From: Gemmatimonadaceae bacterium
GTDB lineage: Bacteria > Gemmatimonadota > Gemmatimonadetes > Gemmatimonadales > Gemmatimonadaceae
Direction of reading: 5' to 3'
Assembly: GCA_019637445.1 (NCBI GenBank)
Contig: JAHBVS010000001.1
Coordinates: 1,089,586 to 1,153,585, forward strand
Length of the DNA: 64,000 nt
A program made the translations under genes and the position numbers. The first letter of the stretch is position 1. Every line of letters starts with the position of its first letter. This document shows, piece after piece, positions 1 through 64,000 of the stretch. Under the pieces are notes generated by a model. It made no database searches. It worked only from the letters and a program-made list of their open reading frames with translations, and was not told where the DNA came from.

Positions 1-177
1 CAAGAACGCCCACGGGGTCGCCGCGGGCACATCGCGTTTTAGCACATTCTTTAGCGTGGCGGCAATCGCGGCAAATGACCACGGGCTTCAACTGTGAGGC
101 GGAGGATAGTGGGGTGTCAAGGTGGCGTCAAGACGTTCCGCTTTCTCGGTTCGGACCTTTCACCTGGACTGCTAGCC

Positions 178-735
178 GTGGCTGACCATCGCCCCCTTCG
201 ATATTCCATCAACGTCACGCTCGACGGCTGTTGCGATCACCGCGCCGTCATCCCGACCGAGGACACGCATCGCCATGCCCTTGAGGGCATCGCGCGGGCC
301 GACGCCCTTCTGCTCGGCCGCGTCACCTACCAGATGATGGAATCCGCGTGGCGGCTCTCGACCCGCACGGTGGAAATGCCAGCGTGGACCGACCCGTTTG
401 CGCACACGATCGACGCCGCACGAAAGTACGTCGTGTCAAACAGTCTTTCGTGGGTCGACTGGAACGCGGAGCTCATCCGCGGCGACCTTGCGGACGCAGT
501 GCGGAAGCTCAAGCAGCAGCCGGGCAAGGGCCTCGCCACGGGCGGCGTGACGTTGCCGATGGCACTCGCCGAACTCGACCTGATCGACGAGTACGAGTTC
601 GTGGTGCACCCACGGATCGCGGGGGACGGGCCGAGCCTGTTTGCGGGCCTTTCCAAGAGTGTCGACCTCTCGCTGGTGGACCGCGTGGAGCTCGGGTCGG
701 GTGCGGTTGTGCTCAGGTACGAGCCGCGGCGCTGA
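178..735 (+). CDS. Dihydrofolate reductase-like (RibD C-terminal domain) protein
   Basis: This is a probable NADPH-dependent reductase of the RibD C-terminal/DHFR-like fold; the substrate is not known. The product of about 185 residues begins with the typical strand RYSINVTLDG, continues with the family pattern LLGRVTYQMM, and has a late glycine-rich strand (LATGGVTLPMAL) followed by DEYEFVVHPRIAGDGPSLF, which matches the cofactor-binding half of the family. The frame is open back to a GTG at 94, but the upstream residues are not conserved-looking, so the GTG at 178, about six residues before the first strand, is preferred. No strong ribosome site is visible. It stands alone, with a small membrane-protein gene 75 bp downstream. 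Confidence 0.8.
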   Translation: MADHRPLRYSINVTLDGCCDHRAVIPTEDTHRHALEGIARADALLLGRVTYQMMESAWRLSTRTVEMPAWTDPFAHTIDAARKYVVSNSLSWVDWNAELIRGDLADAVRKLKQQPGKGLATGGVTLPMALAELDLIDEYEFVVHPRIAGDGPSLFAGLSKSVDLSLVDRVELGSGAVVLRYEPRR

Positions 736-810
736 CACTCCCCGAACCGGGCCACCGTAGGGATTCCGGCCGTCGCACCCCGCCGGGCCACTCCTTCCCT
801 GGAGCCTCAA

Positions 811-1011
811 GTGCTGTCTCTCTTTCTCCGCCTCTTTGCCCTACGGCCGCTGCTCTCGCTGGCCATCTTCGGCTTCCCGATCCTGCTGCTCGTGGCGGTC
901 GGCCTCATCACGATCTTCGCGCTCAAGGCGATGGTGTTCATCGTGCTGCCGCTGATTGCCATCGTGTGGTTGTACCGTCGGCTCAGCAGCGATGGAACCT
1001 CCGGCGCGTAG
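811..1011 (+). CDS. Small hydrophobic membrane protein (66 aa)
   Basis: This is a 66-residue protein of unknown function. Residues 1-55 are almost wholly hydrophobic, enough for two membrane segments, and the tail YRRLSSDGTSGA is polar. The GTG start is supported by GGAG at 801-804, seven bases upstream. No family is recognised. The length, the ribosome site and the lack of a plausible competing frame argue that it is real, but there is no functional context. Confidence 0.5.
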   Translation: MLSLFLRLFALRPLLSLAIFGFPILLLVAVGLITIFALKAMVFIVLPLIAIVWLYRRLSSDGTSGA

Positions 1012-1216
1012 GATCCCGGACCGAGGGCGCTGGGCCACCTGCGGCCGCGGTTGACTGCGGCCCAACAATCGTACGGTTCGGCTGCGAAGCGGGCTAGCGG
1101 CGGCGCTGCGAGGGGTGGAGGCGCACGCGCCGCGCCCGCGCGTTCTGCTTGCGCGACGAAGTGCCGGCGGGTCGATTTCCTGTGGTGCTACGACCTCCTT
1201 CGAAATCCCCATCACG

Positions 1217-1969
1217 ATGCCATTCTCGCTCTGCCGAGCCGCCGGGCTGCTCGCCTGCCTGTCCGTCAGCGCCGCCGCGCAAACGTGGGACGTGCACTCG
1301 ATGTCTCGCCCCAAGCCGCCCGTCGTCTCGCCCGCGGCGGCCGATGCCAGCGCCGCGCCGCCGGCCGACGCGATCGTGCTCTTTGATGGCCGTGACCTGA
1401 GTCGCTGGCGCAGCGCAGGTGGCTCGCCCGCCAAGTGGCGCATCGTCGACGGGGCGCTGGAGGTCGTGCGCGGCACGGGCAGCATCGCGACGGCCGATGG
1501 TTTCGGCGACATCCAGCTGCATGTCGAGTGGCGCGCCGTGGCCCCGCCGCGCGGTGAGGGCCAGAACCGCAGCAACAGCGGGGTGTTCCTGATGGGGCGC
1601 TACGAGGTTCAGGTGCTCGACTCGTACCGCAGCGAGACCTATGCCGACGGTCAGGCGGCTGCGCTCTACGGCCAGCATCCGCCGCTGGTCAACGCCAGCC
1701 GGCCGCCCGGCGAATGGCAGAGCTACGACATCGTCTTTCGCCGTCCGCGCTTCGCGGCCGATGGCAGCGTCATCGAACCCGCGCGAATCACGATGTTCCA
1801 CAACGGAGTGTTGGTGCACGACGGCGTGGCGTTCCAGGGTGCGACGGCGCACATGCGCGCCGCCAGCTACGCAGCGCACGAGGACCGACTACCACTCGCG
1901 CTGCAGGATCACGGCGACCCCGTGCAGTTCCGGAACATCTGGCTGCGGGACCTCGAGCGCCGAGACTGA
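1217..1969 (+). CDS. Secreted DUF1080 (3-keto-disaccharide hydrolase-like) protein
   Basis: This is a predicted secreted protein with a DUF1080 concanavalin-like fold, a family that includes 3-keto-disaccharide hydrolases and sugar-binding proteins. The N-terminus MPFSLCRAAGLLACLSVSAAAQ is a signal peptide cleaved after AAAQ. The domain opens with IVLFDGRDLSRWR, continues through KWRIVDGALEV and SNSGVFLMGRYEVQVLDS, and ends with the usual strand PVQFRNIWLRDL, so it is full length at 250 residues. The frame is open to 1115, but the ATG at 1217 begins exactly at the signal peptide. It probably acts in the periplasm on glycoside material; the exact substrate is not visible. Confidence 0.85.
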   Translation: MPFSLCRAAGLLACLSVSAAAQTWDVHSMSRPKPPVVSPAAADASAAPPADAIVLFDGRDLSRWRSAGGSPAKWRIVDGALEVVRGTGSIATADGFGDIQLHVEWRAVAPPRGEGQNRSNSGVFLMGRYEVQVLDSYRSETYADGQAAALYGQHPPLVNASRPPGEWQSYDIVFRRPRFAADGSVIEPARITMFHNGVLVHDGVAFQGATAHMRAASYAAHEDRLPLALQDHGDPVQFRNIWLRDLERRD

Positions 1970-1997
1970 TCCGGCGCGATTCGATCTGGGGACGCGT

Positions 1998-2234
1998 TTA
2001 GGGCGCGTTCGCGATGGAGTCGAGTCGACGCTGCCGCGCCGCTGCGGAGTCGGCGGCCGACAACGCGTTCTGCACGCCGCGCGAACCGGGGAGCCCGGAG
2101 GCGCCGATGGTGCTGTCCACGGCGCGTTGCTGCTCCGGTGTGCGTGGCGTTGAAGCCGCCGGCTTGCTGTCGCCGCAGGCGGACAGCGACGTCGCGAAGA
2201 CTGTGGCAAGCAGCGCGAGGGAAACTCGAGTCAT
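1998..2234 (-). CDS. Small lipoprotein, unknown function
   Basis: This is a predicted outer-membrane or periplasmic lipoprotein of 78 residues. The N-terminus MTRVSLALLATVFATSLSAC is a lipoprotein signal with lipobox LSAC. The rest is low-complexity, rich in Ala, Ser and Arg, with no recognised domain. It follows the pterin dehydratase gene directly. The ATG at 2234 lies eight bases after the GGAGGGG stretch; a GTG at 2240 overlapping the upstream stop codon is the alternative start. The pair looks co-transcribed, although no shared role is evident. Confidence 0.65.
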   Translation of the reverse strand: MTRVSLALLATVFATSLSACGDSKPAASTPRTPEQQRAVDSTIGASGLPGSRGVQNALSAADSAAARQRRLDSIANAP

Positions 2235-2239
2235 GGCCA

Positions 2240-2533
2240 CTACCCCTCCACCGCGCCATCCACCAGCGCGGCCAGCTCAAAGTCCAAGGTGGTCAGTCCA
2301 CCCTGGTCGTGCGTAGACAAGGATACAATCACGCGATTGTAACGCAGGTCGAGATCGGGATGGTGTTCCCGCGCCTCAGCGGGTGCGACCAGACGCTGCA
2401 CGAAGGCCACCGCGTCAGGGAATCCCCCAAACGTAAACGTGCGCGTAATGGCGTCGCCGGCCCGGCTCCAGCCGGGCAGCGTCGCGAGGCGTGCGGCAAT
2501 CTCTGATTCCGAGAGGCGGGAAGGGCGGGCCAT
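2240..2533 (-). CDS. phhB: 4a-hydroxytetrahydrobiopterin dehydratase (PCD/DCoH family)
   Basis: The enzyme dehydrates pterin-4a-carbinolamine and recycles the pterin cofactor of aromatic amino acid hydroxylases; some family members instead act in molybdopterin metabolism. The 97-residue product has the whole compact fold: LSESEIAARLATLPGW, then ITRTFTFGGFPDAVAFV, the signature EAREHHPDLDLRYNRVIVSL, and the terminal THDQGGLTTLDFELA. The frame is open further upstream, but the ATG at 2533 has a GGAG six bases before it and matches the family N-terminus. No hydroxylase gene is nearby, so its partner is elsewhere. Confidence 0.93.
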   Translation of the reverse strand: MARPSRLSESEIAARLATLPGWSRAGDAITRTFTFGGFPDAVAFVQRLVAPAEAREHHPDLDLRYNRVIVSLSTHDQGGLTTLDFELAALVDGAVEG

Positions 2534-2637
2534 CGCAGTCTCCGGCAGGGTGATGACCCAAGCTGCGCCAAGCCTCACTTACGTTCAAGCGCTGGCGACG
2601 TCAAACTTGTGGTGAGCCCTCACCTCCCGGAGGACCC

Positions 2638-3078
2638 GTGACCTCATCCGATTCCCTGCTGCTGCTGCGCCGCGGCCTGCTCGCGCTCCTGGCCTTCGGC
2701 TGCGTCGGCCTGATCGGGGAACTCGTGGTGCTGGAGCATTACGAAGAGACGTACCAAGTCGTGCCGCTGGCCCTGCTCTCGCTGACGCTGCTCGTCATCG
2801 GCTGGCAGTGGACCGCAGGCTCGAAGGCCAGCCTGCGCGCGTTGCAGGTGCTGATGCTGCTGCTGATTGTCGCCGGCGTCGCGGGTGCGGCGCTGCATCT
2901 GGGCGGGAACTATGAGGCCGAGCGCGAGTTCGAACCGGATCTCGTCGGGCTGCCCTTCTGGATGGAAGTCATCCGTGGCGCCGCCCCCGCCCTCGCGCCC
3001 GGAACATTGATCCAGTTCGGATTGCTGGGCCTGCTCTATGCGTATCGTCATCCACTTCTCAACAAGTCGGAGTCCTGA
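2638..3078 (+). CDS. Four-helix integral membrane protein, unknown
   Basis: This is a 146-residue membrane protein with four hydrophobic segments, at about residues 12-32, 41-58, 67-88 and 118-137, and a polar loop rich in acidic residues between the third and fourth. No family is recognised. The GTG start has GGAGG 4-8 bases upstream. It ends one base before the secreted helix-hairpin-helix gene, so the two are almost certainly one transcript, and the protein could anchor or serve the exported partner; that is inference from position only. Confidence 0.7.
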   Translation: MTSSDSLLLLRRGLLALLAFGCVGLIGELVVLEHYEETYQVVPLALLSLTLLVIGWQWTAGSKASLRALQVLMLLLIVAGVAGAALHLGGNYEAEREFEPDLVGLPFWMEVIRGAAPALAPGTLIQFGLLGLLYAYRHPLLNKSES

Positions 3079-3079
3079 A

Positions 3080-3712
3080 ATGTCTGCCCGCTCGTTGTTC
3101 CTTGGTCTCGCCCTGATCGCCGCGTCCGCTCTCGTCGCCAACGCACAGGTCGGAAAATCCCTCGGCGTGCTGGAGGCCAACACGGCCGCCGAGGCCGAGA
3201 TTGCCGCGCTGCCACATATGAACGCCGAGCGTGCCAAGGCGCTCGTGGCCGCGCGCCCGTTCCTCTCGATGACGGCCTTCGACGCCTTCCTCGCGCCGAC
3301 ACTGGCCGCCGACCAGCGCAAGGAGCTCTACGTCAAGCTGTTCGTGCACATCAACCTCAACGCGGCCACCCGCGAGGAGATCCTGATGGTGCCGGGCATT
3401 GGCCCGCGGATGCTGCGCGAATTCCTGGAGTACCGGCCGTACCGCGGACTCGGTCAGTTCCGGAAGGAGATGCTCAAGTATGTGGGCGAGGACGAGGTCG
3501 CGCGGATGGAGCAATACGTGTTCGTGCCGATGGACCTCAATACCGCCAGCGATGACGACCTGCGCACCATTCCGGGCTTCGGCCCGCGGATGCTGCGTGA
3601 GTTCCGGGAGTACCGTCCGTACCGGAGCATCGGGCAGTTCCGCCAGGAGATCGGCAAGTACGTGAACGCCCAGGAAGTCGCGCGGCTCGAACGTTACATC
3701 GAGATTCGCTGA
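3080..3712 (+). CDS. Secreted protein with three helix-hairpin-helix repeats (ComEA-like)
   Basis: This is a probable exported DNA-binding protein. A signal peptide covers residues 1-22 (cut after VANA). Three units of about 60 residues follow. The first is degenerate (EANTAAEAEIAALPHM). The second has INLNAATREEILMVPGIGPR and the third has DLNTASDDDLRTIPGFGPR, the usual helix-hairpin-helix pattern of ComEA-type proteins. Units two and three are also alike in DNA: the run GGCCCGCGGATGCTGCG occurs at 3403 and again at 3583, exactly 180 bp apart, which points to a fairly recent internal duplication. The ATG at 3080 starts the signal peptide. A strong hairpin terminator follows. Confidence 0.8.
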   Translation: MSARSLFLGLALIAASALVANAQVGKSLGVLEANTAAEAEIAALPHMNAERAKALVAARPFLSMTAFDAFLAPTLAADQRKELYVKLFVHINLNAATREEILMVPGIGPRMLREFLEYRPYRGLGQFRKEMLKYVGEDEVARMEQYVFVPMDLNTASDDDLRTIPGFGPRMLREFREYRPYRSIGQFRQEIGKYVNAQEVARLERYIEIR

Positions 3713-3726
3713 GCCCTGGGAATGCG

Positions 3727-3762
3727 ACGGGGGCGGGCGCCGGTTCCGGCGCCCGCCCCCGT
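3727..3762. terminator. Strong bidirectional hairpin between convergent genes
   Basis: A perfect 17-bp GC-rich inverted repeat (left arm 3727-3743, right arm 3746-3762) with a two-base centre lies 15 bp after the stop of the helix-hairpin-helix gene and 18 bp before the stop of the convergent secreted gene. No long T run follows, so termination in vivo is inferred from position and stem strength. Confidence 0.65.
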
Positions 3763-3779
3763 TTGCGTCTCGCTCGCGG

Positions 3780-4181
3780 CTATCCAGCCGCGCAGAGGTG
3801 TTCCATGGCGACGTGCGCGAAGGTGCTCGTCAGCGCTGGGCCGAAGCCCGGCTTGGCCGGCCGACTCTGGCGGTAGATCGTGCCCCGCCGCTCGTCGTGC
3901 CAGATGATGCTCTCCTTCACCGCCACCTTCTTGGCGGCACAGTCGAACATCGCCACCGCACGCGAGCCGGTGATCGGCCCCTGTGGCGTATCCACTGGCT
4001 CGGCGTAGACCACGCGCACCGTGGCGGTGATGATGCCCGCGGCGTCCTTCGAGATGCTGGCGGGATCGACATAGACGGCGTTGCCGGTCGATGTCTTGCC
4101 AATTTCCCGCCAGCCCGGCGCCTGGGCCGCGGCCGACGACGCAGCAAGTCCGACGGCGATCAGTGCGAGCAGCACGCGCAA
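3780..4181 (-). CDS. Secreted surface-adhesin E-like protein
   Basis: This is a 133-residue exported protein with signal peptide MRVLLALIAVGLAASSAAAQ. The mature part (GWREIGKTSTGNAVYVDPASI, then a central strand series and AMFDCAAKKVAVKESIIWH) resembles the surface-adhesin protein E/CNP1-like family of small periplasmic proteins with unclear roles. The start codon is TTG at 4181, chosen because GGAGG lies nine to ten bases upstream; a GTG two codons later would be too far from it. It follows the zinc-ribbon gene by 16 bp on the same strand, probably co-transcribed. Confidence 0.7.
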   Translation of the reverse strand: MRVLLALIAVGLAASSAAAQAPGWREIGKTSTGNAVYVDPASISKDAAGIITATVRVVYAEPVDTPQGPITGSRAVAMFDCAAKKVAVKESIIWHDERRGTIYRQSRPAKPGFGPALTSTFAHVAMEHLCAAG

Positions 4182-4197
4182 GACGCAGTCCCTCCGT

Positions 4198-4407
4198 TCA
4201 GTTCAAGGCCACGAGGCGCACGACGCGCGCCCCACAAGTCCCGCACTTGCCGATCAAGGCCAGCTCCTTGTCGCGCAACTCGGCTTCGGTCAGGTCGAAG
4301 TGCCGCGTGGCCAGGCAGCGCGTGCAGAACCCGCTGTCGAGCAGCTTCGTCTTCGTGGCCTCCGGGACCTTGTCCCAGATGGCCTGCGCCTCTGGAGTGA
4401 ACGCCAC
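4198..4407 (-). CDS. Small zinc-ribbon protein
   Basis: This is a 69-residue protein with two CxxC pairs (FCTRCLAT at about 28-31 and KCGTCGAR at about 55-58), spaced as in a zinc ribbon. A helical start (PEAQAIWDKVPEATKTKLL) precedes the ribbon. The function is not known; such ribbons bind nucleic acid or protein. The surrounding frame runs on for a further 130 codons upstream, but the GTG at 4407 has GGAG seven bases before it and begins the conserved-looking part. It is divergent from the Rieske gene across a 163-bp gap. Confidence 0.65.
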   Translation of the reverse strand: MAFTPEAQAIWDKVPEATKTKLLDSGFCTRCLATRHFDLTEAELRDKELALIGKCGTCGARVVRLVALN

Positions 4408-4570
4408 GAGCGGCTCCGTGCAGGGGTGTCGGGTGACGCTCCCCAACGATGCCGCCGCGTGCATCCGACCGCTACCCCTCGCCCTTACGTGCGGGGCCCT
4501 GAACGTCCGGCGGGGTATGGACGTTAGTCTGGAACCTGCCCCCGCGGCCCAATTCCAACCGGAGCCCCCT

Positions 4571-5083
4571 GTGCACGACCCCTGCGATCTGTCCACCACC
4601 GATTGCCACGACGAACCTACCGGCGGCCGCCGCGCCTTCCTGCGCGAGAGTCTGATGGCCGTGGCCGCGCTGGCCGCCGTTGGCGTTGGTGCCGATCGGC
4701 TCGAGGCGATGCAGCGCGTCTTCCTGACGGGCGAGCGCGTCGGCGATGAACTGCGCTTTCCGATGCCGACCGCCGACGGCGCCACGATCGATACGGCCAA
4801 CCGCGTCGTGATTGCCCGCTATCAGGGCAGCGTGTACGCCTTCGACATCGAGTGCCCCCACCGCGGCACGGACATCGAATGGCAGGGTGAGAACGGCCGA
4901 TTCTTCTGCCCCAAGCACAAGAGCACCTTCCAGCCGGAAGGCACGCTGATCGGCGGCAAGGCGGAGCGTGGCTTGGACCGCCACCCAGTTCGCCGTGATG
5001 GCGACCACATCGTCGTGGACACCTCGGTGACGATCCGCAGCACCGACCCCGAGGCCTGGGGATCGGCGAAGCTCGCGGCCTAG
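4571..5083 (+). CDS. Rieske [2Fe-2S] protein with Tat-like leader
   Basis: This is a predicted exported Rieske iron-sulfur protein that would carry one electron in the periplasm. The leader GGRRAFLRESLMAVAALAAVG is a Tat-type signal (RRxFL). The cluster-binding motifs are both present: CPHRGTDIEW and CPKHKSTF, giving Cys-His and Cys-His ligands. At 170 residues it is a single-domain protein, not an oxygenase alpha subunit. No cytochrome b partner is adjacent, so a bc1 role is not supported. The GTG start at 4571 has GGAG seven bases upstream. Its stop overlaps the stop of the convergent gene by four bases (CTAG). Confidence 0.85.
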   Translation: MHDPCDLSTTDCHDEPTGGRRAFLRESLMAVAALAAVGVGADRLEAMQRVFLTGERVGDELRFPMPTADGATIDTANRVVIARYQGSVYAFDIECPHRGTDIEWQGENGRFFCPKHKSTFQPEGTLIGGKAERGLDRHPVRRDGDHIVVDTSVTIRSTDPEAWGSAKLAA

Positions 5084-6180
5084 GCCTCCGCCTCCAGCAC
5101 TTCCCGCTCCACCGCCGCGCGCAGGATGCTCATGAAGTCCTGCGCGTTGGTGACGACACCGACCGCCTGATGCGTGCCGCGGTCCTTGAGTTTGCTGACG
5201 AGGAACTCGCTGGCATCCACGCAAATGGTGGGCAACTCGACCAAGCCCCGTTCCGCATCCTCGTAGTACGCGGGTAGCATGTTGCCCACCGCGATCGAGT
5301 GCAGCGCGGTGGCAATCATCACCGCCATCGTCGCCTTCACGGCGTGTGCACGCATCGCTTCCTGTGCGGCCACCGCGTCGGTGAACACGTCGGGCAGCGG
5401 CCCGTCATCGCGGATGGAGCCACCCAGCACAAAGGGCACGCCCTCCACCACGCAGGCGTGCATGATGCCGCCCGTGATCACGCCCTGCTTCACCGCGTCG
5501 GCGATGCTGCCGGCCCGACGCACGGCATTGATGGCCCGCATATGTGCCGCGTGGCCGCCTTCGGTCGGCTCGCCATCGCTGCTCATCCCCAACGTCGTCC
5601 CCACGATTGCGGCCTCGATGTCGTGCACCGCGACGGCATTGCCCGCCAGCAGCGCCTGCACGAAGCCGTTGCGAATGAACCAGACGAGGTTGTCGCGCGC
5701 CCGCGAGTGCACCAGCGCCGGCCCGGTTACCCACAACACGTGCCCACCGCGTCGCTTCTCGGCCACCAACATCCGGGCGATCATGCCGTAGTCGATTGGC
5801 TTCTCACGCGAGACCTGGCTCGACATAAAGTGGAAGTCGCCGTCGACGTCGCGATCGCTCACAAAGCCGCGTGCGTGCACCAGCACACCCTCGCTGCCGT
5901 CCTCGGCGAGGCCAACGACGACCTCGTCCCCCGCGCGTACGCGGCGGCCCTCGCGCACCCACCAGGTTCCATCCTTGCCGCGCAGCAGCACGCCGTCCAT
6001 CCGCGGCTCCCTGGGCAGCGTCCACTTGCCGTCCGCAGCCTTCACGTACGTTGGAAGGTTCGTCGTCGCGAAGAAGCCGTCGGGCAGCACGCCGTCGCGC
6101 TCGCAGGCCACCGTGCGCGCCGCAGGCGCACCGCGCAGTGCGGCCGTCTCAAAGTCGGGTGCTACGTAGCGGATGGTCAT
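5080..6180 (-). CDS. COG1915/TIGR00300-family ornithine cyclodeaminase-like protein (LOR/SDH domain)
   Basis: This protein matches the stand-alone LOR/SDH conserved domain, related to the C-terminal half of cyanobacterial arginine dihydrolase AgrE/ArgZ and to archaeal ornithine cyclodeaminase, which makes proline from ornithine using NAD. Supporting patterns are the N-terminal GVLPDGFFATTNLPTYVK and the region GHVLWVTGPALVHSRAR followed by NGFVQALLAGNAVAVHDIE. It is 366 residues from ATG 6180, with arginase ending six bases upstream on the same strand. That pairing (arginine to ornithine, ornithine to proline) is the main support for the function; enzymatic identity is inferred. A longer frame starting at 6228 would overlap arginase and is not needed. 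Confidence 0.75.
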   Translation of the reverse strand: MTIRYVAPDFETAALRGAPAARTVACERDGVLPDGFFATTNLPTYVKAADGKWTLPREPRMDGVLLRGKDGTWWVREGRRVRAGDEVVVGLAEDGSEGVLVHARGFVSDRDVDGDFHFMSSQVSREKPIDYGMIARMLVAEKRRGGHVLWVTGPALVHSRARDNLVWFIRNGFVQALLAGNAVAVHDIEAAIVGTTLGMSSDGEPTEGGHAAHMRAINAVRRAGSIADAVKQGVITGGIMHACVVEGVPFVLGGSIRDDGPLPDVFTDAVAAQEAMRAHAVKATMAVMIATALHSIAVGNMLPAYYEDAERGLVELPTICVDASEFLVSKLKDRGTHQAVGVVTNAQDFMSILRAAVEREVLEAEA

Positions 6181-6185
6181 GGAAA

Positions 6186-7097
6186 TCAGAGGATGCGCTT
6201 GCCCAGCGCGCTGAGGATCAGTTCGCAAGCGGTCTCAGCGGTGCGATTGCGTTCGTCGAGCACCGGGTTCACCTCGACGAGGTCCAGCCCCACGAGCTTC
6301 CCCGTGTCCGCCAGCACTTCCATCGCAAGGTGCGCCTCGCGGTAGGTCATCCCACCCGGCACGGCGGTGCCGACGCCCGGCGCTTCCTCGGGGTCGATGA
6401 CGTCCATGTCGAACGAGACCCAGATGCCCGCCGTCTCGGCCGTGATGCGTGCGATCGCCTCTTCCATGACGGTGCGCAGTCCACGTTCGTCGAGCGCGCG
6501 CATGGTGTAGGCCGAGAGCTTCCACTTCTTGATGTGGTTGCGTTCGGCGGTGTCGAGGTCACGTAGCCCGACCAGCGCCACATCCTGGGCCTGCAGCGCC
6601 GGCGGCGTGCCGGTGATCTCGACCATCGCCTTGTCGCCGTAGCCGAGCAGGGCGGCCAGCGGCATGCCGTGCACGTTGCCGGAGCGCGAGGTGCCCGGCG
6701 TGTTCAGGTCGCCGTGCGCGTCGATCCAGATGGCACCGAGCCGTTCACCGCGGCCGCGCAGATGCGCGGCGGCACCGGCGATGCTGCCTGCCGAGAGCGA
6801 ATGGTCGCCACCGAGCACGACCGGAATGCGCCCATCGGCCAACGCCTGCCGCGTGCGCGCGGCCACGTCGGCGCAGACGTCCGTGATGGAACCGAGGTAT
6901 CGGGCGCCACGCTGCGCACCGCGTGCGGCGTCCTCGCGGAATGGCACGAGCACGTTGCCCGCGTCGTCCACGTCGTGGCCGAGCTTGGCCAGACGTTCAC
7001 GCAGGTCGGTATAGCGGACGGCGCGCGGACCCATGTCCACGCCGCGGCGGCTCGCGCCGAGGTCCATTGGAACGCCGATGATTCGAATGTTTGCCAT
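6186..7097 (-). CDS. rocF: Arginase
   Basis: Arginase hydrolyses L-arginine to ornithine and urea with a binuclear manganese centre. The 303-residue product has all the metal-ligand blocks: GGDHSLSAGS, WIDAHGDLNTP and SFDMDVIDPEEAPGVGT. The N-terminal IRIIGVPMDLGASRRGVDMGP is typical of arginase rather than agmatinase. It is the first gene of a two-gene operon with the ornithine cyclodeaminase-like gene six bases downstream. The expected use is arginine catabolism to proline. No urease is visible in the window. Confidence 0.95.
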   Translation of the reverse strand: MANIRIIGVPMDLGASRRGVDMGPRAVRYTDLRERLAKLGHDVDDAGNVLVPFREDAARGAQRGARYLGSITDVCADVAARTRQALADGRIPVVLGGDHSLSAGSIAGAAAHLRGRGERLGAIWIDAHGDLNTPGTSRSGNVHGMPLAALLGYGDKAMVEITGTPPALQAQDVALVGLRDLDTAERNHIKKWKLSAYTMRALDERGLRTVMEEAIARITAETAGIWVSFDMDVIDPEEAPGVGTAVPGGMTYREAHLAMEVLADTGKLVGLDLVEVNPVLDERNRTAETACELILSALGKRIL

Positions 7098-7211
7098 GGA
7101 TGGAGCTTCGCTGGCGGAATGGCTGACCGGAAGGGCGGCGCATGCCTATGCGCGGGCGGCAGGGGTTATGCAGGGGCGGATGAATATCCTGCCGGTGGCC
7201 GGCCGACGATC

Positions 7212-8249
7212 CTAGAGGACCAGCTGCACGCTGAGCACCACTCGGTAGCGGTCCAGTGCGTGGTCCCGCAGCGGCACGAACCAATTGAACTGCAGCTGCG
7301 TCGCGCGCGTCGGCCAGTGGTTCCAGCCGAGGACGAGGTCGTCGACGTCGCCGGCCAGGCGATCGGCGCGCAGCACGTCCCAGCGCAGGAGGATCTGGTC
7401 GTCCGCGTCGAGCGAGTAACCAAGCGTGCCTTGCCAACCTTCGGGAACGAATCGCGTTCCGCCGGCGGAATCGAGCTCCGCGCGGATGTACTCGGCGCCG
7501 AACATCCACCGTTCGCCGCGGCGCCAGGTCTCTGCGCCGTACAGGCGCCGGCTGCCCGCGTAGCTGGAGACCAGGTTGCCGATCGCGGCGTTGCTGTCGC
7601 GGCTCGTTGCCGCATTGACGGCCAGCTCCCAGCCACCCTGCACACCCCGCGTCGGCTTCACGAGCCACACGCCGACGCGGCCGGTGAACATCAGGTCGTT
7701 GTCGTCATTGCCGCTGTGCGTCGCGTTGCCGTTGAAGGCGCCAGCCGCGAGCTCCACGCGACCCCCGGCCGCCGACTTCCGCGCCTGCACACCCATCTGC
7801 CGCGCCGGCGCGAGGGCAAGTGCTACGGATGAGCGTGCGGCGAAGTCCGCGTCGCTGATGGCAAGGATCCACTCGCGGCTGAAGTCGGCCTTGAAGCGCC
7901 CGAGGTCCACCAGGAACGTCGGGGAAAACCGCTTGCCAACCCGCACGTCCAGCAGGGCCGGCGAGCGCGTCACACCGGTCTGCAGCTGATAGCGCCATCC
8001 ACCATCGAGTTCGCCAGCGATCCCAAGCCGAGCCTCGAAGACCTGGAAGCCGTTCGCGCCACGCGCGACGCGCTCGGGCTGGTAGTCGCCGAAGGCGCGG
8101 ATGAGCGCGTTCACGCGAAGGCCCGGCTGCCGCCAGCGCGCGAGGATGGAGTCGAGGATCGGCTCGGGCGATTGCGGCGCGGGCATCTGCGCCCGTGCTG
8201 GCGGCGCGAGCAGCGCGGCGACGGCAAGCACCGCCACCGCGCGCATCAC
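7212..8249 (-). CDS. Outer-membrane porin, OprP/OprO-like
   Basis: This is a predicted beta-barrel porin of the phosphate-selective OprO/OprP-like family. It has a signal peptide (MMRAVAVLAVAALLAPPARAQ) and then alternating strands typical of barrels, such as NGFQVFEARLGIAGELDGGW and YQLQTGVTRSPALLDVRVG. The chain ends VVLSVQLVL, with a final hydrophobic pattern suited to outer-membrane insertion. At 345 residues it could form the usual 16-strand barrel. It is the last gene of the operon that starts with the symporter, overlapping the preceding MscS gene by four bases. Substrate selectivity cannot be read from the sequence. Confidence 0.7.
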   Translation of the reverse strand: MMRAVAVLAVAALLAPPARAQMPAPQSPEPILDSILARWRQPGLRVNALIRAFGDYQPERVARGANGFQVFEARLGIAGELDGGWRYQLQTGVTRSPALLDVRVGKRFSPTFLVDLGRFKADFSREWILAISDADFAARSSVALALAPARQMGVQARKSAAGGRVELAAGAFNGNATHSGNDDNDLMFTGRVGVWLVKPTRGVQGGWELAVNAATSRDSNAAIGNLVSSYAGSRRLYGAETWRRGERWMFGAEYIRAELDSAGGTRFVPEGWQGTLGYSLDADDQILLRWDVLRADRLAGDVDDLVLGWNHWPTRATQLQFNWFVPLRDHALDRYRVVLSVQLVL

Positions 8250-9904
8250 GGACTGTTCCTGGTCGACTCGACGCGGAACGAGGGCGGGACGTAGTCCTTG
8301 GCGAGGTGCTCGGCGGGTATCGTGACCACGTTGCCGTCGCGCAGGGCCTTGTAGTGCGGCGACATGATCTCCACGCCGGCCGCGTTGAAGGCGTCCTGGA
8401 TGTTCGCGTGCAACTCGCCATAGACGCGTGCCATCGCCTTCGCATTGGCCGTGTAGGCGTTGAGCTCGTAGCTCACGTAGAAGTCATCGAGGCTCGTCTG
8501 CACCACGAATGGCGCAGGCTCCGCCTGCACATCCTTTGTCGCCTTTGCGGCGTCAGTCAACAATTGGTGCACCTGTCGCCACGGCACATCGTAGCCGATC
8601 GTCACGCCGGTGTGCAGGATGATGCCGGGTCCGGACGCCAGCGCCGTGAAGTTGAGCACGTGCGTGCTCAGCACCATCGCGTTCGGAATGGTCACGTCCA
8701 CGTTCTTGATGGTGCGCACCCGGGTGACGAGCAGCGACTTGGCGATCACGTCGCCCGTGGTCTCCCCGATGCGTACGCGGTCACCGACGTTGAAGGCCCG
8801 CGTATACGTCAACACGGTACCCGCCACGATGTTCGCAATGGCGGACGACGAACCGAATGACACCAGCACGCCGAGGAACAGCGACACGCCCTTGAAGGCG
8901 TCGGAGTCCGCGCCCGGCAGGTACGGGAACATCACCACCCCGACAAAGGCGATGATGAGGAAGCGCACGATCTTGTACGTGGGGTCTGCCCACTCCCGCT
9001 CGAAGCCGCCGAGGTGCAGCGTGCCGCTGCCCAGCGCATTGAAGACCAGCCGCACGACCTTAAGCGCGTAGCGCGCCACGAACACGATGATGGCGATGAA
9101 CAGCAGGTTCGGCAGGTAGTTCGCGATGGCGCCGAGCACGCGTCCCAGGGGGTCGAGCACATAGCCGACGAGCCTGTCCGAGTAGCGCTGCGTCCAAGGG
9201 AAGAAGCTGAGGACCAGCGGCAGGTAGAAGTACAGCAGCGTGATGATGCCGACGACCCGCAACCCGCGGACGGTTCCCGTCAGGACGTTGGCCACGTTCT
9301 GCGCGGACACGAGCTCGATGGTCCGGATGCGGACCCCGGGGATGCGTCCATCGCGGCGCGATTCGACCATCGTCTCGAGGCGCTCGGTCCCACGCCGCAG
9401 CAGGCGCAACAACACGACCAGCACTGCCGTGGCGATGAGTGTCCAAAGGAGGCCGAAGGCGATTGCCTTGAGGGTTGCCTGGATGGAGACACGGCCCAGC
9501 TCGTCGAACAGTGCGACGCGGTACGCCTGCGCCAACTGCGCGCGTGATCGGCCGGCCGCGGCCGCATCCTGCTCCGTGACCGACATCAGCACGAGGTCGC
9601 CCGCGAGGATGTCCGTCGATTGCTCGCCGACGGCCAAGGTCAGCGAGTCGAGGCGTTCGCGCGTGAGGCGCAGCATCCGCGCCTCGATTGCATCGGCGCG
9701 CTCGGCGGCCGTGAAGGCGCCCGAGGCTGCCGTGATGAGCAGGACCGTGTCGCCGCGGACGATGACCGGCGCCGCGACGGCGCTGCTGTCCACGGGACGC
9801 CCCGGGATCTCCTGCCGGGACTCCTGGGCGGCATCCAGGTCCGACTCTTGGGCGACGAGCGGTGCCCCCCAAAGGGCAAGGCCCAGCAACAGTGAGCGCA
9901 TCAA
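8246..9904 (-). CDS. MscS-family mechanosensitive channel, long form
   Basis: This is a 552-residue small-conductance mechanosensitive channel protein. It has a signal peptide (residues 1-18), a periplasmic domain of about 120 residues, several membrane helices between about 150 and 340, and then the MscS core: the pore helix near GVLVSFGSSSAIANIVAGTV and the beta domain with FNVGDRVRIGETTGDVI and VTIPNAMVLS. It would release osmolytes on membrane tension, or act as a regulatory variant. It overlaps both neighbouring genes by four bases (symporter-MscS-MscS-porin order), so translation is coupled. Confidence 0.88.
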   Translation of the reverse strand: MMRSLLLGLALWGAPLVAQESDLDAAQESRQEIPGRPVDSSAVAAPVIVRGDTVLLITAASGAFTAAERADAIEARMLRLTRERLDSLTLAVGEQSTDILAGDLVLMSVTEQDAAAAGRSRAQLAQAYRVALFDELGRVSIQATLKAIAFGLLWTLIATAVLVVLLRLLRRGTERLETMVESRRDGRIPGVRIRTIELVSAQNVANVLTGTVRGLRVVGIITLLYFYLPLVLSFFPWTQRYSDRLVGYVLDPLGRVLGAIANYLPNLLFIAIIVFVARYALKVVRLVFNALGSGTLHLGGFEREWADPTYKIVRFLIIAFVGVVMFPYLPGADSDAFKGVSLFLGVLVSFGSSSAIANIVAGTVLTYTRAFNVGDRVRIGETTGDVIAKSLLVTRVRTIKNVDVTIPNAMVLSTHVLNFTALASGPGIILHTGVTIGYDVPWRQVHQLLTDAAKATKDVQAEPAPFVVQTSLDDFYVSYELNAYTANAKAMARVYGELHANIQDAFNAAGVEIMSPHYKALRDGNVVTIPAEHLAKDYVPPSFRVESTRNSP

Positions 9905-10833
9905 CGGGGCTCCGATTTCAGTTGCACCGCGAGAGGCGGTGCTCCCACCAGCTCAAATGTCGCCGAGGCAATCTGGATCCGCCCACCGGAGGCATCGAAC
10001 GCATCAAGAATACGCGAGAAGATCTCGTCGCGCGTCGCGCGGCGACGTCGGTAGTCCACGATGTAGCGCACGGTGAACTCGATCCAGTTGTCCGTCGCCC
10101 GGAGGTGGACCATCGGCTCGATGCGCGCGTCCTCGATGCGGTACTTGCGGACCACCGCGGCCCAGGTGCGACGCCCCGCATCCACGGTGTCGCGCGTAAC
10201 CTCGTTGGCCACGTTCTGCAGGATGCTGCGCGCCTCGTGACGGTCCGACCGGTAGGTGATGGGCACCTTGAGCTCGTCCCACAGGAACGGGAAGTCGGCC
10301 GAGTAGTTCACGACCGGTTCCTTGAACACGAAGCTGTTGGCCACGCGCACGATGCGGCCGTTGTAGAGGTCGCCATCCACCCACTGGCCACACTCCATCA
10401 GGGTCGTACGAAGGATGCCGATGTCGATGACGTCGCCCTTGATGCCACCGAGCTGCACGCGGTCGCCCGGTGCGTAAAAGCCGCCAAAGAGCACGGCCAC
10501 CCAGCCGGCCACCGAGGCAATCACTTCCTGCAGGGCGAAGGCGATGCCGGCACCGGCCACGCCGAAGGCGACGGTGAGGCCACCCAAGCGGCCCGAGAGG
10601 CTGCTCAACACGAGCGCAATGCCGAGCGCGGCGGCCACGAAGGTGATAGCCTTTCGCACACGATAGCGCAGGTCCGCATCGCCGATGTGCGAGGACGCCG
10701 CGTGCCGGGCGAAGCGTGCGCCCACGACGATCGCCACCAGCGCGAGCAGGACGATGACCAGGCGCTCCCCGCCACCTGAGAAAAACCAGTTGCTCAGGAA
10801 GTTCACGAGGTCTCGGCCCACGTTCTCGCTCAC
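9901..10833 (-). CDS. MscS-family mechanosensitive channel, short form
   Basis: This is a second MscS protein of 310 residues with no signal peptide. Two to three membrane helices lie in the first 110 residues, then the pore-lining glycine-rich helix GVAGAGIAFALQEVIASVAG and the beta domain FYAPGDRVQLGGIKGDVIDIG, the standard MscS signature. The C-terminal alpha/beta region runs to the end. It is shorter than the channel encoded just downstream and diverges from it, so the two are not a recent duplication. It overlaps the symporter gene upstream by four bases. Confidence 0.88.
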   Translation of the reverse strand: MSENVGRDLVNFLSNWFFSGGGERLVIVLLALVAIVVGARFARHAASSHIGDADLRYRVRKAITFVAAALGIALVLSSLSGRLGGLTVAFGVAGAGIAFALQEVIASVAGWVAVLFGGFYAPGDRVQLGGIKGDVIDIGILRTTLMECGQWVDGDLYNGRIVRVANSFVFKEPVVNYSADFPFLWDELKVPITYRSDRHEARSILQNVANEVTRDTVDAGRRTWAAVVRKYRIEDARIEPMVHLRATDNWIEFTVRYIVDYRRRRATRDEIFSRILDAFDASGGRIQIASATFELVGAPPLAVQLKSEPR

Positions 10834-12536
10834 ACACCCGCTCCCGCATCAACGGCTGCCGCGTCACCGCGTGGCCACACCGCGCTCAGAAGGCTGCCGA
10901 CCACCACGACCGTCAGCGCACCAATCACGTTGTGCCAGAGAAAGGACACCTGCGGTGCCCCGAATGTGACGGCCGCAACCGTGGACATGCCGACCACCAG
11001 GCCGACCACCGCCCCGACGCCACGCGCCCAGGGAATCATGGCGAGCATGAAGACGCCGAGGATAGACCCGTAGAAGAACGACCCGAAGCGGTTCACCACC
11101 TCGATCAGCGAACCCAGCGACGCGGCGCGCGTGGCGACCACGCAGGCAAACAGGCCCCAGAACGCGGTCATCAGGCGCCCCGCGAACAGATAGTGCGCAT
11201 CGGAGCCGTCGCGCTTGAACCATCGCTGGTAGAAGTCCACCACGCTGGCCGTGGCCAAGGAGTTGAGCTCGGCGGCAATGCTCGACATCGCTGCCGCCAA
11301 TACCGCGGCGAGGAACAGGCCGGCCAAGCCGAGCGGCAGGTGGTCGAGGACGAATCGCGGCACGATGTAGTTCACGTCGCGCGTCGGCGCGCCGATCACC
11401 TGTTCGGCGCGCCGCAGCGCCTCCGCGCGCACGGCCGCGGCCTCTCGGTCGGCGTCCGCGAAGCGTGCGAGGGCGGCGGCGGTGGCGGCTTCGTTGCCCT
11501 GGTCGCGCAGCGCCGGCATGCTGGTGGCGAGGTCGCGACGGCGATTCAGCAGCTCGCCGTAGCGCTGGTCCAGCGTTGCGAACTCCGCTGGCGCCGCCGC
11601 ACGCGCCGCGCGGTCGTGCGTGGGATTCCACAGCAACGGGCTCGGCTGAAACGCGTAGTAGAGGAAGATCAACACGCCGACGAGCAACACCAGCGCCTGC
11701 AGCGGAATCTTCCAATACGCGCTCATCAGCAGCGAGCTGCGGGCCTCGTCCACGGAGCGCGCGGCGAGATAGCGCTGTACCTGGCTCTGGTCGGCGCCGA
11801 AGTACGAGAGCATCAGGAAGGTCCCGCCGATGATGCCCGACCAGAAGGTGTAAGTCTCGTTGATGTTGAACGAGAAGTCGAACACGCGCATGCGACCGGT
11901 CGCACCGGCGATCATCAGGGCATCATCCATCGGCACCGGCATCCGGAGCACGAGCACGGCGACGACTCCCAGCAGCGCGAGCACAATCACGAACATCTGC
12001 TTCACATCCGCCCAAGTCACCGCGCCCACGCCGCCGACCGCCGTATAGGCAATTGTCGGCACGCCGATGATGGCCACCGACAGCCAGAGGTCCCAACCGA
12101 GTACGGCGGAGAAGATCACCGCCGGCGCGGCGATGATCGTGCCCGCCGACATCCCCCGCGAGCAGAGGAAGAGGAAGCTCGTCAACGAGCGCGTCGCGGG
12201 ATTGAAGCGCCGCTCGAGATACTCGTAGGCCGTGTACACCTTGGCGCCGTGCAGGAATGGCACCAGCGTGACGCCAAGGATGACCATCGCCAACGGCAGG
12301 CCAAAGTAGAACTGCACGAAGCGCAGTCCGTCCGTGGCACCCTGCCCCGTGGTGCCGATCAGTGTGATGGCCGAGAGCTGCGTGGCCATGACGGAGAGGC
12401 CGACGGCCCACCACGGCAGCGAGCGATTGGCGAGGAAGTAGGCCTGGATGTTCGTGGCGCCACGCGAGCGGCGCATGCCGTCGCCGACCACCCACAGGAG
12501 ATACGCCACGACGACCAGCCAATTGATCCAATGCAT
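10830..12536 (-). CDS. Sodium:solute symporter (SSS family)
   Basis: This is a sodium-coupled transporter of the SSS/SLC5 family with 568 residues and about 13 helices. Family features are NRSLPWWAVGLSVMATQLSAIT near residue 38, the GADQSQVQRYLAAR motif, and late helices with SSIAAELNSLATASVVDFY. A hydrophilic, helix-rich insertion of about 90 residues (roughly 305-395) separates two membrane segments. The solute is unknown. It is preceded by a 33-residue membrane peptide whose stop is three bases from this ATG, and followed by two MscS genes and a porin in one operon. Confidence 0.88.
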   Translation of the reverse strand: MHWINWLVVVAYLLWVVGDGMRRSRGATNIQAYFLANRSLPWWAVGLSVMATQLSAITLIGTTGQGATDGLRFVQFYFGLPLAMVILGVTLVPFLHGAKVYTAYEYLERRFNPATRSLTSFLFLCSRGMSAGTIIAAPAVIFSAVLGWDLWLSVAIIGVPTIAYTAVGGVGAVTWADVKQMFVIVLALLGVVAVLVLRMPVPMDDALMIAGATGRMRVFDFSFNINETYTFWSGIIGGTFLMLSYFGADQSQVQRYLAARSVDEARSSLLMSAYWKIPLQALVLLVGVLIFLYYAFQPSPLLWNPTHDRAARAAAPAEFATLDQRYGELLNRRRDLATSMPALRDQGNEAATAAALARFADADREAAAVRAEALRRAEQVIGAPTRDVNYIVPRFVLDHLPLGLAGLFLAAVLAAAMSSIAAELNSLATASVVDFYQRWFKRDGSDAHYLFAGRLMTAFWGLFACVVATRAASLGSLIEVVNRFGSFFYGSILGVFMLAMIPWARGVGAVVGLVVGMSTVAAVTFGAPQVSFLWHNVIGALTVVVVGSLLSAVWPRGDAAAVDAGAGV

Positions 12537-12539
12537 CGG

Positions 12540-12641
12540 CTAGCCCGCGTAGCGCGACTGCAGCGCCCACAGCAACAGCAGCGCCACGGCCTGGATGATG
12601 AGGACGCGCAACAGCGTCTCCCGCACTCGGTTCGAGCTCAT
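12540..12641 (-). CDS. 33-residue single-helix membrane peptide upstream of symporter
   Basis: This short frame reads MSSNRVRETLLRVLI, then a hydrophobic stretch of about 16 residues, then LQSRYAG and a TAG stop. The charged N-terminus followed by one membrane helix is a typical small membrane-protein layout. Its stop lies three bases before the ATG of the symporter gene, so it is positioned to be translationally coupled to it, like the small accessory genes found before some SSS transporters. The ribosome site is poor (GAGG only one base from the ATG). No named family is recognised. Confidence 0.55.
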   Translation of the reverse strand: MSSNRVRETLLRVLIIQAVALLLLWALQSRYAG

Positions 12642-12681
12642 GCCTCAAGCTACGCAGCGAACCGGATGTGAGCGAGGCGCG

Positions 12682-14139
12682 TCAGAGGTAGGGCGACAGG
12701 ATGCGCGCCAATCCGTGTCCGAGTTTCACGGGGATCGGGCGGGCATCGACGTCGGCCAGCGTGACCTCCCGCCCCGCGACGATTCGATTCGCGACGATGT
12801 CATCGAGGGACGAGGCCAGGTCGGGGTCGTGGACCTCGACATCAAGCTCGAAGTTCAGCCGCAGCGACCGCGGATCCCAGTTGGAGGACCCAAAGAGCGC
12901 CCACTCGCGGTCCACCACCATCAGCTTGGTATGATCGAACGGCAGCGGCGTCACGAACACGCGGCAACCCGGGCGCAGCACCTGCCAGAGCTGCGCCGTC
13001 GCTGCCCACTGCACCATCGGGATGTTCACCTTGGCCGGTAGGACGATGTCCACCTCGACACCGCGCAGCGCCGCCACGCTGAGGGCGGAGATCAGCGGCT
13101 GCTCGGGCAGGAAGTACGGCGTCACGATGCGCACGCGCTCGCGCGCCACGGACAGCGCGCCCAACAGCACGGTGCGCAGGATCTCGATGTCGCCGTCGGG
13201 ACCGTCTGTGAAGCACCGCGCGGTGGTCTCACCCGCGCGCGGCAACGGCGGATACCAGCCGTCACCGTCCAGCACCTCGCCCGTGGTGAACGCCCAGTCC
13301 TCGCTGAACACCTCCTGCAGCTGCCCAACCACGGGCCCCTCGAGGCGGAAATGCAGGTCGCGCACCAACCGCTTCGGCGCCAGGGCGTGGATGTTGCGCT
13401 CCTGGATGTTGATGCCGCCGGTGAAGGCCACGCGCCCGTCCACCGTGAGCACCTTGCGGTGCGAGCGCAGGTTGAAGAAGGCGAGGCCCGCATCGCGAAC
13501 CTTTGGCAGGAACAGCTCGCTCCTCACCCCGGCGCGGCGTAACACCTTGTGCACGGAAGGTTGGGTGTAGCGCACGCCGAAGCCATCCACGAGCACGCGC
13601 ACGTCCACGCCGCGCTTCGTCGCGCGCGCGAGCGCATCCACGAACTGCATCCCGGCCCGATCCGCCCCGAAGATGTAGCTGGCCAAGGCCACCGTTCGCT
13701 CGGCGCTGTCAATCGCCGCAATCATCGCCGGATAGGCTTCATCGCCGTTGTGCAGCACCTGCACCGCGTTGCCGGTCAGCAGGGGCCGCCCGCTCATCGC
13801 CTCGCCAAGTCGGGCGAAGGGCTTCATCTGCTCGGAAACGGTCGCCTCAGTCCCCACCCGCGCGATCGCCGTGGCCATCGGTGTCGAGAGCGGCAGCCGC
13901 CTGCGCTCCCGCTGCAGCTCGGCGGCCCGCCGGCGGATGCGGTTCAGGCCGAGTCCCGCGTAGAGCACCGCGCCGACGACCGGCGTCAACCAGATCACGC
14001 CCGTCCACGCAATCACGGCGCGCACATCGCGCTTCCGCAGGATCACGTTGGCCGTGGCCGCGAGGTTGAACGCCAGCACGATGGCGCCTGTCGCATAGGG
14101 CCACCAACCGGGCAGGTCTCTGAGGAAGCCGAAGGTCAT
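12682..14139 (-). CDS. cls: Cardiolipin synthase (two HKD motifs)
   Basis: This membrane phospholipase D-type enzyme joins phosphatidylglycerol units into cardiolipin. The 485-residue product begins with two hydrophobic segments (about 12-30 and 38-60) and has two catalytic HKD motifs, [16 protein letters not shown] in the middle and [18 protein letters not shown] near the end. This is full length for bacterial ClsA-like proteins. The frame is open to 14274, but the ATG at 14139 starts the first membrane helix. It is transcribed away from the molybdenum hydroxylase operon; the 162-bp divergent gap must hold both promoters. Confidence 0.9.
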
Positions 14140-14301
14140 CCGCGCTGTGGGACTCGGGGGATAGGTGAAATCCTCGCTCCCGCGCGCCCGGAGGCAACCC
14201 TCGGTATGCCTCGCGCGTACGGAGAGGAGGTGCGGACCGCGTTGCACGACCCCGCGGCCCGCGCCAACTTGCACCCATCTCTCCGACCGGAGTCAGTTGC
14301 G

Positions 14302-14769
14302 ATGCCCGTCTCGTTCACGGTCAACGGCACCCGCCGCACGGTGGATGTGCCCGCCGACACCCCCCTCCTCTGGGTCCTCCGGGACGCCCTCGACCTCAAG
14401 GGCACCAAGTTCGGCTGTGGGGTCGCCCAGTGCGGTGCCTGCACCGTTCATATGAACGGCACGCCGACCCGCTCCTGTGTACTGCCGGTGGCGGCGGTCG
14501 AGGGCGCGAGCATCACTACTATAGAAGGGCTCTCCGCCGACGGCTCCCACCCGCTGCAGAAGGCGTGGATGGAGCTCGACGTGCCGCAGTGCGGCTACTG
14601 CCAGGCCGGTCAGTTGATGTCGGCCGCCGCGCTGCTTGCGCGCACGCCGAAGCCGAGCGACGCGGACATCGACGCCGCGATGAACGGCAACCTGTGCCGC
14701 TGCGCGACCTACGCGCGCATCCGGGAAGGCATCCACCGCGCCGCGGCCATCGCCGCGAACAACGAGTGA
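14302..14769 (+). CDS. Molybdenum hydroxylase small subunit with two [2Fe-2S] clusters (IorA-like)
   Basis: This is the electron-transfer subunit of a xanthine oxidase-family hydroxylase, most like the alpha subunit of isoquinoline 1-oxidoreductase. In 155 residues it shows the plant-type cluster motif [16 protein letters not shown] with a later Cys, and the second cluster with [10 protein letters not shown] and [11 protein letters not shown]. The ATG at 14302 has GGAG nine bases upstream. The gene lies eight bases before the large subunit gene, followed by xdhC and mocA, so four genes form one unit for a molybdenum enzyme. Confidence 0.92.
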
Positions 14770-14777
14770 GGCCGACG

Positions 14778-17003
14778 ATGACCAGCACACTCGATCGCCG
14801 CGACTTCCTGCGCGTCAGTTCCGTGGCCGGCGGCGGCCTCCTCCTCGGCGCCTGGCTCGACTACTCGCGTCCTGGCACGCTGCACGCGGCCACGCCGGCT
14901 GCAGCCGATGCCGACTTCACGCCGAATGCGTTCATCCGCATCACGCGCGACGGCAAGATCACCATCATGGCCAAGAACCCCGAGGTCGGTCAGGGCGTGA
15001 AGACCTCGCTGCCGCAGCTGATCGCCGAGGAGCTCGATGTGCCGTGGGAGTCGGTGAGCATCGAGCAGGCCGACTCCGACGAGCGCCTCTATGGACGACA
15101 GGTGGCGGGTGGCAGCACGTCCACGCCGACGAACTGGGAACCGCTGCGTCGTGCCGGCGCAGTGGGGCGCGCCCTCATGATCACCGCCGCGGCACAGCAA
15201 CTGGGTGTGCCGGAAGCGGAGCTGACCACGAATGGCGACGGGCGCGTGCACCATCACGGTTCGCGCCGGATGCTCAGCTATGCCGAGCTCTCTGAACGAG
15301 CGGCTGCGCTGCCGGCGCCGAACCCGACGTCCGTGCGGATGAAGGACCCGAAGGACTACAGGATCATCGGCCAAGCCATTCCTGGCGTGGACAACCAGGC
15401 CATCGTGACTGGCAAGCCACTCTTCGGCATCGACGTCACGGTGCCGGGGATGCTGCACGCGGTCCTCGAGAAGGCACCCGTATTTGCCGCCAAGGTCGCG
15501 AGCGCCAATCTGGACGAAGTGAAGCGCCAGCCCGGCGTGAAGGACGCCTTCGTGATTGATGGTGGCACGCAACTCGCCGGCCTGCTCGGCGGTGTGGCGA
15601 TCGTCGCCGACACGGTGTGGAACGCCCGCAAGGCGCGGCAGGCCCTGCGCGTCACCTGGGCCGACCACCCGACGGCACAACAGGGCACGGTGCAGTTCCG
15701 CGCCAAGGCGAAGGAGCTCTTCGCCGCCGCGCCGCAGCTCACCATCCACCGCGTCGGTGACGTGGACGCCGCCCTGCGCCGCGGCACCGTGGTCGAGGCC
15801 GAGTACGAGTATCCGTTCCTCGCCCACGCGCCGCTCGAGCCGATGAACTGCACGGCGCACTTCGCCAACGGCAAGCTTGAGATCTGGGCGCCGACGCAGA
15901 ACCCACAGAGCGGACGCAGCCTCTGCGCCAACACACTGGGCATCGACGGCGGCGACATCACCATTCATATGACGCGCATCGGCGGCGGTTTCGGCCGCCG
16001 GTTGAACAACGACTATATGGTGGAAGCCGCGTGGATCTCACGCGTGGTCGGCGCGCCGGTGAAGCTGCTGTGGACCCGCGAGGACGACACGCGGCACGAT
16101 TTCTACCGTCCGGCAGGCTTCCACAAGCTGCGCGGTGCGGTGGATGCGGCGGGCAAGCTCGATGCCTGGGAAGGCCACTTCGTGACCTTCGGCGAGGGCG
16201 AGCGCTACGCGCCGTCGGCCAACCTCAGCGGCACCGAGTTCCCCGCGCATTTCGTGCCGAACGCGGCGATCCACGTCTCGACAATGCCGCTTGGCGTGCC
16301 GACTGGTTTCCTGCGCGCGCCCGGCAGCAACGCCTTGGCCTGGGTCTTCCAATCGTTCATCGACGAACTCGCGCACGCGGCCAAGAAGGATCCCGTGCAG
16401 TTCCGGCGCGAGCTGTTGGATGCGTACGTGGCCCCACCGCCGCCGGCGCCGGGCACGCGGCCCGCGGGCGGGCCTTCGCTCGATGCGCCGCGCATGCGCG
16501 GCGTGCTGGACCTTGTCGTCGAGAAGTCGGGCTGGGGCACCCGCCAACTGCCGCGCGGCACGGGCATGGGTGTGGCCTTCCACTTCAGCCATCGCGGGTA
16601 CTTCGCGGAGGTGGTGCAGGCGACGGTCTCGCGTGACGGTACGCTCAAGGTCGACAAGGTCTGGGTGGCCGGCGACGTCGGCGCGCACATCATCAACCCC
16701 AGCGGTGCGGTGAACCAGGTGCAGGGCTCGGTGCTCGACGGCATCTCCGAGGCGCTGGCCCAGGAGATCACGATTGAGAACGGCGCCGCCGTGCAGAGCA
16801 ACTTCCACGACTTCCCGCTGATCCGTCTCACGCAGGCGCCGCCGGTCGAAGTGCACTTCCGCACCAGCGACAACTCCCCCACGGGTATGGGCGAGCCCGC
16901 ACTACCGCCCGTGGTGCCCGCGCTGACCAACGCCATCTTCGCGGCGACGGGCAAGCGTATCCGCACGCTGCCGCTCAAGCACCACGATCTCTCTTGGAGC
17001 TGA
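14778..17003 (+). CDS. Molybdenum hydroxylase large subunit, Tat-exported (IorB-like)
   Basis: This is the molybdopterin-binding catalytic subunit, 741 residues, most like isoquinoline 1-oxidoreductase beta or membrane aldehyde dehydrogenase. A Tat signal is clear: [20 protein letters not shown]. Cofactor-domain patterns include [47 protein letters not shown] and the terminal [17 protein letters not shown], where Glu is the expected catalytic base. It lacks an FAD subunit partner, as usual for IorAB-type periplasmic enzymes, which pass electrons to cytochromes. The natural substrate (N-heterocycle or aldehyde) is not determinable here. Confidence 0.92.
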
Positions 17004-17004
17004 C

Positions 17005-18033
17005 GTGAAGCAGTGGTTGGAGACGCGCCAGGTGCTGGACCAGCTCGCCGCATGGCACGCGGCGGGCCAGCCCTGCGCGTTGGCGACGGTCATCCGTGTG
17101 CGCGGCTCGGCGTACCGACACGAGGGCGCCAAGATGGTCGTGGCAGCGGACGGGCGCGTGGTGGGCAACGTGTCGGGCGGCTGCCTCGAGGCCGATGTGC
17201 GCGAGGTGGCGCTGGGGGTGATCCGCACGGGAGTCGCCGAGCGTCGCGAGTACTGCGGCAGTGTGGACGAAATCCAGGCCTGGGACCTCGGTGTGGGCTG
17301 CGAGGGTGTGGTGGAGTTGTTGATCGAGCCGGTTCGCGACGCACGGGAAGCCGAGCGCAAGGCGCTCGACGCGGAGGAGGCCTTTGTCGTCGAGACGCAG
17401 TTGGAGTCGTTGGCGCGCCGAGTGCGCCGCGACGATGCATCTGGTCGTGCCTCGGGCCTGGAGGGCGAAGGCGATGAGACTGCGTTTGTCGAGCGTCTGA
17501 CGCCGCCCCCGCGCGTGCTGATTGTCAGCGCTGGAGACGATGCACGGCACTTGGCGCGCCTTGCCGTCGAGGTCGGCTTCCGCGTGGTGGTGGCAGACCG
17601 CCGTCCCGGACTGCTCACCGAACAGCGATTCCCTGCCCCGATCCGCCGCGTACTGGTCGACGCGACGTCCATCGGCGAGCGCGTCGTGCTCGACGCCGAG
17701 TCGTTCGCCGTGGTGATGACGCACAACTACGCCGACGACACGGACTATCTCCGCGCGCTGCTGGCAAGTCCGCTACGCTACCTCGGCGTGCTTGGGCCGC
17801 GTCAGCGCACCGCGCGCATGCTTGAGACGCTGCGCGCCGAAGGACCGGTCGACGAGTCGCGGATCTTCGGTCCGGTCGGACTCGACATCGGTACCGACGG
17901 CGCCGAGCAGGTGGCGCTGGCCGTGGTGGCGGAACTGCTGGCCGTGCGCAGTGGCCGCAGGCCGCGCTCCCTGCGCGAACGACGCGCGCCGATCCACGTG
18001 GACGACGTTGCATCGCAGGCGCCGGCGCCCTGA
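17005..18033 (+). CDS. xdhC: XdhC/CoxI-family molybdenum cofactor insertion protein
   Basis: The protein binds the molybdenum cofactor, promotes its sulfuration, and helps insert it into xanthine oxidase-family enzymes. The 342-residue product has an N-terminal XdhC/CoxI domain (ALATVIRVRGSAYRHEGAKM, VVGNVSGGCLEADV, WDLGVGCEGVVELLIEP) and a C-terminal Rossmann domain (VLIVSAGDDARHLARLA, VMTHNYADDTDYLRAL, YLGVLGPRQRTARML). It starts with GTG one base after the hydroxylase stop; the site GGAG lies inside the end of that gene. This position matches its expected client. Confidence 0.92.
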   Translation: MKQWLETRQVLDQLAAWHAAGQPCALATVIRVRGSAYRHEGAKMVVAADGRVVGNVSGGCLEADVREVALGVIRTGVAERREYCGSVDEIQAWDLGVGCEGVVELLIEPVRDAREAERKALDAEEAFVVETQLESLARRVRRDDASGRASGLEGEGDETAFVERLTPPPRVLIVSAGDDARHLARLAVEVGFRVVVADRRPGLLTEQRFPAPIRRVLVDATSIGERVVLDAESFAVVMTHNYADDTDYLRALLASPLRYLGVLGPRQRTARMLETLRAEGPVDESRIFGPVGLDIGTDGAEQVALAVVAELLAVRSGRRPRSLRERRAPIHVDDVASQAPAP

Positions 18034-18048
18034 GCAGTATCCGCCGCG

Positions 18049-18636
18049 ATGACTGAGTCGTTGCGGGTGGCGGCCGTGGTGCTTGCCGCGGGCGCGTCGC
18101 GCCGGATGGGTCGCAACAAGCTGCTCTTGCCCATCGAGGGCGAGCCGATGGTGCACCGCACGGTGCGCCGAGTGCTCGACGCCGGCTGCTCGCCTGTGGT
18201 GGTGGTCACCGGCCACGAGTCCGACAAGGTACGGGCGGCACTCGCGCCGCTGGCGGTGACGTTCACCGAGAGTCCGGATCCCACGGGCCCGACCAGTGCG
18301 ACGCTGCACGCTGGTATTCGCGCGCTTGGCGGCGATGTCGACGCCGTGCTCGTAATGCTCGCCGATATGGTGCAGGTGACGACGCCGATGCTGCGCGATG
18401 TCGTCGCGGCACTGCGTGAGTCGGAGGCGCCGTTGGCGGTCTCACGCTACGGCGACGTGTTGGCGCCGCCCCTTCTGTTCCGGCGCGCGCTGTGGCCGGA
18501 GCTGCTCGCGTGGACCGGTGAAGGTTGCGGCAAGGCGGTCGTTCGGGCGCATCAGGATGAAGCGCGGATGCGCGACTGGCCGGTGGAGGCACTGCGGGAT
18601 GTGGACACGCCGGAGGACTACGAGTTGCTGCGCTGA
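18049..18636 (+). CDS. mocA: Molybdenum cofactor cytidylyltransferase-like protein (MocA)
   Basis: This NTP-transferase probably adds CMP to molybdopterin to make the cytosine dinucleotide form used by xanthine oxidase-family hydroxylases. In 195 residues it has the nucleotide-binding start VVLAAGASRRMGRNKLLLP, the central GPTSATLHAGIRAL, the metal-binding MLADMVQVT and the end DVDTPEDYE. It closes the four-gene molybdenum hydroxylase unit, 15 bases after xdhC, and is followed by a perfect 20-bp hairpin. GTP versus CTP use is inferred from the client enzyme type. Confidence 0.9.
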   Translation: MTESLRVAAVVLAAGASRRMGRNKLLLPIEGEPMVHRTVRRVLDAGCSPVVVVTGHESDKVRAALAPLAVTFTESPDPTGPTSATLHAGIRALGGDVDAVLVMLADMVQVTTPMLRDVVAALRESEAPLAVSRYGDVLAPPLLFRRALWPELLAWTGEGCGKAVVRAHQDEARMRDWPVEALRDVDTPEDYELLR

Positions 18637-18637
18637 G

Positions 18638-18682
18638 GGAACGCTAAAGGGGGCCGCCATCTGCGGCCCCCTTTAGCGTTCC
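18638..18682. terminator. Perfect 20-bp hairpin, probable bidirectional terminator
   Basis: The left arm 18638-18657 and right arm 18663-18682 are exact complements, with a five-base loop CATCT. The hairpin begins one base after the mocA stop and ends 19 bases before the stop of the convergent peptidase gene. On both strands the stem end contains CTTTAGCGTT rather than a T run, so it resembles a strong transcript end or RNA-stability structure. Confidence 0.7.
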
Positions 18683-18701
18683 GCCGACCGAAGCCGCGGG
18701 G

Positions 18702-20285
18702 CTACTTCGCCGCCGACGGCGCCTTGTCAAAGTGTCGCAGCGCGTCGCCAATATCCGGATCGATGCGCGCCTCCACTTGGTACAACCCGGGGTTCCCCCA
18801 CTTGGCGAACGCCACCGCCTGCAGCAGCAGGCGCGTGAGCACCTTGTCGGCTTCCTCGCCGTCCGGCACAGTCGCCCCACGCTCCTGGGCCAAACCGCGG
18901 AATCCGCTGAGTGCGTCGGTGGCGAGCGTTGGCTTCGCCGCGAACTGATCGAGGTTCGACAGCGAGGCAGCGTTCGTGCTCACGTAGGTGCCCGCCCAGA
19001 CCGTCGCAAGATCCATCTCGTTGATGCGCCGCACCCAGGCCGGTGCCGCGGGCGGACGCGTGGTGCGCACGTCGGGGAAGATGCCGCCGCCACCGTAGAC
19101 GGTGCGCCCACCGGCGGTCTTGCACGAGGGACGCCCCACTGTGTCGCGCTCCACCGACGCGAGCCGGTAGTAGTTGCGCGACGTCGTGCCGCGGTAGTCA
19201 CGCTGCACGGCGCGTCCGCAGGGCGTACGCACCTGTCCGATCACCAACACGAGCACCGAGCCGTCCGAGAGCGGGAATCCCCGCATCATCAGCGACTTGC
19301 CGAAGCTCGACTGCCCCACGATCAGCGCCCGATCGTGGTCCTGCAGCGCGCCGGCCACGAGCTCGGACGCGCTGGCCGTGCCGTCGTCGATCATCACCAG
19401 CATCGGGTACTGCCGCTCGCTGCGCCAGAACGAACGCTTGACGCGCCCCGTATCCACGGCGGACTGCCGACGGCCTTCCGACGTGTAGACCACCGCGCCC
19501 GTCGGCAGGAACTCGCCGGCGATGGTCGCGGCCTCGTCCACCGAGCCACCGCCGTTGCCCCGCAGGTCCATCACGAGGCGCTTCATCCCCGTGCGCTCGA
19601 GTCGCTGCACGGCGGCACGGAGGTCGGCCGCGACCTTCTCGCCCACGAAGGTCGTGATGCGCACGTAACCCGTGCTGTCATCGAGCATCACGGCGGCCGG
19701 TACCGCAGTCTCCTCGCCGAAGCGCTCGCGCTTCACCTCTCGGTCAAAGCGACGGTACGAGCCATCGGCATCGCGGCGCTCGAGTGTGAGCACCACCTTG
19801 CTGTTGCGCGGCCCCGAGAGCGTGATGTCCAACTCCAACGGACTCTCGGCCTGCATTGGCTTGCCGTCGATCGCAACCAGCTCATCGCCCGGCAGGATGT
19901 CTCGCCGGCGCGCGTCGGTGCCGGCGGCCACGTTGGAGACGATCGCCGAGCCGCCGACAAACGCGAATTCAATCGGCACGGGATGCAAGCGCCCCTGACG
20001 CAGCTGCTCCTCCTTGCCCGCCTCCAGGCGCACGGAGGGGATCACGTAGGAGTGCGGATCGGTGGCCTGCACCATCGCCTGGATCGCCGCCATGAAGAGC
20101 CGGTGCGAGTCCATCGAGTCCGGATGGTTGAGCCGGATCTGGTTGAACACCTGCGAGAACAACTGCAGGTCCTCGGCGGCCGTCCGCGGTCGCGTGACCG
20201 GCTTGGCTTCCTGCGCCGCAAGTGACGGCAGGGCTGCGACGACCGAGAGGGCCGCCGCCGCAACCGACGCCAACACGCGGCTCAT
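18702..20285 (-). CDS. S41-family C-terminal processing peptidase (CtpA-like)
   Basis: This is a secreted serine protease of 527 residues with a signal peptide cut near SLAAQ. A PDZ domain occupies roughly residues 100-180 (FVGGSAIVSNVAAGTDARR, LPGDELVAIDGKPM). The catalytic region carries LVMDLRGNGGGSVDEAA, then the nucleophile motif DDGTASASELVAGALQDH and the lysine in QSSFGKSLMM, the usual Ser-Lys dyad. It probably trims periplasmic proteins. It starts with ATG overlapping the stop of the TPR gene by four bases, so the two are coupled; the TPR protein may present substrates, as TPR adaptors do for some CtpA enzymes. Confidence 0.9.
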   Translation of the reverse strand: MSRVLASVAAAALSVVAALPSLAAQEAKPVTRPRTAAEDLQLFSQVFNQIRLNHPDSMDSHRLFMAAIQAMVQATDPHSYVIPSVRLEAGKEEQLRQGRLHPVPIEFAFVGGSAIVSNVAAGTDARRRDILPGDELVAIDGKPMQAESPLELDITLSGPRNSKVVLTLERRDADGSYRRFDREVKRERFGEETAVPAAVMLDDSTGYVRITTFVGEKVAADLRAAVQRLERTGMKRLVMDLRGNGGGSVDEAATIAGEFLPTGAVVYTSEGRRQSAVDTGRVKRSFWRSERQYPMLVMIDDGTASASELVAGALQDHDRALIVGQSSFGKSLMMRGFPLSDGSVLVLVIGQVRTPCGRAVQRDYRGTTSRNYYRLASVERDTVGRPSCKTAGGRTVYGGGGIFPDVRTTRPPAAPAWVRRINEMDLATVWAGTYVSTNAASLSNLDQFAAKPTLATDALSGFRGLAQERGATVPDGEEADKVLTRLLLQAVAFAKWGNPGLYQVEARIDPDIGDALRHFDKAPSAAK

Positions 20286-21472
20286 TGGCCGCCGCCGATC
20301 GCCCGCAGCCGCGTGGTCGCCGCCTGCCGCTGCGGATGCCGACGTGCCGCCATCGCAAGGAACTTCTCGTACGCGGCCTTGGCCGCCGCCGTGTCCCCGG
20401 ACTTCTCCAGCGCGGCCGCCAGCGCGAACTGCGGCGCGGCGTAGTACGGCTCGAGGTCAATCGCCTTCTTGAGCGGCTCCATGGCCTCCGCGGCCTGGCC
20501 GACCTGCAGCAGCAACTCGCCCTGCAGGAAGTGCACGAAGGCATCGGCCGGCGCCAACTCCACCGCCAGGGCCATCTCGCTGAGTGCCGTAACCGTATCC
20601 TTCGCGGCGAGCGCCAAGCGCGACAGCTCGACGTGCGCCGGATGGAACGAGAGATCCTCGGTCATTGCACGGCCGAAGGCCTCGCGCGCCTTCTCGGCGT
20701 CGCCCTTGCGCGCGTAGAGCAGTCCGAGGCTGTGCTCGTGCAGGGCCTTGGACGAATAAAAGATGACCTGGCGCTCCTTCTTCTCCTCGTCTCGCGAGAG
20801 GCGTTCCAAAGCCGAGGTGAAGTCGAAAACGGCCTCGTCAATGCGACCCGAGATCGCGTTCAGGCGTCCGCGCTCGATGTACAGGTACGAGGGATTCCTC
20901 GCCTGCCCGATCGCCTCCGAGTAAAGCTGGTCGGCGAGCACGACCTGTCCCTGGGCCGCGGCCATGCGTGCGCGGGTGCTGGGCGGAGACGCGTCCAGCC
21001 GCTGATTCACGTAGTGGTCGATCTCGCCCTGATTGATCCCGCTGGCGATGGCCTTGCGGTAGTAGTTGAACAGCACGGTCCGCGCGTGCCGCTCGTGCAG
21101 GAAGGGATCGAGTTGCAGTGCCTTGAAGTAGAGCGAGTCGTTGGACTGCATCTCGTCGGAAAACACCGTTCGCTCGTCACCCTGCATATAGCGCAGAAAC
21201 ACGGACTGGCGCTGCATCAGCCGAGCGGTGCGCAAGCCGTAGAGCGCGTCGGCGTTGCCCGGGTCAAGCCGCATCGCCCAGTAGTACGCCTCAGCAGCCG
21301 TGGTCGCGTTGTCCTCGACCGTGCGCGCCCCGTGATTCAGGTAGGCGTTCACATCGTTGGTGTCCGCAGTGGACGAGAGACGCGGCCGCCGGGGTTCGCG
21401 CCGATTCCGCTGAGCCTCGAGCGGAAGGGTGAGTACGCTGACGACCGCCAGCGCAACAAGAAGGACTCGCAT
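20282..21472 (-). CDS. Secreted TPR-repeat protein coupled to S41 peptidase
   Basis: This is a 396-residue exported protein with signal peptide MRVLLVALAVVSVLTLPLEAQ and tetratricopeptide-like helix pairs throughout. The clearest are near the C-terminus (KAREAFGRAMTEDLSFHPAH, EAMEPLKKAIDLEPYYAAP). It likely mediates protein contacts in the periplasm. ATG 21472 has GGAG eight bases upstream and begins the signal sequence. It overlaps the S41 peptidase by four bases. The N-terminal half resembles the TPR gene at 26776-27894 (for example RLDPGNADALYGL versus [13 protein letters not shown]), so the two are probably paralogues. Confidence 0.8.
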   Translation of the reverse strand: MRVLLVALAVVSVLTLPLEAQRNRREPRRPRLSSTADTNDVNAYLNHGARTVEDNATTAAEAYYWAMRLDPGNADALYGLRTARLMQRQSVFLRYMQGDERTVFSDEMQSNDSLYFKALQLDPFLHERHARTVLFNYYRKAIASGINQGEIDHYVNQRLDASPPSTRARMAAAQGQVVLADQLYSEAIGQARNPSYLYIERGRLNAISGRIDEAVFDFTSALERLSRDEEKKERQVIFYSSKALHEHSLGLLYARKGDAEKAREAFGRAMTEDLSFHPAHVELSRLALAAKDTVTALSEMALAVELAPADAFVHFLQGELLLQVGQAAEAMEPLKKAIDLEPYYAAPQFALAAALEKSGDTAAAKAAYEKFLAMAARRHPQRQAATTRLRAIGGGQ

Positions 21473-21577
21473 GCAGGCTCCGATAGTGGGGGACTCCACG
21501 ACCTCTGCCAAGATTCTCCACAGGACCGGGCAAAAGGTCAAGGGTGCTTTTGTGCCATGTCGGTGCCAACGCGCTCC

Positions 21578-21946
21578 CTACGAAACCACTTTTTTGCGGT
21601 GACGCGCCAAGAATCGGTAGGCCGCGTCCCTGATGCGGCGGGGGATGACTCGAGCGATTGCCGAGGCGAGCCGCCACCCGCCGCCGAGGTAGCTGCCAAC
21701 GGCGAGCACGGCGTCCGAGTGGGTGAGCACACGGGGGGCCGATTGCGCCGACCGCTCAACCCAGACCAGCGAGTCGAGGCCTAGCAGCCACGGCTGCGTG
21801 CTCCGCAAGGCCTCTCCCTCCGGGCCTTGCAGCGAGAGCATCCGCAAGGTGCGCGTGCGGTCCCGACGATCAACAAACCAGGCGGTTCGCGTACACAGCG
21901 CGCACTCGGCGTCGAAGTACAGCTCCGGCGCCCGCGCCCCGGTCAC
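21578..21946 (-). CDS. Thiol-disulfide oxidoreductase-like DCC-family protein (DUF393)
   Basis: This is a 122-residue protein of the DCC/DUF393 family, named for a conserved Asp-Cys-Cys pattern. The key motif is YFDAECALCTRTAWFVDRRD near the N-terminus, with a CxxC pair suited to thiol-disulfide exchange, followed by the usual basic C-terminal region. The cellular role of the family is poorly known. The GTG start overlaps the stop of the upstream lipase gene in a four-base GTGA, so the two are translationally coupled. Confidence 0.82.
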   Translation of the reverse strand: MTGARAPELYFDAECALCTRTAWFVDRRDRTRTLRMLSLQGPEGEALRSTQPWLLGLDSLVWVERSAQSAPRVLTHSDAVLAVGSYLGGGWRLASAIARVIPRRIRDAAYRFLARHRKKVVS

Positions 21947-22647
21947 GGGGCGACGCTGTCCACGGGCGGGAACCGTCCCGTGCGCAGGAAGGCCAGCGTC
22001 AGGGCAATGGCCGTGTCGTTGCGCATCACGAAGGCGTGGTTCGCGTCGACGATGACGTGCGCCGTCTCGTCCTTGAGGTGCGTCTCCTCGACCCGCACCT
22101 TGCCGTCGTGCGCCGCGGCGATGATACCCACGGGCACACCGATGGACGGCGGCAGCTTCTGCACCGTCGCGCTGGAGTCCGTGCGCAATTCGTCGATGGG
22201 CTCAAGCATCCAGCCAAGAATGCCGGCGTAGCGATCGGCGGACTTGGCACCCTGGTTGGGAGGCGCCATCAACACCACGCGCCCGACGCCGGCGGGTGGC
22301 TCGTCCTGCGCCAACATCCAGCGGATCAGGATGCCGCCGAGGCTGTGTCCCACAAAATGCACCGTGGTCGCGTCCCCGCGGGCGGCGTCGATCTCGCGAC
22401 GCACCGTGGCACCGAGCTCGGGGATGCTGCAGCAGTAGCTGGAGTAGCCGATGTTGAGCACCGAGAACCCAGCGCCCTCGAGCGCTTCGGCGAGCGCGGA
22501 CATCGAGCGCGGGGTGCGGCCCATCCCGTGGAGGATGACGACGAGGTCGCGCGAGCCCTGCGCAGCGCCGATGGACGGCGTCGCGACCAATAGCGCGAGC
22601 ACGCTGAGTGCGAGCGAGACGATGAACGGGCGCATATTCCGGTGCAC
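21943..22647 (-). CDS. Secreted alpha/beta hydrolase (lipase-like)
   Basis: This is a 234-residue exported esterase or lipase. The signal peptide (RPFIVSLALSVLALLVATPSIGAAQ) is followed by VVILHGMGRTPRSMSALAEAL, giving the oxyanion HG, and by the nucleophile elbow GHSLGGILIRW. A late His in DANHAFVMRND is the likely catalytic His. Two adjacent Cys (YCCS) could form a disulfide. The GTG at 22647 is preferred because AAGGAG lies six bases before it; an ATG four codons later is too far away. It is divergent from a second lipase gene. Confidence 0.82.
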   Translation of the reverse strand: MHRNMRPFIVSLALSVLALLVATPSIGAAQGSRDLVVILHGMGRTPRSMSALAEALEGAGFSVLNIGYSSYCCSIPELGATVRREIDAARGDATTVHFVGHSLGGILIRWMLAQDEPPAGVGRVVLMAPPNQGAKSADRYAGILGWMLEPIDELRTDSSATVQKLPPSIGVPVGIIAAAHDGKVRVEETHLKDETAHVIVDANHAFVMRNDTAIALTLAFLRTGRFPPVDSVAP

Positions 22648-22717
22648 GGGACTCTCCTTCAACTTATGCGACGCCCACGTCCGGAGTTTCAGCCTGGCCA
22701 TTCCGCAACACGCCACG

Positions 22718-23518
22718 ATGTCCGATGGAACCGCGCTCGCCCTGCGCGAGTGGGGGCCTGAGGGACGGCGCGGCACCGTCGTGCTGGTGCACGGGCTCGG
22801 CGAGCACATCGGCCGCTACGAGCAGGTCGGCGCTTGGTTCGCGGCCCGCGGGTTCCGCGTGGTCGGGTACGACCAGCGCGGCCACGGTCAGTCGCCCGGA
22901 CCTCGCGGACGCCTCCCGGCCAACGACACGCTGCTCCGTGACCTCGAGGAGATCGTGGGCCTCGCACGCGATGCCGATCGGCCGCTGCTGCTGCTCGGCC
23001 ACTCGATGGGCGGCGCCGTCGTTGCGCGGTTCGTGGCCGAGGCGCGGCAGCCCGTGGACTTCTGCGTATTGTCGTCGCCAGCGCTGGCCGCGGACCTCGG
23101 CGTCGTGCAGCGCCTACAGCTGGCGATTGGCGAGCGGCTGGCGCCAGACCTCGCCCAAGGAAACGGCCTGGATCCGCACTACATCTCGCACGACGCCGCG
23201 GTGGTGCGCGCGTATATCGACGACCCCTCGGTGCACGACCGCATCTCCGCGCGCCTCGCGCGCGGCATCCTCGAGGCCGGTCGCATCGCGCTCGCTGCTG
23301 CCCCACGCTGGCGCGTCCCCACCCTGCTCCTCTACGCCGGCGACGACCACTTGGTCGCCTCGCACGGCAGCGATGCGTTCGCGGCCAGCGCCCCAGCCGA
23401 GGTCGTGGAGTCGGAGCGCTTCGACGCGCTCTACCACGAGATCCTCAACGAAGGGACGCTGGCCGCGCCCGTCTTCGCGCGGCTCGAGCGTTGGCTCGAC
23501 GCGCGCCTGCCCGCCTAG
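22718..23518 (+). CDS. Monoacylglycerol lipase-like alpha/beta hydrolase
   Basis: This is a cytoplasmic serine hydrolase of the monoacylglycerol lipase/lysophospholipase (Hydrolase_4) group. Its 266 residues contain VVLVHGLGEHIGRYEQV (oxyanion loop), the typical YDQRGHGQSPGPRG, the nucleophile elbow LLGHSMGGAVVARF, an acid in LLLYAGDDHLV and the catalytic His in FDALYHEILNE. The frame is open well upstream, but ATG 22718 gives the normal family N-terminus. Its stop codon and that of the convergent peptidase gene both lie in one 15-bp palindrome. Confidence 0.88.
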   Translation: MSDGTALALREWGPEGRRGTVVLVHGLGEHIGRYEQVGAWFAARGFRVVGYDQRGHGQSPGPRGRLPANDTLLRDLEEIVGLARDADRPLLLLGHSMGGAVVARFVAEARQPVDFCVLSSPALAADLGVVQRLQLAIGERLAPDLAQGNGLDPHYISHDAAVVRAYIDDPSVHDRISARLARGILEAGRIALAAAPRWRVPTLLLYAGDDHLVASHGSDAFAASAPAEVVESERFDALYHEILNEGTLAAPVFARLERWLDARLPA

Positions 23519-23527
23519 CGCGACGCG

Positions 23528-25396
23528 CTAACGCTCGATCCGCACGGGTGCATCGGCGATGCCGCCGCGCGTGCTGGACACGCGGGCGTTCATCTCCGCC
23601 GGGCCATCGCCGGTGAGTCGCACCCGAACGGTGACAACCTTCGACTCGCGTCCGGCAAGCCAGAACTCCGTGCCGCGACCGATGCTGCGCGCACCGCGCC
23701 CCTCGACGGTCAGGAAGTCCGGCCGCACGATGTGCACGCGCTTGGCCTGCTCCAGCGCCGTGGGAATACGGCCGGTGTTGCGCACGGTCACGCGCACCTC
23801 GTGCGTGGCCGAGTCGGCGGAGGCGCGCACGCGGCGCACCTCGACATTGGCGATCTCGACCTTCGGCATCTCCATCGCCATCGCGAGGTTGAACATCGCC
23901 TGGTTGCGCGCCCACTTCTCGAGCACCTCCGGCGGACCGTTCTGCGACCAGAACTTCGGGTTAGGGCCGCCGACCTCGACCTCGCCAAGGTCCGGGTGCA
24001 TCACCTTGGTCCACATCTGGTAGCCGGCGCCGCCGAAGTTCTCGTCGTTGTAGCGCAGCACCTCGTACTGGTCCCAGCGGCCGTCGCCGTTGTAGTCGCG
24101 CTCACGGCCGCCGTTCCAGAGTTCATCGCCATACCAGATCTGGCCCATCTGGAAGTAGCCGAAGTCCGGGCCGTGGCCGAACAGCGGATCCGGCTGGCCC
24201 TGCCCTGGCGGCGCAAAACGCGTCGCGTAGGTGAAGTACACATCGCCGGCCCAGGGATAGTTCGTATGCGAGAGGCCGACCGAGTCGAAGTACTGGAACA
24301 GCTTCAGGTCGCTCGGGAACATGCACTCCTTCTCGAGGCAGGTGCTGGGGCCGCGGAGATGCATCGGCACCTGCGTGTCCATCGAGTTGGTGACGCTGAT
24401 GTTCGGATGGTGCAGCTGCCAGAGGAACACGGCGCGGGTCTCAGGCTCGGAGAGCGGGTACTCGCCGGCGCCGAACTGCGTCATGCCACGGCCGGTATTC
24501 TCGCGCTCGGGCCGCCAGTTGTACGGATAGTTGCGGTGCAGGTCGAGGCCACCGACACCGTCCTCGTTGATGAGGCCGTCCTTGTCGTTGTCGATGCCTT
24601 CCTGGAACATCAGGTAGTCGCCGTTGCCGCGGCCGACGGCGCGCATCAGGCGGCCCTTGGGGTCCAGCGAATCCACGACGTGCGTGCCCTTGCCGGGCCC
24701 GACGTACTGGCGCATCTGGCGGATGAAGCCGTCGCCATCGAGGTCCTCGCCCGGATCCTCATCGAGCAGGCCGTCGCCGTCGTTGTCGATCGGCCGCACC
24801 GAGCTGCGATTGGCCTGCGCCGTGAGCTTGTACATGTCGGCGCCGTCGGGATTGTTGTTCGGCCGCACATACAGCGCCTTCTCGTCCAGCAGCTTGGTGA
24901 TGGCGGCGTCGCGTCCGTAGTTCTCGAGCACATGCCAGGCGAGATACAGCACGCTTTCGCTGGACGTGATCTCACCCGAATGCCGCCCGCCCTCGAAGTA
25001 GGCCGCCGGCTTGTCGGTGTGCTTGCCGGTCTTGGTGTTCGTGATGATCAGCTGCCAGATGGGCTGGCCGCCGAATGTGGTGCCCACCTGCACGCGCTCC
25101 ACGAGGTCCGGCTTCTCACGGGCCCAGCGCTCCATCCAGTAGTTGAGCTCTTCCGTGGTGTGGTAGTGCTGGAAGTCCATCACGCCCCACTGCTTGGGCT
25201 GCACTTCCTTGTAGTTCGTCAGCGGGAAGGTCGACGAGGCGTCGCGCTGCCCGGGGATCGTGAGCACACGGCGCACGGTGTCGCGGGCAGCCCGTCCACC
25301 GAAGCCGCCCATCTGTGCGGTGAGGGCGACGGGGGCGAGCAGCGCGACGGTCAGCGCCAGCGAAGGGATGCCCAGCGCGCGGGGGGTTCCTGCCAT
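23528..25396 (-). CDS. Secreted M14-family zinc carboxypeptidase with calcium-loop insert
   Basis: This is a 622-residue exported metallocarboxypeptidase. After the signal peptide (residues 1-28), the M14 core has EELNYWMERWA, the zinc-binding GGRHSGEITSSESVLYLAWH near residue 135 and NNNPDGADMYKLTAQANRSS. An unusual acidic insert follows with several calcium-loop motifs (DNDGDGLLDEDPGEDLDGDG, DNDKDGLINEDG), then HRNYPYNW and later YNGDGRWD. The last 120 residues form an Ig-like beta domain. The loops suggest calcium-dependent folding outside the cell. ATG 25396 has GGAG nine bases upstream. Confidence 0.87.
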   Translation of the reverse strand: MAGTPRALGIPSLALTVALLAPVALTAQMGGFGGRAARDTVRRVLTIPGQRDASSTFPLTNYKEVQPKQWGVMDFQHYHTTEELNYWMERWAREKPDLVERVQVGTTFGGQPIWQLIITNTKTGKHTDKPAAYFEGGRHSGEITSSESVLYLAWHVLENYGRDAAITKLLDEKALYVRPNNNPDGADMYKLTAQANRSSVRPIDNDGDGLLDEDPGEDLDGDGFIRQMRQYVGPGKGTHVVDSLDPKGRLMRAVGRGNGDYLMFQEGIDNDKDGLINEDGVGGLDLHRNYPYNWRPERENTGRGMTQFGAGEYPLSEPETRAVFLWQLHHPNISVTNSMDTQVPMHLRGPSTCLEKECMFPSDLKLFQYFDSVGLSHTNYPWAGDVYFTYATRFAPPGQGQPDPLFGHGPDFGYFQMGQIWYGDELWNGGRERDYNGDGRWDQYEVLRYNDENFGGAGYQMWTKVMHPDLGEVEVGGPNPKFWSQNGPPEVLEKWARNQAMFNLAMAMEMPKVEIANVEVRRVRASADSATHEVRVTVRNTGRIPTALEQAKRVHIVRPDFLTVEGRGARSIGRGTEFWLAGRESKVVTVRVRLTGDGPAEMNARVSSTRGGIADAPVRIER

Positions 25397-25527
25397 CAGT
25401 GCGTCTCCGACGATGTGGGTGAATCCCCGAAGTTCGCCAATCCCACTGGTCACGTCCAGCGTTCGACTGGTGGCCCGTGTGGCGAGTCGGCAGATTCCCC
25501 GCCGAACCGCCAGCAACTGGAGTCGCC

Positions 25528-26760
25528 GTGAGCACCGGCCCGACGCGCCCATCGCGCACAACACGCACGCCTGACGACCTCGCCCGCGAGATCGCCGGAC
25601 TCGGCAAGGCCGAGGCCGCCGATGTCCTCGAGCGCCTCGATGTCGAGACCGCAGCCGCCGTGCTGCAGGCCATCAACCCCGCCGTCGCCGGCGACATCAT
25701 CCCCGAACTCGAGGCCGACAAGCGCGAGTCCTTGTTCAAGGCCGCGCCGATCGGCGTCACGCAACAGTGGTCGCTCAACCTCTCGTTCCCCGACGAGAGC
25801 GTGGGCCGCTTGATGGAGATGCCGCCCGCGGTATTCCGTCCGCACGAGACAGTTGGCTCGGCGACGGAGCGCATTCGCGCGCTGCCCAAGGGCGTGTTCT
25901 TCACCTACGCCTTCATCGTGGATGAGGACCGGGTGCTCACCGGGCTCGCCACGATGCGCGACCTGCTCACCACGGACGATGACGCGCGGCTCGACACCAT
26001 CATGCTGCGCGACGTGTTCACGCTGCAGCCCGCCGAGCAAGTGTCCGATGCGATGGAAGCGGTGGTGCACCGGCACTTCCCCGTGTATCCGGTTGTGGAC
26101 GATGCCGGACGACTGCTCGGCCAGGTGCGTGGCGCCGCGCTCTTCCAGGAGCGCGCCTTCGAACTCTCGGCGCAACCGGGCCGAATGGTCGGTGTCGACC
26201 AAGAGGAACGCCTCAATACGTCGTGGCCACGCTCGCTCAAGTTCCGGCATCCCTGGTTGCAGCTCAACCTGCTGACGGCGTTCCTTGCCGCCGGCGTCGT
26301 TGGGTTCTTCCAGAGCACACTGGACCAGATGGTGATTCTCGCGCTGTTCCTGCCGGTGCTCGCGGGTCAGTCGGGCAACACGGGCTGCCAGGCGCTCGCC
26401 GTGACGCTGCGCGGGATGACGCTCGGCGAGCTGGACCTCGGCGCCGGGCGCAAGCTGATCGCCAAGGAAGCACTGCTCGGCGTGCTGAACGGATTCCTCG
26501 TCGGGCTCGTGGCGGGCGCGGGGATGTATCTCGTGGCGCGCGCGCAGGGGAATCCGAATGCCATGGCACTGGCCGGGATCGTCGTCGCGGCGATGGTCGG
26601 CAGCTGCGTGATCAGCGGGGTGTCGGGCGCGCTGATCCCGCTGACGCTGCAGAAGGTGGGCGCGGATCCCGCCACGGCATCGAGCATCTTCCTGACGACG
26701 GCCACCGACGTCGCCAGCATGGGAATGCTACTCGGGCTGGCGACGCTGTTGCTGGTCTAG
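25528..26760 (+). CDS. mgtE: Magnesium transporter MgtE
   Basis: This is an inner-membrane magnesium channel of 410 residues. An N-terminal helical domain (DDLAREIAGLGKAEAADVLERL and the next repeats) precedes a CBS pair (about residues 120-235) and then the five-helix pore domain with LFLPVLAGQSGNTGCQALAVTLRG and LTTATDVASMGMLLGLA, both family signatures. The N domain is somewhat short, as in several bacterial variants. The GTG start at 25528 has GGAG about six bases upstream. The gene is divergent from the carboxypeptidase across 131 bp. Confidence 0.93.
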   Translation: MSTGPTRPSRTTRTPDDLAREIAGLGKAEAADVLERLDVETAAAVLQAINPAVAGDIIPELEADKRESLFKAAPIGVTQQWSLNLSFPDESVGRLMEMPPAVFRPHETVGSATERIRALPKGVFFTYAFIVDEDRVLTGLATMRDLLTTDDDARLDTIMLRDVFTLQPAEQVSDAMEAVVHRHFPVYPVVDDAGRLLGQVRGAALFQERAFELSAQPGRMVGVDQEERLNTSWPRSLKFRHPWLQLNLLTAFLAAGVVGFFQSTLDQMVILALFLPVLAGQSGNTGCQALAVTLRGMTLGELDLGAGRKLIAKEALLGVLNGFLVGLVAGAGMYLVARAQGNPNAMALAGIVVAAMVGSCVISGVSGALIPLTLQKVGADPATASSIFLTTATDVASMGMLLGLATLLLV

Positions 26761-26775
26761 TCCGAGCCGGACGGG

Positions 26776-27894
26776 CTAGTCGCGTCCGGCCGCAAGGCGT
26801 TGCCGAATCCGCTGCGCCGTCGGATCGGCCTGCGGCGCGAGCCCGACGAACGTCTCGTAGGCCTGCTGCGCCTGGGTATTGCGCCCCTGCCGCTCGCGCG
26901 CCATTCCGACGACGAGGTGCGGAGCGGCCCACTGCGGAACCTGCTCCGCGGCACGTGTCGCTTCAGCGACCGCCTGGTCGTAGCGCCCCGCGTCGAACAG
27001 CGCCTGCGAGTACTGCCAGCGCAAGACCGGGTCCGTCGGGGCGAGCTCGATGGCCGTCGCGAACTCCGTGGCCGCATCACGCGACTTGCGTTCGACCCGC
27101 GAGACGTTGGCCACCGCGGCCTGCGCATAGGCGAAGCCGGCATTCTCCAGCATCGCCTCGGCGAAGTTGAGTCGCGCGGCCGCGAAGTCACGGCGCTGCA
27201 CGTCAATCAGGCCAATCATGTAGAGAAAGACGTGCTTCGACAGGTAGTAATCGAGCTCCGCCGCGCTGCTCTCGCGACGCCGGAGTTCCTCCACGATGGC
27301 GACCAGGTCCTCCCGCGCGCCGTCAAGGTTCTGTTGCATGACGCGGTTGAGGGCACGCTCGTATCGCTGCGTCAAATAGCGCTGGGGATCCCGGTTGATG
27401 GTACGGGTGAGCACCTGCTCAGCGCGCGCGAAGTTGCCGGTGGAATAGGCCAGCCACGCCTGCGTGTCGCGATTCGTGCTGAAGCGACCGGGCATCATGT
27501 CGAACATCACGACTTCGAGCCCGCGGTGCACGAACGGGTTGCGCAGCATCGCCACGTCGCGCACGGAGTCTGCGCGGATCACGTCCTTTCGCTTCCGCTG
27601 CTCCTCGTTGCCATCGCGCCAGGCGAGGTAGTCCTCACGGGGCTGCGCGATCCAGAACGCGACATACTGCCCGAAGAGCGGCTCGGCGCGTGTCGGGTCG
27701 AGCTGTGCCGCCATCTCGAAGGATGCCAGCGCATCGAGTGGCTTGGTGCGCAGCACCGCCACGCCCGCGTCGAAATGCGCCTCCCAGTCCTTCTCGTCCG
27801 CGCCGCGCGCGAGGCGGGCCAACTGCTGCGCCGCGACCTGGTCCACCGCCGCGCACACGAGGAGCAACGGAAGAACGACGCGCAGGTGCTTCAT
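26776..27894 (-). CDS. Secreted TPR-repeat protein
   Basis: This is a 372-residue exported protein (signal peptide ends near DQVAAQ) built of tetratricopeptide-like repeats, clearest at [40 protein letters not shown] and [17 protein letters not shown]. It is probably a periplasmic scaffold or adaptor. It overlaps the stop of the upstream PQQ-type dehydrogenase gene by four bases. It is a likely paralogue of the TPR protein at 20282-21472, since both share the pattern LDPxxAxxLxG and a following NPF/DPF-His segment. Its client is unknown. Confidence 0.78.
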
Positions 27895-29051
27895 GGAGTC
27901 TCCGGCAGGATGCGCAGCACGCGCCCGTCGCGGCTGTCGGTCAGAAGGTATAGGAAGCCATCGGGTCCTTGCACCACATCGCGGATGCGTTCGCGCAACT
28001 CGCCGAGGTAGCGCATCTCCCGCGTCACGCGCCCCTCACGCAAGGTCAGGCGCACCAAGCCACCGGGCGAGAGCGAGCCAATGAAGAGGTCGCCGGTCCA
28101 GCCCGCGTAGCGATCGCCCGCATAGAACGTCATGCCGCTCGGCGCGATCACGGGATCCCAATAGTAGACAGGCTGCTCCATGCCTTCCTTTGCCACGCCC
28201 TCACCAATCTTGAGGCCCGAGTAATCGCGGCCGTAGGTGATCACAGGCCAGCCGTAGTTCTTGCCGGGCTCGGGATGATTGAGCTCGTCACCGCCGCGCG
28301 CGCCGTGCTCGATGGTCCACAGCCGGCCGTCGGGCGCCAGCGTCGCACCCTGCATGTTGCGATGCCCGTAGGACCAGATCTCCGGCTGCGCGTCACTGCG
28401 GCCGACGAAGGGATTGTCGTTGGGAATGGTGCCGTCGCGGTTGATGCGAATCAGCTTGCCCATCCCGGCACTCAGGTCCTGCGCCTTCTCGCGGTGCAGC
28501 ATCCGGTCGCCCTGCGAGATGAACAGCTTGCCGTCCGATGCGAAGACCAGTCGCGAGCCGTAGTGGCCGCCGCCTTCCGTCTTCGGTCGCTGCCGGTAGA
28601 TGACCTGCAGATCGACGAGGCGCGTGCCGTCGAGGCGTGCGCGCGCCGCCGAAGTCCCTGCGCCACCAGGGCCGGGCTCCGCGTAGGTCAGGTAGATGAA
28701 GCGGTTGCTCGCGAAGTCGGGATCCACCGCGACATCGAGCAGGCCGCCCTGTCCGCGCGCGTACACCGCCGGCACACCATCAAGCGGCAGCGAGAGCGAA
28801 CCGTCGGCAGCCACTATGCGCAGGCGACCCGGACGCTCGGTGACGAGCATCCTGCCATCGGGCAGGAAGTCCAGCCCCCACGGATTCTCCAATCCGCGCG
28901 CCACAGTCTCGGCGCGCACCACGCCCGGTGTGGACGCCGGCTGCGGGGATGCATCGGCCATGCCCGGCCCGCTGGCCACCTGCGCCTGTGAACAGGACGC
29001 CACGAGCGACGCGGCGATCAAGGGTGCAACCGTCAACACTCGCATAGTCAT
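27891..29051 (-). CDS. PQQ-dependent soluble aldose sugar dehydrogenase (YliI/GSDH family), lipoprotein
   Basis: This is a predicted periplasmic quinoprotein that oxidises aldoses. The 386-residue product has a lipoprotein signal (LVASC lipobox near residue 20) and the six-bladed propeller motifs of the family: [76 protein letters not shown], and [20 protein letters not shown]. Start is ATG 29051 or the ATG two codons later. It overlaps the TPR gene by four bases. PQQ use is assumed from the family; no pqq genes are nearby. Confidence 0.88.
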
Positions 29052-29135
29052 TACCGTAGCCCCCGGGTAGCTTCCGCGCCACCGTGACGCGCTCGCCTTT
29101 GACGCGCGTGCTCGCCCCCTCCTTCCGTTCCGGCC

Positions 29136-31040
29136 ATGCTCGCCTCCCTCGTCCTCTCGCTCGCGCTCGCCGCCGACACGACCGTCTATCCGGTGATGAA
29201 CCACGGCTTCCGTGCCGGCGAGATGGTTGTCGTGCGCGATGCCGACTCGGTGGTCGTCACCTACTCGCACATCGACCGCAACCGCGGACGCTGGGTGCAG
29301 TCGCGCTACACGCTGGATGCTGCGGGTCGCGTGATCGCGGGCGAGAGCCGCCCGATGACGCGCGAGGGCGAGGTCAGCGCCGCCACGGACCGCTATGCAT
29401 TGCGCGGCGACTCGCTGCGCTTCGAGCGGCAGATGGGCAACCAGCCAATGGGCCGGATGGTGGCGCGCGAAGGTGGCTTCTATGCGATGGCCAACGCCAC
29501 CGCGTGGCACGAGGCGCTGCTCGTGCGGCACCTGCTCGCGTCACCCGGGCGCACGGCCAAGCTGCTGCCGGGCAATCGCGAGGCACGACTCGAAGTCGCC
29601 GCCGACACGATGCTGCCAAGTGTGCGCGGTCCGCGGCGGGTGCGGTTGATGATGATCCACAGCACGGGCGCGACGCCGTCGGCCCTCTGGGTAGATGGCG
29701 ACGGGCAACTCGCTGCGAGCTCCGTCGCCTGGTTCATCACCGTGCATCCCGACTACGTGCCGGCCGTCGAGGCGATGCGTGTCATCGAGTCGGCGTATCG
29801 CGACCGTGCGGGCAACGCGTTGGCGCAGCGCATCCCCGTGGCAGCGCAGGGAACGGTGTTCATCCGCAACACCGACGTCTTTGACAGCGAGACGGGCCGC
29901 ACGCTCACGAACCACAACGTGCTCATCGAGGGCGATCGCATCCGTGCGGTCGGGCCGGCGGCCAGCCTGCGCGCCCCGCGCGGCGCCACGGTGATCGACG
30001 GCAGCGGCAAGACCTTGATCCCCGGCATGTGGGACATGCACACCCACTTCCAGCTCACGAGCCAGACCGGCACCGTGCTGCGGCATCTCTCGATTGGCGT
30101 CACGAGTATCCGTGACATGGCCGCGGATACGGATGTCGGCGTCTCGCACCGTGATCGCGCCAACAACCTCACGCTGGTCTCCCCACGCGTGTACCTCGGC
30201 GGCTTCATCGAAGGGCCGCAGCAGTGGGCGGGGCCGTCAGCCGTGCGCGTGAGCACGGAGGCGGAGGCCCGTGAATGGGTCGCGCGCTACGACTCGCTGG
30301 GCTACAAGCAGGTCAAGCTCTACAACCTCGTGCACCCCGACCTCGTGCCGACGATCGCCGCCGAGGCCAAGGCGCGCGGCATGCGCGTGAGCGGACACAT
30401 CCCGCGCGGGCTCACGCTGCCGACGGCGGTGCGGCTGGGGTTCGACGAGGTGAACCACGCGGCGTTCCTGTTCTCGACCTTCTACCAGGACTCGCTGTAT
30501 TGGCCGGAGATGCGCGCGTATTCGCTGGTGGCGCGGATTGTCGCGCCGAACATCGACGTGGACGGCCCGGCGATGACGGCGCTGCTCAATGACCTGAAGG
30601 CGCACGGCACCGTGGTGGACGGCACGTTCAACCTCTGGATGCGGGACTCGTCCGGTGCGGATTCGATTGAAGCCAAGGCCGGCAACCGCGCCTACCTGCG
30701 GTTGATCAAGCGCCTACACGACACCGGCGTGACGATCGTCGCGGGCACGGATGGCTCCAGCTTCAACGCGGAGCTCGAGCACTACCAGCAGGCCGGCATC
30801 CCAGCGCCGCGCGTGTTGCAGATCGCGACGATCGAGGCGGCGCGGGTGTTGGGCGAGACGGCCGACTACGGCAGCATTGCCGCCGGCAAGGTCGCGGATC
30901 TCGTGCTTGTGAGTGGCAAGCCGCAGGAGAATGTGCGCGATGCGCGGAACGTGGAGTTGGTGTTCCGCGCCGGGCGCGCCTACACTCCCAAGGCGCTGAC
31001 GGATGCGGCGAACACGGCGTCGACGCCGTTTACGCCTTGA
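29136..31040 (+). CDS. Secreted amidohydrolase-family protein
   Basis: This is a 634-residue predicted exported amidohydrolase. A short signal sequence (residues 1-13) and a beta-rich N-terminal domain of about 220 residues precede the hydrolase core. That core has [15 protein letters not shown] with the metal-binding Hx[16 protein letters not shown] with the expected bridging Lys, [16 protein letters not shown] and AGTDGSS with the terminal Asp. The family includes imidazolonepropionase- and prolidase-like enzymes; the substrate cannot be assigned. It starts divergently from the sugar dehydrogenase and its end overlaps the stop end of RidA by 11 bp. Confidence 0.87.
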
Positions 31041-31422
31041 GCGCCGCGATGCAGTCCATCTCGATCAGGAACCCGTGGTGCAACGCCTTCGTCGGCACGA
31101 TGGCGCGCGCCGGCTTGTGCGGACCCATCACCGTGGCGTAGGTCGCGTTCACCGCGCCCCATAGCGACATGTCGCTCACGTAGACCGTGAACTTGAGCGC
31201 GTGCGCCAGGTCGCTGCCGGCCGCTTCGAGAATTGCTTCGACGTTGCGCAGCGTGCGCTCAGTCTGCTCTTCGATCGACCCAAGCATCTTCTCGCCCGTC
31301 GCCGGATCGATGGCCAACTGCCCCGCGACATACACAACGCCATTGTGGACCGTCGCCTGCGAGTAGTGACCGGCCGGCGTCGGCGCCGTGCTCGTCTGCA
31401 CGTATCGGATCGTCTCGGACAT
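31030..31422 (-). CDS. RidA-family reactive intermediate deaminase
   Basis: This is a 130-residue RidA/YjgF-family protein; the archetype hydrolyses enamine and imine intermediates released by PLP enzymes. Matching patterns are GHYSQATVHNGVVYVAGQL, EQTERTLRNVEAILEAAG, KFTVYVSDM and PARAIVPTKALHHGFLIEMD. The Arg in PARA is the position of the catalytic Arg105 of RidA. ATG 31422 gives the usual N-terminus, although the frame is open further. It lies nine bases after the HNH gene on the same strand. Confidence 0.92.
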   Translation of the reverse strand: MSETIRYVQTSTAPTPAGHYSQATVHNGVVYVAGQLAIDPATGEKMLGSIEEQTERTLRNVEAILEAAGSDLAHALKFTVYVSDMSLWGAVNATYATVMGPHKPARAIVPTKALHHGFLIEMDCIAALKA

Positions 31423-31430
31423 CGCGACTC

Positions 31431-31991
31431 TCAGTCGAGGTAGGGGTCGGCGCCGTCGCTGTCGTGCGGATGCATCTCGCGCCACAGACGGCGCTTCACC
31501 GGCGGCTTGGGCTTCGCCGTCACGGGGCCCTTGGGGAGCGGCGGGCGGTCCTTCTCAGGCAACAGGTCGTTCACCATCTCCACCAGCTGGTGGCTGAGAT
31601 GCTGCCCGTACTTGTACATCGCGACGATGCGCGCCCGGTTGCCGAGCAGGAAGGCTAGGATTGGCTTGTCGGCCTTGGCCGCGTTGCAGGTCTTGCAGCA
31701 GAGCACGAGGTTGTCGCGCCGGTCATAGGCCGTGAGCCCGCGACGCGGCGTGACGTGGTCCAGCGTGATCGTGCGCTCCGGCACCACGCGCTCGCAGTAT
31801 GCACACACGGGACCGTGCTGCTTGAGCAGCCAGCGTCGTGTCTCAGTATATGCCGCACGTCCGGTGGGCACGGAGGTCAGCGCCGGCTGCTTGGCAGCCG
31901 CTGCCTTTCCGCCTCCGCTGCGCCCGCGACCGCCGCGACGTCGGCCAGTGCCTGTCTTCTTTGCCCCGCCCCGCTTCGAACTGCTTGCCAT
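31431..31991 (-). CDS. HNH endonuclease domain protein
   Basis: This is a 186-residue protein with an HNH nuclease module. The first 45 residues are a Lys/Arg/Gly-rich tail, probably nucleic-acid binding. The core has VCAYCERVVPERTITLDHVTPR and NLVLCCKTCNAAKADKPILAF, giving the two CxxC zinc pairs and the HNH residues (DH, N, and the final N in the CNAAK segment). Such stand-alone proteins are common in GC-rich bacteria and their role (repair, mobile or housekeeping) is not settled. It is divergent from the SDR gene. Confidence 0.85.
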   Translation of the reverse strand: MASSSKRGGAKKTGTGRRRGGRGRSGGGKAAAAKQPALTSVPTGRAAYTETRRWLLKQHGPVCAYCERVVPERTITLDHVTPRRGLTAYDRRDNLVLCCKTCNAAKADKPILAFLLGNRARIVAMYKYGQHLSHQLVEMVNDLLPEKDRPPLPKGPVTAKPKPPVKRRLWREMHPHDSDGADPYLD

Positions 31992-32056
31992 GCCTCACCA
32001 ATGGTTGACCGGGTGCGCAGCCGCACCCGGAAGCTAGGAAGATAGTCGGTCCCGCC

Positions 32057-32079
32057 CCTCCCCCCTCACTGGGGGGAGG
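32057..32079. other. GC-rich perfect hairpin in divergent promoter region
   Basis: A nine-base C-rich arm (32057-32065) and its exact G-rich complement (32071-32079) flank a loop TCACT. It lies 66 bases before the HNH start and 36 before the proposed SDR start, so it falls within the leader of one or both genes. It is too far from any stop codon to be an ordinary terminator. Confidence 0.4.
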
Positions 32080-32115
32080 CGTAGAATCCCGCATCCCCCT
32101 CGACGGAGCCCGGAC

Positions 32116-32880
32116 CTGCCCCAGCTCGACGGCCAGCACGCGTTCATCACCGGCGCCAACCGCGGCATTGGCGCGGCCTGCGTGCGCGCCCTGATCTCGG
32201 CGGGCGCATCCGTCACGCTCTGCGTGCGGGATCGGGCGGCCGCTGAACGCGTGGCCGCCGAAGCGGGCGGACGCACGCAGGTGGTCACCGCGGACGTCAC
32301 CGACCAGCAAGCCGTGCAGGACGCCGTGGCGACGGCCGTCGCCACGTTCGGGCCGGTTGATGTCCTCGTCAACAACGCGGGTACGGTTGAGACCGTCCCC
32401 TTCCTCAAGTCCACGCCGGAGCATTTCACGAGGATGTACGCCGTGCACGTGCTCGGCCCGATGTTCACGACCAAGGCCGTACTGCCCTCGATGCTCGAGC
32501 GCGGCCACGGTCGCGTCGTCAACGTGGCGAGCATCGCCGGACTGCACGGCGCGCCCTACGTGGCGCACTATGTCGCCGCCAAGCACGCACTCGTCGGACT
32601 CACGCGCTCACTGGCGATGGAGTTCGGCCCCAAAGGCATCGCCTTCAACGCCGTGTGTCCGGGCTACGTCGATACCGATATGGTGACGAACTCCGTGCAG
32701 CGCGTCGCCGCGCGCACCAAGCACTCGGAGGCCGACACACTCGCCGCGATCCTCGCCGACGCCGGACAGCCGCGACTCGTGCGCCCGAAGGAAGTCGCCG
32801 ATGCCGTCCTTGCCTTCGCCCTGCCTGGCGCCGCGAAACGAGAAGCCGAGACCTTGGTCCTGATGGGCCACGACAGCTAA
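32116..32880 (+). CDS. Short-chain dehydrogenase/reductase, probable CTG start
   Basis: This NAD(P)-dependent oxidoreductase has about 254 residues and all SDR motifs: the cofactor loop FITGANRGIGAACVRAL, VLVNNAGTV, the catalytic Ser in NVASIAGLHG, and Tyr-Lys in AHYVAAKHALVGL, then PGYVDTDM. No ATG, GTG or TTG precedes the glycine loop in frame; the first is GTG 32182, which would delete the loop. CTG at 32116 has GGAG seven bases upstream and gives the normal N-terminus, so it is proposed. It is 11 bp upstream of a FabH-like gene, which suggests a reductase for beta-keto or hydroxyacyl compounds. Confidence 0.8.
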   Translation: MPQLDGQHAFITGANRGIGAACVRALISAGASVTLCVRDRAAAERVAAEAGGRTQVVTADVTDQQAVQDAVATAVATFGPVDVLVNNAGTVETVPFLKSTPEHFTRMYAVHVLGPMFTTKAVLPSMLERGHGRVVNVASIAGLHGAPYVAHYVAAKHALVGLTRSLAMEFGPKGIAFNAVCPGYVDTDMVTNSVQRVAARTKHSEADTLAAILADAGQPRLVRPKEVADAVLAFALPGAAKREAETLVLMGHDS

Positions 32881-32891
32881 CCCCACGCCCA

Positions 32892-34022
32892 ATGCCATAC
32901 GCCGCCATCACCGGATGGGGGAAGTGCATGCCCCCCGCCGTGCTCAGCAACGAGGACCTCGCGACCTTCCTCGACACCAATGACGAGTGGATCGTCTCGC
33001 GCACCGGGATGAAGGAGCGCCGCGTCTCGCACATCAGCGCGGTGGAGATGAGCACGATTGCCTCCGCGCGCGCCCTCGCCTGCGCCGGCCTCGACCCCGC
33101 CGACGTGGACCTCATCATCTACGGCGGCGTCAGCAACGAGGAACTCTGCCCCAACAGCGCGTCCGGCGTGCAGCTCGCGCTCGGGGCCAACAAGGCTGCC
33201 AGCATCGACCTCAACACGGCCTGCACGAGCTTCTGCTACGGATTGGCCACGGCGACCTCGATGATCCGCACGGGCATCGTGAAGAACGCGGTCATCATCG
33301 GCGTCGAGTTGATCAGCCGTTATATGGATTGGAGCAACCGCAACGTCGCCGTGCTTTTTGGTGACGGGGCCGCCGCTGTGGTGCTGCAGGCCTCGGACAA
33401 CGAAGAGGGCATGCTCGGCGCCGTGCTCGGCTGCGACGCCGAAGCGCGCGACACGCTGCGCGTGCGCGGATTTGGCTGCGGCTACTCGGGACTCGGCATC
33501 ACCTTCGGCGACACCATCTGGGACTTCGACGGCCAGGCCATCTTCAAGCGCGCCGTGCACGGCATGTCCGGCGCCTCGAAGCAGGTGCTCGCCGAGCACG
33601 GGATCACGGGCGAGGACGTGTCGCTGGTGGTGCCGCACCAGGCCAACCTGCGCATCATCGAGAGCGTGGCCAAGTACGCCGGCATCCCGATGGAGAAGGT
33701 GATGCTCACGGTGCAGAAGTACGGCAACATGAGCGCCGCCACCGTGCCGGTCGCGTTGGTGGAAGCGCTTGAGGAAGGCCGCGTGAAGCCGAACAGTTGG
33801 TTGCTGATGCCCGCCTTCGGTGGCGGACTCACCTACTGCTCGCTGCTCGTGAAATGGGGCACCCGCGTCACGCCGCTGGGCGAGAGTGCCATCGAGATGC
33901 CGCCGCTCACGCGTTCGGCGCTTGAGATCGTCAATGAGATCCGCGCCGGTCAGGATCCGCACGGCCGGTCCAAGGACGGCTTGATGGCGCCGGCGTTCGC
34001 CCGCAGACCGGTGTCCGCCTAG
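32892..34022 (+). CDS. 3-oxoacyl-ACP synthase III (FabH-like)
   Basis: This is a thiolase-fold condensing enzyme of 376 residues. The catalytic triad is visible: Cys in DLNTACTSFCYGLATA, His in VVPHQANLRII and Asn in KYGNMSAATVPVAL. The N-terminal YAAITGWGKCMPPAVLSNED and DEWIVSRTGMKERR are standard FabH. It has a C-terminal extension of about 45 residues beyond the usual end at the LLVKWG strand. The pairing with an SDR suggests a secondary acyl-chain or ketone pathway, since no acyl carrier protein or fabD is near. ATG 32892 starts 11 bp after the SDR stop. Confidence 0.9.
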   Translation: MPYAAITGWGKCMPPAVLSNEDLATFLDTNDEWIVSRTGMKERRVSHISAVEMSTIASARALACAGLDPADVDLIIYGGVSNEELCPNSASGVQLALGANKAASIDLNTACTSFCYGLATATSMIRTGIVKNAVIIGVELISRYMDWSNRNVAVLFGDGAAAVVLQASDNEEGMLGAVLGCDAEARDTLRVRGFGCGYSGLGITFGDTIWDFDGQAIFKRAVHGMSGASKQVLAEHGITGEDVSLVVPHQANLRIIESVAKYAGIPMEKVMLTVQKYGNMSAATVPVALVEALEEGRVKPNSWLLMPAFGGGLTYCSLLVKWGTRVTPLGESAIEMPPLTRSALEIVNEIRAGQDPHGRSKDGLMAPAFARRPVSA

Positions 34023-34081
34023 CGCGCAAGCCTTTCGATCAACACGCCCGCCACCCTCGCACCACTCACCCCGGAGTTCCG

Positions 34082-34396
34082 ATGTCCTCGTTGCGTTGGT
34101 TGGCCATCCTTCCCCTGCCCGCCGTGGCCTTCGTGGCCGGCCTCGAGCGCGCCGATGCGTCGGCCGTCGCGACTGCCGCGCCGCGCGTGCATACCGCAAT
34201 CGTGGTCGATTCACTGCAGGCCGAGCGTGACTCGCTGATGAACGTCGTGCTCGCGGCGATCCGCGGTCGCGAGCAGGAACCCGCCGAGCAGGTGTTCAAG
34301 AACATCGAGGTGCTGCGCGGGATGCCGGCCGACGCGGCGATCAACTGCACGACCTGCCACCGCGGGGCGACGGAGCCGGCGCGCAACCTGCCGTGA
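34082..34396 (+). CDS. Small exported mono-heme cytochrome c-like protein
   Basis: This is a 104-residue protein with an N-terminal hydrophobic export segment (residues 1-22) and one heme c motif, CTTCHRG, near the C-terminus. The preceding VFKNIEVLRGMPAD resembles the stretch before a heme site in cytochromes related to the photosynthetic reaction-centre cytochrome subunit, a domain used widely outside photosynthesis. Only one such unit is present, so it is much shorter than the four-heme protein. It overlaps the following acetyltransferase by four bases (GTGA). Confidence 0.65.
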   Translation: MSSLRWLAILPLPAVAFVAGLERADASAVATAAPRVHTAIVVDSLQAERDSLMNVVLAAIRGREQEPAEQVFKNIEVLRGMPADAAINCTTCHRGATEPARNLP

Positions 34397-34986
34397 TCCG
34401 CATCGCGCCCATTACGCTGGAAGGGTACGGCCTGCGGCTCGAGCCACTCGCGCCCGCGCACGCCGCAGGCCTCGCGGCTGCCACGCGCGATGGGTCGCTC
34501 TGGGAGATCCACTACACCTCGGTGCCCGCGCCCGATGGCGTGGACGCGTACATCGCCGACGCGCTGCGCGGATTCGAGGCGGGGCTGATGCTTCCCTGGG
34601 CCGTGCGCGAACTCACGACCGACAGCATCATCGGCAGCACGCGCTACCACGACATCGTCGCGGCGATCGATCGCGTGGAAATCGGCTACACCTGGTACGC
34701 GGCGCGTTGGCAACGCACGCACGTGAACACCGCGGCCAAGCTGCTGTTGATGGCGCACGCGTTCGATGCGCTGGGTTGCGCCGTGGTCGGCTGGCGCACG
34801 GACCTGCTCAACACGCGCTCGCAGGCGGCGATTGCGCGGCTCGGTGCGCAGCGCGATGGCGTGCTGCGGCACCACCAGACTCGGCGGGATGGATCCGCGC
34901 GGGATACGGTGATGTTCAGCCTGCTGCGCGAGGAGTGGCCCGCGGCGCGGGCACGGCTCGAGGCGAAGTTGGCGGCGCACAGCTAG
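34393..34986 (+). CDS. GNAT acetyltransferase, RimJ/RimL-like
   Basis: This is an acetyl-CoA-dependent N-acetyltransferase of 197 residues. Characteristic parts are LRLEPLAPAHAAGLAAATRD, IIGSTRYHDI, the region VEIGYTWYAARWQRTHVNTAAKLLLMAHAF split by a short loop, and NTRSQAAIARLGAQRDGVLR. This N-terminal residue- or small-molecule-modifying subgroup has varied targets. The GTG start overlaps the cytochrome stop. A hairpin followed by T-rich sequence begins about 105 bp downstream. Confidence 0.85.
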   Translation: MIRIAPITLEGYGLRLEPLAPAHAAGLAAATRDGSLWEIHYTSVPAPDGVDAYIADALRGFEAGLMLPWAVRELTTDSIIGSTRYHDIVAAIDRVEIGYTWYAARWQRTHVNTAAKLLLMAHAFDALGCAVVGWRTDLLNTRSQAAIARLGAQRDGVLRHHQTRRDGSARDTVMFSLLREEWPAARARLEAKLAAHS

Positions 34987-35090
34987 CGCACGGGCGCCAT
35001 CTCGGACACCGATTTCCCGCGCTCACCAACCAGTCGTTGCCGCCATCCGTTTGCGGCTGCCCCCTAAGAAAAAGCCCTGAAACCACTTAG

Positions 35091-35120
35091 CCGCGAGGGG
35101 AATCTTCCCCTTGCGGTTTT
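35091..35120 (+). terminator. Rho-independent terminator before imuA
   Basis: CCGCGAGGGGAA (35091-35102) pairs with TTCCCCTTGCGG (35105-35116) with one G-T wobble and a two-base centre. It is followed directly by TTTT and then further T-rich sequence. It ends transcription arriving from the acetyltransferase gene and so insulates the imuA promoter. Confidence 0.65.
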
Positions 35121-35171
35121 CGGCTTTTCTTCGGTAATTACGACCCCTGCTGTTTCGGCTTTTGTTCGGTA
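35118..35171 (+). promoter_or_regulatory. Tandem direct-repeat operator candidate upstream of imuA
   Basis: Two 19-bp copies (35118-35136 and 35153-35171) differ at one base and lie 35 bp apart. Each contains TTCGG twice with an 11-bp period, that is, one helical turn. Written another way, they read TTTC-N7-CTTC and TTTC-N7-GTTC, close to the direct-repeat LexA box GTTC-N7-GTTC known from Alphaproteobacteria. The second copy ends seven bases before the imuA ATG. Because imuA-imuB-dnaE2 genes are usually damage-induced, this is proposed as an SOS-type operator; the regulator itself is not in the window. Confidence 0.45.
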
Positions 35172-35177
35172 TCTGCA

Positions 35178-35939
35178 ATGGCACTCCCGGCACTCCAGCT
35201 CCTCCGCCAGCAACTCGCCGCCGTCGTCGCCGGCACGCCGAGCACGACGCCCGGCCTGCCTACCGGCTTTGCCGGACTCGACGCCATGCTCCCCGGCGGC
35301 GGGCTCCCGCGCGGACGCCTCACCGAACTGCTCGCCCCTGCCGGGCTCGGCAAGACCACGCTCGCCCGCTCGCTCGCCTCCACCACCCTGCTCGGCGGCA
35401 GCGCCGTGGCCTGGGTGGACGCCACCCGCACGCTCGACCCGCGCGACTGGATCAGCGTGGACCCCAGCGGCAGCGATGCGCTCTGGGTGGTGCGACCGGG
35501 TGAACCCGCACGCGCCGCCTGGTGCGCCGACCTGCTGTTGCGCACGGGCAGTTTCGCGCTGGTGGTGCTCGATGGCGCGCCGGTGCTGCCGCGCAATGTC
35601 GGCGTGCGTCTCGCCCAGCTCGCCCGCGATGCCGATGCCGCGCTGCTCCTGCTCGGTGAGGGCACGCGCGCCTCGGAGATCGGCGGCGCCCTACGCCTCG
35701 TGCTCAAGCGCCGCGACGCCCGCACCGTGCTCGCGACCATCGAGAAGGGCGGGCCCCATTCACACGTTCCCTTGCCCTTGGAGGTCGGTCGTGGCCACGA
35801 CATCGCGCGTCGCCTGTGTGCGCATCCCGCGGTTCCCGATCGGCGCGGCGTGGCTCGCGCGGGGGCGCGGTCCGGCACCACGCGGATCGGCACCGTTCGC
35901 GGACGGCGCGCGGCGCAGCCCAGTTATCCGCGACGCTGA
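35178..35939 (+). CDS. imuA: ImuA, RecA-like mutasome accessory protein
   Basis: ImuA is the RecA/SulA-like member of the ImuA-ImuB-DnaE2 mutagenic translesion-synthesis system. The 253-residue product has the usual N-terminus (GLPTGFAGLDAMLPGGGLPRG), a P-loop-like APAGLGKTTLARSLA and a Walker B-like strand FALVVLDGAPVL. The last 50 residues are rich in Arg and lie in the 149-bp stretch where imuB is read in another frame. No ribosome site precedes ATG 35178, which lies right behind the direct-repeat operator candidate. Confidence 0.85.
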   Translation: MALPALQLLRQQLAAVVAGTPSTTPGLPTGFAGLDAMLPGGGLPRGRLTELLAPAGLGKTTLARSLASTTLLGGSAVAWVDATRTLDPRDWISVDPSGSDALWVVRPGEPARAAWCADLLLRTGSFALVVLDGAPVLPRNVGVRLAQLARDADAALLLLGEGTRASEIGGALRLVLKRRDARTVLATIEKGGPHSHVPLPLEVGRGHDIARRLCAHPAVPDRRGVARAGARSGTTRIGTVRGRRAAQPSYPRR

Positions 35940-37536
35940 TCGGGTGGCGGGCGCGCGTGGGGACGCGGCCGCTGCGATGCCGTCCGCCACGCCATCCGCC
36001 GCCGCGCCTGCGCACTGGGACACGCTGCCTATCGCGTTGGTGGAGAACGCCAAGCTGCGCGTGGTCACCGCCGCCGCCGCCCGCGCGGGCGTGCGCATGG
36101 GCGTGACCGTCGCACAGGGCAAGTCCAAGTGCGCGACCCTCGTGCTGCTCCCCTGGGACAACGCACTCATCTCCCGCGAGGTCGCCCGCGCCAGCGCCGC
36201 CTTCCTCGCCGCCTCGCCACAGGTGAGCCCGCTGCGCGACGCACCCGGCACCTGGTGGGTGGGCGCCGAGGGCTTCGAGGCCATCGGCGGCGAGCGCGCG
36301 TTGGCGATGGCGCTCTTTCAGCTCGCGCGCGTCTGGCATCCGCGCGCCCGCGTGGCCATCGCCGACACCTGCATCAGCGCGCACGCCGCCACCTGGAGCA
36401 CGCGCGCCGCGCAGGAGCCGGTGCACGTCGCACCCGGTGGCGATCGCGATTACCTCGCGCGCGTGCCGCTGGCGTTGGTGCCGATGGACGACGAGCTCCG
36501 CGAAGCACTCATCGCGCTCGGCCTGCGCACGGCCGGTGCCTTTGCCGCGCTCGATCCTTTGGAAGTCGAGCGCCGCTGGGGCCACGACGGGCTCAGCGCC
36601 TGGCGACTCGCCTGCGGCGACGATCCGCGCCGCGCCACACTTGCCCGCGCCGACGATCCGCGCGCGGTGGTGCACGAGTTGTCGTCGCCATCGCCGACGC
36701 TCGAGCCCGTGCTCTTCCTGCTGCGTGCCTCGCTGGACCGGCTCGTGCGCGCCCTCGCCGCCGACGGACTCGCCGCCGCCTGCATCACGATCACGCTCAC
36801 GCTCGACGACGGGCGCCGCGTGACGCGCGAGGTGCGACCCGCGCGGCCGATCGCCCGCGTGGTGCCGCTCTTCGAACGTTGCCGCGCCACGCTCGACACC
36901 TGGACGCTCGAGGCCGCCGTCGCCGCCGTCGAACTGCGCATCAGCGAGACCGCGCACTCGGCGGCCGAGCAGGGCGACCTGCTCGCGGCGGCGTGGCGTG
37001 ATCCGGCGGCCGCCGAGGCTGCGCTCGCGCGACTACGCGCCACGCTCGGCAACGGCAGCGTCGTGCGGCCCGTGGCGCGCGACTCACACGCGCCGGAGCG
37101 CGCCGGGGGTTGGGTCGATGTCGAGCAGGCCGCGCGTGCCGTGCCAACGGATGTGCTGCGTGCCGCACGCAACGGAAATGCCGGCATCAATGTGTATGGT
37201 GGCGGAACCAGCACCGGCGCGACCACCGGCGCCGGCATGCGCGGCGCACACGGCGGCCCTGCCACGACACGCGTCACGCCCGCCGCGCGTCTGCTCGAAC
37301 CACCCGAATCCGTCGCCGTCACCACCGACCGCCGCGGCACGCCACTCCAGCTCTACTGGCGCGGCCGTCGCCTCGCGCTGCAGCGCGCCGACGGTCCCGA
37401 GCGCCTCTCCGGCGCCTGGTGGCAGGCCGAGCCCTTCGCCCGCGAGTACTGGCGCTGCGAGAGCGACGAGCTCGGCCAGGACCTGTTGCTCTACCGCGAC
37501 CCCGCCGGTTGGCGGCTCCAGGGATGGTACGACTGA
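35791..37536 (+). CDS. imuB: ImuB, catalytically inactive Y-family polymerase homologue
   Basis: ImuB links DnaE2 to the sliding clamp during error-prone lesion bypass. The 581-residue product starts with RVACVRIPRFPIG, the ImuB form of the Y-polymerase N-terminus. Both acidic metal sites are missing: there is no DxD in the first strand and no SxDE motif in the palm, so it should not polymerise. Palm and finger-like parts (VTAAAARAGVRMGVTVAQ, ALGLRTAGAFAAL) and the C-terminal WWQAEPFAREYWRCE, YRDPAGWRLQGWYD match the family. GTG 35791 has GGAGG six bases upstream. It overlaps imuA by 149 bp and a convergent gene by 46 bp. Confidence 0.88.
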   Translation: MATTSRVACVRIPRFPIGAAWLARGRGPAPRGSAPFADGARRSPVIRDADRVAGARGDAAAAMPSATPSAAAPAHWDTLPIALVENAKLRVVTAAAARAGVRMGVTVAQGKSKCATLVLLPWDNALISREVARASAAFLAASPQVSPLRDAPGTWWVGAEGFEAIGGERALAMALFQLARVWHPRARVAIADTCISAHAATWSTRAAQEPVHVAPGGDRDYLARVPLALVPMDDELREALIALGLRTAGAFAALDPLEVERRWGHDGLSAWRLACGDDPRRATLARADDPRAVVHELSSPSPTLEPVLFLLRASLDRLVRALAADGLAAACITITLTLDDGRRVTREVRPARPIARVVPLFERCRATLDTWTLEAAVAAVELRISETAHSAAEQGDLLAAAWRDPAAAEAALARLRATLGNGSVVRPVARDSHAPERAGGWVDVEQAARAVPTDVLRAARNGNAGINVYGGGTSTGATTGAGMRGAHGGPATTRVTPAARLLEPPESVAVTTDRRGTPLQLYWRGRRLALQRADGPERLSGAWWQAEPFAREYWRCESDELGQDLLLYRDPAGWRLQGWYD

Positions 37537-38462
37537 GCCGCCACCGCCTCGATGTGCCGGTGGTCGGTGCCGCAGCAGCCGCCGAGGATCGTGCACCAGG
37601 GCATCACCGCGCGCAGCGCCGCGTAGTCGGCGCCGAACTCGTCGGGATTGCCGGCGTCGAGCTCCGTCGCGGCGTTCAGCTCGGCGTGGCTCTTCCGCGA
37701 GGCGTTCGCGCGCAGGCCGCGGATGCGCTCCCACACCGGCTGCTCGTCACTGAACAGATGCGCGAAGTGCGAGGGGTGCGCGCAGTTCACCATATAGTAG
37801 GCGGGATAGTTCTCGGTGGCCGCGTCCACCTCGGCGATCGCCTCGGCCAGCGACTGGCCCGTGGGCAAGCGCCCGTCGGTCTCCACCGTGAACGAGAGCA
37901 CCACCGGCATCCCCACCCCACGCGCCGCGCGCGCGATGCCGATCGCCTCGGCCGTGTAGTTGAGCGTCACGGCGGTCACGAGATCGGCCACGGTGGACGC
38001 GAAGGTCGTGATCTGCGGACGATGATACCGCTCGGCGTCCTCGGCGCTCATCAGTTGGTCGGGCACGTAGCCATCGCCGCGCGGTCCGATGTTGCCGCTG
38101 ATCACTACCGGGGTCTCGGCCGTGCCGATGTCGGCGCGAATCACCTCGAGCATCGTGATGGCCCGGCGATTCACGTCCACGAGGTCGGCGGCCGTATAGC
38201 CGATCCGTCGGCCCCAATCGCTGCTCGCACGCCAGGTGGCGCTCTCGAGGATCAGTCCCGTGCGATGCTGCACCGCGATGTCCGCGTAACGGCGGAAGTA
38301 GCGTTGCAGGGCCAGCGTGCCCTCGGCGTCGCGCAGCAAGTGGAAGGCGGCGAACTCCGGCAACTCGAGCCCATCGTGATAGATGAGCGTCGTCTCCAGC
38401 CCGCCGTCGGTGAGGAACGGAATCGGCGCGAGCTGCGGCAGGGAGTGGCGATAGCGGGCCAT
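37491..38462 (-). CDS. Homocysteine S-methyltransferase (MmuM-like)
   Basis: This zinc-dependent methyltransferase probably uses S-methylmethionine or a related donor to make methionine from homocysteine. The 323-residue product has FLTDGGLETTLIYHDGLELP and the three zinc Cys, one in MVNCAHPSHF and two in LGGCCGTDHRHIEAV. It stands alone on the minus strand between imuB and dnaE2 and its 3' end overlaps that of imuB by 46 bp. ATG 38462 has GGAG about eight bases upstream. Nothing in its neighbourhood belongs to methionine metabolism, so it looks inserted into the mutasome locus. Confidence 0.92.
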   Translation of the reverse strand: MARYRHSLPQLAPIPFLTDGGLETTLIYHDGLELPEFAAFHLLRDAEGTLALQRYFRRYADIAVQHRTGLILESATWRASSDWGRRIGYTAADLVDVNRRAITMLEVIRADIGTAETPVVISGNIGPRGDGYVPDQLMSAEDAERYHRPQITTFASTVADLVTAVTLNYTAEAIGIARAARGVGMPVVLSFTVETDGRLPTGQSLAEAIAEVDAATENYPAYYMVNCAHPSHFAHLFSDEQPVWERIRGLRANASRKSHAELNAATELDAGNPDEFGADYAALRAVMPWCTILGGCCGTDHRHIEAVAAQSYHPWSRQPAGSR

Positions 38463-38602
38463 CGGAGGCTCCGGGTGCAGGGGACTGTTCGCCTCGCGCC
38501 GACGGGAGTGTCGGGCGAGGGACCTAGCGCGGGGTCCAGCGGCGGGAATCCCGTGCGAGGTCCTGTTGCCCCGAGATGCGCGGCCCCCGCGGGAAACCCG
38601 AC

Positions 38603-41600
38603 ATGACGGGCTACGCTGAGCTGCATTGCCACTCCACGTTTTCCCTCTTGGATGGCGCCTCCGACCCCGAGCGGTTGGTCGAACGCGCCCTGACTCTGGG
38701 GATGCCGGCGTTGGCCCTCACCGACCACGACGACGTGGGCGGCGCGGTGCGCTTTGCCACGGCCACGCGAGAAGGCGGATTGGCAGGCATCCACGGCGCC
38801 GAGCTCACGGTGGATGTGCCGCTGCCGCGCGGGCTCGAGCGTCACGACGCGCCGATTCCCGGCCGCGTTCTTACTAATGAAGGCAGTCCGAAACTGCGCA
38901 CGCACATTGTGCTGCTGTGTGAGTCGCGCGAAGGCTGGGGCAACCTCTGCACGTTGATCACGCGCGCGCGGTTGGACCATCCGCGCGGTGAGCCGCGCGT
39001 CACGTTGGAGCAGCTCGCCGCGCACACCAGCGGACTGTATGCGCTGAGTGGTTGTCCACGTGGCTGGGTCCCGCAGTTGCTCGCGCTCTCCACCGGCGGT
39101 GTGATGAGCGATGGCACGCGCGTGGGCGCCGCCTGCTCCGAGGCCGATGCTTCACGGCTCGCCCACGAGGCCGCGGGGCAGCTGTCGGAGATGTTCGGCA
39201 AGCGGCTGGCCATCGAGTGCTGGGATCACGCGCTGCCGGAGGAGCGCGCGCTGGTTACCCGCCTGCTACCGATGGCGCGTGCGCTGGACCTGCCATGGGT
39301 TGTCACCAACGACGTGCACTACGCCCTGCCGACCGGTCGTATCGGCCACGACGTGCTCTCGGCGCTGCGGCACGGCGCCACGCTGGACGAAATGGGCACG
39401 CGCCTGCGGCCCAACGGCGAGTGGTATCTCAAGGGTCACGCGCAGTTGGCCAAGCGCTGGCAGGGTCTCGAGCAGGGATTGGCCGAGTCGCTGCGCATCG
39501 CCGAGCGCTGTGCGTTTCGGCTGGAGGCACTCAAGCCCAAGCTGCCGCGCTTTCCGTTGCCACCCGGTGTGAGCGAGGACGAATACCTCGCGCGATTGGT
39601 GGAAGACGGCGCGCAGGAGCGTTGGGGTTGGCGCCGCACGGCGCGACACGACAAGCAACTGGAACACGAGCTCACCTTGATCGCCAGGCTGGGCTTGAGC
39701 GGCTACTTCCTGATTGTCTGGGACATCGTGCGCTTCGCGCGGCGCGAGGGGATCCTCTGCCAAGGCCGCGGCTCGGCGGCCAACAGCGCTGTGTGCTATT
39801 GCCTCGGCATCACGGCGGTGGATCCGATCAAGCTGGAGCTGTTGTTCGAGCGCTTCCTCAGCGAGGAACGCGCCGAGGCGCCGGATATTGATATCGATTT
39901 TGCGCACCGCGAGCGTGAGCGCGTGCTGCAGTACGTGTACCAGCGGTATGGCCGCGAGCACGCGGCGATGGTCTGCGAGCACATCACTTGGCGCGGGCGC
40001 AGTGCCGTGCGGGATGCGGCGCGGGTGTTGGGCTTCTCGGCGGAGCAGGCGGGATTGCTGGCGAGCTTCAGTGACCGGTTCTCGGCACGCAACACCGCTG
40101 CCGCACTGAGGACGGAAGACGGAGGACGAAGGACGGAGGATGGGGCTGCGGCGAGCGGTGCCGTTGCGGATCCCTTTGCGCCCGAGCGCGCGGATGCGAT
40201 GGGTCCCGCGAACTACAACAAGCGCGCGTTGCGGGATGCGCCACAGCAGCTGGAGGCCAAGGCGCAGAAGGCGGGCGCCAAGGAGATTGCCGCGCTCGCC
40301 AACCAGCGCGAGACTGGCCCGCGCGAGACCAACCCCCGCGACGTCGCCACGCGCCGCAACCAGCGCCCTGTGCGCCCAGCGACACTCGTTGACGCGGTGT
40401 CGAGCGACCTCGTCGTCGGCACGCACGCGAGCAACCTGATCAAGGCCTCGCGCGAGGAGCACCGGAAGCTGCGCGCCGTGCGCACGGGCGCGCCGGAGAG
40501 CGTACGGCGCGAAGGAAGTGGAGGGGAGGCCACGAGGGCTCCCGAAGCGAAGCGGCCGCAGGACCGCACCGCGGTCCGAGAGCTTCGCGCAGGGAGTCCT
40601 CGTGGCCGACCCGACCCCACACCGAAGCCAGAACCAACGCTTCTAGAACGCGCAGGCCTCGACAGCAGCGACCCACGCGTCCAGAAGCTCGCAGACATCG
40701 TCGAGCAGCTCGACGCCGCCCCGCGACACCGCGGGATTCACGTCGGCGGCTTCGTCCTCACGGAGGAGCCGCTGCGCACCGTCGTGCCCATCGAACCCGC
40801 GAGCATGGAGGACCGCACCGTCATCCAGTGGGAGAAGGACGACCTCGACCCGGTTGGCTTGGTGAAGATCGACCTCCTCGGCCTCGGCATGCTCACCGTC
40901 GTGCAGGACTGCCTCGCCTACATCCGGCGCACACGCGGCGTCACGCTCGACCTCGGCCAACTCGACTGCGCCGACCAAGCCGTGTACGACGATCTCTGCA
41001 AGGCCGACACGGTCGGTGTGTTCCAGGTCGAGAGCCGCGCGCAGATGAACACCCTGCCGCGCCTCAAGCCGCGCTGCTTCTACGATCTCGTGGTCGAGGT
41101 CGCGCTCATCCGCCCCGGCCCCATCCAGGGCGAGATGGTGCATCCGTACTTGCGACGGAAAGCGGGAGTGGAAGAAGTCACCTACCCACACCCATCACTC
41201 GAGCCCATCCTCAAGCGCACGCTGGGCGTGCCGCTGTTCCAAGAGCAGGGCATGCAGGTCGCGATTGCCGCCGCCGGCTTCACCGCCGGCGAGGCCGACC
41301 TCCTGCGCAAGGCGATGGGCCACAAGCGCAGCCGTGAACGCATGGCGGATATCTGCCAAAGGATGATCGACGGCATGCGCGCGAACGGCATCCCTGAGGA
41401 CATCGCACTCCGGATCTATAACCAGATCAACGCATTCGCCGACTACGGCTTTCCCGAAAGTCACGCCGCGAGTTTCGCGCTGATCGTCTACGCCAGCGCC
41501 TACCTGCGGCACTACTACGCCCCCGAGTTCCTCTGCGCGATGCTCAACGCGCAGCCGATGGGCTTTTACGCACCTGGGACATTGATCGAGGACGCCCGCC

Positions 41601-42475
41601 GCCACGGCGTGCGCGTGCGCCCCGTGGACATCACGCGCAGCGGATGGGACCACACGCTGGAGCCTGGCGAAGGCCGCAACGCCGCGCCGGTGGTACGACT
41701 CGGCATCCGTTCTGTGTTGGGACTCGGCAGCCAAGCCAAGGCAAAGATCGAAGCCGCACGGAAGACGGAGGACGAAGGACGGAGGACGGAAGCACCTGCC
41801 GTGCCTCCTTCGTCCTTCGTCCTCCGTCCTCCGTCATTCAGTTCCATTGCCGACTTCGTCACCCGCACCAACCTCGACCGCCGCTCCCTCCGCGCCCTCG
41901 CCGAATCCGGCGCCTTCGACGCCTTCGTCCAGGACGAACCCCCAAACCGAAGACGCCGCGTGGCCCTCTGGCGCGTGCTCGAAGCCGAACGCGAAGCCCC
42001 CGGCCCCCTCGCGCTGTTCCCCGAATCCCCCGTCCCCCAAGTCCTCCCCGGCTTCTCCGCCCCCGAGCTCACCGAAGCCGACTACCGCCTCACCGGCCTT
42101 TCATTGAACGGCCACCCCATGCGCCACGTCCGCGCCCTGCTCATCCCCAACGGCGTGCGTACCGCCCGCGAGATCCACACGATGCAGGACGGCGATCCCA
42201 TCGCCCACGCGGGGCTCGTCATCTGCCGCCAGCGCCCAGGCACCGCCAAGGGCTTCGTGTTCCTCACGCTTGAGGACGAGACCGGCACCATCAACGTGGT
42301 CGTCACGCCGCAGCGATTCGAGGAACAGGCGATGCTCATTTCGCGCACACCACTGCTGCTCGTGCGGGGCACGCTGCAGGTGGAGAGCGGGGTCTACAAC
42401 ATCCGCGCGCAGAGCTTTGCCGCGCTCAAGGCCGGCGCGGGCGAGGATGCGGTGCGGGGACATAACTACAGATGA
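38603..42475 (+). CDS. dnaE2: DnaE2, error-prone DNA polymerase III alpha subunit, with in-frame insertions
   Basis: DnaE2 is the C-family polymerase of the ImuA-ImuB mutasome. The PHP domain begins LHCHSTFSLLDGASDPERL. Catalytic Asp are in PDIDIDF (about 428-430) and VKIDLLGL (about 756), and the C-terminal OB fold is present. At 1,290 residues it is about 200 longer than usual. One low-complexity insertion (about 497-675) replaces the short link between the FSARNT segment and LLERAGLDSS and contains a heptamer array and an 80-bp inverted repeat. A second, about 27 residues near 1051-1078, is another heptamer element. Both keep the frame, so the enzyme may still work. ATG 38603 begins the PHP domain. 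Confidence 0.92.
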   Translation: MTGYAELHCHSTFSLLDGASDPERLVERALTLGMPALALTDHDDVGGAVRFATATREGGLAGIHGAELTVDVPLPRGLERHDAPIPGRVLTNEGSPKLRTHIVLLCESREGWGNLCTLITRARLDHPRGEPRVTLEQLAAHTSGLYALSGCPRGWVPQLLALSTGGVMSDGTRVGAACSEADASRLAHEAAGQLSEMFGKRLAIECWDHALPEERALVTRLLPMARALDLPWVVTNDVHYALPTGRIGHDVLSALRHGATLDEMGTRLRPNGEWYLKGHAQLAKRWQGLEQGLAESLRIAERCAFRLEALKPKLPRFPLPPGVSEDEYLARLVEDGAQERWGWRRTARHDKQLEHELTLIARLGLSGYFLIVWDIVRFARREGILCQGRGSAANSAVCYCLGITAVDPIKLELLFERFLSEERAEAPDIDIDFAHRERERVLQYVYQRYGREHAAMVCEHITWRGRSAVRDAARVLGFSAEQAGLLASFSDRFSARNTAAALRTEDGGRRTEDGAAASGAVADPFAPERADAMGPANYNKRALRDAPQQLEAKAQKAGAKEIAALANQRETGPRETNPRDVATRRNQRPVRPATLVDAVSSDLVVGTHASNLIKASREEHRKLRAVRTGAPESVRREGSGGEATRAPEAKRPQDRTAVRELRAGSPRGRPDPTPKPEPTLLERAGLDSSDPRVQKLADIVEQLDAAPRHRGIHVGGFVLTEEPLRTVVPIEPASMEDRTVIQWEKDDLDPVGLVKIDLLGLGMLTVVQDCLAYIRRTRGVTLDLGQLDCADQAVYDDLCKADTVGVFQVESRAQMNTLPRLKPRCFYDLVVEVALIRPGPIQGEMVHPYLRRKAGVEEVTYPHPSLEPILKRTLGVPLFQEQGMQVAIAAAGFTAGEADLLRKAMGHKRSRERMADICQRMIDGMRANGIPEDIALRIYNQINAFADYGFPESHAASFALIVYASAYLRHYYAPEFLCAMLNAQPMGFYAPGTLIEDARRHGVRVRPVDITRSGWDHTLEPGEGRNAAPVVRLGIRSVLGLGSQAKAKIEAARKTEDEGRRTEAPAVPPSSFVLRPPSFSSIADFVTRTNLDRRSLRALAESGAFDAFVQDEPPNRRRRVALWRVLEAEREAPGPLALFPESPVPQVLPGFSAPELTEADYRLTGLSLNGHPMRHVRALLIPNGVRTAREIHTMQDGDPIAHAGLVICRQRPGTAKGFVFLTLEDETGTINVVVTPQRFEEQAMLISRTPLLLVRGTLQVESGVYNIRAQSFAALKAGAGEDAVRGHNYR
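40111..40145 (+). repeat. GACGRAG heptamer array (single arm) inside dnaE2
   Basis: Five consecutive 7-bp units follow the pattern GACGGAA/GACGGAG/GACGAAG, the last one degenerate. They encode RTEDGGRRTEDG at the start of the large dnaE2 insertion. No inverted partner follows in the next few hundred bases. Confidence 0.8.
40528..40607. repeat. 80-bp imperfect palindromic element inside dnaE2
   Basis: The outer arms GGCCACGAGG (40528-40537) and CCTCGTGGCC (40598-40607) are exact complements. Inside them CTCCC/GGGAG, GCGAAGC/GCTTCGC and GGACCGC/GCGGTCC also pair, with small internal loops. The whole element can fold into one long hairpin and is translated in frame as part of the polymerase linker (ATRAPEAKRPQDRTAVRELR and beyond). 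Confidence 0.75.
41757..41835. repeat. Inverted pair of heptamer arrays with hairpin core inside dnaE2
   Basis: The left arm (41757-41791) has five GACGRAG-type units, the first degenerate. The core is GCAC-CTGCC-GTGC (41792-41804), a small perfect stem. The right arm (41808-41835) has four units in the opposite orientation. The element adds about 27 residues between the KIEAAR helix and the IADFVTRTNLDRR segment of DnaE2, which are adjacent in ordinary family members. Confidence 0.8.
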
Positions 42476-42555
42476 AGATGGAGGACGTGGGTGAAAGGAG
42501 TGCGCAGCCGCGAGTTCGCAGTTCATCTTTCGTCCTCCATCCTTCATCATTCACC
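42471..42555. repeat. Inverted heptamer element spanning dnaE2 stop and next gene leader
   Basis: GATGAAG/GATGGAG/GACG-type units at 42471-42490 face inverted units at 42524-42551. The dnaE2 stop TGA (42473-42475) lies in the left arm and the ATG of the next gene (42556) follows the right arm directly. The right end, ATCATTCA, matches the end of the element at 41835 (GTCATTCA). The centre has a weaker TGCG/CGCA stem. Confidence 0.7.
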
Positions 42556-43179
42556 ATGCACATCGCCGTCTTCGGAGCCACCGGCCGCGTCGGCGGCCGA
42601 TTCGTCGAGTACGCCCTAGCCGCGGGCCACACGATCCGCGCCTTGGTGCGCGACATATCCAAGATCGACCCACGCCCCGGCCTTGAGGTCGTGCAAGGCG
42701 ACGTGCTCACCGTCGATGACGTCGAGCGAACGATCGCCGGTACCGATGCCGTCGTGTCCGGCCTCGGCGGTGCCGGCGTCGAGGCGCCGGGAGATGCGCA
42801 ATCGCAAGGCATGCGCAACATCGTCGCCGCGATGACGAAGCTCGGCATCAAGCGCGTGCTCGGTGTCGCGGGGGGCGGAATCCTCGATTCCGCGAAGGGC
42901 GGCCTGCGCCACGACCAGCCCGGCTTCCCCGCCCTCTACCGCGCCGTGAGTGGCAAGCACGAAGAAGCCTGGCGCGCGATGCAGGCCAGCGACCTCGACT
43001 GGACGATGATCGCCACCGGCGACATCGTCGCCGGCGCGCGCAGCGGTGAATACCGCACGCTGGAGAACAGGCTCCCGGAGAAAGCCACGCAGATCAGCGT
43101 CGAGGACGTCGCCGATTTCCTGCTCAAGGCACTCACGCAGGGCCTGCACCTCCGCACACGGGTCGGCGCAGGCTACTGA
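42556..43179 (+). CDS. NAD(P)-binding Rossmann protein (atypical SDR, NmrA/BVR-B-like)
   Basis: This is a 207-residue atypical SDR of the NmrA/biliverdin reductase B-like group with the cofactor motif IAVFGATGRVGGRFVEYAL, then VVQGDVLTVDDVERTIAGTDAVVSGLG and WTMIATGDIVAGARSG. The group includes redox sensors and quinone or flavin reductases; the substrate is not clear. The frame runs further upstream, but that part is only the translated heptamer repeat, so ATG 42556 is used. No ribosome site precedes it, because the repeat element occupies the leader. Confidence 0.85.
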   Translation: MHIAVFGATGRVGGRFVEYALAAGHTIRALVRDISKIDPRPGLEVVQGDVLTVDDVERTIAGTDAVVSGLGGAGVEAPGDAQSQGMRNIVAAMTKLGIKRVLGVAGGGILDSAKGGLRHDQPGFPALYRAVSGKHEEAWRAMQASDLDWTMIATGDIVAGARSGEYRTLENRLPEKATQISVEDVADFLLKALTQGLHLRTRVGAGY

Positions 43180-43251
43180 GCGAGAGCGACTCAGCGTAGC
43201 CAGCTGGCGCAAGGGGACTCGCCGAACGACGCGCGGGAAACCACCTTATCC

Positions 43252-46218
43252 GTGCCCCCCGTGTCCGACGCCATCCGTGACCGCCTCGCCGCCACCCTGA
43301 GCGGCACCCACACCATCGAGCGTGAGCTCGGCGGCGGCGGGATGGCGCGCGTGTTCCTAGCCACGGAGCGCTCGCTCGGACGGCAAGTCGTCATCAAGAC
43401 GCTGCCTGACGAGGCCTGGACGCCTGCCACCGCGCAGCGCTTCCATCGCGAGATCCTCACCGCAGCGCAGCTCCAGCACGCCAACATCGTCCCGGTGCTC
43501 TCGGCTGGCGAGACGGACGGGCTGCCGTACTTCCTGATGCCCTGGGTGGACGGCGCCTCGCTGCGCGAGCGGATGGCCCGCGGCCCGGTGCCGCTGCAGG
43601 AAGCCGTCGCCATCCTGCGCGACGTCGCCCGCGCACTCGCCGCCGCACACGCGCGCAATGTCGTGCACCGCGACATCAAGCCCGAGAACATCCTGCTCTC
43701 GGCTGGCGCGGCCGTGGTCACCGACTTCGGCGTCGCGAAGGCCATCACGCTGGCGACTCAGGGTTCGATGACCAGCTCGGCGATGACGGCCGTCGGCACC
43801 ACACTCGGCACGCTCGCCTATATGGCGCCGGAGCAGATTGCCGGGGACCCGAGCCTCGACCATCGCGCGGACCTCTACGCCTGGGGCATGGTCGCGTACG
43901 AGCTGCTCGCGGGGCAGCGTCCGTTTGCGGACCTTGCGAACGTCGCGCTGACGCAGGCGCAGATGGTGAAGATGCCCGAGCCGCTGGGCAAGCTGGCGCC
44001 GACGGTGCCGCCTGCGCTGGCGCAGCTGGTGATGCAGTGCCTCGCGAAGGAAGCCAGCAAGCGGCCCGCCGACGCCACTGCGTTGCTCGCCGTGCTCGAC
44101 TCGCCGTCGGGCGAGGCGCTGGCGGCAATGCGGCCGTCCGCCAAGGGAAGATGGATCGCCGCCGCGGTCGTCGTCGTGGCCGGCATCGCCGGCTGGCTCA
44201 CGCTGGGCCGCGGCCCGGCCACCGACGAGCGCGTCATCGCGGTGGCACCGTTTCGCGTCGGCGGCGCGGCGCCGGACGCGCAGTACCTACGCGAGGGCTT
44301 GGCCGACCTCATGGTGCCGCAGCTCGCGGTCCTGCCGGAGCTGTCGACCGCAAGCATGCGCGTGGTGCTGGATCGCTGGAAGCGTACAGCCGGCAGCGCG
44401 GACGCCGACCTCGACGACGCCGGTGCCCTACGCGTGGCCCGTGATGCCGGCGCCGGCCAGCTGATTCTCGGCGACCTCATCGGCACCGCGGACCGCCTTA
44501 CCGTGTCCGCACGCTTGCTCCGCTCCCGCGACGGCAAGGAACTCGCCCAGACGCAGGTGACCGGATCGTCGGACAGCCTCGCGGTGCTGGCGACGCGCGT
44601 GGTGACCGCCTTGATGTCCGTGCGCGACGGCGTGACGACAGAGCGCATCCGCAGCGTCCTCAGTGCCTCGTCGGCCGCCATCGCACCGTATCTGCGAGGA
44701 GAGCAGCTGTTCCGCCGCGGCCGCTACGCCGACGCCCGCAATGCCTTCCATGAAGCGTGGCAGGCGGATTCGACGATGGCGATTGCCGCGTTGCGCATCA
44801 GCTTCACCAATGGCTGGACCCTCAACAACATCCTGCCGGGCCCCTGGCTCCAGCGGGCGTGGGCGCATCGCGACAGGCTGGTGGGCACCGACTCCCTGCT
44901 GCTCATCTCACAGCTCGGCATCAACTATCCCGAGCCAACGCCGCGCCGTGCGCACGTGGCCGCGCTCGAGCGCATGGCCCAGCGCGCGAACTCCGCCGAG
45001 CTCTGGTATGCGTACGGCGACCTCGTCGTCCACAACGGCATGATGCTCGGCATCGACGACTTCTGGGAGCGCGCTCTGGACGCCTTCCGGCGGGCCGAGG
45101 CCATCGACTCCTCGTTCATCGGGGCGCTGGAGCACCAGCCGCAGGGCTATGCCACGCTCGGGGACATCGCCGCCGCGCGGGCCGCCCTGCAGCGACAGGC
45201 GCGCGTCGACTCGCTCGGCGACTGGTATCCCGTCAGTCAGGTCGTGGTGGAGTTCGCCGACGGCACGGTGCCGGAGCAGATGCAGGCCCTGCGTCGCGCG
45301 GCGGTGAAACGCCCGGTCATCGTGCAGGGATTCGGACTCGACCTCGCCGCGTCGGATGGCGGGTACAACTGGCCGCCGAACCTTGTGCTGCTGGACTCCA
45401 TCGACGCCTTCGCGCGCGCGACGCTCTCGCCGGACGCGTACCGCAATCAGTTCGGTGCGGGTCTGCAGTATGCGCTCCGGAACACGGGGCAGTTGAAGCG
45501 CCTGCGCGCGATGGGAAGCCCGCCCGCGTACATGTCCGATTTTGCGACCAACTTCCCAGCCGAGCACGGCGAGGCAATCGCCGCCGCGTTGTTCTGGGGC
45601 GACGACAGCCTGGCAGCACAGCGGGCAGCCACGCGGCTGGAGAGCGAACTGCCACGGCTTGACGCGGCTTCCCGTATCGAGGCGCAGGCATTGCTCGGCC
45701 TCTGGGCGATTGCCCAGCGCGACACACCCGCAGCGCAGCAGCGGCTTCGCGAACTCGAGACCAGCGCAGGCAACTCGTCCGACGCCGCCCTGCGCCAGCG
45801 CGCGGGGGCGCTCGCTGCCGCCGTGCAGCTTCCGCTTGCCGTGGAGCGCGGGGACAACGACCTCGCCGCACGGCTCGCACTCGCCGATTCACTGCTGATC
45901 GACGTGCCTGGCATCAGCCGGGAGTCCCGCACCATTGGCAACTTCGTGCTCGCCACAGCCTATGAGCGTGCCGGACGTTCACAGGACGCGCTGCGCGTGA
46001 TGCGGCGCCGCGACTACCAGCTGGCCTACGCATTCCTCGCCTCGGAACGCCTCTATCGCATCGGCCAGCTCGCGGAAGAGACGGGGAACGTCGACGAGGC
46101 GATCAGCGCGCTCCGCAACTTCGTCGCGATGCGCGAACGGGCGGACCCACAGTTCCAGCCGCAGGTGCAGCAGGCCCGCGATCGCCTCGCGCGCCTCGAG
46201 AGACAGGCGAAGCGCTAG
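43252..46218 (+). CDS. Membrane Ser/Thr protein kinase with C-terminal sensor/TPR-like region
   Basis: This is a Hanks-type kinase of 988 residues. The kinase domain (about 20-285) is intact: glycine loop ELGGGGMARVF, Lys in QVVIKTLP, HRDIKPENILL, TDFGVAK and YMAPEQIAG. One membrane helix follows at about 302-318. The outer part starts with a domain resembling the FlgO/TolB-N-like module of such kinases (VIAVAPFRVGG, YLREGLADLMVPQLA) and goes on as helical TPR-like repeats to the end. It probably senses periplasmic conditions and phosphorylates unknown targets. The start may be GTG 43252 or GTG 43261. A lone operon is likely. Confidence 0.9.
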   Translation: MPPVSDAIRDRLAATLSGTHTIERELGGGGMARVFLATERSLGRQVVIKTLPDEAWTPATAQRFHREILTAAQLQHANIVPVLSAGETDGLPYFLMPWVDGASLRERMARGPVPLQEAVAILRDVARALAAAHARNVVHRDIKPENILLSAGAAVVTDFGVAKAITLATQGSMTSSAMTAVGTTLGTLAYMAPEQIAGDPSLDHRADLYAWGMVAYELLAGQRPFADLANVALTQAQMVKMPEPLGKLAPTVPPALAQLVMQCLAKEASKRPADATALLAVLDSPSGEALAAMRPSAKGRWIAAAVVVVAGIAGWLTLGRGPATDERVIAVAPFRVGGAAPDAQYLREGLADLMVPQLAVLPELSTASMRVVLDRWKRTAGSADADLDDAGALRVARDAGAGQLILGDLIGTADRLTVSARLLRSRDGKELAQTQVTGSSDSLAVLATRVVTALMSVRDGVTTERIRSVLSASSAAIAPYLRGEQLFRRGRYADARNAFHEAWQADSTMAIAALRISFTNGWTLNNILPGPWLQRAWAHRDRLVGTDSLLLISQLGINYPEPTPRRAHVAALERMAQRANSAELWYAYGDLVVHNGMMLGIDDFWERALDAFRRAEAIDSSFIGALEHQPQGYATLGDIAAARAALQRQARVDSLGDWYPVSQVVVEFADGTVPEQMQALRRAAVKRPVIVQGFGLDLAASDGGYNWPPNLVLLDSIDAFARATLSPDAYRNQFGAGLQYALRNTGQLKRLRAMGSPPAYMSDFATNFPAEHGEAIAAALFWGDDSLAAQRAATRLESELPRLDAASRIEAQALLGLWAIAQRDTPAAQQRLRELETSAGNSSDAALRQRAGALAAAVQLPLAVERGDNDLAARLALADSLLIDVPGISRESRTIGNFVLATAYERAGRSQDALRVMRRRDYQLAYAFLASERLYRIGQLAEETGNVDEAISALRNFVAMRERADPQFQPQVQQARDRLARLERQAKR

Positions 46219-46239
46219 GGCTGGCCCCACCGATGATGG

Positions 46240-47166
46240 CTAGCTCGGCTCCGCCGGATGCGCCTCACTCGAAGCCAACACCCCGCGAATGAACGCCCCC
46301 GCGGCCGTGAGCGCCGTGAGATCCACGCCGGTCACATACCCCTGCGCCAGCAACCTCGCGAGCACCGCCTCTGTCGCCACGTTGCCCGTCGCGCCCGGCG
46401 CGTACGGGCAGCCGCCCAACCCCGCCGCGCTGGCGTCGATGCTGCGCACGCCGAGCGCCAGGCAGGACTCGAGGTTCGCCAATGCGCGTCCGTACGTGTC
46501 GTGGAAGTGGGCGTTGACGCGCGACGCGTCGGTCAGTCTGAGCACGCCCTCGAACACGCGCGTCACCTGCTCGGGGTGCCCGACGCCGATGGTGTCCGCA
46601 ATCGACAGCTCGTCCACGCCCAACTCGAGGAGCGCGGACGCCACGCGCGCCACCGCCTCCGGCGCAATGTCGCCCTCGTAAGGGCAACCCAGCGCACAGG
46701 ACACCGTGCCACGCACATGCAGGCCGGCTGCCTTGGCCTGCATCACCACCGGTTGAAACCGTTCCAGTGACTCCGCGATCGAACAGTTGATGTTCCGCTG
46801 CGAGAAAGTCTCGCTCGCCGCCCCGAACACAACGATGCCGTCGGGCTTGGTCGGCAAGGCACGATCCAGACCGCGCGCGTTGGGCACAAGCACCGTGTAG
46901 CGCGTGCCCGCACGCCGCGTGATCCCCGCCATCACGTGCTCGGCGTCCGCCAACTGCGGAATCGCCCTCGGCGACACGAAGCTCGTCACTTCGATCACCG
47001 GCACGCCGGCCGCGGAGAGCCGGTCCACCAACTCGACCTTTGCTATCGTCGGCACGACAGCCTTCTCGTTCTGAAGGCCGTCGCGCGGAGAGACGTCGAC
47101 GATGGTGACGCGGTTGGATGCGGGAGTCACGGAAGCCAGTCGCGGATTGGTTGCCCAGCGAAGCAT
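46240..47166 (-). CDS. Hydroxymethylglutaryl-CoA lyase
   Basis: This enzyme splits HMG-CoA into acetoacetate and acetyl-CoA, the last step of leucine degradation. The 308-residue product has VTIVDVSPRDGLQNEK (substrate and metal Asp), HFHDTYGRALANL, and the signature loop LGGCPYAPGATGNVATEAV with the conserved Cys. ATG 47166 gives a short extra N-terminus; GTG 47130 is an alternative. No other leucine-pathway gene is adjacent; an acyl-CoA dehydrogenase lies 15 kb away. The gene is divergent from the VOC gene with only 30 bp between the starts. Confidence 0.92.
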   Translation of the reverse strand: MLRWATNPRLASVTPASNRVTIVDVSPRDGLQNEKAVVPTIAKVELVDRLSAAGVPVIEVTSFVSPRAIPQLADAEHVMAGITRRAGTRYTVLVPNARGLDRALPTKPDGIVVFGAASETFSQRNINCSIAESLERFQPVVMQAKAAGLHVRGTVSCALGCPYEGDIAPEAVARVASALLELGVDELSIADTIGVGHPEQVTRVFEGVLRLTDASRVNAHFHDTYGRALANLESCLALGVRSIDASAAGLGGCPYAPGATGNVATEAVLARLLAQGYVTGVDLTALTAAGAFIRGVLASSEAHPAEPS

Positions 47167-47196
47167 AATGCAGTCACCCGCGCCTTCGGAGTCTCC

Positions 47197-47694
47197 GTGT
47201 CGTCCGCCACTTCGTATACCGTCCCGGCAAGCACCGCTATTGGCCACGTCCACCTCAAGGTCGCGGACCTGCAGCGCGCCCTCGCCTTCTATCAAGGCGT
47301 GCTCGGCTTCGAGCTCAAGCAGCTGTACGGCAACCAGGCGGCCTTCGTCTCGGCCGGCGGCTACCACCACCACATCGGACTCAACACCTGGGAGAGCGCC
47401 GGAGGCTCGCCGCCGCCGCGCGGCAGCACCGGGCTCTACCACACGGCGATTCTCTATCCGACGCGCCGCGACCTCGCCGTCGCCGTGCGCCGCGTGCTCG
47501 ACGCCGGCATTCCGCTCAGTGGCGCCTCGGACCACGGCGTCTCCGAGGCGATCTATCTCGATGACCCCGACGGCAACGGCGTCGAGCTCTATGTGGACCG
47601 TCCGGAATCCGAGTGGCCGCGCGACGCCAATGGCCAGCTGGCGATGGGCTCGCAGCGGCTCGACCTCGCCGCACTGCTGAAACTGGCCGAGTGA
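47197..47694 (+). CDS. VOC-superfamily protein (glyoxalase/catechol dioxygenase-like)
   Basis: This is a 165-residue metal-dependent vicinal oxygen chelate protein. It shows HVHLKVADLQRALAFYQGVLGFE with the first His ligand, YHHHIGLNTW, LYHTAILYP and IYLDDPDGNGVELYVD with the terminal Glu, resembling catechol 2,3-dioxygenase subunit-like proteins (CatE/YfiE). The substrate is unknown. GTG 47197 has GGAG five bases upstream. Its stop overlaps the GTG of the next gene by four bases, starting a co-directional run that extends to 54110. Confidence 0.87.
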   Translation: MSSATSYTVPASTAIGHVHLKVADLQRALAFYQGVLGFELKQLYGNQAAFVSAGGYHHHIGLNTWESAGGSPPPRGSTGLYHTAILYPTRRDLAVAVRRVLDAGIPLSGASDHGVSEAIYLDDPDGNGVELYVDRPESEWPRDANGQLAMGSQRLDLAALLKLAE

Positions 47695-48644
47695 CCACCA
47701 AGGCCCGCCAGGCGACCGCGCTGCTCGACAGAATGCCGAGCGGCTTCACGACGCGTTTCGCGCCGGCACCCACGGGCCATCTGCATCTCGGTCACCTCGT
47801 CAACGCGATCTGGGTCTGGGGCCTCGCCGCGGCTCGCGGCGGCCGCGTGCTGTTACGCATCGAGGACCACGACCGCGGCCGCTGCCGACCCGAGTTCGAG
47901 CGCAGCATCCTCGACGACCTCGACTGGCTCGGCCTGGTGCCTGACGCCGCGGGCACCGACGACTTTCGCCGGGGCCCGACTCCGCATCGCCAGAGCGACA
48001 ACCTCGCCCGCTACGAGGCCGTACTGCGAGAACTCGAGGCCGAGGGGCGCGCGTATCCCTGCATCTGCTCGCGCACGGAGATCGCCCGCGCCAACGCCGA
48101 GATGGGGCAGCCCGACCGCGCGGGACAGGAGCAGCGATATCCCGGCAGCTGTCGCGACCGCGGGCTCGGCGCAGACGTCACGCTCGCGCGGCGGCTTGTC
48201 GTGCGCGAGAGCAACCTCGAGGAGTTCAAAGACCTGCGGCTCGGACCGCAGGCGCAGGATCCGCCCTCGCAGTGCGGCGACGTGCTGCTGCGCGACCGCG
48301 CTGGCAACTTCACGTATCAGTTCGCCGTCGTCGTGGATGACTTCGACCAAGGCGTGAATGTCGTTATCCGCGGCGAGGACCTGCTCGACTCGACCGGCCG
48401 TCAGCTGCGCATTGCCAAACTGATCGGCCGCCCGGCGCCACCGCGCTTCCTGCACCATCCACTCGTACTGCACCCCGACGGTAGCAAGCTGAGCAAGTCG
48501 GCCGGTGACACCGGCATCGGCGAGCTCCGAAGCAACGGCGCGAGCGCTGCTGAGTTGTTGGGGCGGGCCGCCGGACTTGCCGGACTCGGACACGACGGCC
48601 TGCCCATTCACGCGCAAGACCTCGCCGGACTGTTCGCTCGATAA
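47691..48644 (+). CDS. gluQ: Glutamyl-Q tRNA(Asp) synthetase
   Basis: This paralogue of glutamyl-tRNA synthetase lacks an anticodon-binding domain and glutamylates queuosine in tRNA(Asp). It has 317 residues from the GTG that overlaps the VOC stop, or 303 from ATG 47733. The HIGH-type motif is in RFAPAPTGHLHLGHLVNAIW. The zinc Cys are in YPCICSRTEIA and a later SCRDRG. The KMSKS equivalent is GSKLSKSAGD. The short length, ending soon after that motif, separates it from GltX. Confidence 0.9.
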   Translation: MTTKARQATALLDRMPSGFTTRFAPAPTGHLHLGHLVNAIWVWGLAAARGGRVLLRIEDHDRGRCRPEFERSILDDLDWLGLVPDAAGTDDFRRGPTPHRQSDNLARYEAVLRELEAEGRAYPCICSRTEIARANAEMGQPDRAGQEQRYPGSCRDRGLGADVTLARRLVVRESNLEEFKDLRLGPQAQDPPSQCGDVLLRDRAGNFTYQFAVVVDDFDQGVNVVIRGEDLLDSTGRQLRIAKLIGRPAPPRFLHHPLVLHPDGSKLSKSAGDTGIGELRSNGASAAELLGRAAGLAGLGHDGLPIHAQDLAGLFAR

Positions 48645-48656
48645 CAGATTCTGGGG

Positions 48657-50408
48657 ATGCCGACCCCTATCCTTCGCGCCGCGCTCGCGCTGCTGGCGCT
48701 CGCGGCCCCGCTCGCCGCGCAGGAAGCCGACCTGATCCTCACCGACGGCCGCATCTGGACCGGGGACTCCCTGCAGCCCTACGCCGCAGCCGTCGCCATC
48801 CGCGACGGAAAGTTCATCGCCGTCGGCTCGAACGCGCAGGCGCTGGCGCACCGCACCGCCAACTCGCGCGTCGTCTCGCTCGGTGGCCGCTTCGCCACCC
48901 CGGGCTTCATCGACAACCACACGCACTTCAACAGCGCCGGTGCCCTGTTGCTCGGCGTGAACCTGCTCGACGTGAGCGATGCGCGCGCCTTCGCCGAACG
49001 GGTGAAAGGTGCGCGGGACCGACTACCCGCGGACGCCTGGATCACCGGCGGTGACTGGGGCGCCTACGAGGACTGGGCAGCCAACAGCGCTGGTGCTACC
49101 GACGCGCAGCGCCGCGCGCGCTTCAGTCCGGACCGCGGCGTCATCGACAGTCTCACGCCGCGCAGTCCGGCGCTACTCCAGCGCTGGGACCGCTCGGCGT
49201 ACCTCGCCAACGGCGCCGCGCTCACGGCCTCCGGTCTCAGCTGTGCAACGCCCGTCGAGGGCCTCGAATGCCTGCGCGGCAACGCCACCGGCCGCGTGAG
49301 TGGCGCGGCTTTGGCCCGCGTGCGCGCCGCCATCCCGCCCAAGTCGTTCGACCAACGCCTGCGCGAGGCCCGCGTCGCGCTCCAACATCTCAATGAGCTT
49401 GGCGTCACGGGCATCCACGACATCACGCCGCGCGAGATGTTTCCCGTCTACCACGAGCTCAAGCGCCGCGGCGAGCTCACCGTGCGCGTCTACGCCCGAC
49501 CCACGCTCGACAAGTGGGACGAGCTCACGGCCGTCGGCCTGCCCCACGGCTTCGGCGACGACATGCTGCGCATCGGTGGCCTGAAGGGCTTCGTCGACGG
49601 CATCCAAGGCAACTCCACCGCGCGCTTCTACGAGCCGCAGCTGCACTCCGGCCTCCGCGGCAGTTGGCGCGACTCCACCAACACGGCCGCCACCAGCGGC
49701 GCCGGCTCAGGCATGGAGCCCGCTGGCAACATGCTCCGCAATCTCGACGGCGCCGACCGCGCAGGCCTCTGGCCTCAGGTCCACGCCATCGGTGACGAGG
49801 CGATCGACACGCTGCTCACGCTCTACGAGCAAGTGATGCGCGAGAACCCCGCCCGCGAGCGACGCTTCCGCATCATCCATTCGCAGGTACTCCGCGGTCC
49901 CGAAGTCGCCCAGCGCTACGCACGGCTCGGGGTGATCGCCGAGGTGCAGCCGTATCACGCGATCGATGACATGCGCTGGATGGAAGAGCGCATCGGTGAA
50001 CGCGCGCGCTGGGCGTATGCCTTCCGCACGCTGCACGACGCCGGCGTCACGCTGACCTTCGGCTCCGACTGGCCCGGCACGAATGCCTCGTGGTATACGG
50101 CGAACCCAATGCAGATCCTCTACGCCGCCGTCACGCGCGAGACCTTGGACGGCAGCCCCAGCGGCGGCTGGTTCCCGCAGGAAAAGCTGGACCTCGAGAC
50201 CTCGCTGCGCGCCTACACGGTGAACAACGCCTGGGCCGAGGGTGAGGAGGATCGCAAGGGACGCGTAATGGTCGGCTTCCTCGCCGATCTCACGGTCGTC
50301 GAGCGCGACCTCTTCGCCATTCCGCCCACGCAGCTCAAGGATGTGAAGGCGCTGCTGACCGTTGTGGACGGTCGCATCGTGTACGCCGCCGCGCCCTTCG
50401 CGCGGTGA
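48657..50408 (+). CDS. Exported YtcJ-like amidohydrolase
   Basis: This is a 583-residue metal-dependent hydrolase of the Amidohydro_3 (YtcJ) group. A signal peptide (residues 1-21, ending PLAAQ) sends it to the periplasm. Metal-site motifs are PGFIDNHTHFNSAGA, GLKGFVDGIQGNSTARFYEP, PQVHAIGDEAIDTLL, RIIHSQVLRGPEVA and TFGSDWPGTNASW. YtcJ-like enzymes cleave N-acyl or amide compounds, but the substrate here is unknown. It overlaps the next gene, a sodium symporter, by four bases, so hydrolysis outside and uptake of the product is a reasonable inference. Confidence 0.88.
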   Translation: MPTPILRAALALLALAAPLAAQEADLILTDGRIWTGDSLQPYAAAVAIRDGKFIAVGSNAQALAHRTANSRVVSLGGRFATPGFIDNHTHFNSAGALLLGVNLLDVSDARAFAERVKGARDRLPADAWITGGDWGAYEDWAANSAGATDAQRRARFSPDRGVIDSLTPRSPALLQRWDRSAYLANGAALTASGLSCATPVEGLECLRGNATGRVSGAALARVRAAIPPKSFDQRLREARVALQHLNELGVTGIHDITPREMFPVYHELKRRGELTVRVYARPTLDKWDELTAVGLPHGFGDDMLRIGGLKGFVDGIQGNSTARFYEPQLHSGLRGSWRDSTNTAATSGAGSGMEPAGNMLRNLDGADRAGLWPQVHAIGDEAIDTLLTLYEQVMRENPARERRFRIIHSQVLRGPEVAQRYARLGVIAEVQPYHAIDDMRWMEERIGERARWAYAFRTLHDAGVTLTFGSDWPGTNASWYTANPMQILYAAVTRETLDGSPSGGWFPQEKLDLETSLRAYTVNNAWAEGEEDRKGRVMVGFLADLTVVERDLFAIPPTQLKDVKALLTVVDGRIVYAAAPFAR

Positions 50409-51778
50409 CCCTCGCGCTCGGCGCACTCGCCGGCTTTCTCGTCCTGCAGGTCGCGATCGGCGTTTGGGTCTCACGCCGCATCGCGACCGAGGACGACTAT
50501 CTCGTCGGTGGGCGGCGGTTCGGCTACACGCTGGCCACCTTCTCGATCTTCGCCACCTGGTTCGGCGCGGAGACAATGATTGGCTCCGCTGGCGAGGTTT
50601 ACAGCGGCGGGCTTTCGCTGGCCTCGGCCGAACCGTTCGGCTACGCGCTCTGCTTGATCTTGATGGGCGCCCTGCTCGCGAAGCCGCTGTGGAATCGCGG
50701 GCTGACTACCTTGGCGGACCTGTACCGCGCGCGCTTCGGCGTCGGCGTGGAACGCCTGGCTGCCATTGTGCTCATCCCGACGTCGGTGCTCTGGGCGGCG
50801 GCGCAGGTGCGCGCCTTTGGATCGGTCATCGCGCTGGTCGGCGACATCAATCTCACGGTCGGCATCGGTGTGGCCGCGGTGTTCACGATTGCCTACACGA
50901 CGTTCGGTGGCCTGCTGGCCGACGCCGTCACCGACGTCCTGCAGGGCGTGGTGCTTGTGACCGGCCTCTTGCTGCTGCTCGTGCTCGTGATCGTACGCGT
51001 GGGCGGAGCCGGGGCGGCGCTCGACGCGCTGGCCGCCGGTGGCGGCATCAACCTCACACCGGCTGACGCCGGCCCCTGGTATGCAACGCTTGAGGCCTGG
51101 GCGATTCCCGTCTGCGGCTCGCTGGTCGCCACGGAGGTCGTCGGCCGCGTCATCGCCGCGCGCAACCCAACCGTGGCACAGCGCTCAAGCATCGGCGCCG
51201 GCGTGCTCTACCTCGCCGTCGGCTGCATCCCTGTGCTGATCGCATTGCTGGCGGGTGGCTTCGTGGGCGAACTCGCGGACGCCGAGCAAGTGTTGCCCAC
51301 CGTGGCACGAGAGCTGTTGTCGCCGCTCGCATTTGCGATCTTCGCCGGCGGACTGGTCTCGGCGATTCTCTCCACCGTGGACTCCACCTTGCTCGTGGCC
51401 TCCGGCCTGCTCAGCCACAACCTGCTCGTGCCCTGGCTCGGCGTCAGCACCGATCGCGGCAAGGTGCGCCTGGCCCGCGCCGGTGTGATTGGTTTCGGCA
51501 TCCTGGCCTACGCGCTGGCCGCAACAGCAAGCGGCGTGCTTGGACTAGTCGAACAGGCGTCGGCATTCGGCAGCGCCGGCATCCTTGTCACGACGCTCTT
51601 TGCGTTGTTCACCACCCTCGGTTCGCCGCGCACGGCAGCGCTGACGCTGATCGCTGCGTTGCTGTCCTATGTTGGCGGCGTGATTGCCGGCATCCCCACG
51701 CCGTTCCTTGCCTCGCTCGCCCTTGCCCTCCTGACCTGGACCATTGGATGCGTGACGGACTCCGCGGCGTCCTCGTAG
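50405..51778 (+). CDS. Sodium:solute symporter (SSS family)
   Basis: This is a 457-residue SSS transporter with about 12-13 helices. Family patterns are DDYLVGGRRFGYTLATFSIFATWFGAE split around the first helices, TTLADLYRARFG, YTTFGGLLADAVTDVLQG and late FAGGLVSAILSTVDSTLLVASGL with the sodium-site Ser residues. It lacks the long insertion seen in the symporter at 10830-12536 and belongs to a different subgroup. It is coupled to the exported amidohydrolase by a four-base overlap and overlaps the next gene by 31 bp. Confidence 0.88.
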   Translation: MTLALGALAGFLVLQVAIGVWVSRRIATEDDYLVGGRRFGYTLATFSIFATWFGAETMIGSAGEVYSGGLSLASAEPFGYALCLILMGALLAKPLWNRGLTTLADLYRARFGVGVERLAAIVLIPTSVLWAAAQVRAFGSVIALVGDINLTVGIGVAAVFTIAYTTFGGLLADAVTDVLQGVVLVTGLLLLLVLVIVRVGGAGAALDALAAGGGINLTPADAGPWYATLEAWAIPVCGSLVATEVVGRVIAARNPTVAQRSSIGAGVLYLAVGCIPVLIALLAGGFVGELADAEQVLPTVARELLSPLAFAIFAGGLVSAILSTVDSTLLVASGLLSHNLLVPWLGVSTDRGKVRLARAGVIGFGILAYALAATASGVLGLVEQASAFGSAGILVTTLFALFTTLGSPRTAALTLIAALLSYVGGVIAGIPTPFLASLALALLTWTIGCVTDSAASS

Positions 51779-52935
51779 GCGCCGCCTTCCTGATGGCGAC
51801 CTCGGCCGTGGGGCCGGGGTTCCTCACGCAGACGGCCGTGTTTACCGAACGTCTCGGCGCGAGCTTCGGCTTCGCAATCGTCGTCGCCGCGGTGATCGAC
51901 CTCGTGGCGCAACTGAACATCTGGCGCGTACTCGCCGTCACGGGGCGCCGGGCACAGGACGTGGCGAATGACGTCGCGCCAGGACTTGGTACGCTGCTCG
52001 CCGTGCTTGTCGCACTCGGCGGGCTTGCCTTCAACATCGGCAACCTCGCCGGTGCGGGCCTTGGGCTCAACGTGGTCTTCGACCTTCCGGTTGCCGCGGG
52101 TGCGGCGATCAGCGCGGTCGTCGCGATTGTCGTCTTCGTCGCGAAGGAAGCGGGTCGCGCAATGGACCGTTTTGCGCTCTTCCTCGGCCTCGTGCTGGTA
52201 GTGCTCACGTGGTATGTGGCCGCGGCGGCGCAGCCGCCCGTGGCCGAGGCACTGCAGCGCAGCATCGTGCCGGAGCGCATCGACCTGCTCGCCATCGTGA
52301 CGATCGTCGGTGGTACGGTGGGTGGTTACATCACTTTTGCGGGCGCGCACCGCCTGATCGACGCTGGCGTCGCAGGGCGCGAGCACCTCGGCAAGGTCAC
52401 GGGCTCCGCGCTCTGGGCCATCGGCGTGGCGACCTTGATGCGCTGTGTGCTCTTCCTGGCGGCGCTCGCCATCGTGCACCGAGGCATCGCGCTGGATCCC
52501 GCCAACCCGCCGGCGAGCGTGTTTCGCCACGCCACCGGCGAGATTGGATATCGCATCTTTGGCGTGGTGATGTGGAGTGCGGCCATCACCTCGGTGGTCG
52601 GAGCCGCGTACACCTCGGTGAGCTTCCTTCGCGGTCTGCACGCCAGCGTGTCCGCGCAGTGGACCCGCTACGTGATCGGCTTCATCGCACTTTCGGCGAT
52701 GGGCTTCCTCATCATCGGACGGCCGGTGCGCACCTTGGTCCTCGTCGGCGCACTCAACGGCCTCATCCTTCCGCTTGCGCTCGGCACGATGGTCATCGCC
52801 GCACGCCGCGCCGCCGTGGTCGGCGACTACCGGCACCCGACCTGGCTCAGCGTCAGCGGGGCATTGGTCGCGCTGGGCATGGCGGCCGCCGGGGCCCTTG
52901 TCCTCTGGCGTGACGTCCCGGCCCTGATGCGGTAG
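51748..52935 (+). CDS. NRAMP-related transporter lacking the DPGN metal motif
   Basis: This is a 395-residue inner-membrane protein with about 11 helices and an NRAMP-like fold. Where classical metal-transporting NRAMPs have DPGN in helix 1, it has GPGF (LMATSAVGPGFLTQTAVFTE). The helix-6 metal motif (MPH) is also absent; that region reads ITFAGAHRLIDAG. It is therefore closer to the NRAMP-related set (for example YcsG-like or magnesium NRMT proteins) than to manganese/iron transporters. Its position after an amidohydrolase and an SSS symporter suggests an organic or magnesium substrate. The start lies 31 bp inside the symporter end. Confidence 0.82.
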   Translation: MRDGLRGVLVGAAFLMATSAVGPGFLTQTAVFTERLGASFGFAIVVAAVIDLVAQLNIWRVLAVTGRRAQDVANDVAPGLGTLLAVLVALGGLAFNIGNLAGAGLGLNVVFDLPVAAGAAISAVVAIVVFVAKEAGRAMDRFALFLGLVLVVLTWYVAAAAQPPVAEALQRSIVPERIDLLAIVTIVGGTVGGYITFAGAHRLIDAGVAGREHLGKVTGSALWAIGVATLMRCVLFLAALAIVHRGIALDPANPPASVFRHATGEIGYRIFGVVMWSAAITSVVGAAYTSVSFLRGLHASVSAQWTRYVIGFIALSAMGFLIIGRPVRTLVLVGALNGLILPLALGTMVIAARRAAVVGDYRHPTWLSVSGALVALGMAAAGALVLWRDVPALMR

Positions 52936-52964
52936 CTTCTCCCCACCCCTCCACCGGAGCCCCG

Positions 52965-54110
52965 ATGTCCGTCTCCCGTCGCTCATTCGTCCGCGCCCTC
53001 GGTTTCGGCGGCGCCGGAGTGCTCACCGCGCCGAGTTGGGTCTCGGCCCGCGGGTACGAAGCCGCCACCGCGAACCCCGCCGATGCAGCGTTTCTTGAGG
53101 AGCAGGGCGCGCTCATCCGTTTGATGAGCAACGAGAATCCGTACGGGCCGGCGCCGGCCGCCATCCGCGCCATGCAAGCGTCGGTCCGCGAGGCCGCGTG
53201 GTATCCGGCGTCGATGGAGACGCGGGTCGTCGAGGCGATCTCCAAGGTCAACAACGTCCCCGCCGAGCGCATCATGCTGGGCTCCGGATCGGGCGAGATC
53301 CTGCAGCTCGCCGTGCAGACGTTCTGCTCGCCGAGCAAGCACCTCGTGGCTGCACACCCGACCTTCGAGACCTGCGGCGCCGTCGCCCGACTGATGGGCT
53401 ACCCCGTGCGCGAGGTCCCGCTCGACAGCGAGCAGCGCATTGACCTGGACGGCATGCTCAAGCAGGTGAAGGGTGCCGGGTTGGTCTTCCTCTGCAATCC
53501 GAACAACCCGACCGCCCACGTGCACGGCAAGGCGGCGGTCGAAAACTTCGTGCGCGCCGCGTTGGCCGCCGATCCCGAAGTCATCATCCTTGTCGACGAG
53601 GCATACCACGAGTTTGTCGATGACCCGGCCTACGCCTCGATGCTCCCGCACGTCGCGACCGAGTCGCGGATCATCGTCTCGCGCACCTTCTCCAAGATCT
53701 ACGGCCTCGCCGGCATGCGCATCGGCTACGCCTTCGGCCAGCCGGCGACGCTCGGCCGCATGACGCCACGCCGTGTGCCGAACGGCGTCGGGGCGCTTGC
53801 GCAGGTCGCCGCGGTCGCGGCGCTCGCTGACACACAGCGGATGCACGAGCAGCAGGCGCAGAATCGTGAGGCCCGCGCGTACACGGTGAAGTGGTTCAGC
53901 GAGCGCGGCTACAAGGTGGTGCCCTCGCAGGCGAACTTCCTGATGGTCAACATCCGGCGCGACACGCGGGAGTTCCGCGATGCCTGTCAGCGGCTCGGCG
54001 TCCTGGTCGGTCGTCCTTTCCCGCCGCTGACGTCGTTCTCGCGCATCTCGATCGGCACGATGGACGAGATGCAGCGCGCGACGGCAGTCTTCGCGCGCGT
54101 GCTCGGCTGA
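52965..54110 (+). CDS. Histidinol-phosphate aminotransferase-like PLP enzyme with Tat signal
   Basis: This is a fold-type I aminotransferase of 381 residues, nearest to histidinol-phosphate aminotransferases. The pieces are LMSNENPYGPAPAAIRAM, LGSGSGEILQLAVQTF, LCNPNNPTAHV, the Asp-Tyr pair in ILVDEAYHEF and the PLP Lys in SRTFSKIYGLAGMRIGYA. Unusually, it begins with a twin-arginine leader (SRRSFVRALGFGGAGVLTAP), which predicts export with its cofactor already bound. A true histidine-biosynthesis role is therefore unlikely. It closes the plus-strand run starting at 47197. GGAG seven bases before ATG 52965 supports the start. Confidence 0.85.
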   Translation: MSVSRRSFVRALGFGGAGVLTAPSWVSARGYEAATANPADAAFLEEQGALIRLMSNENPYGPAPAAIRAMQASVREAAWYPASMETRVVEAISKVNNVPAERIMLGSGSGEILQLAVQTFCSPSKHLVAAHPTFETCGAVARLMGYPVREVPLDSEQRIDLDGMLKQVKGAGLVFLCNPNNPTAHVHGKAAVENFVRAALAADPEVIILVDEAYHEFVDDPAYASMLPHVATESRIIVSRTFSKIYGLAGMRIGYAFGQPATLGRMTPRRVPNGVGALAQVAAVAALADTQRMHEQQAQNREARAYTVKWFSERGYKVVPSQANFLMVNIRRDTREFRDACQRLGVLVGRPFPPLTSFSRISIGTMDEMQRATAVFARVLG

Positions 54111-54135
54111 GCACGCGTCACCGCCTGCGGATGCC

Positions 54136-55455
54136 CTAGCCTTGGGGCGCCGCGGGCGGTGACGGCGGCGCTGCAGGCGCCGGCACCGTCGCGATGCCAG
54201 AGCGCGGCGTGCCGCGGCCCGGCTCCTCCGGTGCGACTTCCGGGAACGCGCGAAGCGCCCGACCGAACACCGGTCCGAAGACCCGACCATCGCGAATCGA
54301 CACGAGCATCGCCGTCAGCGTGATGCTCACCAAGACGATTGCGTAGACGCCCGCCTGGATCTCCTCCGCACCGGCGATCCCGCGCTCCAGCGGAAGGCCG
54401 GCCAACACGGCCGCGGCCAGTCCCTTGGGAATCATCACCGACACCACGGCGGCGTCGCTGCGCGAGATGGTGCGTGGCACCAGCAGCGGTAGCATGAACA
54501 GCCGCGCGCCCGTGAGGATCAGCATCAGCGCCAACGCCAGTCCGAAAATCTTGGCATCGCTGAAACGCATCGAGATGCCGAGGTACACGAAGAAGAAGGT
54601 CTTCAGCAGGAAGACGATCTCCTTGTAGAAGTCCGACTCAACCGGCGTCACGCCTGAGAAGCCGCGACCCTTGAAGAGCTTGGAGAGCCCGAAGTACTCG
54701 TGGTTCGATAGCGTGATGCCGTAGGCCAGCACGGCAATCGCACCGGCGAAGCCCAGCAGCTCGGCGAAGCCATAGAGCACGAACGCCGAGGCCAACGTCG
54801 TGAAAATCGTGGTCGGGAACTGCCGCACCTTCTCCCAGATCAACAGCCAACCGATGCCGCCGGCCACGCCGATCACCGCCGCGAACACCAGGGCCGACAG
54901 CGTCTGCCCCAGCATCAGGCCCACGTTCACCTCGCCCTGCAGCGCCGCGTTGAGCAGCGCGAAGGTGAACACGATGCTCGTCACGTCCGTCACCGCGGAC
55001 TCGAGAATCATCACCGTGCCGGCGCGCTCCTTCACCTTGAGCACCTTCACCATCGGGATCACGACGGCCGCCGAGGTGCCGGAGGCGATCGTGCCGAGGA
55101 TAAACGCGCTGATCCAGGGCATCTCCAGCAGCACACCCGCCAGCACGCCGACCACGCCGATCGTGAGGAAGGACGTCGCCAGCGTCACCTGCAGCGTGCT
55201 GCGCGCCGAGCGCACGATGCTGCCGATGTTGAGCGTGGTACCGCTTTCGAAGAGGATCACTGCCAGCGCGACGGTGGTGAGCACGCTGCCCACCTGACCA
55301 AACGACTCCGGCGTCGTCCACTCGAGCAGCGGCCCGACCACGATGCCGATGATCATCAGCACCAACACGTCCGGGACCCGCGACCGGTCGAACGTGTTCG
55401 ACAGGAAGTGGGCCAGGAAGTACAGCAGGCCTAGGACGAGGATGATGCTGGCCAC
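54136..55455 (-). CDS. Cation:proton antiporter (CPA family)
   Basis: This is a Na+/H+ or K+/H+ exchanger of the CPA superfamily, about 439 residues with 12-13 helices. Features are LGLLYFLAHFLSNTFDRSRVP, the helix with LFESGTTLNIGSIVRSAR, TSAAVVIPMVKVLKVKERAG and the ion-site helix LESAVTDVTSIVFTFALL. The tail is a Pro/Ala-rich unstructured stretch. The open frame extends to 55518, overlapping the Lrp gene. GTG 55455, ten bases after the lrp stop, fits the first helix best; GTG 55488 is possible. It is downstream of lrp on the same strand. Confidence 0.87.
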   Translation of the reverse strand: MASIILVLGLLYFLAHFLSNTFDRSRVPDVLVLMIIGIVVGPLLEWTTPESFGQVGSVLTTVALAVILFESGTTLNIGSIVRSARSTLQVTLATSFLTIGVVGVLAGVLLEMPWISAFILGTIASGTSAAVVIPMVKVLKVKERAGTVMILESAVTDVTSIVFTFALLNAALQGEVNVGLMLGQTLSALVFAAVIGVAGGIGWLLIWEKVRQFPTTIFTTLASAFVLYGFAELLGFAGAIAVLAYGITLSNHEYFGLSKLFKGRGFSGVTPVESDFYKEIVFLLKTFFFVYLGISMRFSDAKIFGLALALMLILTGARLFMLPLLVPRTISRSDAAVVSVMIPKGLAAAVLAGLPLERGIAGAEEIQAGVYAIVLVSITLTAMLVSIRDGRVFGPVFGRALRAFPEVAPEEPGRGTPRSGIATVPAPAAPPSPPAAPQG

Positions 55456-55465
55456 AGCGCTCGGG

Positions 55466-55963
55466 TCAGGGGTCGCGACGCATTCCACCGCGCGGTGCTG
55501 CACCGAAGACCGGCGCACGGCGATGCGAGAAGATCAGGTTGGTCTCAAGATGGGCCACATCACCCCGCCCCGTGAATGCGCTCAGCACGAACTCCCGCAG
55601 ATGCTCGGCGTCACGCACGGCCACGTGCACGAGGTAGTCGTTGGCCCCCGCAAGATGGTACCAGCCGCGCACCTCTGGAAGCGTCCCCAACAGTTGCTCG
55701 AAGGCCTCGATGGCCGTGCGCACGTGCTTGGCCAGTCGGACAGCGACCATCGCCTCCAGCGTGACCCCGAAGCTGCGCGCATCCACCTCGGCGTGATATC
55801 CCAGCAGGACGCCGCCGCGTTCGAGGCGGCGCACGCGCGCGAGGCAGCTCGAGGCGGAGAGTCCCACCTTAGCAGCGAGCTCCTTGTTGGAAAGCCGCGC
55901 ATTCTTCTGTAGATGCGCGAGAATCAGGTGATCCGTGCTGTCGAGCGGTGTCTGGTCGGCCAT
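55466..55963 (-). CDS. Lrp/AsnC-family transcriptional regulator
   Basis: This is a feast/famine regulator of 165 residues. The helix-turn-helix is at DHLILAHLQKNARLSNKELA and AKVGLSASSCLARVRRLE, and the ligand-binding RAM domain spans about 70-150 (MVAVRLAKHVRTAIEAFEQL, WYHLAGANDYLVHVAV). It is transcribed divergently from a PLP lyase/FAD oxidase/deaminase operon. By analogy with other Lrp proteins it probably responds to the amino acid that operon handles and regulates both itself and the operon. A partial match to the Lrp box lies just before its start codon. Confidence 0.93.
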   Translation of the reverse strand: MADQTPLDSTDHLILAHLQKNARLSNKELAAKVGLSASSCLARVRRLERGGVLLGYHAEVDARSFGVTLEAMVAVRLAKHVRTAIEAFEQLLGTLPEVRGWYHLAGANDYLVHVAVRDAEHLREFVLSAFTGRGDVAHLETNLIFSHRRAPVFGAAPRGGMRRDP

Positions 55964-56047
55964 TTGCCGAATAATCTGCTGAGAATGTCGTGTTTTGTCG
56001 ATGATTCCGTTGAATTTCGTTGCAGACGCAGCTCACAGGAGACATCG
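55964..56047. promoter_or_regulatory. Divergent promoter region with Lrp-box-like site
   Basis: These 84 bp are clearly more AT-rich than their surroundings. Read on the minus strand, 55967-55981 is CAGCAGATTATTCGG, which fits 13 of 15 positions of the Escherichia coli Lrp consensus YAGHAWATTWTDCTR. It lies three bases upstream of the lrp ATG. TG- and T-rich segments further along may hold promoter elements for the lyase gene, whose ribosome site AGGAG is at 56037-56041. No mapped promoter is implied. Confidence 0.4.
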
Positions 56048-57280
56048 ATGCGCCCCGACGCCTTCACCACCAAAGCCGTCCACGCCGGCCGCCACGACTT
56101 CAACGAGATCGGGGTCCACGCGCCCCCGCTCGACCTGAGCTCGACCTATCCGACGCCAGACCTTGGGGCGGCGGCGCAGGCCTTCGACGCACTTGTCGCC
56201 GGTGATGCACCCCCGGGCGACTCGTTTGTCTATCCGCGCCTCTACAATCCCACCGTCGGACGATTCGAACAGGCATTGGCCGAGCTTGAAGGCGCCGAGG
56301 ACGCGGCGGCGTTCTCCTCGGGCATGGCGGCGCTGACCGCCGTGCTGCTCGCGGCCAAGTCCCGCGGCTCGCACGTCGTCGCCACGCGCCCGCTCTACGG
56401 CACCAGCGATCACCTGCTGGAGTCAGGGCTGCTCGGCCTCACCGTCAGCTGGGCCTCGCAGGACAAGATCGCCGAGGCGATTCGACAAGACACAGCGCTG
56501 GTGCTGATCGAGACGCCCGCAAACCCGACGCTCGACCTGGTGGACATCGCTGAGGTCGTGCGCCAGGCGGGCAGCGTTCCCGTCGTCGTGGACTCAACCT
56601 TCGCTACGCCCGCCCTGCAGCGTCCGCTGGAGCAGGGCGCAGCAATGGTCCTGCACTCCGCCACCAAGTTCCTCGGTGGCCACGGCGACGTGCTCGCTGG
56701 TGTCGTGGCCGGCTCCCACGCGTTGATTCGCGACATCAAGCACATCCGCGCCGCCACAGGCGGTGTGCTGCATCCGCTTGGCGCGTACCTGCTGCACCGC
56801 GGACTGCCGACGCTCGAGCTCCGCGTGCTGCGGATGCAGGCCACGGCGCAGGTGCTCGCCCAGCGTCTCGCGACGGACCGGCGCGTGCGCGGCATCCACT
56901 ATCCAGGACTGCCGGGCCAAGACCCGCGCGGACTCATCGGCACACAGATGTCAGGGCCAGGCTCCGTCATGAGCTTCGAGATCAACAGCGACGATGCATC
57001 CGTGATGCAGGCCTTCATCTCGGCGCTGCGTCTTATCACGCCCGCCGTCAGCCTGGGCTCGACGGACTCGCTGATCCAACCGCCAGCCGCGCTGACGCAT
57101 CGCGTGGTGGATGCTGCCGCGCGTGCCAAGACCGGCATCACGCCCGCGCTGGTCCGGCTCAGCGTCGGGCTCGAGGATCCGGCCGACCTCTGGCGCGACC
57201 TCGACCAGGCCCTCCAGGTGGTGCCGCCGCGCGCCGAGGTGCATACTGGCGAGATGCTCGTGTCGGCTGGCCAGGGGTGA
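56048..57280 (+). CDS. Cys/Met metabolism PLP-dependent enzyme (methionine gamma-lyase/cystathionine lyase-like)
   Basis: This is a 410-residue member of the Cys/Met metabolism PLP family. It has YPRLYNPTVGRFEQALAELEG, AFSSGMAALTAVLLA, the Asp-containing VVVDSTFATPALQRPLE and the PLP Lys in VLHSATKFLGGHGDVLAG. Specificity (methionine gamma-lyase, cystathionine gamma-lyase or synthase) cannot be fixed from these motifs. AGGAG seven bases before ATG 56048 sets the start. It overlaps the downstream FAD oxidase by four bases and is divergent from an Lrp regulator, which suggests amino acid catabolism rather than biosynthesis. Confidence 0.88.
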   Translation: MRPDAFTTKAVHAGRHDFNEIGVHAPPLDLSSTYPTPDLGAAAQAFDALVAGDAPPGDSFVYPRLYNPTVGRFEQALAELEGAEDAAAFSSGMAALTAVLLAAKSRGSHVVATRPLYGTSDHLLESGLLGLTVSWASQDKIAEAIRQDTALVLIETPANPTLDLVDIAEVVRQAGSVPVVVDSTFATPALQRPLEQGAAMVLHSATKFLGGHGDVLAGVVAGSHALIRDIKHIRAATGGVLHPLGAYLLHRGLPTLELRVLRMQATAQVLAQRLATDRRVRGIHYPGLPGQDPRGLIGTQMSGPGSVMSFEINSDDASVMQAFISALRLITPAVSLGSTDSLIQPPAALTHRVVDAAARAKTGITPALVRLSVGLEDPADLWRDLDQALQVVPPRAEVHTGEMLVSAGQG

Positions 57281-58407
57281 GCGCAGGCTTACCCAACGTC
57301 CCGCGTTGGGACGACCACGATTGGCCCGGCCTCCCCGTCCTGAAGCAGGACGTGGAGGCCGATCTCTGTGTGGTCGGACTTGGTGGTAGCGGGCTCAGCT
57401 GCATCAGCGAGGCGCTCGACCTTGGCGTGTCGTCGGTCGTTGGTATTGACGCGCGCGACGTCGCGTCCGGCGCGGCGGGGCGCAATGGTGGCCTCTTGCT
57501 CGCCGGCACGGTCGACTTCCATCACGATGCCGTCGCCAAGCTCGGCCGCGAGCGCGTCCTCGCGCTGACGGCCGCCACCGAGGACGAACGCCGCCGCATT
57601 GCGGAGGAGACGCCAGGAGTCTCACGCATCACCGGCTCACTGCGCATCGCCGAGGACGACGCCGAGCTCGACGACTGCGCGCGGCAGTTCGATGCGATGC
57701 GCGCTGACGGATTGCCGGTCGAGCACTACGAAGGGCCGGAGGGCCGCGGCCTGCTCTTTCCCACCGACGGCGTGATGCAGCCGCTCAGGCGTTGCCGCGC
57801 ACTGGCCGCTCGAGTGCAAGAGCGAGGCGCGCGCTTGTTCGGCAATGCCACCGCGCGTACGGTCGAATCCGGCCGCGTGCGAACGGATGGCTTCACCGTC
57901 ACGGCACGCCACATCGTCGTCGCGGTGGATGGCAATCTCGAGCTGCTGCTGCCTGAACTGCGCAGCGAGGTCCGTACGGCACGCCTCCAGATGCTGGCCG
58001 CGGCGCCGTCCCTGCCGCTGCGCTTCCCGCGGCCGGTCTCCCTGCGCTACGGCTACGACTACTGGCAGCAGCTCGACGACGGCTCCGTCCTGCTCGGCGG
58101 CGGTCGCGACCGCTTTGAGTCCGCGGAATGGACGGGCGAGAGCGATCCGACAGCTACCGTGCAGGACTACCTCACGCGCCAGCTACGCGAGCGACTTGGA
58201 ATCGAATCGGAGATCACGCATCGCTGGGCGGCATCCGTGGCCTTCACCGACTCCGGGCTCCCGATCCTGCGCACGCTCAGCGACGGCGTCACGGTGCTCG
58301 GTGCCTACAGCGGCACTGGCAACCTGATGGGGGCCCTTTGTGGCCGGGCCGCCGCGCGCCTAGCCTTACGCGACGACCACTCGCTCGCCGCCCTCATCCA
58401 AGACTGA
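57277..58407 (+). CDS. FAD-dependent oxidoreductase (DAO family)
   Basis: This is a flavoprotein of the D-amino acid oxidase/glycine oxidase-like superfamily, 376 residues. The dinucleotide fold is [20 protein letters not shown], followed by [20 protein letters not shown], and the C-terminal FAD contact is [20 protein letters not shown]. The [10 protein letters not shown] segment is common in this group. It probably oxidises an amine or amino acid. Its GTG overlaps the lyase stop by four bases and the deaminase follows after two bases, forming a three-gene operon under the divergent Lrp regulator. Confidence 0.87.
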
Positions 58408-58409
58408 CA

Positions 58410-58994
58410 ATGCGCTGGGAACGCCCCCCGATGTTCGACGCCACCGTCTCATTGCCAGCCTGGGTGCGCGAGGCCGTGGACTTCGACGTCCCGTACACGA
58501 GTGATGACGAACGCATGCGCCTCGCCATTCGCCTCGCGGACGAGAATGTGACGCGGCAGACGGGCGGCCCATTTGGCGCCGCGATCTTTGAGCGTGGGAG
58601 CGGACTCCTCGTCAGCGTGGGCGTGAACTCGGTCGTGCGCCTCAACAACTGCACGCTGCACGCAGAGATGGTCGCCTACCAGCTCGCCCAGCGACGCGTC
58701 GCCTCTTTCACGCTCGGCGCCGAGGGACAGCCGGCGCACGAGCTGTTTACGAGTTGCGAGCCTTGCGCGATGTGCCTCGGAGCCACGCTGTGGAGCGGCG
58801 TGTACCGCGTGGTGATCGGCGCCTCGCGCGACGATGCCATCGCCATTGGCTTCGACGAAGGTCCGGTGTTCGCCGAGTCGTTCGCCTACCTGCGGGAGCG
58901 CGGGGTGGAGATCGCCGAAGGGCTCCTGCGCAACGAAGCCCGCGCGGTACTCGAGCGATATCGGGACTCCGGTGGACTGGTGTACAACGGCTGA
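58410..58994 (+). CDS. Cytidine/deoxycytidylate deaminase-family nucleoside deaminase
   Basis: This is a zinc-dependent deaminase of 194 residues with both catalytic motifs: [15 protein letters not shown] (HAE) and [17 protein letters not shown] (PCxxC). The length and the [12 protein letters not shown] segment resemble guanine deaminase or tRNA adenosine deaminase-like proteins. The operon context with amino acid-type enzymes does not favour the essential TadA role. ATG 58410 begins two bases after the FAD oxidase stop; the frame is open further upstream inside that gene. Confidence 0.87.
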
Positions 58995-59051
58995 CAGAAC
59001 GTCAGCCATTTCCTGACGGCGAGGCTGCGCCCGCGAGCCGACCTTCGCGGT

Positions 59052-60671
59052 ATGCCTGGGCGGCCTCCGACCTCGAGAGCAGCGACACCCGCCGCTTTAC
59101 CGCGGCGATGGCACGGATTCGTGGAATCCTGCGACAGTGCGCTTCGCACGCTGGCGTTTCCGCGGAACCTCGCCAGCGCCCGCGCTGCGATGCAGCGGCT
59201 CGAGGAACTCAGAGTTGCGGCCCACACGCTGCCCGCACTCGAGCGCCATCGCGGCGACGACAGCGGACTCGAGGGCACTACGAGCCGCCACTGCTTCGAC
59301 CTTGGCCTCGCCAGCTGGCTCGTCGCGCGATTCCCCCACGATGCAGAGGTCGACTGGTCCGCGTCAGGCGCGGCGGAAGCGGCCGCGGAGTTGGCGCGAC
59401 CCAGCGTGACGCGGCTCGAAGAGGAGGGCTTCGACTCGGACACGCTGACGATGCACCGTTGGATCCTGCGCGCACGCGGCCACGCGTGGCCCTCCGATCT
59501 TGCTTGGCTGCTCGACGCGCTCGCGGATACCGGAGACTCGCTCCCGCGACGTGCGGCCGCGTGGGAAGCTGCTGCGCTGCCAATCAAGTGGCAGCTGCGA
59601 CAGAGTGGGGTGCTCAACGCGCACATTCGTGGAACGCGACCACGAGTTCGGCAGCACCTGCGACCGCCCCCCCACGACACTGCGCGCTTCGTCGCGTCGG
59701 CACCACCGCCGAGCCAGCGGCCGCGACGTCTCACCCTGCGCGAAGCGGTCGAGATCATCGATCTCGCACGCGCGACCCTGGCCGCGCGCTGTCGCGAGGT
59801 CCACGCCCTCTCCTACGCCAATCCACACGAGCTCTGGTGGTCGGACCTCGGTGCAGGCACCGCACTCGCCGTCATCGGCGTGATTCCCGCCATGCGCCTG
59901 CCGCTGGAGGGCAATTACGCCTTCGTGCTGTTCGCCAACGGCGTCCCGGTCGGTTACGGCGGCGTCAGTCCGCTCGCCGCGCAGGCGAACACCGGCTTGA
60001 ACATCTTCCCGGCGTTCCGCGGGACCGAGGCGTCGGCGCTATGGGCCCGCACGCTGCGCTGCTTCCACGCCCTCTTCGGCGTCCGACGCTTCATCGTGAA
60101 TCCGTTCCAGGTTGGCGAGGGGAATCCGGAAGCACTCGCCAGTGGTGCGTTCTGGTTCTATCACCGACTTGGGTTCCGACCGGTCGACGCGATGACGCGC
60201 GGGCTTGCCGAGCGCTTGGCGGCTTCACCTCGGCGGGCCGCCTCGCGGGAGACCCAGCGCCTGGCTACTGCGGACCTCGCGTTGCGCCTGCCGGGCTGGC
60301 ACAAGCGCGATGCCTTCGACGAGCGATGGCTCGCCACGCTCTCCCTGCAGGCCTCCAGTCGCATCGCGCGCGAGGGGCACGTGGATCGACACGAAGCCGT
60401 CGGACACATCGTGCGGAGGCTACGCCGCCAGTTGCAGCTGCCCGCGGCTGCGCCAAAGAGCGAGGCCGCCAGCGCGCTGCAGGATCTGGCGCCGCTGGCG
60501 GACGCACTGCTCGCCCTCGACGACCGCGCATCCGTTCGGCAGGCGCTGCGCGGCTGGATTCGCGCGAAGGCAGCACCGCAGGAGCGCGCCGCCGTCACGG
60601 CGATCCGTACGCTCCTCCCGCTGCTGCGCCGGCTGGCGACTAGCTCCCCTGCGTCGGATCCCCCGGCCTGA
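59052..60671 (+). CDS. Unrecognised 539-residue protein with a GNAT-like central region
   Basis: I do not recognise this protein as a whole. The N-terminal 200 residues are helical and polar. The middle (about 290-380) has YAFVLFANGVPVGYGGVSPL, a short segment NIFPAFRGTEASALWARTL and SGAFWFYHRLGFRP, which resemble the strand, acetyl-CoA loop and final strand of a GNAT acyltransferase. The C-terminal 150 residues are Arg/Ala-rich helices. No signal peptide or membrane helix is seen. It stands alone after the Lrp-linked operon and its 3' end overlaps a convergent MscS gene by 32 bp. The long coherent frame with ordinary amino acid use supports it as real. Confidence 0.7.
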   Translation: MPGRPPTSRAATPAALPRRWHGFVESCDSALRTLAFPRNLASARAAMQRLEELRVAAHTLPALERHRGDDSGLEGTTSRHCFDLGLASWLVARFPHDAEVDWSASGAAEAAAELARPSVTRLEEEGFDSDTLTMHRWILRARGHAWPSDLAWLLDALADTGDSLPRRAAAWEAAALPIKWQLRQSGVLNAHIRGTRPRVRQHLRPPPHDTARFVASAPPPSQRPRRLTLREAVEIIDLARATLAARCREVHALSYANPHELWWSDLGAGTALAVIGVIPAMRLPLEGNYAFVLFANGVPVGYGGVSPLAAQANTGLNIFPAFRGTEASALWARTLRCFHALFGVRRFIVNPFQVGEGNPEALASGAFWFYHRLGFRPVDAMTRGLAERLAASPRRAASRETQRLATADLALRLPGWHKRDAFDERWLATLSLQASSRIAREGHVDRHEAVGHIVRRLRRQLQLPAAAPKSEAASALQDLAPLADALLALDDRASVRQALRGWIRAKAAPQERAAVTAIRTLLPLLRRLATSSPASDPPA

Positions 60672-62241
60672 GCACGTGCACCGTCTGCGTCGGAAACGCG
60701 AAGCCGGCGCCGTTGCCCTCCACGAACTCCATCATCTGCAGGAAGAGCTCGTGCCGCGCCGCGCGGAACTCGTCGATCTGCGTCGTCTCGAGCCAGCAGA
60801 AGAACTCGATGTCCAGCGAGTAGGCGCCAAAGTTCGAGAACGCCACCTGCACGCGCTCCTGCCAGCATAGCGGATGCGCGCGCAGGATCTTCTCGATGCC
60901 GTCGCGCAGGAGACGCATCGTCGCGGCCGACGTGCCGTACTCGACCCCGAGCACGCCCGCGAGCCGGATACGATCGCGCTGCCCGAAGTTCTCCGTCTGT
61001 GACTCGGACAGCTGCCCGTTGGGGATGGACACCAGTGTGCGATCCATCGTGCGGATGCGCGTGGACCGGAGGCCGATGGCCTCGATCGAGCCCGCCACCT
61101 CGCCGACCTTGACCCAGTCCCCGATGGCAAAGGGCTGGTCCACACCGATGCTGACCGACCCGAAGAAGTGCTCCAGCGACTTCTGCGCACCCAGCGCAAT
61201 CGCAATACCACCGATGCCAAGGCCGGCAAGGATGGTCGCGATCGGGTAGCCGAACTGCGAGATGATGGTCAGCACGCCGATGAACAGCACGACGATGCGG
61301 CCGATGCGCGCCGCCAGCGGGATCAACGACTTGAGCGCCGGGTGCGATTCGGTCCACTTCGAACCCGGCAGGTCGTCCTGCAGCACACCGATGGCACGCA
61401 ACAGGATCCAGAACAAGGCCACCGTGGCCAGCGCCGTCTGTAGGTCCACCACGAATGCCTGCGCCGGCGCCGCCAACGCAATCCAACGCAACAGGACGCG
61501 CGACGCCACCACGCCCCAGAGCAGGATCAACGGACCGCGCGCCGAGTCCACCAGCTTGTCGTCGAAGTCCGTGTCGGTGCGCGACACCAGCTTTTTCAGG
61601 AGCGAGCGCGTCGGCGCGCTGAGGGTGAGGCCGGCCAACGCAGCAATCGGCACCAGCACCAACAAGGCAATCCACTGCCAGTACAGGATGTCGAATGGTC
61701 CCTCGTTCAACATCCGCAGCGGCAGATGCTCACGAATCCAATTGTCTGGCAGCGCTTCGTACAATCCATCGACCTCGCTGACAGTCGCCTGCGAGAACGC
61801 CCAGCGCCTGCCGTTGCCATCGACGATTCGCGCGAGTCGAATCGCCACCTCGCGATCCCCATCGGCGGGGATGACGCCCAGCTCCTCCCGGTTGCGCGGC
61901 AGTCCGTCCGCCGTGTCACCGATGGCCACGGGCGACACGCGCTCAAGATCGATCCAGAGCTTCGAGTCCAAGACAGCCTTCAATCGCCGGGCCAGGTCCT
62001 CGCCGCGCGCCGAGTATTCCGGCTGCGTCAGCTCTAGGTAGCCCGCCGCCCGCTCGTAGTTGGCCGAGCGGGTGAGCTGGAGGAAGGCCGTCACGGCGGC
62101 GCGCGGCGAGGCGGAGTCCACCACCACCGGCGGCACCGAATCCACGGCCGAGTCAGGAGGCTGCGTTGGGCGCTGCAGGAGCTGTGCGCCAAGCACCGCC
62201 GGCAGCAGGAGGAAGCACGAAATCAGGCTGAAACGTCGCAT
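60640..62241 (-). CDS. MscS-family mechanosensitive channel with periplasmic domain
   Basis: This is a third MscS-type channel, about 533 residues. A signal peptide (RRFSLISCFLLLPAVLGAQ) and a periplasmic domain of roughly 150 residues (SPRAAVTAFLQLTRSANYE, a common N-domain) precede four or five membrane helices. The pore helix is ILAGLGIGGIAIALGAQKSLEHFFG and the beta domain FAIGDWVKVGEVAGSIEAIGLRSTRI, followed by LVSIPNGQLSESQTENF. Position 62241 is the ATG that starts the signal peptide; the frame is open to 62304. It is divergent from the acyl-CoA dehydrogenase. Confidence 0.9.
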   Translation of the reverse strand: MRRFSLISCFLLLPAVLGAQLLQRPTQPPDSAVDSVPPVVVDSASPRAAVTAFLQLTRSANYERAAGYLELTQPEYSARGEDLARRLKAVLDSKLWIDLERVSPVAIGDTADGLPRNREELGVIPADGDREVAIRLARIVDGNGRRWAFSQATVSEVDGLYEALPDNWIREHLPLRMLNEGPFDILYWQWIALLVLVPIAALAGLTLSAPTRSLLKKLVSRTDTDFDDKLVDSARGPLILLWGVVASRVLLRWIALAAPAQAFVVDLQTALATVALFWILLRAIGVLQDDLPGSKWTESHPALKSLIPLAARIGRIVVLFIGVLTIISQFGYPIATILAGLGIGGIAIALGAQKSLEHFFGSVSIGVDQPFAIGDWVKVGEVAGSIEAIGLRSTRIRTMDRTLVSIPNGQLSESQTENFGQRDRIRLAGVLGVEYGTSAATMRLLRDGIEKILRAHPLCWQERVQVAFSNFGAYSLDIEFFCWLETTQIDEFRAARHELFLQMMEFVEGNGAGFAFPTQTVHVLRPGDPTQGS

Positions 62242-62324
62242 CTCCCAACATCCCCAATCGGCACAGGCTGGGCAACCCTCCGCCACGCTAGATTTCAGGC
62301 CCACTCCCGAATGAGCCGTAGACG

Positions 62325-64000
62325 ATGAGCGCCAGCGCGAACGCCAACACCCCGCACCTCGCCAACCCCGACGAGAACCCGTCCTTTACCCGCGGCGTGT
62401 TCCAGGGCGAGATCCACGAGGACCTGCTCTTCCCCTTCCCCGAGCCGACGGCCGAGGACAAGGAGACGCTGTCGCAGATCCTCGACGCGTTCCGTTCCTG
62501 GGCCGCCGACACGCTCGACCCCGCCACGCTCGACCACGACGGCAAGTTCCCCGACGCCGTGCGCCAGGGCATGGCCGAGCTGGGCCTGATGGGCCTCAAC
62601 ATCCCCGAGGCCTACGGCGGCTTCGGCGCCTCGGCGATGGTCTTCAACCGCGTCTTCGGCGAGATCGGCGCGCACGACGCCTCGCTGGCCGTGTACTTCG
62701 GCGCGCACCAGAGCATCGGCATCAAGGGCATCATCCTCTTCGGCACGGAGGACCAGAAGCAGCGCTGGCTTCCGCGCTGCGCCTCCGGCGAGCTCATCGG
62801 CGCGTTTTGTTTGACCGAACCAGGGTCCGGTTCCGACGCGCAAGCGATGCTCAGCACGGCGGTGCCTTCCGAAGATGGCTCGCACTACGTGCTCAACGGC
62901 ACGAAGATCTGGATCTCCAACGCGGGCTACGCGGGCGTGCTCACCGTCTTCGCCAAGGTCCCGGTCGTCATCGACGGCAAGCAGAAGCAGCGCGTCACCG
63001 CCTTCATCGTCGACGCCAAGGCCCCCGGCATCTCCCTCGGCAAGATCGAGGAGAAGATGGGCATCAAGGCCAGCGACACACGCACGATTACGCTCGAGAA
63101 CGTGAAGGTCCCCAAGGAAGACCTGCTCGGCGACATCGGCGGCGGCTTCAAGATTGCGTTGGAGATCCTCAACTCCGGCCGCCTCGGCCTCTCCGCCGGC
63201 TCCTCGCGCGGCACGCGCGAGATGATGAAGCACGCCATCGACTACGCCAAGCAGCGCGAGCAGTTCGGGCGGCCCATCGCCTCGTTCGAGATGATCCAGC
63301 GCAAGATCGCGGCGGCCGCCGCCGACTGTTACGCGGCGGACGCCGGCTGGATGCTCTGTGCCGGCATGGTCGACAAGGGCGGCGTGGACTTCTCGCTCGA
63401 GACGGCCTGCTGCAAGATCTACGCATCGGAGCTGGCCTTCCGCACCGCGAACGAAGCGCTGCAGATCGCCGGCGGCATCGGCTACTCCAAGGAGTATCCG
63501 TATGAGCGCGCGGTCCGCGACTCACGCATCAACCTGATCTTCGAAGGGACCAACGAGATTCTGCGCGCACTCATCGCGCTGATGGGCCTGCAGCAGCCCG
63601 GCGAGGAACTCAAGAAGGTCGGCAAGGCCTTCAAGGATCCCCTGCGCAACATCGGCGCGATCTCCAGCTACGTCACCGGCCGCGCCAAGCGCACGCTGAC
63701 CAAGAAGCACTTCTCCAAGGTGCACGAGGCCCTCGAGGACGAGGCGGAACTTGTCGAGGACAACATCCACGGGCTGGCCCTCGCCGTGGAGAAGGCGTTG
63801 ATCGAGCACGGCAAGGACATCATCGAACGCCAGATGCTGCAGGAACGCATGGCCAATGCGGCCATCGACATCTACCTGAGCACGGCCGTCCTCTCGCGCG
63901 CCAGCAGTGCCGTCGCCAAGCACGGCGTGGAAGCCGCGTCCGCCGATCTCGATGCCGCGCGCATCTTCATCCCGATGGCCATGCGCCGCGCGCGCCGCGC
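62325..64000 (+). CDS. Acyl-CoA dehydrogenase, 3' end beyond the window
   Basis: This is a flavoprotein of fatty acid beta-oxidation. The visible 558 codons have GLMGLNIPEAYGGFGAS, CLTEPGSGSDAQAM (FAD/substrate loop), WISNAGYAGVLTVFAKV, LGDIGGGFKIALEILNSGRL and ALQIAGGIGYSKEYPYERA. The catalytic Glu is in INLIFEGTNEILR. A further helical C-terminal region continues past the usual 380 residues, as in the long forms (ACAD9/VLCAD-like, about 600 residues), and the frame is still open at the window edge. ATG 62325 begins 83 bp from the divergent MscS gene. Chain-length preference is not readable. Confidence 0.9.
   Translation, partial: MSASANANTPHLANPDENPSFTRGVFQGEIHEDLLFPFPEPTAEDKETLSQILDAFRSWAADTLDPATLDHDGKFPDAVRQGMAELGLMGLNIPEAYGGFGASAMVFNRVFGEIGAHDASLAVYFGAHQSIGIKGIILFGTEDQKQRWLPRCASGELIGAFCLTEPGSGSDAQAMLSTAVPSEDGSHYVLNGTKIWISNAGYAGVLTVFAKVPVVIDGKQKQRVTAFIVDAKAPGISLGKIEEKMGIKASDTRTITLENVKVPKEDLLGDIGGGFKIALEILNSGRLGLSAGSSRGTREMMKHAIDYAKQREQFGRPIASFEMIQRKIAAAAADCYAADAGWMLCAGMVDKGGVDFSLETACCKIYASELAFRTANEALQIAGGIGYSKEYPYERAVRDSRINLIFEGTNEILRALIALMGLQQPGEELKKVGKAFKDPLRNIGAISSYVTGRAKRTLTKKHFSKVHEALEDEAELVEDNIHGLALAVEKALIEHGKDIIERQMLQERMANAAIDIYLSTAVLSRASSAVAKHGVEAASADLDAARIFIPMAMRRARR

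Follow-up and report, generated by a model that had tools for sequence, protein, structure and literature searches.

Rickettsia palindromic elements (RPEs; Ogata 2000, 2002) are, as the cited accounts describe them, palindromes of about 100–150 bp that occur in frame within conserved protein genes (PMC2229807, PMC10969869), and in R. conorii 44 RPE insertions are found in many unrelated genes (PMC10969869). REP sequences and REPINs are short hairpins arranged as inverted doublets and mobilized by RAYTs (PMC3116915, PMC3733652). In nematomorph mitochondria, perfect inverted repeats are likewise kept in translated genes (PMC6649704). The window analysed here, a stretch of 64,000 nt from a Gemmatimonadaceae genome of 3.35 Mb (G000, C1:1089586–1153585), carries in its dnaE2 gene an 88-nt palindrome, here called element B, which resembles RPEs and the coding palindromes of Wolbachia in being a long hairpin placed in frame in a conserved protein gene and translated with it. 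The relatives of G000 found by sequence are Gemmatimonadota metagenome-assembled genomes (MAGs), mostly of the Gemmatimonadaceae, and among open-licence papers nothing was found on palindromes in dnaE2 of this phylum.

The host gene encodes an error-prone DNA polymerase (dnaE2; 38576..42475, forward strand) of 1299 aa counted from the first ATG, with an alternative start possible at 38603. Its product scores 1224.9 bits against the NCBIfam error-prone polymerase model (cut-off 939) and contains PHP, Pol3-alpha, finger, HHH_6 and OB domains together with the active-site motif PDIDIDF. Its mutasome partner is an imuB-like gene on the same strand (35815..37536; 573 aa, IMS_C). A homocysteine S-methyltransferase gene (37494–38462) lies between the two on the opposite strand, so that the mutasome genes do not form a single operon in this genome. 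A search for an intrinsic terminator in 40000–41000 found none.

The earlier note had claimed that about 175 extra residues were inserted in frame in this polymerase. The linker concerned is certainly long: linker 1 (40064..40645, forward strand) is a variable segment of about 190 aa, at DnaE2 residues ~487–666 in the alignment, where the DnaE of Taq has seven residues. It is, however, mostly inherited, since it aligns for the greater part with the linkers of at least seven members of the same genus (G003, G005, G006, G008, G010, G012 and G016), and this rules out a single foreign insertion as the origin of the whole. The motifs DPFAPERADAMGPANYxKRAL and ATLVDAVSSDLxVGTHASxLIK are found across these seven genomes, and the parts conserved in the genus include DPFAPERADAMGPANY and DAVSSDLVVGTHAS; four further congeners (G004, G011, G013 and G014) have almost none of linker 1. 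Judging from the alignment, the palindrome at the 3′ end and the heptamers at the 5′ end are smaller additions to an inherited linker. A predicted structure model of the region was too poor for use (mean pLDDT 44.7).

Element B (40524..40611, forward strand) lies in the sense orientation, is read in the frame RPQDRTAVRE, and scores 84.1 bits with the covariance model R1. The 80-bp inverted repeat first reported in this linker was confirmed: its arms (40523–40553 and 40582–40612) are 31 nt long, 81% complementary and separated by 28 nt, and their score of 16 was matched by none of 150 codon shuffles of 40090–40640 (mean 8.99, sd 1.24, maximum 14), with a predicted fold of -74.6 kcal/mol (z-score -8.8). 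The visible feet of the stem, where REPINs have a GTAG/CGTC tag, are GG..CC, and the tip (40554..40583, forward strand) reads GGCCGCA-GGACCGC-ACC-GCGGTCC-GAGA-GC. This tip, GGCCGCAGGA...TCCGAGAGC, changes hardly at all from genus to genus or from gene to gene, the unpaired GGCCGCA and GAGA included, whereas the long stem varies between copies and yet remains complementary. The palindrome is found again at the same place in linker 1 of G005, G010, G012 and G016, and in G010 and G016 the arms are very different and still pair. Over 32 copies the stem covariation score is 0.469, against 0.135 ± 0.011 in shuffled and 0.08–0.12 in slid alignments, and double-changed stem cells number 223 against 76 ± 7.5 in shuffles; the linker-1 copies alone (n = 13) give 0.489 against 0.138. 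Nothing in Rfam overlaps element B in the window at E ≤ 10, and the Rfam matches over the B copy of a relative (F6, L089) fall far below the gathering score. Membership of a described RNA family was rejected; the Rfam matches in the window are human and plant miRNA models lying on the heptamer palindrome, again far below gathering.

Within G000, element B is a single-copy sequence with no second copy in the genome. The earlier note had given many dispersed copies there as support for its reading, which is not what was found, and had named uniqueness of the 80-bp element in the genome as an outcome against its own reading, which is literally what G000 shows. A scan of 84,980 species genomes with the tip pattern returned 19 matching stretches, none of them in Rickettsia; 18 were taken as Gemmatimonadota (17 by name; the other, labelled just 'bacterium', has B in its dnaE2), and the remaining match, in Streptomyces, does not fold. 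No viral contig carries the element, and on this ground a phage origin was rejected. The covariance model matches 19 of 395 genomes of the phylum with one to eight matches each, and 18 of these genomes belong to one family. Several searches, merged by hand, yielded 41 strong copies from 18 genomes, of which 27 lie in dnaE2, one in imuB (in G114), five just upstream of imuB and two some 2.1 kb downstream from dnaE2, with the remaining six elsewhere. Thus 33 of the 41 copies, which are not phylogenetically independent, fall within dnaE2, imuB or the stretch directly upstream of imuB. This locus spans about 7 kb, in which 0.09 of 41 would be expected, and 17 of the 18 carriers have a copy at the mutasome locus. 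Intergenic copies are present in G016, G002, G312 and G325. Element B is an undescribed hairpin family, confined in the 84,980 species genomes to Gemmatimonadota apart from the non-folding Streptomyces match.

Copies in dnaE2 occupy three linkers and both orientations, and the core of the element is read as RPQDRAAVRE, as AAAGPRSGPRAS or, in antisense, as DALGPLRGPAAAS. Conservation on the nucleic acid rather than the peptide follows from these three readings and from the two orientations. The frame is open through B in every dnaE2 carrier that was read, and the element would be tolerated because DnaE2 linkers are variable and because its length is a multiple of three and it is free of stops in every frame used. 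Strong copies less than 450 nt apart are without exception (11 of 11) arranged as rc(B)-spacer-B. In G114 three DnaE2 linkers each hold such a doublet, with homologous spacers and the ends ggtgcgcGGTC...GACCaagcgg in common. No clean target-site duplication was seen at the copies, and no autonomous partner was found.

Three further observations concern copies outside the dnaE2 linkers. A B copy adjoins the map gene in the congeners G002 and G016 (L105 4148–4237, L106 2789–2878), a second conserved location outside the mutasome locus, with G002 judged by similar flanking DNA. Upstream of imuB, at L139 9462–9903 and L140 3867–4300, pieces of the B doublet stand in tandem beside the doublet (for instance caagcggtgacgcgcgccagc units and repeated half-elements), as if its ends expanded by slippage. 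Genus g27 harbours a longer-tipped relative of 110 nt, GGACCCATAGACGG...TAGGGTCC (GAATACTGGAGGACCC in L150), mostly intergenic and dispersed (L145 2366–2475, 3351–3460 and 4477–4586; L149 4308–4417; L150 3040–3148 and 4259–4364), and this repeat and element B probably form one superfamily.

The presence of B in linker 1 requires at least eight changes on a tree of 37 DnaE2 genes. Close relatives without the element, which the earlier note had named as support for its reading, do exist (G008, G003 and G081), and there are congeners that retain the rest of linker 1 and have no B. G081 is without 174 nt, exactly 58 codons, that are found in G325 (the flank is 96% identical), and it retains the 23-nt right arm of the missing B; G003 retains both of the stem feet present in G016. 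Two copies of G325 at different sites have the same arms, which disfavours the copying of arms from the target flank. Since the second G325 copy has the same arms, the arm belongs to the element, and the remnant in G081 is best read as the scar of a deletion. Loss of B would on this evidence be frequent, although several genera still carry the element. The reading frame of B in linker 1 differs between g1/g25 and g27/g40, so that more than one insertion into this linker is possible. An invariant tip and long retention in linker 1, in an otherwise deletion-prone region, suggest that B is under selection and not simply a neutral relic.

The second repeat family of this gene is of another kind. 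Cyanobacterial STRRs are dispersed 7-bp arrays, mostly intergenic. Heptamer repeats are also described as GGGNATC in Xanthomonas and Nostoc (PMC4692102) and as TAACTGA in Beggiatoaceae and Cyanobacteria (PMC4679880). The heptamer array already reported in linker 1 was confirmed at 40110..40143 (forward strand); it consists of GGACGRA units in frame and forms one arm with no inverted partner nearby. Arrays stand at the same place in linker 1 of G271 (GGACCGA) and G137 (GATGGTA). A complete heptamer palindrome, missed by the earlier note and stronger than the 80-bp one, lies in frame in linker 3 (41758..41834, forward strand; 29-nt arms, 93% complementary); at this site other repeats occur in G005, G016 and G003 and none in G010, G011 and G008. 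A degenerate palindrome of the heptamer type, read directly from the sequence, lies between the dnaE2 stop and the next gene (42472..42560, forward strand).

The dispersed palindromic family of G000 is in fact this heptamer family, which the earlier note had mentioned just in passing: arrays occur about 100 times as 14-mers, those sampled are intergenic and usually form inverted pairs at the ends of spacers, and the two in dnaE2 are the only clear intragenic ones among the places checked. In G000 spacers (L004–L031), inverted arrays often stand right after a stop and right before the next start, and a GGCGAGGCCGTACGGCCTCGCC hairpin sometimes lies between the bounding arrays. Dialects differ between the genomes compared, with little overlap among eight of them (GGACGRA is shared by G000 and G005, GGACCGA belongs to G271 and GATGGTA to G137). 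In dnaE2, 40 period-7 arrays were counted across 13 of 39 genomes and none in codon shuffles. Per kb they number 0.29 in dnaE2, 0.17 between genes and no more than 0.06 in other ORFs, the loci being a non-random sample in which at least 10 of the 18 'other ORF' arrays fall in dnaE2 fragments that the script had missed. The dnaE2 gene of G021 (L074) holds nine in-frame period-7 arrays in the dialects GAGTCAC, GGCATCA, GGCGCAA and ATTCCCG. The GGACGRA arrays are comparable to the heptamers of Xanthomonas and Nostoc, Beggiatoaceae and cyanobacteria in being dispersed, 7 bp long and mostly intergenic, but differ from them in often forming inverted pairs that give long hairpins, in having dialects peculiar to a genome and in standing in frame in dnaE2. 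The 80-bp palindrome and the heptamer array represent repeat families that are unrelated to each other; the heptamers form an independent family that is spread over the whole genome, differs in dialect from species to species and makes use of the same tolerant linkers.

Several explanations of element B have to be weighed. If B were a hairpin that regulates the mutasome mRNA in cis, selected for example for translational or attenuation control of dnaE2 and imuB, this would agree with the bias of 33 of 41 copies to this locus, with the very strong covariation and invariant tip, with a very stable RNA fold and with long retention on the DnaE2 tree. Selection for the fold of the mRNA should make G.U commoner than A.C on that strand, but there the ratio is unbiased (28:24, stem positions 2–24). 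On the strand of the element itself, G.T against A.C is 21:7 in sense, 9:1 in antisense and 11:0 in intergenic copies (positions 10–24), or 23:7 as distinct genus/position events (p = 0.005), counts that span a different stretch of the stem from the mRNA count, exclude the internal-loop region and come partly from related copies with a shared history. A wobble bias tied to the strand of the element instead of the host mRNA, in the antisense copies too, argues against mRNA regulation, as do the two orientations inside the same gene and the lack of B in the majority of DnaE2 genes examined; we consider this explanation quite unlikely. As supporting, not final, evidence, the wobble counts indicate that what folds is a single strand of the element, either DNA or RNA. 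A functional, strand-specific hairpin of this sort, formed by own-strand RNA or by single-stranded DNA and serving some system linked with the SOS mutasome locus in Gemmatimonadaceae, is a tentative, less likely possibility that would cover the retention of linker-1 copies across genera, the invariant tip, the turnover of the arms and the duplication into imuB and further linkers.

As the binding or processing site of a protein that acts on single-stranded DNA (a recombinase, a relaxase-like protein or a non-Y1 transposase), B would be an active mobile element preferring this locus. In favour are the wobble bias on its own strand, the REPIN-like inverted doublets, the homologous doublets at three linkers within the one G114 gene and the intergenic copies of four genomes. 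Copy number is nevertheless low, at one to eight per genome, a non-systematic look at neighbouring ORFs identified no transposase gene beside any copy, and most carriers lack Y1 transposases of the RAYT/IS200 type; PF01797 was found in two of 30 genomes and not in G000, G005, G010, G012, G016, G114 or G325. Membership of the RAYT/REPIN system was rejected on this last ground, and an active mobile element of this kind seems unlikely. Template switching during replication can both generate hairpins and repair them (PMC8794818), and a palindrome made and maintained purely in this way in a repeat-rich, disordered linker, with no identity as an element, might explain why arms differ between copies and yet match each other, and why DnaE2 linkers also accumulate unrelated heptamer palindromes. 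It is very improbable, given a 30-nt tip that is nearly the same, in its unpaired parts too, across genera and genes, and given the two G325 copies with shared arms. A functional linker peptide that happens to be palindromic at the DNA level could appeal to the linker parts conserved in the genus, and is scarcely credible when B is translated in three unrelated ways, which rules out a conserved peptide, and when copies exist between genes and are missing from congeners that keep the remaining linker.

On balance we favour, with some reserve, an old, locally duplicating, non-autonomous MITE-like palindromic element that has been inherited in the dnaE2 linkers and repeatedly lost in frame. Its unit would be the hairpin of about 88 nt, often present as an inverted rc(B)-spacer-B doublet of about 195–430 bp. 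The element would have entered the imuA-imuB-dnaE2 locus in an ancestor of several Gemmatimonadaceae genera and then been inherited, with new copies arising by local duplication, mostly over short distances within the locus (the dnaE2 linkers, imuB and the region upstream of imuB), and with repeated loss through in-frame deletion of the palindrome. The molecule under constraint would be a folded single strand of the element, single-stranded DNA or own-strand RNA, and not the host mRNA; B may have a single-strand intermediate or binding form, and template switching between the arms, together with selection for the fold, may keep the arms complementary.

Set beside the described systems, such an element is best filed among in-frame palindromic elements: it works like an RPE and yet is not one. 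The suggestion of an undescribed RPE-like class in a GC-rich bacterium stands as regards an in-frame palindrome in a DnaE2 linker that is absent from Rfam, and the difference of exactly 58 codons between G325 and G081 agrees with in-frame insertion, but the copies are concentrated at one locus and single in G000, and are not dispersed over many unrelated genes as RPEs are. At 88 nt, B is also shorter than typical RPEs, and unlike them it keeps its tip invariant while its arms change freely, and forms inverted doublets. These doublets are shared with REPINs, as is a fold predicted for REPs as single-stranded DNA or RNA, whereas REPs are extragenic, high in copy number and Y1-dependent, and B is largely intragenic and low in copy number. 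In the nematomorph palindromes both arms encode conserved protein (PMC6649704), while B lies in a dispensable linker and conserves its tip rather than its arms.

Most known in-frame palindromic elements come from Rickettsia and Wolbachia. Element B adds an independent example from a GC-rich phylum, in a dnaE2 gene that holds two unrelated kinds of palindromic repeat, both in frame. It offers a clean nucleic-acid signal, a strong bias to one locus and natural pairs of close relatives with and without the element, and strand-specific wobble counts can tell selection on the element from selection on the host mRNA. Through it, one can test how coding palindromes keep their arms matched, why repeats collect in the gene of a mutagenic polymerase, and how repeats invade and persist in a working gene.
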